A DNA stretch of 39,127 bases from Methylococcaceae bacterium. Its GTDB lineage: Bacteria > Pseudomonadota > Gammaproteobacteria > Methylococcales > Methylomonadaceae. A program made the translations under genes and the position numbers. The DNA lies in NCBI GenBank assembly GCA_029937975.1, contig JAPYOW010000015.1:1-39127 (forward strand). Direction: 5' to 3'. Positions 1 to 39,127 of this stretch are shown piece by piece. Below the pieces are notes generated by a model. That model was not told where the DNA came from, made no database searches, and worked only from the letters and a program-made list of their open reading frames with translations. How positions within the stretch are numbered: position 1 is the first letter of the stretch; the number at the start of each line of letters is the position of its first letter.

Positions 1-103
1 ACCATTAAACCCTCTCTGAGCCCTGTTATGCCTGAAGGCTGTTAACATGGCAAGGTAAGATAGTGGCGCTGGTAACAGTCAAAAAAGGGCATTCCAGATA
101 TTA

Positions 104-2512
104 TTAGGCAGGCTTGATGGATTTTTCCATTTCACAAACGACCTGAGTCATTTTGACGATACTATCGGGATTTAATGAAATACTCTCAATCCGTTTTGAG
201 ACCAGGAACTGGGTGATTTCAGGAAAGTCTGATGCAGCCTGGCCGCAGATTCCTACGTATTTGTTGGCTTTTTGACAGGCGGTAATGGCCATCGCAATTA
301 ATTTCAGTACGGCCTCATTGCGTTCATCATAATCACCCAGAATACTGGAATCACGATCTGCACCCAAGGTCAGCTGTGTCAGGTCATTGGAACCGATCGA
401 GAAGCCATCGCAAAATGCCAGAAATTGTTCTGCCAGGATAGCATTGGCAGGAATTTCACACATTAAATAGACTTTGAGATTCGCCTCGCCTCGGACCAGA
501 CCATGTGTTGCCATTAATTGTATGACGTTTAGTCCTTCTTCAACCGTACGAACAAAGGGAATCATGATGGCAATATTGTCCAGTCCCATGGTTTTACGGG
601 CTTGAAGGAGGGCTGAACACTCTAAGGCAAAGGCCTGGCAAAAATGAGCACTGGGATAGCGTGTTGCCCCTCTAAAACCCAGCATAGGATTTTCTTCAAC
701 CGGTTCAAAAATATCGCCTCCCAGCAAGGCCGCATATTCATTGGATTTGAAATCACTCAGCCGCACAATAACGGGTTTAGGGTAAAAAGCAGCGGCAATG
801 GTTGCAATGCCTTCGGCAAGACGTTGAGTATAAAATGTGACCGGGTCATCATAAGCCTGTGTCTGGGATTTGATTTTCTGCTGTATATCCTGCGGTAATT
901 GGGAAAAGTTCAATAGTGCATTGGGATGAATGCGAATACTGTTATTAATAATGAATTCCATTCTCGCCAGACCGACGCCTGAGTTAGGTAATTTGCTGGT
1001 TTCAAAGGCAATTTCAGGGTTCCCCAGATTCAACATGATACGAGTCTGCTGAGGCTGGGGGATTTTTGTGATATCCACCACGTCAGTATGATAGGGCAAA
1101 ATACCTTGATAGACTCGTCCGGTATCACCTTCACAGCAAGCAACGGTTACTGGCTCATTGCTGTGTAACACTTGCGTGGCGGTATGGGTGCCAACAATGG
1201 CTGCAATCCCGAGTTCCCGCGCAATAATAGCGGCATGACAGGTTCTTCCGCCGCGATTAGTGACAATGGCGGAAGCAATTTTCATCACCGGCTCCCAGTC
1301 AGGGTCGGTATTATCCGTCACCAGAATTTCTCCGGGTTTTAATGTATGCATCTGACGAGGATCCAAAATGATGCGAACTTTACCCGTAGCCAGTTTGCGC
1401 CCTACACTTTTCCCCTCAAGCAAGATTTTACTGCGTTGTTCTAAAACATAATTTTCCAGTGCGTGCATCGAAGTGCATGATTCAACAGTTTCGGGGCGTG
1501 CCTGAACAATAAATAATTCACCATTATCGCCATCTTTAGCCCATTCAATATCCATGGGCATATCACGGCCATGGATAGCGCTATAATGTTGTTCAATAGT
1601 GGCGGCCATTTTAGCCAGAGAAATGATTTCCTGATCATTGATACAAAATTTTTCCTGCTCAATGCGACTGGTTTTAATATTCCGGGTGGTGCCGGCAATG
1701 CTCTGGCTATCAGCATAAATCATTTTGACTTTTTTACTGCCGAGCTGGTGTTTGAGAATAGGCTGGTGGCCTGAGGCTAAAGTAGGTTTAAAAACATAAA
1801 ACTCATCCGGGTTGACGGTGCCTTGTACCACATTTTCTCCCAGCCCCCAAGAGCCTGTAATTAATATGACATCACGAAAACCTGTTTCAGTATCAAGGGT
1901 AAACATCACGCCAGATGTGGCTTTATCAGAACGTACCATTTTTTGAATACCCAGGGAAAGGGCTGCAGACAGGTGATCAAAGCCTTTATCAACGCGATAT
2001 GAAATGGCACGATTCGTAAACAAGGAGGCATAAACCTGGCGACAACTAGTGATCAGTTGTTCCGTGCCGCTAATATTTAAATGGGTTTCCTGCTGTCCGG
2101 CAAAAGAGGCGCCGGGTAAATCCTCCGCAGTGGCAGAACTGCGTACAGCAACATCAACGCCACGATGATATTGTGTTTCCAGGTGTTGATAGGCCTGTTT
2201 GATTTCTGCAACCAAATCATCGGGTAGTGTTGCATTAAGTATCCATTGACGAATTTTTTCACCGGTTGCCGTCAGTGCGTGGGTATCGTTAATATCCAGA
2301 GAAGCTAATGCCTTTGCAATGGGGGTTTGCAGCTGATTATACCGAATCAGGTATCGATAAGCCTCTGTGGTGGTGGCAAAACCATTGGGAACTTTGATGC
2401 CATGTGGCGCAAGTTCCCGATACATTTCAGCCAGAGAGGCATTTTTGCCCCCTACACTCTCGACATCCCTGATGCTGAGTTCAGAAAAAAAACGAATATA
2501 TTGGTAGGTCAT
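104..2512 (-). CDS. ppsA: Phosphoenolpyruvate synthase
   Basis: Cytoplasmic enzyme that converts pyruvate, ATP and water to phosphoenolpyruvate, AMP and phosphate, the gluconeogenic bypass of pyruvate kinase. The 802-residue product has the usual family length (about 790). Residues 1-345 form the ATP/pyruvate-binding domain (VGGKNASLAEM near residue 20, VRSSATAEDLPGASFAGQ near 123, QARPET at 337-342). The swivelling phosphohistidine domain follows, with GGRTCHAAI and the phosphorylated His at about 426. The C-terminal PEP-utilising barrel carries MIPFVRTVEEG and a CGQAASD motif near the end. The start is set by the N-terminal SVGGKNASL motif; the ribosome-binding site is weak. It stands alone, followed by 103 bp to the window edge and preceded by a 669-bp gap. 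The PpsR regulator gene often found next to ppsA is not here. Confidence 0.96.
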   Translation of the reverse strand: MTYQYIRFFSELSIRDVESVGGKNASLAEMYRELAPHGIKVPNGFATTTEAYRYLIRYNQLQTPIAKALASLDINDTHALTATGEKIRQWILNATLPDDLVAEIKQAYQHLETQYHRGVDVAVRSSATAEDLPGASFAGQQETHLNISGTEQLITSCRQVYASLFTNRAISYRVDKGFDHLSAALSLGIQKMVRSDKATSGVMFTLDTETGFRDVILITGSWGLGENVVQGTVNPDEFYVFKPTLASGHQPILKHQLGSKKVKMIYADSQSIAGTTRNIKTSRIEQEKFCINDQEIISLAKMAATIEQHYSAIHGRDMPMDIEWAKDGDNGELFIVQARPETVESCTSMHALENYVLEQRSKILLEGKSVGRKLATGKVRIILDPRQMHTLKPGEILVTDNTDPDWEPVMKIASAIVTNRGGRTCHAAIIARELGIAAIVGTHTATQVLHSNEPVTVACCEGDTGRVYQGILPYHTDVVDITKIPQPQQTRIMLNLGNPEIAFETSKLPNSGVGLARMEFIINNSIRIHPNALLNFSQLPQDIQQKIKSQTQAYDDPVTFYTQRLAEGIATIAAAFYPKPVIVRLSDFKSNEYAALLGGDIFEPVEENPMLGFRGATRYPSAHFCQAFALECSALLQARKTMGLDNIAIMIPFVRTVEEGLNVIQLMATHGLVRGEANLKVYLMCEIPANAILAEQFLAFCDGFSIGSNDLTQLTLGADRDSSILGDYDERNEAVLKLIAMAITACQKANKYVGICGQAASDFPEITQFLVSKRIESISLNPDSIVKMTQVVCEMEKSIKPA

Positions 2513-3181
2513 GAGGACGACCTGAAAATCAAGCGGGGAATTTTTGCGGCCCTGTTAATTTGGCTTGCAACAAAGGGCAGGCAGGGGGTGCGATTAAAAG
2601 ACATAGGCTGCCGGTAATAAACCACTATTTATAGCCGTAAGGTGGAAACAAAAATCTTCCGGTTACCTGAGTGTAACGATAACGTGAAGGCAAGTTTTAC
2701 CAGACGGAAAGTGTTGTTGCCATATTTCAGTTTGCATCACGGCCTCTCTCATTGATCAGTTTTTTGACTGGCTAAGTTATGCTAAGTTCATAGCTATAGA
2801 AAATCAGTCTGCACTTAAAAAAGAGGTTGCATCGCATCAGCTTTGCGGTATTGAGAGTGGCTCCGTAATTGTCTGACATAAAGAGCGCTCGGGTGAAGTG
2901 CAGGAGGTGTCGGCCCTTTGTTGCTGACAGCAGGATGCGCAGAGACGTTTTATGCCGGTTCCTGACGAAGTGACAGAGGCGACCTGTTTGGGATGGGCAG
3001 CCGGTTATATCATTGTCTGATCTGTATATTTTTTCGTTCAAGTATTAAAGTATGACAACATTAGGTCGCATGTTTTTGTTAATAGGGACAGTAAAGACCA
3101 GGGCTCAGCCCCCTTTTTCTGGTCTTGATGCCGCGAGAACCTGCCATGCTTGCTGGTTAACAATCATAAATCGGCCAGTGC
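2513..3181. other. 669-bp gap between ppsA and ilvA
   Basis: No convincing gene is seen; the small open frames here have no recognisable motif. The gap should hold the ppsA promoter on the minus strand, but I cannot fix it. It contains a hairpin just after ilvA (3094-3126), a 12-bp perfect inverted pair (2567-2578 with 2913-2924), and a doubled CTAAGTT word around 2772-2788. Part of its right end (3135-3164) resembles a piece of the gap before cydB (13057-13077). Confidence 0.6.
3094..3126 (-). terminator. Possible hairpin terminator downstream of ilvA
   Basis: An 8-bp perfect stem (AAGACCAG at 3094-3101 with CTGGTCTT at 3119-3126) encloses a 17-nt loop that can form a second small GC hairpin. 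It lies 55 bp past the ilvA stop codon. On the ilvA strand it is followed only by a short U-run, so it is a weak terminator candidate. Confidence 0.4.
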
Positions 3182-4705
3182 TTATTCCTTGCCGCCAACA
3201 AAAATGGTGTAAGCCTGATTTGTCGTTTCTTCGGTATATTTAAACCCCACATCCGTCAGGCGTTGCTGAAATTCTTGTCGATCCGATTTGGGCATTTGCA
3301 CGCCCATCAGTACCCTGCCAAAAGCCGCGCCATGATTACGATAATGAAACATACTGATATTCCAGCGTTCCCCTAAAGAATGTAAAAATTTTAATAGCGC
3401 ACCGGGTCGTTCTGGAAACTCTATGCTATAAACGATCTCACCCAGTTCTTCGGGTGCATGCCCCCCCACCATGTAGCGAATATGTTCTTTAGCCAGCTCA
3501 TTCAGAGTCATGTCAATGACTGAAAAACCTTTGCTTTCAAGCCGGGCAATCAAATTATCTCTATCTTTTTGCTGACCACTACAGGAGATTCCAACAAAAA
3601 TCCGGGCTAACTTATTATCGAAATAACGATGATTAAATTCGGTAATATTCCGCTTACCCAAAACCTGACAAAACTGTAAGAAACTACCGGGTGTTTCCGG
3701 TACTGTGACGGCTAATAAAATTTCTTTATGCTCACCCACCAGGGTTCTTTCTGCGACATAACGTAAGCGATCGAAATTAATATTGGCGCCACTTTCTATG
3801 GCCACCAGAGTTTGATGTTTTATTTCACCTTGTTCAATATATTTTTTTAAGCCGGCAAGTGCCAGGGCGCCTGCAGGTTCTGTCACAGAGCGTGTATCAT
3901 CAAAAATATCTTTAATGGCCGCACAAATTTCATCAGTACTGACGGTTATTACTTCATCCACATATTGCTGTGCTAGTTTGAAGGGTTCGTATCCTACTTG
4001 CTTGACCGCTACGCCATCTGCAAACAGTCCGACTTGTTTCATGCTGACTCTTCGTTTGGCTTTTAATGCACAATTAAGGGAATCTGCATCATTGGGTTCT
4101 ACACCGATGATTTTGGTTTCGGGTCTTACAAATTTAACATAAGTTGCAATGCCTGCAATCAACCCACCTCCTCCGACGGGCACGAAGATGGCATCAATTT
4201 TTTCGGTTTTTTGCTTAAGGATTTCCATGGCGATTGTACCCTGTCCGGCAATGACTTCAGGGTCATCATAGGCGTGCACAAAGATCATGTTTTTTTGGTC
4301 AGCTAGTTCATGTGCATGGGCACAGGCATCATCATAAGAATCGCCGAATAAGATGATTTTTGCCCCCCAGGCTTTCACCGCTTTAACCTTAATATCAGGG
4401 GTGGTTTTCGGCATGACAATTAACGCTTTTATGCCTAGTTTTTTGGCAGACAAGGCAACGCCTTGGGCATGATTTCCTGCAGATGCGGCAATCACTCCCT
4501 GATTGCGCTCAGCGTCATTAAGAGAGGATATTTTATTATAAGCACCGCGTAATTTAAACGAGAAAACGGGTTGCAGATCTTCTCTCTTTAAATAAATTTT
4601 GTTCGCTAAGCGTAGCGATATCGAGCGGGCATAGTCTAGCGGAGTTTCTATTGCGACATCATAGACTTTTGCTCTTAATATTTTCTCTATGTACTTCTGA
4701 GTCAT
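3182..4705 (-). CDS. ilvA: Threonine ammonia-lyase, biosynthetic (threonine deaminase)
   Basis: PLP enzyme that deaminates L-threonine to 2-oxobutanoate, the committed step of isoleucine synthesis, in the cytoplasm. The 507 residues match the biosynthetic, allosteric class (about 500-515) rather than the short catabolic one. The catalytic domain (1-320) has the PLP lysine in SFKLRGAYNK (K51), an AASAGNHAQGVA loop near 94, and a glycine-rich phosphate clamp PVGGGGLIAG near 176-185. Two ACT-like regulatory domains follow (about 325-415 and 420-505), where isoleucine and valine bind in the family. The gene is monocistronic as far as can be seen, with a long leader region upstream and a hairpin downstream. 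The identification is secure. Confidence 0.96.
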   Translation of the reverse strand: MTQKYIEKILRAKVYDVAIETPLDYARSISLRLANKIYLKREDLQPVFSFKLRGAYNKISSLNDAERNQGVIAASAGNHAQGVALSAKKLGIKALIVMPKTTPDIKVKAVKAWGAKIILFGDSYDDACAHAHELADQKNMIFVHAYDDPEVIAGQGTIAMEILKQKTEKIDAIFVPVGGGGLIAGIATYVKFVRPETKIIGVEPNDADSLNCALKAKRRVSMKQVGLFADGVAVKQVGYEPFKLAQQYVDEVITVSTDEICAAIKDIFDDTRSVTEPAGALALAGLKKYIEQGEIKHQTLVAIESGANINFDRLRYVAERTLVGEHKEILLAVTVPETPGSFLQFCQVLGKRNITEFNHRYFDNKLARIFVGISCSGQQKDRDNLIARLESKGFSVIDMTLNELAKEHIRYMVGGHAPEELGEIVYSIEFPERPGALLKFLHSLGERWNISMFHYRNHGAAFGRVLMGVQMPKSDRQEFQQRLTDVGFKYTEETTNQAYTIFVGGKE

Positions 4706-5165
4706 GGTAAAAAAGGTGTAAAGTCAGTGGGTTGTAGGTCATTAGCCCCGCACAGCTGCAGATATTACCTGGGAAATGTGGGGTTGACTGTCTGCTAAAA
4801 GAGGGGCAGGACTAGCTGTGTCAAGTGTATGCACTGGAGCAAACAATAATAAATAGAACTTTTCAAAGTCTGATCAGAGTATGCAGCGCATAGCGGCCTA
4901 ATGCAAGTGCGTGATAAGCCGGCAGGTGCTGCATGTTAGACGTTGTACCGGTTTAATAGGGATGCGCAGGCCATAAGGCGGGAGCTGGATGATGGCGCGG
5001 TCTGTAGCTGTCCCCGATGTATCCGGGGGCTGTTTCGAACCTGCACTGGGTATGGCGGATGGGCGGTATTGCGATCTTTGCTGCAAGAGGCGGCCAGAAA
5101 ACACTTACTCTAGGTCAGGTGCTGAGGAGGCGAGCAAAGCCCTGCGTTTTTAGTTTGCTTTTACC
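4706..5165. other. 460-bp gap between ilvA and pqqE
   Basis: No gene is supported. On the minus strand it should hold the ilvA promoter; a perfect -35 hexamer TTGACA occurs at 4819-4824, but no good -10 lies 16-18 bp from it. A short stem-loop, CCCCG/CGGGG with a 7-nt loop, lies near 5018-5034. A 68-codon open frame at 4898-5104 has no motif and odd composition, and I treat it as chance. Confidence 0.5.
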
Positions 5166-6302
5166 TTAGGAGTTCAGGGTATGTTTTTTGGAATTTTTGC
5201 TATTGCGAAAGATCAGGGGTTTTTCATCGCTTGATAAGGCACTGATTCTGGCTGTATGAATGGCGTCATCAATCAGCCGATGATCCGGTGATTTACTGCA
5301 AACAGGGTCGGTACTGTACATATCTCCGGTGAGCAGATAGGCCTGACAACGGCAACCACCAAAATCTTTTTCTTTTTCGTCACAGCTACGGCAGGGTTCT
5401 TTCATCCATTCGTATCCGCGGAAAAAATTGAAGGCTTTAGAGTCATTCCAGATTTGCTCAATGCTAAAGTCATTGACATTAGGGCAGTCCAGACCCGGTA
5501 ATTCCCTGGCAGAATGGCAGGGTAGTGCAACACCATCAGGTGCAATGGTCAGAAATGTTGTGCCCCAGCCATTCATACAAGCTTTGGGACGGTCCTCATG
5601 AAAATCAGGGATTATATAATAGATTTTCATTTTATCAGCGACTTGCTCTTTGTAGGCTTGCGCTATAGCCTCGGCTGTTTCATATTGCTCCTTGGTAGGC
5701 ATGAGCAAATCTCTGTTTTTATGCGCCCAGCCATAATACTGGGTATTAGCCAGCTCGACATAATCAGCTCCCAGTTCTTCTGCCATTTCCAGTATCTGTT
5801 GCATCTGGTGAATGTTTTCGCGATGGATAACTACGCAAAGCACCATCGGATAGCCATGTTTCTTAATTAAATGGGCGACAGCTTTTTTGTTTTCGTAGGA
5901 TACAGTGCCAGCAATATGATCGTTAAGTTCTTGAGTGCTGGCCTGTATACTGAGCTGAATATGGTCTAATCCTGCCTCTTTGAGCTGGATGATTCTTTCT
6001 TCATTCAAACCATAGCCTGAAGTGATCAGGTTGGTGTAATAGCCTAGTTGACGAGCATGTTCAACCAATTCAGGTAAGTCCTGACGTGATAAAGGCTCGC
6101 CGCCAGAAAAACCTAATTGTACGGCACCCATTTTACGAGCCTGGCTTAACACGCGTTTCCAGTCTTCTGTAGATATTTCTGAGTTATGCTGGGCATAGTC
6201 CAGTGGATTGGAACAATAAGGGCATTGTAACGGACATTTGTATGTCAGTTCTGCCAGTAACCAGCGAGGGGGGGTGGGTTTAGGGTTGTTTGATCCAGCC
6301 AT
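5166..6302 (-). CDS. pqqE: PqqA peptide cyclase (radical SAM, PQQ biosynthesis protein E)
   Basis: Radical SAM/SPASM enzyme that joins the Glu and Tyr side chains of PqqA by a C-C bond, the first step of PQQ synthesis, using PqqD as peptide chaperone. The 378-residue protein shows the radical SAM cluster motif CPLQCPYC (Cys 23, 27, 30), a GGEPL motif near 67-71, and a cysteine-rich SPASM region near the C-terminus ([32 protein letters not shown]) for auxiliary clusters. The start codon lies 23 bp inside the end of pqqD, so the two are probably translationally coupled. It is the last gene of the pqqABCDE operon. Confidence 0.97.
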
Positions 6303-6552
6303 TGTTTAATGCTACTTCTAAGAAACTGGTGACATCATTGATTAAGCCACGGGTTGAAAATTTTTGTTCCAGGTCGGCAACAATTTGCTCAAGTTTACGG
6401 CTACCGTCACATAACTTTAAAATTTCTGCAGAACTTTGATTAAGCTCTACCATACCTTCTGGATAGAGAATCACATCTTTTTGTTGCGCCTCTTCCCATT
6501 GTAACCGATGCATAGGTGAGAAGGTAATGGTTAAGTCAGGATTTAAAGTCAT
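6280..6552 (-). CDS. pqqD: PqqA-binding chaperone PqqD
   Basis: Small peptide-recognition (RRE-type) protein that binds PqqA and presents it to PqqE. Ninety residues, the usual length. The family pattern is visible: a hydrophobic N-terminal strand, [20 protein letters not shown] in the middle and the helical tail ending in a tryptophan-containing segment (NNGWIKQP). It lies 26 bp after pqqC and overlaps pqqE by 23 bp. In some methylotrophs pqqD is fused to pqqC; here it is separate. Confidence 0.95.
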
Positions 6553-6578
6553 AGGGTTAGGTTTGTTTGGCCGGTAAG

Positions 6579-7307
6579 CTATTTATTTTCAACATTAAAA
6601 TAAGGAGGCATGTCATTAACATAAGCCATGTAGATGGCATCTGCCATAGACCATAAAACATTGAGTTTGAATTGCAGGATACCAACCATGTGTTCTTGCT
6701 GTTCGCGTGTTTGATACCAGTCCAGCGTGATTTCAAGGCCATGTTCGACATCACGGCGAGCTTCTGATAGGCGTTTGCGGAAATAAGTATAACCTTCCTG
6801 GTCAATCCATGGGTAAAGTTCGGGCCAGTTGTCTAAACGTTGTCGGTGAATTTTTGGTGCAAACATCTCGGTTAAAGAGGAGCTGGCAGCTTCATGCCAT
6901 TCGGCTCTTCGGGCAAAGTTGACATAGGCATCTACAGCAAAGCGAACGGCAGGTAATACATGCTGTAAAGAAACAATTTCTTCACGGCTAAGACCTACTG
7001 CAATACCCAGTTGCACCCAAGCTTCAATACCTCCGGGTTCCCCGGCTTGGCCGTCATGGTCAAGAATTCTTTGCGTCCATAGGGCGCGAGTCTCACGATC
7101 GGGGCAATTTGCTAGAATATTAGCATCTTTGATCGGAATCATGATTTGATAATAAAAGCGATTGGCAACCCAGCCTTGTAATTGTTTTTGCGAGAGCTGG
7201 CCCTCATTCATCAGCGTATGTAAGGGGTGATGAATATGATAATACTTTTCCATGCCGCGTAATTTGGCTTCAAATTCTTCACGAGACCAAGGTGTTTGTT
7301 CTGTCAT
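6579..7307 (-). CDS. pqqC: Pyrroloquinoline-quinone synthase PqqC
   Basis: Cofactor-free oxidase of the haem-oxygenase-like fold that performs the last ring closure and oxidation to PQQ. The 242-residue product is full length (family about 235-255). Recognisable stretches include [22 protein letters not shown] at the N-terminus (shown in part: the paired histidines at 23 and 25-26), WVANRFYYQ near 46, and the [11 protein letters not shown] segment near 88-101. It starts two bases after pqqB ends, so coupling is likely. Confidence 0.96.
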
Positions 7308-7309
7308 CT

Positions 7310-8218
7310 TTACAACTCGATATGCATGTTGTCAAACGATACTTCTATGCCGTGTTGGCTCAGTATATCGCGTTCTTTTGATTCTTCATTCAGAATCGGG
7401 TTGGTGTTGTTGATATGGATCAAAATTTTACGCGGTTTATCCAGAGTATCTAAAAATTCGATCATGCCGCCTTCACCGGACTGAGGTAAATGTCCGATTT
7501 TTCTCGCCAATAATGGGCGGCCGACAGAGGCGAGCTCATCATCTGTCCAGAAGGTACCGTCTACCAAGACACAGTCGGCTTCCATCATGGCTTTTTCAAC
7601 ATGGGGTTCTATCACACCTAACCCCGGTGCGTAAAAGGTGGTTTTACCGCTTGAAACCTGGCGAATGATCATGCCGATATTATCGCCTTCGTGCGGATCA
7701 TTTCGGTGGGGTGAATAAGGCGGTGCTTTACTTTTAAGGGGTAAGGCCGTAAATTCGAGATCATCAATGTTGGGTATGGTAAAGGCGTCACCATTTATAG
7801 GAATCGGGTGATCAATTACGCCACAAAAATGTTCCAGGATATTAAAAATAGGAAAGCCGGTGCTGAGGTCTTGCTTCACCATTTCTGTGCAATAAATAGT
7901 CAGCGGGTCGCCTTCACGTAGAATCAGTAAGCCGGTGGCATGGTCGATTTGTGAATCGAACATGACAATGGCTTCTATGCCGGTGCCTCGAACTTTATTT
8001 TTGGGGTGAATTTCCGGAAAACTTTCTAATTGTGCGCGGACATCGGGTGAGGCATTAAACAATACCCAGTGTTCACCGTCTGATGAAACGGCAATCGATG
8101 ATTGGTTACGTGTGCTGGCTTTGATTGAACCTGCTCTGACTGCTTTGCAATTGGGGCAGCTACAGTTCCATTGTGGAAAGCCGCCTCCGGCTCCAGAACC
8201 GAGAACTCTGATTTTCAT
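7310..8218 (-). CDS. pqqB: PQQ biosynthesis protein PqqB
   Basis: Metallo-beta-lactamase-fold protein of PQQ synthesis; in the family it is an iron-dependent hydroxylase acting on the tyrosine-derived part of the precursor. The 302 residues include the glycine-rich start [19 protein letters not shown] with the structural zinc cysteines 19, 21 and 24, the [10 protein letters not shown] metal-site region near 90-99, and APGLGV and [12 protein letters not shown] further on. It is separated from pqqA by a terminator hairpin, so it should be expressed at a lower level than pqqA. The start is fixed by the [14 protein letters not shown]-terminus. Confidence 0.96.
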
Positions 8219-8285
8219 GGTTGGTTTTTGGGAATCAAATTTAGTTTAAGGTATGGAATGATACGATATTTATTAAGTATCAGGC

Positions 8286-8315
8286 AAAAAAAAGGGGCTC
8301 AATGAGCCCCTTTTT
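8286..8315 (-). terminator. Hairpin terminator/attenuator between pqqA and pqqB
   Basis: A perfect stem pairs 8289-8300 with 8304-8315 (GGGGCTC core plus flanking A/T pairs) around a 3-nt loop. On the pqqA strand the stem is followed by a run of eight U (complement of 8286-8293). It begins 18 bp after the pqqA stop codon. This is a classic intrinsic terminator placed inside the operon, expected to let only part of the transcription through to pqqBCDE. The A/T flanks make it potentially bidirectional. Confidence 0.85.
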
Positions 8316-8332
8316 CAAATAATCATTAGCTA

Positions 8333-8407
8333 TTAACGATTATAGATATACATTGTGACTTCAAAACCAAAACGAAGGTCATTGTATGCTGGTGTTTCCC
8401 ATTTCAT
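8333..8407 (-). CDS. pqqA: PQQ precursor peptide PqqA
   Basis: A 24-residue ribosomal peptide that is the substrate for PQQ synthesis. The reading frame begins MKWETPAYNDLRFG and ends EVTMYIYNR. Glu16 and Tyr20 stand in the conserved E-V-T-M-Y arrangement; PqqE joins these two residues and they become the PQQ skeleton. The start is supported by a GGAG ribosome-binding site about 8 nt upstream (CTGGAGAATAACT on the minus strand). It is the promoter-proximal gene of the pqq operon and is followed by a strong hairpin, as expected for a precursor needed in excess over the enzymes. It is easily missed because of its length. Confidence 0.97.
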   Translation of the reverse strand: MKWETPAYNDLRFGFEVTMYIYNR

Positions 8408-8463
8408 AGTTATTCTCCAGAGTTTTTATTATCTTGTAAGCTTGATCAAGTAAGCTGTACCAG

Positions 8464-8492
8464 AGTATACGATGAACTTTTTTTTTACGCAA
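8464..8492 (-). promoter_or_regulatory. Candidate sigma70 promoter of the pqq operon
   Basis: On the minus strand TTGCGT (8487-8492), a 17-bp spacer and TATACT (8464-8469) sit about 57 bp upstream of pqqA. The -10 matches consensus at five of six positions, the -35 at three. The expected start falls just before a palindrome, CTTGATCAAG (8441-8450), inside the wider inverted repeat AGCTT/AAGCT, so the pqqA leader may fold or bind a regulator there. Confidence 0.5.
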
Positions 8493-8636
8493 CTCTAAAG
8501 TGGCTAATTGCCATTTAATGTGTATGGCTAAAGTTTAAATGTCAGCTGAGTGTGTTGTGTTTGAATTATTTTTCTTGTACATAGATTAAGAGAGGGTTAT
8601 ATTGAATTCAGATATTAAAAAACCTTAGGGGATATC

Positions 8637-8846
8637 ATGATCGCTGAATTGATTGGATTTTTAGTTTTTATGTTAATAATAGCCGGGTTGGCATTTATGC
8701 CACTTGGATACTTTATCTACATTTACACCATGAAAGATGGCGAGCCTTTTGGTGATACTGAGCCGCACGGTGATAGTGACTCTATGGTGCTGGCGCTGGC
8801 CGAGCAGGCGGTGAATAAAGTAAAGTTTCTGATGACTAGAAGTTAG
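8637..8846 (+). CDS. Small single-pass membrane protein, unknown
   Basis: A 69-residue protein that I do not recognise. Residues 1-31 are strongly hydrophobic and form one membrane helix (with two prolines/glycines near 21-24). A short acidic linker (KDGEPFGDTEPHGDSDS) and an amphipathic C-terminal helix ending in basic residues follow. An AGGGG ribosome-binding site 7-8 nt before the ATG supports the start. It stands alone between the divergent pqq operon and the convergent moeB-like gene. Its architecture recalls small accessory subunits of membrane complexes, but no motif supports a specific role. An overlapping minus-strand frame is less credible because it lacks a ribosome-binding site and has biased composition. 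Confidence 0.6.
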   Translation: MIAELIGFLVFMLIIAGLAFMPLGYFIYIYTMKDGEPFGDTEPHGDSDSMVLALAEQAVNKVKFLMTRS

Positions 8847-8895
8847 GCAATGGCGAGAGTGATCTCTTGTAACGACCTGCCCCGTTAGGCAGAGT

Positions 8896-9639
8896 TTACT
8901 CACCACAGGTCGGGCATTGACGGTTCTTCACTAATTTCATTTCATTCCATTGCATGGATAGACCGTCCAGCAGCAATAGCCGGCCGGTTAAGCACTCTCC
9001 TATTCCGGCAATCAGTTTTAGTGCTTCCAATGCCTGAATGCTGCCGATAATGCCGGTAACCGGCGCGAAAACACCGTTGCTGGCACAGTTCTGCATCTCT
9101 TCTCCCGTATCCGTATAAAGACAGTTATAACAAGGACTGTTATTTGTACCGTGGGTAAAAACCGAAATTTGACCTTCAAAACGAATAGCTGCACCGGAGA
9201 CCAGGGGCGTTTTTTGTGTTACACAGGCAGCATTAATAGCAAACCGCGTATTAAAGTTATCACTGCAATCAAGCACTACATCAGCCTCTTTTACCTCTTT
9301 TATCAATTGTTTACCTTCAAGTCGCTGGTTGACTGCTATGACATTGACTTCAGGATTTATTTTTTTCAAAGTCTGTTGGGTTGAAATAACTTTGTCTGAC
9401 CCAATATCGGATGTGTGATGAGTGATCTGTCTTTGTAAATTGGATAAATCGACAACATCATCATCGTAAATAGTAATTTGTCCCAACCCTGCTGCGGCAA
9501 GGTAAATGGAAGCCGGTGAACCCAGTCCACCCGCACCAACAATAAGTACTTTGGCTGTTAATATTTTTTGCTGACCTTCAATATCAACTTGAGGGAGCAT
9601 GATTTGGCGACTGTAACGGAGTAATTGCTGGTCATTCAT
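8896..9639 (-). CDS. moeB: MoeB/ThiF family adenylyltransferase
   Basis: E1-like enzyme that adenylates the C-terminal glycine of a ubiquitin-like sulfur carrier (MoaD in molybdopterin synthesis, ThiS in thiamine synthesis). The Rossmann nucleotide loop VLIVGAGGLGSP lies near residue 32, NLQRQITH follows near 70, and the D-CSDNF segment near 127. Two zinc-binding CxxC pairs are present (CYNC and CPTC near the C-terminus). The frame is open 27 codons further upstream, but that extension runs into the groE promoter and CIRCE region, and family members start at MNDQQLLRYSRQI, so I place the start at 9639 (247 residues; E. coli MoeB has 249). No mobilome or moa/thi genes adjoin, so MoeB versus ThiF or HesA rests on overall similarity. 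Confidence 0.8.
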   Translation of the reverse strand: MNDQQLLRYSRQIMLPQVDIEGQQKILTAKVLIVGAGGLGSPASIYLAAAGLGQITIYDDDVVDLSNLQRQITHHTSDIGSDKVISTQQTLKKINPEVNVIAVNQRLEGKQLIKEVKEADVVLDCSDNFNTRFAINAACVTQKTPLVSGAAIRFEGQISVFTHGTNNSPCYNCLYTDTGEEMQNCASNGVFAPVTGIIGSIQALEALKLIAGIGECLTGRLLLLDGLSMQWNEMKLVKNRQCPTCGE

Positions 9640-9686
9640 TTGGATTACGTAAACGGTGATGTAGATAGGAGATAATGCCAAATAAT

Positions 9687-9715
9687 TTGATGGAGTGCAA
9701 AACCAAACTTTTATT
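9687..9715 (+). promoter_or_regulatory. Candidate promoter of groESL
   Basis: TTGATG (9687-9692), a 17-bp spacer and TTTATT (9710-9715) lie directly upstream of and partly overlapping the CIRCE operator. The -10 agrees with consensus at four of six positions. No convincing heat-shock sigma32 promoter was found, which fits repressor-based control. Confidence 0.4.
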
Positions 9716-9740
9716 AGCACTCGTTTTTAGTGAGTGCTAA
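9714..9740 (+). promoter_or_regulatory. CIRCE operator (HrcA-binding site)
   Basis: The inverted repeat TTAGCACTC (9714-9722), a 9-bp spacer, and GAGTGCTAA (9732-9740) match the CIRCE consensus at every position. HrcA binds this element and represses groESL until heat stress inactivates it. It lies 43 bp before the groES start, at the expected transcription start region. An hrcA gene is not in the window. Confidence 0.96.
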
Positions 9741-9783
9741 TAAAAAAAATTAATTTAATATTTAATTGTTTAGGAGAACATTG

Positions 9784-10071
9784 ATGAATATTCGTCCGTT
9801 ACACGACAGAGTCATCGTTAAACGCGTTGAAGAAGAAACAACATCTGCTGGTGGTATCGTATTACCAGGATCAGCGACTGAAAAACCGAGTGAAGGTGAA
9901 ATTTTAGCCGTAGGTAATGGCAAGCAGCTGGATAACGGTGAAGTTCGTGCATTGGAAGTCAAAGTTGGCGATAAAGTCCTTTTTGGCAAATACTCTGGTA
10001 ACGAAGTCAAAATTGACGGTGAAGAACTGATCGTTATGCGTGAAGAAGACATTATGGGTATTTTGGGTTAA
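9784..10071 (+). CDS. groES: Co-chaperonin GroES (Hsp10)
   Basis: Heptameric lid of the GroEL folding chamber in the cytoplasm. The 95-residue product starts [18 protein letters not shown], includes the mobile-loop segment [18 protein letters not shown] and ends EEDIMGILG, all typical. I use the ATG at 9784 rather than a TTG further upstream because AGGAG stands 7 nt before it at 9772-9776. It is the first gene of the groESL operon under CIRCE control; groEL follows after 42 bp. Confidence 0.98.
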
Positions 10072-10104
10072 GTATTCGATTTATTTCTAACCATTTATTA
10101 ATAG

Positions 10105-11763
<1,659 letters not shown>

Positions 11764-11791
11764 GTGTTGCTTAACAGCTAGCGTTACCAGA

Positions 11792-11826
11792 AAGCCCCGG
11801 TTATGTTACATAACCGGGGCTTTTTT
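11792..11826 (+). terminator. Strong intrinsic terminator of groESL
   Basis: A 14-bp perfect stem (11792-11805 with 11809-11822, core GCCCCGGTTATG) closes a TTA loop and runs into six T at 11821-11826. It lies 28 bp after the groEL stop codon. Confidence 0.95.
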
Positions 11827-12054
11827 ATGCCAGTTAGCTTTGTACCTAAAGCAATCAGCCCATAGTCACACGTCCCCGTTTTTGAAATGTACTTGCCAGA
11901 AAGATATTTATTGGCAAGCATAAAAAAACACGTTTCTAATATTACGACTACCGATGATTATCGGCTTGTTATTTTTGAGGCTTGCCTGTAGCAAAGGGCG
12001 ATTAAGCGGCCTAATAACAAAAATGGCTGTCTATATTTCCAGGCCTTTAGAATA
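11827..12054. other. Gap between the groEL terminator and the tRNA fragment
   Basis: No gene is seen. Two small stem-loops are present: CTTGCCA/TGGCAAG with a 12-13-nt loop near 11891-11918, and CCGAT/ATCGG with a 4-nt loop near 11951-11964. The stretch GGCTTGC...CAAAGGGC...GATTAA near 11979-12005 resembles part of the ppsA-ilvA gap near 2562-2596. Confidence 0.4.
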
Positions 12055-12099
12055 TGGTGCGGATGACAGGACTTGAGCCTGTGACCGGTGGCTTACAAA
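12055..12099 (-). pseudogene. 3' half of a tRNA-Thr(UGU) gene, possible attachment-site scar
   Basis: Read on the minus strand, 45 bases reproduce a tRNA from the anticodon loop to CCA: loop TTTGTAA (anticodon UGU), 3' anticodon strand GCCAC, variable loop CGGTC, T stem ACAGG/CCTGT around CTCAAGT, acceptor strand CATCCGC, discriminator A, and CCA (12055-12057). The T stem pairs perfectly. The predicted partner GCGGATG begins with G1 and C2, which fits threonine tRNA identity. The 5' half is absent: the bases before the loop are the end of the hydrolase gene, whose stop codon is at 12100-12102. The usual T54 is C, consistent with loss of function. Integration into tRNA genes leaves exactly this kind of 3' duplicate. 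Confidence 0.75.
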
Positions 12100-12771
12100 T
12101 TAACTTTTTTGCTTAATCCAGTCTGCACTTTTCTGAATAATTTCATCCAATACGGATTGTTCTGTACGTTCAATACGTTTAAGCAAATTAAAAGAGTGAT
12201 TGCCACCTTCAATAATATGAAGGGTGGGTTTGGGTGAAATGGTGGATAGAAGGGGTTCAAAAACATCCAGTTTACATAAGGAATCACGTGTTCCTTGAAA
12301 GAACAGCATAGGTTCGTGAATCACTTTTAATAGATCAAAGCGAGGTTTATTAGGTTTTCCAGGCGCATGCAAAGGAAATCCAAATAAAATAATACCGGCG
12401 TATAAATCTTCTTTACAAGCCAGAATAGTCGCGTATTTTCCGCCCATACTTTTACCGGATAGAAAAATTTGTTTACGGCTAACACCGGTTTTTTCTATCA
12501 CGGCTTCAATGACTTTATGCCAGGTCTCTTCCAGTACATGAGGTGTGTTCGGTGCTTTAGCACCGCGTTCCATGTAGGGGAAGTTGAATTTGACGGTTAA
12601 CACATTATGTTTGGCTATACCTTCATGCATTTGGCTGACAAATAGGGAGTTCATATCACGCCCTGCACCATGTGCAATAATTAGAACTGATTGATATTGT
12701 TCTGGAATTAACCATACCGATGAAATATCAGCTTTCTGGGTAATGTTAATGGTATGGTGTTCAGTTTTCAT
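12100..12771 (-). CDS. Alpha/beta hydrolase (COG3571/TEX30-KANL3-like)
   Basis: A 223-residue serine-hydrolase-fold protein of unknown substrate. It shows the oxyanion segment IIAHGAGRDMNS near 30-41, the nucleophile elbow LSGKSMGGKYA near 104-114 (Ser as nucleophile), an acid region after FFQGTRDSLC near 164-173, and the catalytic His in IEGGNHSFN near 187-195. No signal peptide is visible, so it is probably cytoplasmic. Its stop codon directly abuts the tRNA-Thr half gene, so its 3' end lies at a recombination junction. The C-terminal helix looks complete, so truncation is not evident. It stands alone, with a 545-bp gap upstream. Confidence 0.85.
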   Translation of the reverse strand: MKTEHHTINITQKADISSVWLIPEQYQSVLIIAHGAGRDMNSLFVSQMHEGIAKHNVLTVKFNFPYMERGAKAPNTPHVLEETWHKVIEAVIEKTGVSRKQIFLSGKSMGGKYATILACKEDLYAGIILFGFPLHAPGKPNKPRFDLLKVIHEPMLFFQGTRDSLCKLDVFEPLLSTISPKPTLHIIEGGNHSFNLLKRIERTEQSVLDEIIQKSADWIKQKS

Positions 12772-13316
12772 AATGTGTTTTTGAAAAAATAGCGATGAGT
12801 TAATTCTTCTTTGAGTCTGTGCAAGTGAATTTTTGAGCGTTGTTTATGTATCAAGTACATCCTTTAATCACTATATGTTAACAAATAGACTGACAGTTTA
12901 ACTTAATTTTTGTTGTTAATATGGGGGGATCGCGCGCGCGTTCGCTATTACCCTATAGGCTCATCCCTGCAGATAACGCCTGATAACAGGTTTCAAGCGG
13001 GGTTTATTCATGACGGGTGACTGCAACAGAGGCCTCAGCGCTTCACCAAAACTGTTGAGAACTTGCCGGTTAACAATGCAAGCCGAGGCATAGAAAGCGG
13101 TGGCTGTGCAACGTATAATGATCTGCCAGATATCTGTGTTTACTTGTTTTAGCGTCGCGACTCATGTCTTAAGCTATATTTCTTATCAGGATTAGCCCTG
13201 ACTTATTGTCTGCTATACAGTGCTTTTAGGCATAGAACTGTTTTGCTGATGAAATTGTGCTCCAGTAGTCTGTATAAGGGGAAGTATCATTTTGAAATTA
13301 ATGAAAGGAGGCCATA
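12772..13316. other. 545-bp gap upstream of cydB
   Basis: No gene is seen, and in particular no cydA or cydA fragment that I can recognise in any frame. A run of alternating GC (gatcgcgcgcgcg, about 12928-12940) is notable. The block GAGAACTTGCC followed by GGTTAACAAT (13057-13077) resembles 3135-3164 in the ppsA-ilvA gap. An AAGGAGG ribosome-binding site just before 13317 belongs to cydB. Confidence 0.5.
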
Positions 13317-14426
13317 ATGCTGTTTGATTATGAAACCTTGCGAATCATTTGGTGGGCATTTTTAGGTTTACTGTTAATGGGGTTTGCTATCATGAGCGGG
13401 GTTTATCTGGGGGTCGGTGTATTACTCCCATTGGTAGCTAAAACTGATGAGGAAAGAGGCGTTCTTATTAATGCGACCGGCTCAGGTTGGGATGGTAATC
13501 AGCTGTGGTTGGTGCTAGCTGGCGGCGTTTTATTTGCAGCTTGGCCGGTGGCTTATGCGGTGTCATTTTCGACCCTGTTTTTTGTCTTGTTACTGAGCTT
13601 GTTTAGCTTGTTTTTAAGTCCCTTAGGTTTTGGTTGTCGCAGTAAATTGAGCACTAAGAGATGGCGTGGCAACTGGGATAAGGCATTGTTTGTGGGGGGG
13701 GTGGTTCCTGCCGTGATGTTTGGCATTGCTTTTGGTAATCTACTGACAGGGCTTCCCTTTTATTTGGAGGGGGATATGCGCATTATTTACCAGGGATCGT
13801 TCTGGAGTTTGTTCCAACCGTTTGCGTTGTTAGCCGGATTGCTGAGTTTGTCCATGTTGGTCATGCAGGGTGCAGTCTACCTGCAAATTAAAACCGTAGA
13901 GGTGATCAATGACCGGGCTAAAAAAGTCGTTTTTATTTCTACTCTCGTGACGCTGGCTTTATTTGCATTAGCCGGCTATTGGGTCACGTTGATGGAGGGC
14001 TATCACATTAGCTCTGAAGTTTTTCCTGATGGCCCTTCCAATCCGCTACTCAAAACAGTGAAACAGGCGCCGGGATTATGGCTGGATAATTATGGACACT
14101 TAGCGGGTTTATGGGCTATCCCCGGATGTACCTTTGTTGCGGGTTTAATGACCTGGGGTTTATCGAAACGGGATCAACCAGAAGGTGCGTTTATTTTTAG
14201 TTCTATTGCGATCGCATCAATTATTTTAACGGCAGGGTGCTCCATGTTTCCATTCATTGCTCCATCCAGTCTGGTTGTTAATCACTCTTTAACCGTCTGG
14301 GATGCAAGCGCTAGCCTGTGGACTTTGAATTTAATGTTCTGGGGTGCCGTTATTTGCTGGCCTTTCATTTTGATATATAGCGGCTGGATTTTTCGCGCGT
14401 TGAGGTGCAAGCTGGCAACTGAATAG
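13317..14426 (+). CDS. cydB: Cytochrome bd oxidase subunit II (CydB), orphan and divergent
   Basis: Integral membrane subunit of the cytochrome bd quinol oxidase, which in the family pairs with haem-bearing CydA. At 369 residues it is close to the usual 378, with about eight membrane helices. It retains WDGNQLWLVLAGG near 58, FAAWPVAYA, the AFGNLLTGLPF segment, LLAGLLSLSMLVMQGAVYLQ, and the C-terminal AGCSMFPFIAPSS. A near-ideal AAGGAGG precedes the ATG. Compared from memory with E. coli CydB, several conserved charged positions are changed: the DGFD motif is SGVY (27-30), RP-x-GFD is SPLGFGC, so the equivalents of D26, D29, R100 and D105 are lost, while D58 is kept. cydA is not upstream. The frame is intact, so it is either a divergent paralogue or a gene drifting toward loss. 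Confidence 0.9.
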   Translation: MLFDYETLRIIWWAFLGLLLMGFAIMSGVYLGVGVLLPLVAKTDEERGVLINATGSGWDGNQLWLVLAGGVLFAAWPVAYAVSFSTLFFVLLLSLFSLFLSPLGFGCRSKLSTKRWRGNWDKALFVGGVVPAVMFGIAFGNLLTGLPFYLEGDMRIIYQGSFWSLFQPFALLAGLLSLSMLVMQGAVYLQIKTVEVINDRAKKVVFISTLVTLALFALAGYWVTLMEGYHISSEVFPDGPSNPLLKTVKQAPGLWLDNYGHLAGLWAIPGCTFVAGLMTWGLSKRDQPEGAFIFSSIAIASIILTAGCSMFPFIAPSSLVVNHSLTVWDASASLWTLNLMFWGAVICWPFILIYSGWIFRALRCKLATE

Positions 14427-14466
14427 ATGCATAAAGACAAGCATAGGGCTTATTAGGGGGGCTGGT

Positions 14467-14565
14467 ATGTGGTTTTTTTAGCTAGATACTGGGGTGTTTC
14501 TTGGGGCATCATTAAGGTGTTGCGGTTCAAGGCTGAAGAAGCCTTGACGGAAGAAAATGTGGCGC
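14467..14565 (+). pseudogene. cydX: Decayed cydX (cytochrome bd small subunit)
   Basis: Directly after cydB, an AGGGGGG ribosome-binding site and ATG begin MWFF, the typical start of CydX (MWYFxWILG). The frame then breaks. Removing one T from the T7 run at 14473-14479 gives MWFFS-stop-ILGCFLG, with TAG in place of the conserved Trp codon TGG. Removing one G from the G4 run at 14503-14506 continues as IIKVLRFKAEEALTEE, resembling the family's IINVLWxEAEEAL with Trp to Arg and Glu to Lys changes. The reading thus needs two frame shifts and one nonsense change, all simple to explain. CydX is a 30-40 residue helix needed for bd oxidase stability. Confidence rests on the WILG-like core, the position and the ribosome-binding site. 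Confidence 0.6.
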
Positions 14566-15082
14566 TGAATACTGTGACGCAGTTATTCACCTGGGAAGGT
14601 GTTTTGCTACGCTGACCATGAGAAAATCCATAATTCACCGGGTAATGGCTTGCCTTTATCTTGGTTATATATTAGTTTGAGGTCTTTAAGTTGAAATACC
14701 TATTGGCAGCGCATGAAATAGAAACTCCGTTGCTCAATGTTGAAGTTACAATTAAAGCGGATATCCGGATTGGGCCTGGATATGGCGGCAAGCGTCGGGA
14801 AACAGGGCTTTGTATCAGTTTTACCCGGGGTGGCTTACGAGCGCAGAAATGATGGGCAATAGAATCAACAGAACCTTGTCGGTCATGTTGATTTCCCGTA
14901 GACGCGGTACTGCTGGCCATTGGAGTCGGTGTTGTTGCATATGCGCAGGATGCCGGACAGATTTCAGAAACAGCCCTGTGAGAGAGTGATGTTAAAGTCC
15001 TGATGAATATGACTGTTAGCCAGTGCTTTCAGTCGACAATGGCTTACATCTAAAATAATAAAAACAATAAAAGAGCAGAAAA
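14566..15082. other. Non-coding stretch between cydX remnant and the TauE gene
   Basis: About 517 bp with no recognised gene. A 20-codon frame from the ATG at 14618 (MRKSIIHRVMACLYLGYILV, then stop) has signal-peptide-like character but ends at once. A 53-codon frame with a TTG start at 14691 and a GAGG upstream is unrecognised. Both may be relics of a decayed gene. Nothing here can be assigned. Confidence 0.4.
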
Positions 15083-15799
15083 ATGCCAGCAGATATTTTA
15101 CTTACCGTCATCGCCACAACGATTATCCAGTCCGTTTTTGGAGTGGGTGTTTTATTATTTGGCACCCCCATTTTATTACTGTTAGGCTATGATTTTATCA
15201 ATGCGCTCAGTATTTTGCTGCCTATTTCAATTGCCATTAATTCACTGCAAATCCTCAAGCATTATCAGGGTATAGACGTTGGTTTTTATAAAAATGTATT
15301 GCTGTATACCCTGCCTTTTGTGGTGCTGTTTTTATTTTTTGTCAGTATTGCAAAAATAAATATCAATATGCTGGTCGGTGGTTTTCTGGTGCTGGTGGCA
15401 TTAAAAAGCTACTTTCCAATCATGGAGAAAGCATTGCAGCGCATGATGAAATATGAACGTATTTATCTTGCTGTGATGGGCATTATCCATGGTTTGACTA
15501 ATTTGGGCGGATCGTTGTTAACGGCAGTGGTACATGCTAAAAGCTATGAAAAAGATACCACCCGTGTAACGGTTGCCATCTGTTATGCGACTTTTGCGGT
15601 CTTTCAGTTAATTACCCTGTTTTTATTAGGCAGCTCGTTTGAATTAACATTTGCCGGGCACATGAGTTTTGTGCTGTTGGGCGTTATCGTTTTTTTACTG
15701 ACAGAAGAGATTGTGTATAGTGCAATAGATAATCAAAAATATAGCCAGGTTTTTGCTGTATTTCTTTTATGTTCCGGTGTTTTATTAATGATCAAATAG
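15083..15799 (+). CDS. TauE/SafE family membrane exporter
   Basis: A 238-residue polytopic protein of the TauE/SafE (DUF81) family, members of which move sulfite, sulfoacetate or other organic anions across the inner membrane. About seven to eight helices are visible. The N-terminal half has the family's pattern GVGVLLFGTPILLLLGYDF near 21-39 and the second repeat has GIIHGLTNLGGSLLTAVVHAK near 132-152 (cited as the G-L-x-N-x-G-G core). The substrate cannot be told from sequence. It opens a three-gene plus-strand run with the DUF502 protein 7 bp downstream and an AGCS symporter. Confidence 0.85.
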   Translation: MPADILLTVIATTIIQSVFGVGVLLFGTPILLLLGYDFINALSILLPISIAINSLQILKHYQGIDVGFYKNVLLYTLPFVVLFLFFVSIAKININMLVGGFLVLVALKSYFPIMEKALQRMMKYERIYLAVMGIIHGLTNLGGSLLTAVVHAKSYEKDTTRVTVAICYATFAVFQLITLFLLGSSFELTFAGHMSFVLLGVIVFLLTEEIVYSAIDNQKYSQVFAVFLLCSGVLLMIK

Positions 15800-15806
15800 G
15801 TTCAAG

Positions 15807-16385
15807 ATGAAAAAAATATTCAATTACTTTTTGATCGGTATTCTGGCGTTTATTCCCGTCTATGTGATTATCCAGATCGTGTTTTTTGTGAATGACAAAT
15901 TTACTGATTTAATTAAATCTGTTTATGGTTATTACGATAACTATGCCCTGACGTTAGTCATCTTCATGGTGAGTTTTTCCTTGTTTGCCTATATTGGTTA
16001 TCGTGTGCGGATGGGGCAATCATCGATTATTTCGGCTATAGATCGCATGATTGAAGTTGTTCCCTTTTTGAATACGGTCTATAGAGTTACCAAAAAACTG
16101 GTTAATCTTGTGGCCGGGCACGAGCAAGTCGATTCGCGAGAAGTTGTTTACCTGGAATATCCGAAAGAAGGCCTATGGGTACCGGCCTATGTCACTAACA
16201 AAGAAAAGGATATGTATATTTTATTTGTTCCTACCTCACCTAACCCCACATCGGGTTTCACGGTCATTGTGCATGAAACCAAGGTTATAAAATCCAAGAT
16301 GAATATAGAACAGGCAACCAGTTTTATTATTAGTGTGGGTGTGGATTATGATCGGTCTGAGGAGGCGACTCAACTGCTCCGATGA
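15807..16385 (+). CDS. DUF502 family membrane protein
   Basis: A 192-residue protein of the DUF502 family, whose function is unknown. Two membrane helices are visible at about 5-27 and 46-66, followed by a conserved soluble region containing IPFLNTVYR-type sequence (here VVPFLNTVYRVTKKL near 85-99), YPKEGLWVPAYVT near 118 and FVPTSPNPTSGF near 138-149. These match the family's signature of a phosphate- or peptide-like loop with T-x-P-x-P-T-S-G. It starts 7 bp after the TauE-like gene and overlaps the following symporter gene by 4 bp (ATGA), so all three are probably cotranscribed. Confidence 0.85.
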   Translation: MKKIFNYFLIGILAFIPVYVIIQIVFFVNDKFTDLIKSVYGYYDNYALTLVIFMVSFSLFAYIGYRVRMGQSSIISAIDRMIEVVPFLNTVYRVTKKLVNLVAGHEQVDSREVVYLEYPKEGLWVPAYVTNKEKDMYILFVPTSPNPTSGFTVIVHETKVIKSKMNIEQATSFIISVGVDYDRSEEATQLLR

Positions 16386-17725
16386 AAATGCTAGAAGATT
16401 TTTTAAACCAACTCAGTTCTATTATTTGGGGGCCAGTCATGCTGGCCTTTTTATTGGGTATCGGCATTTTTTTAAGCTGGGGATTAAAAGCCTTTCCCTG
16501 GCGGCAGACCCCGAATGCATTCAAATTACTGTGGGGAAGTCGTCAATCACAGCAACAAGGTGATATCACGCCTTTTCAGGCGCTGATGACGGCGTTATCA
16601 GCAACGGTGGGCACAGGAAATATTGCCGGTGTGGCCACAGCCATATTCTTGGGGGGGCCAGGTGCTATTTTCTGGATGTGGATCACCGCATTATTGGGGA
16701 TGGCAACCAAATATGCAGAAGCTGTGCTGGCGGTTAAATACAGAGAAGTGGATGAATTAGGGCGTCATGTGGGTGGGCCCATGTATTACATACGTAACGG
16801 ACTCGGGGAAAAATGGCGTTGGCTGGCTATGGCGTTTGCTTTATTGGGAACGCTGGCCTCGTTTGGTATTGGCAATATGGTACAGGCAAATTCTGTGGCC
16901 GATGCGGTTAAGGCAATGTTTCAGATACCCACCTGGTTAACGGGGACAACCATGACGGTCTTAACTGCGATTGTCATTTTAGGCGGGATCCAGCGTATTG
17001 CCGGCGTCGCGGCGAAATTGGTTCCTGTTATGGCCATCGCTTATGTTTCCGGCGCACTTTGTGTGGTGTTTTTGCATATTCAGCAGGTTCCAGAGGCCCT
17101 TTTACTTATTATAAAAAGTGCATTTAGCGAAACAGCCGCCTATGGAGGCTTTGCCGGCGCCAGTGTCTGGGCCGCTATCCGGTTCGGTGTGGCCAGAGGC
17201 GTTTTCTCCAATGAAGCGGGATTGGGGAGTGCCCCGATTGCTCATGCAGCAGCCAAAACCAAAGACCCTGTACAACAAGGTATGATCGCGATGCTGGGGA
17301 CATTGATTGATACCTTGATTATTTGCACGCTCACCGCATTGGTCATTATCTTAACCGGCGTTTGGGACAGTGGTGAAAATGGTGCGGCCCTTTCTACATT
17401 GGCTTTTAATCAGGGTTTGCCCGGTTGGGGAGGGTATATCGTGGTTTCTGGGATGGTGGTGTTCGCCTTTACAACCATTTTGGGCTGGAGTTATTACGGA
17501 GAGCGTTGTGCTGAGTTCTTATGGGGGGAAAAGGTGATTTTACCCTATCGGATTTTATGGTTGTGCGCGATTCCTGTCGGGGCAATGGGTAAGCTGACGA
17601 TGATTTGGTTATTGGCGGATGTCCTGAATGGCTTGATGGCCATACCCAATTTAATGGCTTTAGCTTTATTAAGTCCGGTGGTCTTTAAAGTGAGCAAGGA
17701 TTATCTGGGGCGCGTTAAACAATAA
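16382..17725 (+). CDS. Amino acid carrier, alanine/glycine:cation symporter (AGCS) family
   Basis: A 447-residue inner-membrane symporter that takes up alanine or glycine with Na+ or H+. The family signature is clear: ALSATVGTGNIAGVATAIF near 73-91, GGPGAIFWMW after it, GGPMYYIRNGL near 132, and the second conserved block FSNEAGLGSAPIAHAAAKT near 275-293. About ten to eleven membrane helices are present. Its start codon overlaps the DUF502 stop codon, which implies translational coupling. The exact amino acid is not deducible. Confidence 0.93.
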   Translation: MKMLEDFLNQLSSIIWGPVMLAFLLGIGIFLSWGLKAFPWRQTPNAFKLLWGSRQSQQQGDITPFQALMTALSATVGTGNIAGVATAIFLGGPGAIFWMWITALLGMATKYAEAVLAVKYREVDELGRHVGGPMYYIRNGLGEKWRWLAMAFALLGTLASFGIGNMVQANSVADAVKAMFQIPTWLTGTTMTVLTAIVILGGIQRIAGVAAKLVPVMAIAYVSGALCVVFLHIQQVPEALLLIIKSAFSETAAYGGFAGASVWAAIRFGVARGVFSNEAGLGSAPIAHAAAKTKDPVQQGMIAMLGTLIDTLIICTLTALVIILTGVWDSGENGAALSTLAFNQGLPGWGGYIVVSGMVVFAFTTILGWSYYGERCAEFLWGEKVILPYRILWLCAIPVGAMGKLTMIWLLADVLNGLMAIPNLMALALLSPVVFKVSKDYLGRVKQ

Positions 17726-18248
17726 GCTGTGCACAGTGTTGCTGAGGATTTGAAACATTTTTTATGGGCCTTATTCGAAGCGCGCTGAGTCTTCATGTGG
17801 TTGAATAATGAACTGTCAGCGCTTCAGCGGTTGATATCGGGGGGCAATGGCGCATGTGTCTAGGCATCAAAGTGGTGTCGCCAGGATTAAAATGCTCCTG
17901 TCCTGCGCAGAGAAACCGGCCAGCTTTAGAGTTAGCATGAAAAATACTTTCGGCGAATGCCCGGGCTGCGGGTTGTTAACAACTTACAACAAGAAAGGTG
18001 ATGCGCGGAAGAAAATCATCTTGAGCTTCAGACTCATGGCGTCGATCGCTATAACGGCAGCCAATACAGGGATAAGTAGTTTCATTTATTCTGAATTGCA
18101 AAACGGGCCAGAGTCGGGGTAAGTTTGGTATATTCTTGATCTCAGGATGGGTCAGGAAAAATCCGTATTAAAAGCCATATACATTGGATAAATATCGTTT
18201 TTTAATGGATAATGCAGCAATTAGTTAGACCTTGATTAACTCATTATA
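17726..18248. other. 523-bp gap upstream of argS
   Basis: No gene is supported. A 10-bp palindrome CTGTGCACAG lies at 17727-17736 just after the symporter stop codon. A 91-codon frame at 17847-18122 has no recognisable motif and no clear ribosome-binding site. The argS promoter should lie at the right end but is not obvious. Confidence 0.5.
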
Positions 18249-20009
18249 ATGAAACAAAAGCTGAAATCTCTGCTGCTGCAGGCTGTTGAACGTCTTCAAT
18301 CTGAAGGTGTGCTTGATAACAATTTAACACCTCAAATTAATATCGAACGCTCACGTGATAGCAGTCACGGCGATTATGCTACCAATCTTGCCTTGATACT
18401 GGCGAAACCGGCCAAATCGAATCCTCGACAATTAGCCGAAAAAATCATTGCATTGTTACCCGATGACGCCAGTGTTTCGAAAGTAGTAATTGCAGGGCCT
18501 GGTTTTATTAATTTTTTTATTCAAGGGGACTCTCAGTCTCAGGTCGTTCGACAGATACATGATGCCGGCAATCAATTTGGCTTAAGTCAAATTGGCGCCG
18601 GGAGCAAAGTTCAGGTGGAATTTGTTTCGGCAAATCCGACGGGGCCACTGCATGTTGGGCATGGTCGCGGTGCGGCCTATGGCTCGGCGGTGGCTGATCT
18701 GCTCAGCGCAGTCGGTTTTGAGGTTTCTAAAGAATATTATGTCAATGATGCCGGTCGACAAATGGATATACTGGCAACCAGCATTTGGCTGCGCTATCTT
18801 GAAGAATGTGGCGAAGTGATTGTTTTTCCATGCAATGGATATCGTGGAGAATATATTAGAGATATCGCCTTTAATATACATAAAAAGACCGGTAACGAAT
18901 ATCGCAGACCGGGAGAATTGCTGCTGGAAGATATTCCTGCGGATGAATCGCATGGCGGGGATAAAGAGAAACATATTGATGCACTGGTCGACCGGGCTAA
19001 AACCCTATTAGGTTCATCGCTCTATCATGATTTGTTTCAAGCGGGCTTATCGGTCATTCTTGATGATATCAAAGAAGATCTTGAGGAATTTGGTGTCAGT
19101 TATCAGGAATGGTTTTCCGAGCGTCAGTTAATAGAAGATGGTTCGATTCAAGAAGCATTAAAACGTCTGGACGAAGGGGGTTTTCTTTATGAAAAAGAGG
19201 GAGCAACCTGGTTTGCATCCAGTCAGTTAGGGGATGACAAGGATCGGGTGGTGGTCAGAGAGAATGGTCAGTCCACCTATTTTGCATCTGATATTGCCTA
19301 TCACATGAATAAACTGGATCGTGGCTTTGATCAGATCATCAATATATGGGGCTCAGATCATCATGGCTATATTCCCAGAGTGAGAGCGGCCATGACTGCA
19401 TTAGGCGCTGATGATTCCAAACTTAAAGTGAAACTGGTGCAGTTTGCCATACTTTATCGCGGCAAAGAAAAGCTGCCTATGTCTACACGTTCGGGTGAAT
19501 TTGTTACTTTACGGCAATTGCGCAGTGAAGTCGGGACCGATGCGGCCCGCTTTTTTTATGTCATGCGTAAGTCTGAACAGCATATGAATTTTGATTTGAA
19601 ATTGGCAAGATCCAAAACCAATGAAAACCCAGTGTATTATGTACAATATGCTCATGCCCGGGTTTGTAGCGTGATGCGGCAGCTGGATGAAAAAGGCTGG
19701 GAGCGAGACTTGGTGGTTGGCATGGAAAATTTAGACCTGCTGGTAGAGGAGCATGAAACGGCATTGTTAACCTCTTTATCTAAATATCCTGAAACACTGG
19801 AGCGAGCAGCATTACAGTATGAGCCTCATCTGTTAATTCAATATCTCCGTGATTTAGCGACTCACTTTCATACTTACTATAATGCGCATCAGTTTCTGGT
19901 AGACGATGTCGCACTGCGTAATGCTCGGTTAAATCTGATTGGGGCGACCAAACAAATACTGTTCAATGGCTTAAATCTTTTAAAAATAAACACGCCTGAA
20001 TCTATGTAA
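18249..20009 (+). CDS. argS: Arginyl-tRNA synthetase
   Basis: Class I aminoacyl-tRNA synthetase that charges tRNA-Arg. At 586 residues it has the usual length. The N-terminal ArgS-specific tRNA D-loop domain covers about 1-90, the HIGH motif appears as HVGH in [14 protein letters not shown] (135-138), and the KMSKS region has the reduced form [11 protein letters not shown] common in ArgS. The C-terminal DALR anticodon-binding domain ends the protein. The next gene overlaps its stop codon by one base. Confidence 0.98.
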
Positions 20010-20590
20010 TGGCCAGAGATTACAGATACAGAGCGGACCAAAACAAGAAAACATCGCAACAGTCTGCCGTTGCCTGGTGGAAATGGTTGTTAATTATGCT
20101 GTTGATTTCTCTGTTTGTGTTTTTTTTAATGTTGTTAAGACATACGGCTCCTGAGCCTAAAGCCGGACAAATAGCAAAAAATAGTGTCATCCCAAAGGCA
20201 TCTGGCAGGCTTAAGTCGGCATCCGGCGAGAAAAATTCAAAACCTGAAGTTCCCCGCTTTGATTTTTATACGATTCTTCCAGAAACAGAAGTGGTGATTC
20301 CTGATTATGAAATCAAAACACGCAGTCGTGAAGAACAGTTTGGCAAAGGGAAATCCACCTTATATGTCATGCAGGTCGGTGCGTTTAGAGAATTTCCCGA
20401 GGCAGATAAGCTAAGAGCGCGTCTGGCTCTTTTGGGCATTGAATCACGAATAGAAAAAGCCAACGTTGGCAGTGTCACCTGGAATAGAGTAAAAATAGGG
20501 CCTTTTAGTCGACCATCCAATGTGGCGGCTCTTAAAACCCAATTAAGAAAAAATAATATTGATGTTATTGTGACCGAAGTAAAAAAATAG
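20009..20590 (+). CDS. SPOR-domain membrane protein
   Basis: A 193-residue single-pass inner-membrane protein. Residues 1-23 are basic and cytoplasmic, 24-45 form the membrane helix, 46-110 a low-complexity periplasmic linker, and 114-190 a SPOR domain (YVMQVGAFREFPEADKLRARL, shown in part, then RVKIGPFSR). SPOR domains bind denuded glycan strands at the division septum, so this is probably an FtsN-like or DedD-like envelope protein. In many gammaproteobacteria an FtsN/SPOR gene directly follows argS, as here, where the ATG overlaps the argS TAA by one base. I do not assign ftsN because the early essential FtsN segment is not recognisable. Confidence 0.9.
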   Translation: MARDYRYRADQNKKTSQQSAVAWWKWLLIMLLISLFVFFLMLLRHTAPEPKAGQIAKNSVIPKASGRLKSASGEKNSKPEVPRFDFYTILPETEVVIPDYEIKTRSREEQFGKGKSTLYVMQVGAFREFPEADKLRARLALLGIESRIEKANVGSVTWNRVKIGPFSRPSNVAALKTQLRKNNIDVIVTEVKK

Positions 20591-20674
20591 CATCGAAACT
20601 GCTTTACGCCTGACCCATAACATCAGTCTATGATTGGAATGGGGTCTTAATCACCCAAAGTACAATCCTTTTTT

Positions 20675-21208
20675 ATGCCCAGTTTTCTTCAAATCATTCG
20701 TTTTTGTATTCAAACTATTAACTGTATTAATGAAGGGGTAGGTAAAACCATCTCCTGGTTAACGTTACTGATGGTGCTGACCACGTTTCTGGTTGTGGTG
20801 CTTCGATATGCCTTTGATCTTGGCTGGATTGCCTTGCAGGAATCAGTTTCATATATGCACGCGTTGGTGTTTATGCTGGGGGCAGCCTACACCTTAAAAC
20901 ATGATAAACATGTCAGAGTGGATATTTTTTATCAGGCTTGCAGTGTTAGAAATAAAGCCTGGATAGATTGTCTAGGCACTCTGTTTCTACTCATGCCGGT
21001 CATGGGATTTATTATTTTCAGTAGCTGGGAATATGTCTCAGATTCATGGGCTATTCAAGAAAGCTCAAGGAATTCAGGGGGACTGCCCGGTGTTTATCTA
21101 CTCAAAACCACGATTCTATTAATGGCGGCTTTGTTATTTTTGCAAAGTATCGCTTGGTTTCTACAAAACTTGATCACTGCTTTAGACATGCAGACTGAGG
21201 AGCTTTAA
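20675..21208 (+). CDS. dctQ: TRAP transporter small permease (DctQ family)
   Basis: A 177-residue membrane protein with four helices (about 20-42, 55-75, 93-118 and 140-165), the small subunit of a tripartite ATP-independent periplasmic transporter. The pattern LRYAFDLGWIALQESVSYMHA near 41-61 (cited in part: W-x-x-L-Q-E) and KHDKHVRVDIFY near 78 are typical of the DctQ family. It is immediately followed by the large permease gene. No periplasmic binding protein (DctP or TAXI type) is encoded on either side. Confidence 0.9.
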   Translation: MPSFLQIIRFCIQTINCINEGVGKTISWLTLLMVLTTFLVVVLRYAFDLGWIALQESVSYMHALVFMLGAAYTLKHDKHVRVDIFYQACSVRNKAWIDCLGTLFLLMPVMGFIIFSSWEYVSDSWAIQESSRNSGGLPGVYLLKTTILLMAALLFLQSIAWFLQNLITALDMQTEEL

Positions 21209-22588
21209 ATGGATAGTTATCTGGCTCTATGGATGTTTGCCGCCGTCTTTCTGGTGCTTTTATCGGGTTATCCTGTGGCATTTGCTTTGAGTGGGACAGC
21301 CCTTGCCTTTGCTACCGTGGGCGTACAATTTGGTGTTTTTGATGTGGTTTTTTTGAATGCCTTGCCCAATCGTTTATTTGGCATCATGAATAACGCGACA
21401 TTGATGGCCGTACCGTTATTTGTCTTTATGGGGGTGATGCTGGAGCGGGCACGAATTGCCGAAGATTTGCTGGAAGCCATGGCCGAACTCTTTGGCTCTT
21501 TGCGCGGCGGCCTAGGGCTGGCGGTGACGCTGGTGGGGATGTTAATGGCTGCAAGCACCGGTATTGTCGGAGCAACAGTGGTCACCATGGGCTTGCTCTC
21601 GTTACCGACCATGTTACGCAATGGGTATAGCCCCTCGATTGCCTGTGGCACTATTTGTGCTTCGGGGACTTTAGGTCAGATTATTCCACCGTCTATTGTT
21701 CTGGTTTTACTGGGGGATGTCATTTCCACGGCATATCAGCAAGCACAGCTGGAAATGGGCATATTTGCCCCGGAAACGGTTTCTGTCGGGGATTTATTTG
21801 CAGGCGCATTAATCCCCGGTATAGGTCTGGTTTTTATGTATTTGTTGTATATTGTCTTGATGGCCTGGATGGTTCCGGAGTCTATGCCTGCACCCGCTGC
21901 GGTCTCACGCGAACGGGGTTTTTATCGACGGATTATCAAGAGTCTGGCCCCCCCTTTAGGCCTGATTTTTTCTGTTCTGGGTTCAATTATTGGCGGTTTT
22001 GCCACGCCGACTGAAGCTGCGGCTGTCGGGGCCACAGGTGCCATGTTACTCGCGCTGTTTAAAAAGCAGTTGTCAGTGAATAAATTACGTGAAGTCATGC
22101 AAAATACCACGCATGTCACCAGTATGGTGTTCATGATTTTGATAGGTGCGGCTTTGTTTTCACTGGTTTTTCGAGGCTTTGAAGGCGATGAGCTGATTAT
22201 CGAATTATTGGCGGAACTCCCTGGTGGTAAGTTTGGCGCCATGTTCTTTGTGATGCTTATTATGTTCTTTCTGGGCTTTGTCTTAGACTTTATCGAAATC
22301 ACTTTTGTGGTAGTGCCGATAGTCGGCCCGGTACTCTTGACCATGGGCATTGACCCCGTGTGGCTGGGCATCATGATTGCTATTAATCTGCAAACTTCAT
22401 TTCTGACGCCGCCTTTTGGCTTTGCCTTGTTTTATTTACGGGGGGTTGCACCAAAAGAAGTGACTACGGTACAAATATACAAAGGGGTGATGCCTTTTAT
22501 TGTTATTCAGCTTATCATGTTAGCTATCTTGGCCTATTGGCCGGAACTGGCAACCTGGCTGCCTACGATTATTTACGGTGAGGTATAA
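21209..22588 (+). CDS. dctM: TRAP transporter large permease (DctM family)
   Basis: A 459-residue membrane protein with about twelve helices, the transport-conducting subunit of a TRAP system driven by a sodium or proton gradient. Recognisable DctM stretches are LFVFMGVMLERARIAEDLL near 70-88, STGIVGATVVTMGLLSLP near 115, CASGTLGQIIPPSIVLVLLG near 150, GFATPTEAAAVGATGA near 263 and the C-terminal LQTSFLTPPFGFALFYLRG. It starts on the base after the dctQ stop codon with AGGAG overlapping that end. The ligand is unknown; many close family branches transport C4-dicarboxylates, sugar acids or keto acids. Confidence 0.94.
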   Translation: MDSYLALWMFAAVFLVLLSGYPVAFALSGTALAFATVGVQFGVFDVVFLNALPNRLFGIMNNATLMAVPLFVFMGVMLERARIAEDLLEAMAELFGSLRGGLGLAVTLVGMLMAASTGIVGATVVTMGLLSLPTMLRNGYSPSIACGTICASGTLGQIIPPSIVLVLLGDVISTAYQQAQLEMGIFAPETVSVGDLFAGALIPGIGLVFMYLLYIVLMAWMVPESMPAPAAVSRERGFYRRIIKSLAPPLGLIFSVLGSIIGGFATPTEAAAVGATGAMLLALFKKQLSVNKLREVMQNTTHVTSMVFMILIGAALFSLVFRGFEGDELIIELLAELPGGKFGAMFFVMLIMFFLGFVLDFIEITFVVVPIVGPVLLTMGIDPVWLGIMIAINLQTSFLTPPFGFALFYLRGVAPKEVTTVQIYKGVMPFIVIQLIMLAILAYWPELATWLPTIIYGEV

Positions 22589-22596
22589 ATAAACCA

Positions 22597-22737
22597 ATGA
22601 AAAAGTTTTTACTAGTATTGATTGTTGGGTGTGCCGTGTCATCTTGCGGACAAATAGGCCCTCTTTACCATCCTGATGAACAAGCACCTATCTATGTGCC
22701 GGATGGGCAATACTCAGACCCCAAAGAAGATCACTAA
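22597..22737 (+). CDS. lptM: LPS assembly-associated lipoprotein LptM (YifL)
   Basis: A 46-residue outer-membrane lipoprotein too short for routine gene finding. The lipobox is VSSC with Cys17, followed by GQIGPLYHPDE, the family hallmark (CGxxGPLYxP in E. coli LptM). LptM associates with the LptDE translocon and aids its maturation. The context is the classical one: lptM directly precedes lysA, dapF, the DUF484 gene and xerC. It begins 8 bp after dctM and ends 2 bp before lysA. Confidence 0.93.
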   Translation: MKKFLLVLIVGCAVSSCGQIGPLYHPDEQAPIYVPDGQYSDPKEDH

Positions 22738-22739
22738 AT

Positions 22740-23987
22740 ATGGATTATTTTAATTACCGGAAAAACAAACTGTTTGCCGAAGAGGTGGCTGTTGAAGAGA
22801 TAGTTTCACGCTATGGTTCTCCTTGTTATATTTATTCCCGGGCGACCTTTGAGCGACACTGGAAAGCATTTAACCAGGCCTTTGGCAAGCATCCCCATCT
22901 TATTTGCTATGCGGTAAAAGCCAATTCGAATATTGCCATACTTAATATCTTGGCAAGACTCGGTTCTGGATTTGATATTGTTTCACAGGGTGAAATGGAA
23001 CGTGTGTTAGCAGCGGGTGGCAGCCCTGACAAGATTATTTTTTCTGGCGTAGGGAAGCGCGAAGATGAGATCATTGCAGCGCTTAAAATCGGTATTCGCT
23101 GTTTTAATATTGAAGTCAGTGGTGAATTGGACCGAATCAATCAGTTGGCTGCAAATCTGGGTGTCATTGCCCCTGTCTCCTTCCGGGTAAATCCGGATGT
23201 GGATGCACAGACGCATCCCTATATTTCTACCGGCTTGAAAGAAAACAAGTTTGGTATCGATATTCAAAAAGCACTGGTTGAATATAGACGTGCTGACAAA
23301 ATGCAACATATTCAAGTGATCGGAATGGATTGTCATATTGGCTCACAACTGACGGATACGACGCCATTTTTAGCCGCTCTGGATAAAGTGCTGGCTTTAG
23401 CCAATACGTTAAAGCAGGAAGGGATTGAGTTACACCATCTGGATTTAGGAGGGGGACTGGGGATACGCTATCAAGATGAGCAGCCACCATCGCCCGAGGA
23501 TTATGTGGCAGCTATTTTACAGCGATTGGGCGACAGTCCCTACGAGATTGCATTGGAACCCGGTAGGGCCATAGCGGGTAATGCCGGTATTTTAGTGACT
23601 CGTGTCGAATATTTGAAACCGACAGAACATAAAAACTTTGCCATTGTCGATGCGGCCATGAATGATCTGATTCGTCCTGCCCTGTACAGTGCGTGGCAAG
23701 ATATTATTCCTGTCGACAACAGCAGTGCAGAAGAGGAATATTCTTGGGATATTGTGGGGCCTATCTGTGAAACCGGGGATTTTTTAGGCAAAGATAGAAA
23801 ATTGCAACTTGCTCAGGGCGATTTATTGGCGGTACGATCTTCCGGGGCCTATGGCTTCACGATGAGTTCTAATTACAACTCCAGACCCCGGGCGGCAGAA
23901 GTGATGGTGGACGGCCAGCAGATGCATTTAATTAGAGCCCGGGAAAGTATTTCTCAACTGTGGCAGGGAGAAAAACTGTTACCTTAA
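22740..23987 (+). CDS. lysA: Diaminopimelate decarboxylase
   Basis: PLP enzyme of fold type III that converts meso-diaminopimelate to L-lysine and CO2. The 415-residue protein carries the PLP lysine in YAVKANSN (K60), the DCHIGSQ segment near 198-204, the glycine loop DLGGGLGIRY near 232-241, EPGRAI near 278-283, and GPICETGDFL near 342-351 with the active-site cysteine. Start ATG follows the lptM stop by 2 bp. It belongs to the lptM-lysA-dapF cell-wall/lysine cluster. Confidence 0.97.
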   Translation: MDYFNYRKNKLFAEEVAVEEIVSRYGSPCYIYSRATFERHWKAFNQAFGKHPHLICYAVKANSNIAILNILARLGSGFDIVSQGEMERVLAAGGSPDKIIFSGVGKREDEIIAALKIGIRCFNIEVSGELDRINQLAANLGVIAPVSFRVNPDVDAQTHPYISTGLKENKFGIDIQKALVEYRRADKMQHIQVIGMDCHIGSQLTDTTPFLAALDKVLALANTLKQEGIELHHLDLGGGLGIRYQDEQPPSPEDYVAAILQRLGDSPYEIALEPGRAIAGNAGILVTRVEYLKPTEHKNFAIVDAAMNDLIRPALYSAWQDIIPVDNSSAEEEYSWDIVGPICETGDFLGKDRKLQLAQGDLLAVRSSGAYGFTMSSNYNSRPRAAEVMVDGQQMHLIRARESISQLWQGEKLLP

Positions 23988-24019
23988 GCGCTGTAGCATA
24001 CAGGTAAAACCGGGTTTCG

Positions 24020-24048
24020 TTGCTCAGACACCCTGGCCTGCGTATAAA
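24020..24048 (+). promoter_or_regulatory. Candidate internal promoter before dapF
   Basis: TTGCTC (24020-24025), a 17-bp spacer and TATAAA (24043-24048) lie 48 bp upstream of dapF in the 108-bp space after lysA. The -10 is good (five of six), the -35 moderate (three of six). It would serve dapF, the DUF484 gene and xerC. Confidence 0.45.
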
Positions 24049-24095
24049 ATTAGAGTATTACACGTTATCGCTGTTTTGATACCACTGATGTGAAC

Positions 24096-24926
24096 ATGAT
24101 TAAATTTACAAAAATGCACGGGCTCGGTAATGACTTTGTCGTTATTGATGCAATTAACCAACAGATAGCATTAACCACGGAACAAATCCGATACATTGCC
24201 GACAGGAATTTTGGTGTGGGCTGTGATCAATTGTTATTAGTGGAAAAAGCAGTCACTAAAACGGCTGATTTTAAATATCGTATTTTTAATGCCGATGGTA
24301 GTGAAGTCGGACAATGTGGCAATGGTGCCCGCTGTTTTGCGCGATTTGTGCGCGACAAAAAATTATCTGACAAGGATGACATAATAGTCGATACTCATTC
24401 CGGCCAATTAATATTAAGTTTTGCGCAGGATGATTTAATCACTGTTAATATGGGTATTCCCAGGCATTCACCGGCTGACATCCCTATAAACATGGAGCAA
24501 GAATTACGCCGCTATAGCTTGCAGGTTAACCATGATACGATCAGTTTTGGGGCAGTTTCCATGGGTAATCCTCATGCTGTCATTCAAGTGGACGATATTC
24601 AATCCGCACAGGTATCGGAACTGGGCATGATGTTAGAAAGTCATTCCATTTTTCCAGAGCGCGCAAATATTGGTTTCATGCAAGTGATAAACCGGCAACA
24701 TATCAAGTTAAGAGTCTACGAACGGGGTGCGGCAGAAACCTTAGCCTGTGGCAGTGGCGCTTGTGCTGCTGTGGTGATTGGTATTGAACAACAGCTTTTA
24801 GATCAGCAAGACATCAAGGTGGAATTGCTGGGTGGAAATTTAACCATCAACTGGCCCGGTCGAGGTCACGCGGTTACGATGCAAGGCTTGGCCGCGTCTG
24901 TTTTTGAAGGACACATTAAACTATGA
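24096..24926 (+). CDS. dapF: Diaminopimelate epimerase
   Basis: Cofactor-independent racemase that converts LL- to meso-diaminopimelate for peptidoglycan and lysine. The two catalytic cysteines are seen in GQCGNGARCFARF (first half) and ACGSGACAAVV (second half). The N-terminal MIKFTKMHGLGNDFVVID is characteristic, so I start at the ATG at 24096, two codons inside a GTG that opens the frame at 24090; the length is then 276 residues (E. coli 274). It overlaps the DUF484 gene by 4 bp. Confidence 0.97.
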   Translation: MIKFTKMHGLGNDFVVIDAINQQIALTTEQIRYIADRNFGVGCDQLLLVEKAVTKTADFKYRIFNADGSEVGQCGNGARCFARFVRDKKLSDKDDIIVDTHSGQLILSFAQDDLITVNMGIPRHSPADIPINMEQELRRYSLQVNHDTISFGAVSMGNPHAVIQVDDIQSAQVSELGMMLESHSIFPERANIGFMQVINRQHIKLRVYERGAAETLACGSGACAAVVIGIEQQLLDQQDIKVELLGGNLTINWPGRGHAVTMQGLAASVFEGHIKL

Positions 24927-25630
24927 GTGATAACCCCCCCGCCGGAAAACAGGCTGACAATGCACCTGATGCGGCACAGGTTGCTGTCTATTTGCAGCAA
25001 AACCCTGACTTTTTTCATGACCAGTTAGGGATATTAGAAAATTTAAGTATTCCGCATCCCAGTGGCAATGCCATCTCGCTGCTGTCAAAACAACTGGAGT
25101 TGTTCAGAAGCAAAAATCAGGCGCTGGAAGAGAAATTGACTGCCTTAATCGACATAGCGAAAGAAAATGATACCTCGATTAACCGGATGCATGAATTAAC
25201 GCTGGCATTAATGGAAGCAAAAACCATTGAAGATGTCGTTGCTAATCTTGAAAAAGTATTTGCAGACTGTTTTTTAACCGATTTTGTGGCGCTACGGGTG
25301 ATCAACGATAGCAATGATGAAACGGGTAATCCTTTTTTTATTGATCGCAAGGATGACAATCTGCAGCATTTCAGCGCTGAGCTAAGGTCGAATAAGCCCA
25401 ATTGTGGCCCGCCAACCTTAACCCAGGCCCGGTTTCTTTTTGGGCAGCAAGCCCCGGAAGTTAAATCGTGTGCCATTATTCCTATGATATTTACCGAACT
25501 GGAAGGCCTTATTGTGATTGGTAGTCGAGATGAATCTCGTTTTCACTACAGTCTGGGCGATTTGTTCCTGACCCAAATGGGTGAGGTGATTGGGACACGC
25601 TTAATTTCAGTGCTGGCATGTGAACGTTAA
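24923..25630 (+). CDS. DUF484 family (GAF-like) protein
   Basis: A 235-residue cytoplasmic protein of the DUF484 family, equivalent to E. coli YigA by position (between dapF and xerC). The N-terminal part has VAVYLQQNPDFFHDQLGILE near 21-40 and the PHPSGNAISLLSKQLEL stretch typical of the family; a coiled-coil region (60-110) precedes a GAF-like C-terminal domain that ends with YSLGDLFLTQMGEVIG. Its biochemical function is unknown. It overlaps dapF (ATGA) and xerC starts 8 bp after its stop. Confidence 0.92.
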   Translation: MSDNPPAGKQADNAPDAAQVAVYLQQNPDFFHDQLGILENLSIPHPSGNAISLLSKQLELFRSKNQALEEKLTALIDIAKENDTSINRMHELTLALMEAKTIEDVVANLEKVFADCFLTDFVALRVINDSNDETGNPFFIDRKDDNLQHFSAELRSNKPNCGPPTLTQARFLFGQQAPEVKSCAIIPMIFTELEGLIVIGSRDESRFHYSLGDLFLTQMGEVIGTRLISVLACER

Positions 25631-25638
25631 GCACCGCC

Positions 25639-26556
25639 ATGGCCATGCATAATAATGCACAACAGGAAATTAATGATTTTTTTAAATATCTGGAAATCCA
25701 AAAACGCGCATCTATCCATACGCTCGATAGTTATCAACGGGATTTAAGGCAACTAAGGCATTATTGTGAAAATCAAGAGCTAAGACGATGGGATGACCTT
25801 CAGGCTCTTGATGTGCGTAATCATATTGCAAATCGGCACAGAAAAGGCCTTAGTAGCAAATCATTACAGCGTGAATTGTCTGCTATTCGCAGTTTTTATA
25901 ACTATCTTTTACAACAGCATAAGGTCAATACCAATCCTGCCGCGCATATCAGAGCCCCTAAACAGCCGCGAAAACTGCCCAGATTATTGGATGTGGACCA
26001 GCTGACAGGCATGCTGGAAGCTCCGGCGGATTCCATGTTGGAAATAAGAGACCTGGCTATTTTTGAGCTTTTCTATTCATCAGGACTGCGGTTAAGTGAA
26101 CTGGCCGCCATCAATATTAATGATCTGGATTTTTCTTTACGATCTTTACGTGTGCGCTCGGGTAAAGGTGGCAAACAAAGAGAGTTGCCGGTCGGTCGAC
26201 AGGCATTGAGAGCTATTAACGAGTGGCTTAAATTTCGTAAGCCCATACATGGCGTGGATGAAAATGCACTATTCACCTCCAAACAAGGCCGTCGATTAGG
26301 TCAGCGTAGCATTCAACTCCGATTAGACCGGTGGTGTAAAAAACGGGGATTACCTGAACATGTACATCCTCATATGTTACGGCATTCATTTGCCAGTCAT
26401 TTGTTAGAATCCTGTCAGGATATCAGGGCTGTGCAAGAATTGTTAGGGCATAGTCATATTAGTACCACCCAGATATATACTCATTTGGATTTTCAGCATT
26501 TAGCTGAGGTTTATGACCGAACTCACCCTAGAGCAAAAAATAAAAAGAATAAATGA
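25639..26556 (+). CDS. xerC: Tyrosine recombinase XerC
   Basis: Site-specific recombinase that with XerD resolves chromosome dimers at dif. The 305-residue protein has the SAM-like DNA-binding domain (about 5-100) and the catalytic domain with Arg151 (SSGLRLSEL), a lysine in GKGGKQRELP, H245 and R248 in HPHMLRHSFA, H271 in LGHSHISTTQIY and the nucleophile Tyr280. Position after dapF and the DUF484 gene marks it as the housekeeping XerC, not a mobile-element integrase. Confidence 0.97.
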   Translation: MAMHNNAQQEINDFFKYLEIQKRASIHTLDSYQRDLRQLRHYCENQELRRWDDLQALDVRNHIANRHRKGLSSKSLQRELSAIRSFYNYLLQQHKVNTNPAAHIRAPKQPRKLPRLLDVDQLTGMLEAPADSMLEIRDLAIFELFYSSGLRLSELAAININDLDFSLRSLRVRSGKGGKQRELPVGRQALRAINEWLKFRKPIHGVDENALFTSKQGRRLGQRSIQLRLDRWCKKRGLPEHVHPHMLRHSFASHLLESCQDIRAVQELLGHSHISTTQIYTHLDFQHLAEVYDRTHPRAKNKKNK

Positions 26557-26641
26557 AATTTAAAATATAAACCTGTTAATATTGAAGCGTTTTCAATGGG
26601 ATAAACGTAGAATTTAATTATGTTACTTAGGGTTTTAAGAG

Positions 26642-27673
26642 ATGACTGATATAGACGCTAGATCTAGAGGAATACTTTGGTTTTTTGGTATTTTTTCGAC
26701 TATGGTTGTTACGATATTTATCGGTCTTGGGGCATGGTGGGGGTCTGAGCCCGACACGTTTAATGTGCAAGATGAAGCCCTTATACGGATGACAAATAAA
26801 GACCCGGAATTTACATCTCTGCCAATTGGTTATGTGTACACCAATACACTGGCTCATATAGCTGAAGTATTGATGGGAAAACCCGGAGGCTATATCTCCA
26901 ACGATGTCGCGCCTCCCGGCTTATTTTTAGATAATATTCGGAGCTGGGAATATGGTGCGTTGGTCATGTTGCGTGATGGAACAACGGCATTAAGAAACCA
27001 TTTTGCCCGAGATCAATCACAATCCATTGAAGATAAAGATTTGTCGATGGCAGAACCTTATTTTTATTATGAGCCTAATTCATGGGCCTTACCTTCCACA
27101 GAATCCGAGTACGATAAAGGCGTGAAGTATCTGCATGTTTATATGCATCGCTTGCAAAACCCAAAAGCCAATCAGCGACGTGCCCAATTTTATTCTCGTG
27201 CGGATAATTTATGGACCTATCTGGAAGTGGTCATCAAACGCCTTGGTAGTTTATCTACACGTTTAACCGCCAGTACAGACCGGTTTGCGGGGGCGGCAGG
27301 CGTCCTTTATGACCCTAGTGGACAAATAGCACCTACCAACATGGAAGAAAGAACCAAAGGTGTAGGTAAAACACCGTGGTTATTAATTGATAATATTTTT
27401 TATGAAGCACGTGGTGAAAGCTGGGCTTTATTGCATATTCTTCAAGCGATCAAAGTTGATTTTGGCGATATTATTCTTGATAAACGGGCCATGAATACGC
27501 TGGATAATATGATTCATGCACTGGAGAATGCTCTGACCCCTATATTAAGCCCGATGGTTTTAAGTGGTGATGGCTTTGGCGTAACTGCCAATTATTCCTT
27601 AACGATGGCTAACTATATTGCTCGAGCCAATGCTGCTGCACTGGATTTACGTGATTTAATGAATAAAGGTTAA
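26642..27673 (+). CDS. DUF2333 family membrane-anchored protein
   Basis: A 343-residue protein matching the DUF2333 family as I recall it; the function is unknown. A single N-terminal membrane helix (about 12-33) is followed by a large soluble part, presumably periplasmic, with PGGYISNDVAPPGLFLDNI near 80-98 (conserved), YDKGVKYLHVYMHRL near 157 and DNIFYEARGESWALLHILQA near 249-268 (cited in part). A GAG-type ribosome-binding site precedes the ATG. It is 85 bp after xerC, and a DUF4389 gene follows after 7 bp, so these two are probably cotranscribed. Confidence 0.8.
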   Translation: MTDIDARSRGILWFFGIFSTMVVTIFIGLGAWWGSEPDTFNVQDEALIRMTNKDPEFTSLPIGYVYTNTLAHIAEVLMGKPGGYISNDVAPPGLFLDNIRSWEYGALVMLRDGTTALRNHFARDQSQSIEDKDLSMAEPYFYYEPNSWALPSTESEYDKGVKYLHVYMHRLQNPKANQRRAQFYSRADNLWTYLEVVIKRLGSLSTRLTASTDRFAGAAGVLYDPSGQIAPTNMEERTKGVGKTPWLLIDNIFYEARGESWALLHILQAIKVDFGDIILDKRAMNTLDNMIHALENALTPILSPMVLSGDGFGVTANYSLTMANYIARANAAALDLRDLMNKG

Positions 27674-27680
27674 AGAGACA

Positions 27681-27986
27681 ATGGATCAAGAAATAAATGA
27701 TAACCTGAAGAAAATAAGTACCTGGAAACGCATATTTTTTATGTTGGTTTTTTCCGTCATAGTAGGCCTGGTGAGAGTTCTGCTTTGGGCTGTCATATTA
27801 TTACAAGTTGCATCTGCTTTAATGACCGGTGCGGCAAATAAAAATATCTTGGGACTGGGCGGCAAACTTTCCGCTTATCTTTATCATATCTTATTATTTC
27901 TAACCTATAACACCGATAAATTACCTTTTCCCTTTTCTGCCTGGAACTTAATTGACGAAGTAAAGTTACCTGAAATTCAAGAATAA
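27681..27986 (+). CDS. DUF4389 family small membrane protein
   Basis: A 101-residue protein with two membrane helices (about 18-45 and 62-80, the second less hydrophobic). The family features WKRIFFMLVF near 15-24, the VLLWAVILLQVASALMTG stretch, and LTYNTDKLPFPFSAW near 73-87 are visible and match DUF4389. The function is unknown. It lies 7 bp after the DUF2333 gene. Confidence 0.82.
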   Translation: MDQEINDNLKKISTWKRIFFMLVFSVIVGLVRVLLWAVILLQVASALMTGAANKNILGLGGKLSAYLYHILLFLTYNTDKLPFPFSAWNLIDEVKLPEIQE

Positions 27987-28053
27987 TACTTTAGCCCGCT
28001 GTACCGTACCTTGATCGCTTTGTTTACGTTACAGACAGGCTTTTATGAGCAAC

Positions 28054-28105
28054 AGCACCCGGTTTTTCAGTGATGCCGGGTTTCGCTATTCGCCGCTATC
28101 CAGCG
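28054..28105. other. Two stem-loops before dinB
   Basis: ACCCGG/CCGGGT with a 13-nt loop (about 28057-28081) is followed by CCGCT-ATCC-AGCGG (28092-28105). Neither has a T-run, so they are poor terminators; they may end the DUF4389 transcript or shape the dinB leader. No SOS box was found upstream of dinB. Confidence 0.3.
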
Positions 28106-28136
28106 GGGTTAACGATAGAATGTTATATTAAAAGCA

Positions 28137-29234
28137 ATGCCTGATAGATGCCGAAAAATAATTCATATTGATATGGATGCTTTTTTTGCAGCGGTCGAAC
28201 AACGTGATTTCCCTGAATATAACCATAAACCCCTAGTGGTTGGCGGCCAACCTCATTCCAGAGGTGTCGTTGCTACCTGTAATTATGAAGCCCGAAAGTA
28301 CGGTATTCATTCCGCCATGCCTGCTTCTCAGGCCTATCGCTTATGCCCTCAGGCTATTTTTGTAAAGCCCCGGTTCGAGGCTTATAAAGAAGCCGCGGCC
28401 AGTATCAGGCAGGTTTTTAGCTGCTTTACTGAGTTAGTTGAACCGTTGTCGCTGGATGAAGCTTATCTGGATGTCAGTCATACTTCTTTGCATCATGGCT
28501 CTGCCTCTTTAATCGCTAAAGACATTAAAAAAGCGATTCTTGAGAAGACGCAACTGGTTGCTTCAGCCGGCGTTTCTTATAATAAATTTTTAGCAAAAAT
28601 TGCCTCTGACAGGGATAAACCTGATGGTTTTTATTTAATCACACCGGAGCAAGGCGCGCAATTTGTTGAAATGCTGCCTATTGGACAATTTCATGGTATT
28701 GGTAAAGCGACGGAAAAGAAAATGCATGCTTATGGCATAAAAACGGGGCGTGAGCTAAAAAAACAATCGCTTGCTTTTTTGTTGCAAACCTTCGGTAAAG
28801 CCGGACAGCATTATTATGATATTTCCAGAGGTATTGACCTCAGACCCGTCAATAACCATCGACTCAGTAAATCTGTAGGTGTTGAAACAACCTTTCAAAC
28901 AGATATTAAAGAGCGGCAGCATATTCTAGAACAGTTAAATCAGTTATTAAGTCAGGCCTTGGTCAAGTTGAACGCGAAAAAATTAAGCGCGCGAACTGTC
29001 ACCATAAAAATTAAATATCATGATTTTGTGCAAATAACGCGTAGTCAAACATTATCCCGTGCCATTTCATCATCATGGGACGCGACCGGGATTTTTGACG
29101 ATTTATTAAAAGATACGGATGTTGGCCAGCGTCATGTGCGATTGTTGGGGGTCAGCTTTTCCTCTTTACATTCCTTAGCTCAGCCATTAGCTTATCAGCA
29201 GATGGATTTATTTGATGTGCTGGGTTCGAATTGA
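28137..29234 (+). CDS. dinB: DNA polymerase IV (Y-family, translesion)
   Basis: Error-prone translesion polymerase of 365 residues (E. coli DinB 351). The first catalytic aspartate is in IHIDMDAFFAAVEQ (D12), the steric-gate region follows, and the second acidic pair is in SLDEAYLDVS (D107, E108). The helix-hairpin-helix thumb (GIGKATEKKMHAYGI) and little-finger domain follow, and the C-terminal QMDLF is a beta-clamp-binding motif. It is convergent with darP. Confidence 0.97.
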   Translation: MPDRCRKIIHIDMDAFFAAVEQRDFPEYNHKPLVVGGQPHSRGVVATCNYEARKYGIHSAMPASQAYRLCPQAIFVKPRFEAYKEAAASIRQVFSCFTELVEPLSLDEAYLDVSHTSLHHGSASLIAKDIKKAILEKTQLVASAGVSYNKFLAKIASDRDKPDGFYLITPEQGAQFVEMLPIGQFHGIGKATEKKMHAYGIKTGRELKKQSLAFLLQTFGKAGQHYYDISRGIDLRPVNNHRLSKSVGVETTFQTDIKERQHILEQLNQLLSQALVKLNAKKLSARTVTIKIKYHDFVQITRSQTLSRAISSSWDATGIFDDLLKDTDVGQRHVRLLGVSFSSLHSLAQPLAYQQMDLFDVLGSN

Positions 29235-29255
29235 TTCAGGGGAATATGCCATCCA

Positions 29256-29822
29256 TTACTCTATCAGCAGTTCCTTGAGATATTGGTATAAAACCCGAGC
29301 CATTTTAGGGGGTTTTTCTTGCAGGGCTTCTTTTTGTGCATTGCGCTGTAATTGTCTTAAATATTGTCGGTCAGCATTTGGAAACTGATTCAATAATGCG
29401 GTTAATACCGTATTATCCTGACTGGCAATTAATTTATCGCGCCACTGTTCACACTGATGATGATCTCTGACACCATGCGCACTCTTGGACTTTATGCGAT
29501 CCAGCGCTTCTTGAATATCATTCAGATCAATCTTTCTTAGTTGTCCGGTAATGAATTTAAGTTGACGCTTTCTGGCCGCTTTTGTAGCCGACATTATTCT
29601 TGCCTCTTTAACGGCAACTTCAACTTTTTCAGACAGCTTCATGGTCGTTAACTGAACATCTGTTAATTGCGTTAATGCCTCTGCAAGTTCCGCAATATCC
29701 GCAATATCCCTTTTGATCTGGGATTTATTGGGGCGAATGGCGTAAAACTCAATCAAATCACCATTTTCATCATATTCCGGTTCTTCATCTCCGCCGTAGG
29801 CGACTTCGTTATTATCTCTCAT
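29256..29822 (-). CDS. darP: Ribosome biogenesis factor DarP (YjgA, DUF615)
   Basis: A 188-residue late-stage 50S ribosomal-subunit assembly factor. The DUF615 pattern is clear: an acidic N-terminus, PNKSQIKRDIADIAELAEAL near 31-50, KEARIMSATKAARKRQLKFI near 82-101, the DLNDIQEALDRIKSKSA segment, and a highly helical C-terminus with YLRQLQRNAQKE. A 61-residue membrane-protein gene lies 2 bp upstream on the same strand. Confidence 0.94.
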   Translation of the reverse strand: MRDNNEVAYGGDEEPEYDENGDLIEFYAIRPNKSQIKRDIADIAELAEALTQLTDVQLTTMKLSEKVEVAVKEARIMSATKAARKRQLKFITGQLRKIDLNDIQEALDRIKSKSAHGVRDHHQCEQWRDKLIASQDNTVLTALLNQFPNADRQYLRQLQRNAQKEALQEKPPKMARVLYQYLKELLIE

Positions 29823-29824
29823 GA

Positions 29825-30010
29825 TTAAACCATTGCTATTAAAAAGACGACAAATATTATTACAAAACTCAGTGGTAGCAGCAAACTTTTCCAGTCAGAT
29901 TTTGAATGCTTGCTTAAGTGGGCTGCGGATTTTATGCCTGGGCGCATCCATAATATGACACCCAGTACCATCACGCCCAATAAAAGATTTTCCCAAAGTG
30001 AAAATTCCAT
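29825..30010 (-). CDS. Small two-helix membrane protein, unknown
   Basis: A 61-residue protein that I do not recognise. Two hydrophobic helices (about 6-22 and 43-61) are joined by a basic loop (GIKSAAHLSKHSKSDWKS). It ends 2 bp before darP, so cotranscription is likely, and follows the glycosylase gene by 27 bp. On the minus strand AGG occurs about 8 nt before the ATG. The hydrophobic composition and tight spacing support a real gene, though short. Confidence 0.65.
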   Translation of the reverse strand: MEFSLWENLLLGVMVLGVILWMRPGIKSAAHLSKHSKSDWKSLLLPLSFVIIFVVFLIAMV

Positions 30011-30037
30011 GGTGTTTCCTTAATTGTTTACAGAGGA

Positions 30038-30559
30038 TTATACGTGATCATTGCTGATGGCGTGTTTCCAAATATCAAGTTTTTCCTGAAAGGACATCGT
30101 CGCATGTGCCGGACTGGTTGAGGGTAATCGAAAATATGTCAAATCGCTGAAGGGACTGTTAAGTTGGGGTAACACGGTTTTTTTATATATGTTTTCGGCT
30201 TTTGCGCCGTTAAAACATACCGTGTTAATGGCCGGGTGAATCGCAAAGAAGGCTTTGAAGTCATTGGCCTTTATGGAATTCATTGCGATCGCGGTATCGA
30301 GGCTGCCTGTTCTATGGCAACTATGCAAAACATCCCACAAGGCAATGTCATTATTAAGTAATAGCGCTGTGCGCTGACCGTACGTGGTGGTCTGGCAATT
30401 CGGGTCCAATAAACGCAACATAATAGGCCAGAATGCATTGCGTTGATGTGCATAATATTGTTGGGTTGCTAAAGACACTTGGCTGGGCATTGAACCCAGA
30501 ATCAGTAAGGTCGCTGATTTGTCGGCGATCGGGGCAAATCCGCTGATAGGCTTAGTCAT
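30038..30559 (-). CDS. DNA-deoxyinosine glycosylase (UDG family 6)
   Basis: A 173-residue base-excision repair enzyme expected to remove hypoxanthine, the deamination product of adenine, from DNA. The uracil-DNA-glycosylase fold motif appears as LLILGSMPSQVSLATQQYYA near 18-37, followed by HQRNAFWPIML, and the C-terminal motif is LPSTSPAHATMSF near 145-157. This is the pattern of the hypoxanthine glycosylase family rather than Mug. The start at 30559 is close to the rdgC start at 30674, so the two are divergently transcribed. Confidence 0.85.
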   Translation of the reverse strand: MTKPISGFAPIADKSATLLILGSMPSQVSLATQQYYAHQRNAFWPIMLRLLDPNCQTTTYGQRTALLLNNDIALWDVLHSCHRTGSLDTAIAMNSIKANDFKAFFAIHPAINTVCFNGAKAENIYKKTVLPQLNSPFSDLTYFRLPSTSPAHATMSFQEKLDIWKHAISNDHV

Positions 30560-30673
30560 CGGCCATCATGAATGGAATGCACGCCCGGTTTATCGGGTTT
30601 GTCAAAAATAAACCTTACGGTCGCAGTAAATCTGAGATAATGCATGCCCCTTTTATTGTCGATGTTAAATTCC

Positions 30674-31585
30674 ATGTGGTTTAAAAATCTTGCACTATAC
30701 CGTTTTACCGAAGCTTTTACTTTATCCAGTGAGGAGCTTGAAGACAAACTCAGTGAAAAACAATTTCAGCCCTGTGGTAAACAGGATGAATTTAGTCAAG
30801 GCTGGACATCGCCTGTTAATCATACTGCCGAGCAACTGATACACGCAAGCAATGGTTTTATGATGTTGTGTTTGAAAAAGGAAGAAAAAGTCATTCCTGC
30901 GGCAGTGATCAATGAAATGTTACAGGAAAAAATAGCGGATGTTGAAACACAAGAGTCTAGAAAATTAGCTAAAAAAGAACGCGCCGCATTAAAAGACGAA
31001 CTCATCTTTGAGCTTTTACCCCGCGCTTTTTCATTCTCAAAAAAGACCTATGCCTATATAGACCCGAAAGGCGGCTGGATGGTGGTGAATGCCGCTACGC
31101 CAAAAAAAGCAGAGGATTTATTAAGTTTTTTACGGAAAGGATTGGGTTCTTTGCCCATCGTACCGGTCAATACTCTTGAATCACCGGTAACAGTCATGAC
31201 GCAGTGGCTGACAGATAAGCATTCCGTTCCTGAGGGCGTCACCATTGAGGATGAATGTGAATTGCGTAGTAAAGAAGACGAGGCCAGTATTATCCGTTGT
31301 AAACGGCATAACCTGAGTTTACCTGAAATTACGAATCATCTGGAGAAGGGTAAACAAGTCATTAAATTAGCGGTTAACTGGACGGATCGCCTATCTTTTA
31401 TTATTGATGAAAATCTGGCGATTAAACGCCTGAAATTTCTTGATTTAATTCAAGACCAGGTGGCGGATATAGAAGCAGATGACGAAGTGGCTCAATTTGA
31501 TGTAAACTTTTCAATTATGTCTCTGGAGTTGGCTCATTTTTTACCGCGTTTTCTGGAATTTTTTGGCGGTGAAAATAAAGTTTAA
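30674..31585 (+). CDS. rdgC: Recombination-associated protein RdgC
   Basis: A ring-forming double-stranded-DNA-binding protein that limits RecA activity. Family members start M(L)WFKNLxxYR, so I take the ATG at 30674 (MWFKNLALYRFTEAF), ten codons inside the longest frame; that gives 303 residues, the same as E. coli. Other conserved segments are QPCGKQDEFSQGW near 36, LKDELIFELLPRAFSFSKKT (in part), RKGLGSLPIVPVNT near 164-177 and TNHLEKGKQVIKLAVNW near 217-233. Confidence 0.95.
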   Translation: MWFKNLALYRFTEAFTLSSEELEDKLSEKQFQPCGKQDEFSQGWTSPVNHTAEQLIHASNGFMMLCLKKEEKVIPAAVINEMLQEKIADVETQESRKLAKKERAALKDELIFELLPRAFSFSKKTYAYIDPKGGWMVVNAATPKKAEDLLSFLRKGLGSLPIVPVNTLESPVTVMTQWLTDKHSVPEGVTIEDECELRSKEDEASIIRCKRHNLSLPEITNHLEKGKQVIKLAVNWTDRLSFIIDENLAIKRLKFLDLIQDQVADIEADDEVAQFDVNFSIMSLELAHFLPRFLEFFGGENKV

Positions 31586-31624
31586 GTCTGGCAGGAAAAC
31601 ATTTATGTCCAACAGCTTATTTCT

Positions 31625-32587
31625 ATGTTTAATACGCCACTATTTTATTTGCTGTTATTAATAAGCAATACGCTGGGAGCGGCTAGTTTTTCATATCCTG
31701 AAAATAACGGCGACTCTCTCATTGGTGACACATCTTCTTTAACCCGGGTGTTTTTTTCCGGATATGAAGATACGCTGCTTGATATTGCCAGGTATTTTAA
31801 TGCAGGACAAAATGAAATTCTCCGGATAAACCCCGGTGTCGATAGGTGGCTACCCGGAGAAGGGACTTTAATAAGCATCCCTCATAGTCGTTTGTTACCC
31901 GCGACAGTGCATCAAGGTTTAGTGCTTAATTTGCCGGAGTTTCGTTTGTATTATTACCCCCGACAGAGTAATGGCCAGCTTAAACAGGTCATTACTCACC
32001 CGATCAGTGTCGGACGTGCAGGCTGGAATACACCTTTAGGTAAAACCCGCGTGACCCATAAAACCAGAAATCCGGTCTGGATACCTCCTCTCTCAATCCG
32101 CAAAGAGCATGAGGCAAGCGGGGACATCTTACCCGCTATTGTCCCGGCAGGCCCTGATAATCCATTAGGCCTTTTTGCCATTAGACTCGCTATCCCGGGG
32201 TATCTTATTCATGGCACTAATAAACCCTATGGTATTGGAATGCGTGTCAGTCATGGCTGTGTCCGTATGTACCCGGAAGATATCAAAGGCCTATTCTCAC
32301 AGATAAAAATCGGCACCCAAGTCAATATTATTAATCAAGCTATAAAAGTGGGATGGTCAAATAATGCGCTTTTTATTGAAGTTTATCCGGATATGGAAGG
32401 CCAGGAGTTAGCCATGGAACAAAGGCTGGAAATCGCAATGGAACTGATAGCAAAAGCGAATGATGAGACGCTGCCCGCTCTTGATACCGGTGGGTTAAGG
32501 CAGGCCTTGCAGCAAAGTACTGGCATTCCTGTGCTTATTTACAGGAAAAACGGGATGCTGCCGGTTAAAAAAGGGCAAAAAAACTGA
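31625..32587 (+). CDS. L,D-transpeptidase with LysM-type domain (YkuD/ErfK family)
   Basis: A 320-residue periplasmic enzyme with a signal peptide of about 20 residues (cut after LGAASA-like LGAA). Residues about 42-88 form a LysM-like peptidoglycan-binding domain, and the YkuD catalytic domain covers about 98-235. Catalytic residues are H196 in IHGTN and the SHGCVRM motif with H210 and Cys212. Close relatives in E. coli (ErfK, YbiS, YcfS) attach Braun lipoprotein to the diaminopimelate of peptidoglycan. A Braun-type lipoprotein gene lies convergent 59 bp away, which fits that role. No good ribosome-binding site precedes the ATG, but the signal peptide sets the start. Confidence 0.93.
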   Translation: MFNTPLFYLLLLISNTLGAASFSYPENNGDSLIGDTSSLTRVFFSGYEDTLLDIARYFNAGQNEILRINPGVDRWLPGEGTLISIPHSRLLPATVHQGLVLNLPEFRLYYYPRQSNGQLKQVITHPISVGRAGWNTPLGKTRVTHKTRNPVWIPPLSIRKEHEASGDILPAIVPAGPDNPLGLFAIRLAIPGYLIHGTNKPYGIGMRVSHGCVRMYPEDIKGLFSQIKIGTQVNIINQAIKVGWSNNALFIEVYPDMEGQELAMEQRLEIAMELIAKANDETLPALDTGGLRQALQQSTGIPVLIYRKNGMLPVKKGQKN

Positions 32588-32646
32588 GCAGAGCAATGTA
32601 CTCAGGTCTTTTTGAAAGCGATGCTTTAAAACGATTGCATTCTAAC

Positions 32647-32916
32647 TTATTTCATCATTGACTTTTTGAACATACGATCAAGTTTATTATTGGTATCTTG
32701 CGCATATTGAGCCGCACGATTGGCAGCAGCTTCTGCAGATGTCGCTTTTTCAGCGGCTTTAGCGGAGGATACTCGCGCTTTAGAAACATCTGCTGATACT
32801 TGGGCTTTTAATGCATCAATTTGGGTTTGTAAAAACTCGATATCAGATTTAGACGCACATCCTGTTGCTAAAGCGGCAGCAAGAACAACTACTGAAAATT
32901 TTACTGTTTTCATCAT
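32647..32916 (-). CDS. lpp: Braun-type murein lipoprotein (Lpp/OprI family)
   Basis: An 89-residue lipoprotein precursor (88 if the second ATG is used). Lipobox LATGC places the lipidated Cys at residue 20, so the mature protein has about 70 residues. A coiled-coil with alanine-rich heptads (AAEKATSAEAAANRAAQYA) follows, and the chain ends in Lys (SMMK), the residue that in Lpp is linked to peptidoglycan. An AAGGAA ribosome-binding site precedes the start. The gene is flanked by two YkuD L,D-transpeptidase genes. It is longer than E. coli Lpp (58 mature residues) and nearer OprI in composition. Confidence 0.88.
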   Translation of the reverse strand: MMKTVKFSVVVLAAALATGCASKSDIEFLQTQIDALKAQVSADVSKARVSSAKAAEKATSAEAAANRAAQYAQDTNNKLDRMFKKSMMK

Positions 32917-33019
32917 GTTATGTTTCCTTATAAAGAGATTAATAACGGACCAAGCGCATAATCACGTACGGACAGAGCTTTCGGCCAATTCTGCCTTTTT
33001 TGGGGGAAAGTTTCCAGTT

Positions 33020-33574
33020 TTATTTTATTTTTACCCGCATATTGTCAGTAATCCAGGGCGCTAGACGATCAATTTGCGCATTGGTTAAGGCAATGCAGCC
33101 ATGCGTCCAGTTGACCAGATTATGAATACGTTCATCGGCATTGCCTAAACCGTGAATACCAATTCTGCCGCCTAGCGGGGTGGAGTGTGGCGGTGTCTTA
33201 TGCTGTCGATGCGCAGCAATAATAGCCGCGTGGGCTTGCTGGTCTAACAAACCCGCGGATAAGGCCTGGTCTGCATTTTTCTCGGAGGGGTAATTAAAAC
33301 CATAAAATCGATGAAACAGACTGTTTACATTCACCCATGTAATCTTATAGTCTCCTAAGGGCGTAATGTCATCGCCTACAGATTGTTTAAACCCTGCACC
33401 ATTGCGTCCAATAGCAATGTTTTTCATAACGGCAAGGGTCTTGTTACCTTGTTTAATTTCAAGTTGTAACTTTTGGGTATCAATGGAAAGCCAGATATTT
33501 TCTTCGGCTTTCGGGCATTCCAGAAGAAAAACCGGTGCTAAGCATAAAAAGACGAATAATGGTATCCGGTTCAT
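33020..33574 (-). CDS. YkuD L,D-transpeptidase-fold protein, small
   Basis: A 184-residue protein with a signal peptide (about residues 1-22) and one YkuD domain. The catalytic signature is IGIHGLGN (H141) and WTHGCIALTN with H158 and Cys160. In crosslinking enzymes the motif is HGCxR; here the Arg position is Ala, as in the YafK/DpaA branch, whose E. coli member cleaves Lpp from peptidoglycan. That makes either attachment or detachment of the neighbouring lipoprotein possible. It ends 103 bp upstream of lpp on the same strand. Confidence 0.85.
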   Translation of the reverse strand: MNRIPLFVFLCLAPVFLLECPKAEENIWLSIDTQKLQLEIKQGNKTLAVMKNIAIGRNGAGFKQSVGDDITPLGDYKITWVNVNSLFHRFYGFNYPSEKNADQALSAGLLDQQAHAAIIAAHRQHKTPPHSTPLGGRIGIHGLGNADERIHNLVNWTHGCIALTNAQIDRLAPWITDNMRVKIK

Positions 33575-33630
33575 AAAAACCTACAATTAATGAATGTTTT
33601 AGTGTATTTTAAACCGACTTATAACAATAA

Positions 33631-35286
<1,656 letters not shown>

Positions 35287-35303
35287 AGGGATGTTGCGGC
35301 AAA

Positions 35304-35357
35304 CCGGGTTTGACTGGGTGAAGGCAGCGGTCGTTGTCTCACGCAAAGTCAACCCGG
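35304..35357. other. Long inverted repeat between pgm and the kinase gene
   Basis: CCGGGTTTGACT (35304-35315) pairs with AGTCAACCCGG (35347-35357) with one bulged T, closing a 31-nt loop, in the 95 bp between two convergent stop codons. It may serve as a two-way transcription block, although no T-run follows. Confidence 0.4.
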
Positions 35358-35360
35358 GCT

Positions 35361-35381
35361 AACGGTAAACGGTAAACGGTA
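35361..35381. repeat. Three tandem copies of a 7-bp unit
   Basis: The unit AACGGTA is repeated three times without mismatch and ends one base before the stop codon of the kinase-like gene (35382-35384). Confidence 0.9.
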
Positions 35382-36452
35382 TTAGCGGTGAGCCGTCCGG
35401 AAAATTTCAATCTGCTGTCTGATCGCCCCTTCCTGCTGTGTAATACTTTCGCACAATTGAAATTGATGCAGTGCTCTGTGCAGATTTTGTTCTGGCGAAT
35501 TCACTTTAAAATATAAATTGCCGGCTAAATAATCGCTAAAAAAACGTAAGCCTAACTCGAAGGGCATCAATTGAATGGCAGGGTATAAATAAGCGTAATC
35601 CCAGGTATTTAAAAAACCATGCATCTCGGGTAAGTAATTGCTTAATATGGCGTTACACCGCTCAATATCAAAGCTATTAGACTCCTTGATATGACAACAT
35701 GAGCGTAAGCAATCTGCAATATCATGAAGGATTAAGCCAGGTTTAACAGTATCTAAATCAATGAGGCTCAGCACCTGGTTGCTGTCTTTTTTGAATAAAA
35801 AGTTATTCAGTTTAGGGTCGCCATGGGTAATCGATTCGGTCAATAAGCCTTTTAATCGTGCGGTTTCCAGCACAGATGCTTGTGCTTGCAAGCTATCAAT
35901 AAATTGTCTACAGCGTTGTACTTTCTTAGCATCGACAGGGTTTCCCTGTTTATCCTCAAGCGACTGATAATATTTTAAATATTCAGGGGTTACATGAAAA
36001 CCTGCCAAGGTATCATGAAAGCTATCCAGCGCGACGTTTCTGAATAAGCAATGGAAGTGAGCTAAGGCAAAACCCAGTTGTTTTGCTTCCTCCAGATTGC
36101 TGATGAGCTCTTTACTGACGGTATTGTCTATAAATTCTAAAGCCCGCCAGACATTTTTTTGTGGATCAACAGCATAATTATGATGATTCAGGGTTTTTAT
36201 CAGCTGAGGTATCTTTAGTCTGACCTCTGAACTGCTTTTTTGACGAAGATGCTGATTTAAGCGGATCAAATTTTCCATCATGCCCGCCGGGTCAGGGAAA
36301 ACCTGTGTGTTAATGCGTTGTAATACAAAGGATTCCTGCGCCGCTGTGACCAGAAAAGTATCGTTGATTAAGCCATTGCCCAATGCCGAAATTTGGTGAT
36401 GTGCGGCATGACTAAAGTAGCTGGCGGCTATATGTGCAGCGCGGGTCACCAC
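35382..36452 (-). CDS. Phosphotransferase, N-acetylhexosamine kinase-like (APH fold)
   Basis: A 356-residue small-molecule kinase of the aminoglycoside-phosphotransferase fold. Visible are the nucleotide loop GNGLINDTFLV near 25-35, the lysine-like VLQRIN strand near 43-48, the Brenner motif HGDPKLNNFLF (D212, N217) and the metal-binding LIDLDTVKPG (D232, D234). The G-x-G-L-I-N-D-T start is the pattern of N-acetylhexosamine 1-kinases (NahK) and related proteins, so a sugar substrate is likely but unproven. It lies one base after rdgB on the same strand, and ends against pgm, which also handles sugar 1-phosphates. Confidence 0.8.
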   Translation of the reverse strand: MVTRAAHIAASYFSHAAHHQISALGNGLINDTFLVTAAQESFVLQRINTQVFPDPAGMMENLIRLNQHLRQKSSSEVRLKIPQLIKTLNHHNYAVDPQKNVWRALEFIDNTVSKELISNLEEAKQLGFALAHFHCLFRNVALDSFHDTLAGFHVTPEYLKYYQSLEDKQGNPVDAKKVQRCRQFIDSLQAQASVLETARLKGLLTESITHGDPKLNNFLFKKDSNQVLSLIDLDTVKPGLILHDIADCLRSCCHIKESNSFDIERCNAILSNYLPEMHGFLNTWDYAYLYPAIQLMPFELGLRFFSDYLAGNLYFKVNSPEQNLHRALHQFQLCESITQQEGAIRQQIEIFRTAHR

Positions 36453-36453
36453 A

Positions 36454-37053
36454 TCAAGGGCTAATGAATTGAGTTAATTGGCGTAATGCCTGTGCTCTGT
36501 GACTGAGTTCATTTTTAATGTCCGGCGACATTTCGGCAGAGGTTTGTTGGTGGCTTGGCACCCAGAAAATGGGATCATAGCCAAATCCATGATGACCGGC
36601 GGGGGCTGACAAAATAACGCCCTCCCACACTCCTTGGGAAATAATGGGTAATGGGTCATGGGCATGACGCATGAAAACCATGACACAGACAAAACGGGCA
36701 GTACGTTTTTCAACCGCAACCGACTCTAAATCGGTTAATAACTTTTGTAAGTTTTCCTGGTCTGAGGCCCCCACCCCGGCATATCTTGCCGAAATAACAC
36801 CGGGGGCACCGTTGAGTGCATCCACCACGAGGCCCGAGTCATCTGCAAGGGCCGGAAGATGACTGTGTAGCGCTGCATTTCTGGCTTTTATAATGGCATT
36901 TTCCACAAATGTGGACCCCGTTTCATCTGCCTCTTCAATATTAAATTGAGACTGGGGCACAATGGATTGCCGGGTGAGTATGGATTGAATTTCTCTGATT
37001 TTTCCTGGATTAGCACTGGCTAAAACAAGGGTTTGATTGTCTGTCAATGCCAT
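36454..37053 (-). CDS. rdgB: dITP/XTP pyrophosphatase (RdgB/HAM1)
   Basis: House-cleaning nucleotide pyrophosphatase that removes dITP, dXTP and XTP. The 199-residue protein starts with LVLASANPGKIREIQ (NTP-binding SxNxxK) and carries ADDSGLVVDALNGAPGVISAR near 80-100, the GFGYDPIFWVP block near 145, and the SHRAQALRQL C-terminus. All are diagnostic. It is the middle gene of rph-rdgB-kinase. Confidence 0.97.
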   Translation of the reverse strand: MALTDNQTLVLASANPGKIREIQSILTRQSIVPQSQFNIEEADETGSTFVENAIIKARNAALHSHLPALADDSGLVVDALNGAPGVISARYAGVGASDQENLQKLLTDLESVAVEKRTARFVCVMVFMRHAHDPLPIISQGVWEGVILSAPAGHHGFGYDPIFWVPSHQQTSAEMSPDIKNELSHRAQALRQLTQFISP

Positions 37054-37074
37054 AGGAAATACGCCTTTAAAAAA

Positions 37075-37809
37075 CTATTTAACTGTTGCTAATGCTTCGC
37101 GCTGTTTTTCCAGTAACTGATTAATACCGTGTTCTGCCAGTTCCAGCATGGTATTGAGTTCGTCTTTTCTAAAGGCGTGGCCTTCAGCGGTGCCTTGTAT
37201 TTCAATAAATGCAGCGGCATCATTCATCACTACATTCATATCGGTTTCGGCATGACTATCTTCAGCATAATCCAGATCTAAAACAGCCGCTCCATTATAA
37301 ATGCCGACTGATATCGCCGCAATCTGACCGTGAATGGGGTTCTTTTTAATTTGTTTTTTAGCCAGCATGCCATTGATCGCCAGAGACAAGGCTACAAAAC
37401 CACCGGTAATTGCTGCGGTACGAGTGCCGCCATCGGCCTGAATAACATCACAATCAATCGTAATGGTATGTTCTCCCAAGGCTTTCAAATCAATGGCAGC
37501 ACGGAGGGAACGGCCAATTAAACGCTGAATCTCCAGCGTGCGGCCACCTTGTTTGCCTCTGGAGGCTTCACGCCCCATTCGATCATGGGTAGATCTTGGT
37601 AGCATGCCATATTCAGCAGTGACCCAGCCCTCGCCCTTGCCTTTTAAAAATCGGGGGACTCTTTTTTCCACAGAGGCTGTGCACAGCACTCTGGTATCAC
37701 CAAACTCAACCATGACAGAACCTTCCGCATGTTTTGTATAGTGGCAGATAAAGTTAACATCTCTTAATTGTTTGGGGGTGCGTCCACTCGGTCTCATACT
37801 GCTACTCAT
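37075..37809 (-). CDS. rph: Ribonuclease PH
   Basis: Phosphate-dependent 3' to 5' exoribonuclease for tRNA 3' ends, hexameric in the family. The 244-residue product includes [20 protein letters not shown] near 23-42, [20 protein letters not shown] (in part), [20 protein letters not shown] near 84-103 and the catalytic [14 protein letters not shown] near 119. Family members commonly begin MRPSGR; that ATG is at 37797 and would give 240 residues. Neither start has a good ribosome-binding site, so the four extra residues are open. It is divergent from yicC, the same arrangement as in E. coli. Confidence 0.96.
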
Positions 37810-38228
37810 AGAAAAACGGCTCAGTATACCCGCTTTTATTGGCTTAATGATTTTTAATTGCCTTTACAGCAATTGAGTTCACGGATGATAAGGGCTGTGC
37901 TTAAAGTGCAGATGACATTGATTGCGATGGCAGGAATAAAGTCCAGGCTGCGTTCAGAAACAACCAGCATAGTGGGTCAGGCCATCCAGATTTTGTTCAT
38001 AAGAGCATTCTGTAATACTTGGACGGATTGCGGTCTTTGTTCTGGATCAATGGCCAAAACCCCGTTAATGGCGAGATATTCAGGCGAGTTCCCGTTCGAT
38101 CATATACTGGTTTATAATGGTAGCCGATTGCAGGTAATTCCATTCTTAAGGATAGTTTCTGGATCGTAATATTTAGTCATTTATGTCGTGAATTTGAGCG
38201 CACAATAAACACAACAATAGGTAATACA
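37810..38228. other. 419-bp divergent gap between rph and yicC
   Basis: No gene is supported; a 103-codon frame (37858-38169) has no motif and no ribosome-binding site. The region should hold both divergent promoters. For yicC a weak candidate is TTGCAG (about 38127-38132), 17-bp spacer, GATAGT. A small stem-loop AATTGC/GCAATT lies at 37856-37874. Confidence 0.45.
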
Positions 38229-39095
38229 ATGATAAAGAGTATGACTGCGTTTGCCAGTAGCGAGGCAGTAATAGACAATTTAACAATAAATTGCGAATTA
38301 CGGTCTGTTAATCATCGATATAGCGACATTTCAGTCAAGATACCGGAGCGTATCCGGTTTGTCGAAGCCGATATCCGGTTACTGATGAAATCTGAACTGC
38401 AACGTGGCAAAATAGAATGCGCATTAAGCTATAAAAAAAATGATAACACCCAGAACACGATCACCATTAATGTAGCGGCGGTAAAAGCTTTATTACAGGC
38501 GACAGGGGAAATCGAAGACCAGATGCATTCTGCACAAACGTTTTCAGCCCTTGAGGTGCTTAATTTCCCGGGAATACAGCAAGAACCGGAAAGAAATAAG
38601 CCCGATTTATTGCAAGGTGTACTTGATTTGGTTGGCAACGCTCTGCAACAACTGGTAGACAACAGAGAAAGAGAAGGGGCACAATTATCTCTGTTGATAG
38701 AAGATCGCTGCCAGCAAATACATGACTTGGTTCAGGCTGCAAACCAAAGATTACCGCAGGTATTGGTACAAATAAAAAATAAACTAAAAGAACGTATTAC
38801 AGAAATCCTTGACGCACCCGATTTTGATCGCCTGGAACAAGAAATGGTTTTTCTGACTCAAAAGCTGGATGTTGCCGAAGAGCTGGATCGTCTGGAAACA
38901 CATGTTATCGAAGTGCTCAATGTGTTAAAAAAACAGGAAGCTGTTGGCCGTCGTCTGGATTTCTTAATGCAAGAAATGAATCGTGAAGCCAATACCTTAG
39001 GGTCTAAATCAGCCGATAAAGAAATGACCAAAATTTCCATTGACCTTAAAGTATTAATTGAACAAATGCGGGAACAAATTCAGAATATTGAATAG
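38229..39095 (+). CDS. yicC: YicC family endoribonuclease-like protein
   Basis: A 288-residue cytoplasmic protein matching E. coli YicC (287). The N-terminal segment MIKSMTAFASSEA and NCELRSVNHRYSDISVKIPE near 19-38 are conserved, and the C-terminal DUF1732 part has QEMVFLTQKLDVAEELDRLE near 214-233 and FLMQEMNREANTLGSKS near 255-271, the acidic/His residues that in the family bind metal. YicC has been described as a stress-related RNase. gmk normally follows, which would be just beyond the window. Confidence 0.94.
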   Translation: MIKSMTAFASSEAVIDNLTINCELRSVNHRYSDISVKIPERIRFVEADIRLLMKSELQRGKIECALSYKKNDNTQNTITINVAAVKALLQATGEIEDQMHSAQTFSALEVLNFPGIQQEPERNKPDLLQGVLDLVGNALQQLVDNREREGAQLSLLIEDRCQQIHDLVQAANQRLPQVLVQIKNKLKERITEILDAPDFDRLEQEMVFLTQKLDVAEELDRLETHVIEVLNVLKKQEAVGRRLDFLMQEMNREANTLGSKSADKEMTKISIDLKVLIEQMREQIQNIE

Positions 39096-39127
39096 AGTTC
39101 TTGGTAATCCATGTATTGACGTTAACG

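Follow-up and report, generated by a model that had tools for sequence, protein, structure and literature searches.

What event left half a tRNA gene directly behind the stop codon of a protein gene, and on which side of it did any integrated element lie? The locus that raises this question is part of a stretch of 39,127 nucleotides (the window; contig C126) from a Methylococcaceae bacterium, G000, whose genome was assembled to 2.2 Mb in 133 contigs with a completeness of 97.8%. Its genus and genome size are those of G001 and G002, Methylococcales symbionts of sponges (hosts Hymedesmia and Iophon). In sponge symbionts related to the source organism the genomes are reduced, and the DNA specific to single strains, most of it poorly annotated, includes mobile elements, which are often stabilised by toxin-antitoxin systems (PMC6474228). 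Since G000 shares genus and size with such symbionts, debris of the half-tRNA kind is to be expected. The genome was compared with eight congeners (G001 to G008), of which G001 is the sister species and G001 and G002 form the sister pair.

Table 1. Features between groEL and the hydrolase gene (positions in the window).
Feature	Position	Strand	Remarks
groEL	10114..11763	+	native convergent neighbour of the hydrolase gene
Terminator hairpin of groEL	about 11791-11823
Internal hipA (toxin kinase) pseudogene fragment	11827..12024	+	about codons 41-102; stop and frameshifts
Decayed intrinsic terminator of a tRNA-Thr gene	12025..12054	-	first 15 bases as in the tRNA-Thr flank of G001/G002; hairpin lost
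tRNA-Thr(UGU) pseudogene, 3' half	12055..12099	-	anticodon loop TTTGTAA to CCA
Likely joining region AGTTAATTT	12097..12105	-	one base off AGTTGATTT of the tRNA anticodon arm and of the sister hydrolase 3' end
Alpha/beta hydrolase (Abhydrolase_11)	12100..12771	-	native, genus core gene; stop codon abuts the tRNA half

Identity of the tRNA half

Direct reading of the minus strand from 12102 to 12055 gives TAA TTTGTAA GCCAC CGGTC ACAGG CTCAAGT CCTGT CATCCGC A CCA. The hydrolase stop codon TAA (12102-12100) is followed immediately by the 45 bases of the tRNA half (12099-12055), in which the T stem is fully paired (5/5) and T54 is changed to C. The original prediction had described this as half a tRNA-Thr(UGU) gene, running from the anticodon loop to CCA and ending at the hydrolase stop. 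When all tRNAs collected from G000 and G001 were ranked by identity to the half (tRNAs missing from the draft being covered only via G001, G003 and G007), the genome's own intact tRNA-Thr(UGU) came out on top with 36/46 positions. This intact gene, which is single copy among the tRNAs found in G000, is located on contig C93 and reads GCTGATG...CATCAGCTCCA; it had been correctly anticipated, but with the acceptor GCGGATG.

Local alignment of the half to the tRNA-Thr of G001 with its terminator scored 67; none of 2000 shuffles scored above 24, and no other place in the window above 25. Trained on ten tRNA-Thr 3' halves with their terminators, a covariance model matches 12011-12093 with E=1.3e-10 (next match 0.39). 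Since the same model also gives 44 bits to an intact tRNA-Asp of G007, the threonine identity rests on the anticodon, the identity ranking and the flank. A full tRNA or cloverleaf was not predicted in the window by ARAGORN or by Rfam at the gathering threshold, which agrees with the earlier statement that the window contains no complete tRNA-Thr. The exact half obtained weak tmRNA-like scores only in Rfam, so that Rfam alone would have missed it. Judged from its sequence, the minus-strand stretch is confirmed as the 3' half of a tRNA-Thr(UGU) gene.

Other sources of the half were considered as well. Another tRNA was ruled out by the ranking, Thr(UGU) being the best match among the tRNAs from G000 and G001. 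A foreign functional tRNA was rejected, the 34-base core having no exact match, with T54 or with C54, in a genome collection of 84,980 species. The tail and flank of the half found no match in viral contigs, and phages and plasmids yielded weak short matches to the half only.

The terminator beyond CCA

Homology to the tRNA-Thr locus runs past CCA into the tRNA terminator, to about 12025. In the 15 bases that follow CCA there is no difference from the flank of tRNA-Thr(UGU) in the sister species, and the same flank is present in G002. The hairpin at the terminator of the half has a predicted energy of -4.6 kcal/mol (z 0.13) versus -20.3 and -23.2 in intact homologues. Because this hairpin has collapsed the half looks dead, and half and terminator together are in all likelihood a dead copy. 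The proposed old age of the scar is supported. A role as terminator of the hydrolase gene was rejected, as the hairpin is no stabler than those of shuffled sequences. The intact tRNA-Thr(UGU) of G000 retains a normal terminator of its own.

The junction and the replaced stretch

The tRNA and the stop region of the sister-species hydrolase have AGTTGATTT in common: the hydrolase of the sister species ends in AAAAAAGTTGATTTAAC, the tRNA has GCAGTTGATTTGTAA and the window AAAAAAGTTAATTTGTAA. Since AGTTGATTT is common to both presumed parents, the joint should lie somewhere within it, and alignment makes this stretch the likely joining point of tRNA half and hydrolase end. More distant congeners carry TAA instead of TGA at the hydrolase end, and the single A/G difference is therefore uninformative on the position of the joint within the stretch.

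The hydrolase gene was found in all eight congeners (77-91% identity), and in G008 it is convergent with groEL as in the window, at a distance of about 1 kb. For these reasons the gene is native to the genus and not element cargo. The gap between the two genes in G008 is occupied by a pair of small genes for membrane proteins, whose G004 copies belong to the Sulf_transp and DUF6691 families, and this pair is also located 3' of the hydrolase gene in G003, G004, G005 and G007. The corresponding gap in the window is 337 bases long, and its spacer contains no remnants of the pair. Since the pair is gone and a hipA piece and the tRNA half are in place, the foreign or replaced stretch is the one next to groEL, 11827-12099. 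The original prediction had placed the element on the hydrolase side and proposed to see whether 12100-15080 is absent in close relatives; an element on that side is not supported. The hydrolase stretch 12100-12771 is native, and the CydB-like gene adjoining it (13317-14426) is present in five of the eight congeners, on other contigs, and was not found in G001, G002 and G008.

The hipA fragment was detected by tblastn at 11872-11970 (E=2e-8, 61% identity over 33 residues), and its nucleotide alignment scored 96 versus a shuffle maximum of 43. G001 encodes an intact relative of the fragment (L201:4327-5523), next to which stands a small hipB-like gene; downstream are an ORF of 1559 amino acids and short ORFs that were named Cas1/Cas2-like by eye only.

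Integrases and an element in a congener

As predicted, the window contains no mobile-type integrase; its sole integrase-family gene is Xer-like (25639-26556). The contig of the intact tRNA-Thr extends for 3.6 kb beyond the 3' end of that gene, and no integrase was detected there. A search of G000 for an integrase of the G007 type described below yielded weak matches to two Xer-type proteins and one tRNA-Lys-linked integrase only, and no cognate enzyme.

In G007 the same tRNA gene is occupied. Contig C42 carries an intact tRNA-Thr followed by genes for a tyrosine integrase, a TraI_2 relaxase and a HerA-like ATPase, and contig C32 carries ParA and DUF2857 genes and a displaced tRNA-Thr 3' half with its native terminator (element coordinates L115:9654-14296 and L114:8780-13909). 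The repeat comprises 44 exact bases, from the anticodon arm through CCATAT. We infer from this geometry that the contigs represent the two ends of one ICE-like element. Crossover centred on the anticodon is one of the common classes among known subsites (Islander, PMC4383910). These data support tRNA-Thr(UGU) as an attachment site in the genus, and the attachment-site geometry originally proposed for the window half gains support from the G007 element.

Two further loci were observed. On contig C70 of G000 (L140:1-1440) a tRNA-Lys(UUU)-like 3' end is truncated by the start of the contig, and 137 bases beyond it begins a gene for an integrase of 416 amino acids; this is probably a tRNA-Lys island. 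On contig C99 of G003 (L141:54-1241) a tRNA-Asn gene and its terminator precede a gene of the integrase family, which may mark a further tRNA-linked integration.

Origin of the half

The reading we put forward, and to which we give an even chance, is that of a non-functional scar: an old copy of the tRNA-Thr(UGU) 3' half with its terminator, left by an element that used tRNA-Thr(UGU) as attB and stranded in the decaying groEL-hydrolase spacer. An integrative element would have recombined in the anticodon arm as in G007, duplicating the 3' half, and would later have been lost. A deletion or rearrangement at the shared AGTTRATTT may then have brought half and hydrolase stop region together, removing the ancestral membrane-protein pair and leaving the hipA remnant. 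In favour of this origin are the identity of half and terminator, the terminator collapse and the loss of the Sulf_transp/DUF6691 pair from the spacer. The G007 element in the same tRNA argues for it too, both halves starting at the anticodon arm, a known crossover subsite (PMC4383910), as do the adjoining hipA toxin-gene debris and the reduced genomes and often toxin-antitoxin-stabilised mobile elements of related symbionts (PMC6474228). Against it stand the missing G007-like integrase and the DNA 5' of the half, which is a native gene and not an element. The normal terminator of the intact tRNA-Thr implies that the terminator was duplicated too, an outcome not produced by simple displacement of the G007 type. 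Moreover, intact tRNA and half are on separate contigs of the 133, with no relative placement.

With no cognate integrase in G000 and the intact tRNA-Thr still in possession of its own terminator, a rearrangement that needed no integrase is a serious rival. Illegitimate recombination at AGTTGATTT during genome decay would have duplicated or relocated a piece of the tRNA-Thr locus, an account that we consider possible, at clearly less than an even chance. It explains why the copy comprises both half and terminator although the intact gene still has a terminator of its own, and the 9-mer shared at the junction fits it. The surroundings are in keeping with such a history: debris of several origins abuts at the site, other rearrangements are found nearby (in G002 groEL is on the other side of the hydrolase gene, about 5 kb away), and the 3' side of tRNA-Thr shows no conservation among G000, G006, G004, G008 and the sister pair. 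On the other hand, the copy begins in the anticodon arm, which many integrases use as their cutting site, and in G007 an element occupies this tRNA; that chance picked the point is possible but not favoured. An element specific for tRNA-Thr might instead have entered the 3' end of the hydrolase gene, in the stop codon region, using AGTTGATTT as a mimic of the anticodon arm and leaving the reading frame intact; the half would then be the attP copy of the element, which, perhaps carrying hipA, stood towards groEL until it was lost. This would suit a native hydrolase gene with the foreign stretch on the groEL side, and the left arm and the first three anticodon-loop bases do match. We judge it unlikely, since the loop TTTGTAA agrees with TTTAACA of the sister hydrolase in 4/7 positions, which is poor for a tyrosine recombinase, and the flank is the chromosomal tRNA-Thr terminator, not element sequence as in G007. 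Finally, a complete extra tRNA-Thr gene could have stood here and lost its 5' half by deletion, which would fit a tail, T stem and terminator that derive from a formerly functional gene; but no congener examined has a tRNA-Thr at the hydrolase 3' end, and this already disfavoured history is very improbable.

The locus as such is ordinary old genome debris with little import beyond this lineage, one more case of mobile-element debris in a reduced genome if the scar reading holds. It points to tRNA-Thr(UGU) as a site of integration in this methanotroph genus and shows that, after deletions, tRNA polarity alone no longer tells on which side a lost element lay.

Comparison with known systems

Functional tRNA genes are predicted as full cloverleaves, unlike the half. 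Islander islands (PMC4383910) have the intact cognate tRNA, correctly oriented, at a distance of 2-200 kb on the same replicon, a tyrosine integrase between tRNA and fragment and island DNA at the 5' side of the fragment. Here the contig of the half holds no island, integrase or intact tRNA, no integrase is encoded beside the intact tRNA on C93 either, and the genome's only mobile-type integrase is at the tRNA-Lys end; the half abuts a hydrolase gene native to the genus. In agreement with the Islander definition, the genome has at another place an intact version of the tRNA gene of which the half is a 3' fragment, and like the displaced 3' tDNA fragments of Islander the half starts in the anticodon arm, ends with CCA and runs into the native terminator. 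In the ICE-like element of G007 the half with its terminator is 92% identical to the intact locus of G000 and adjoins the element genes for ParA and DUF2857, whereas the window half is 78% identical to that locus, with a broken terminator and no element. Common to both are the tRNA gene, the breakpoint region and a displaced 3' half that keeps its native terminator.
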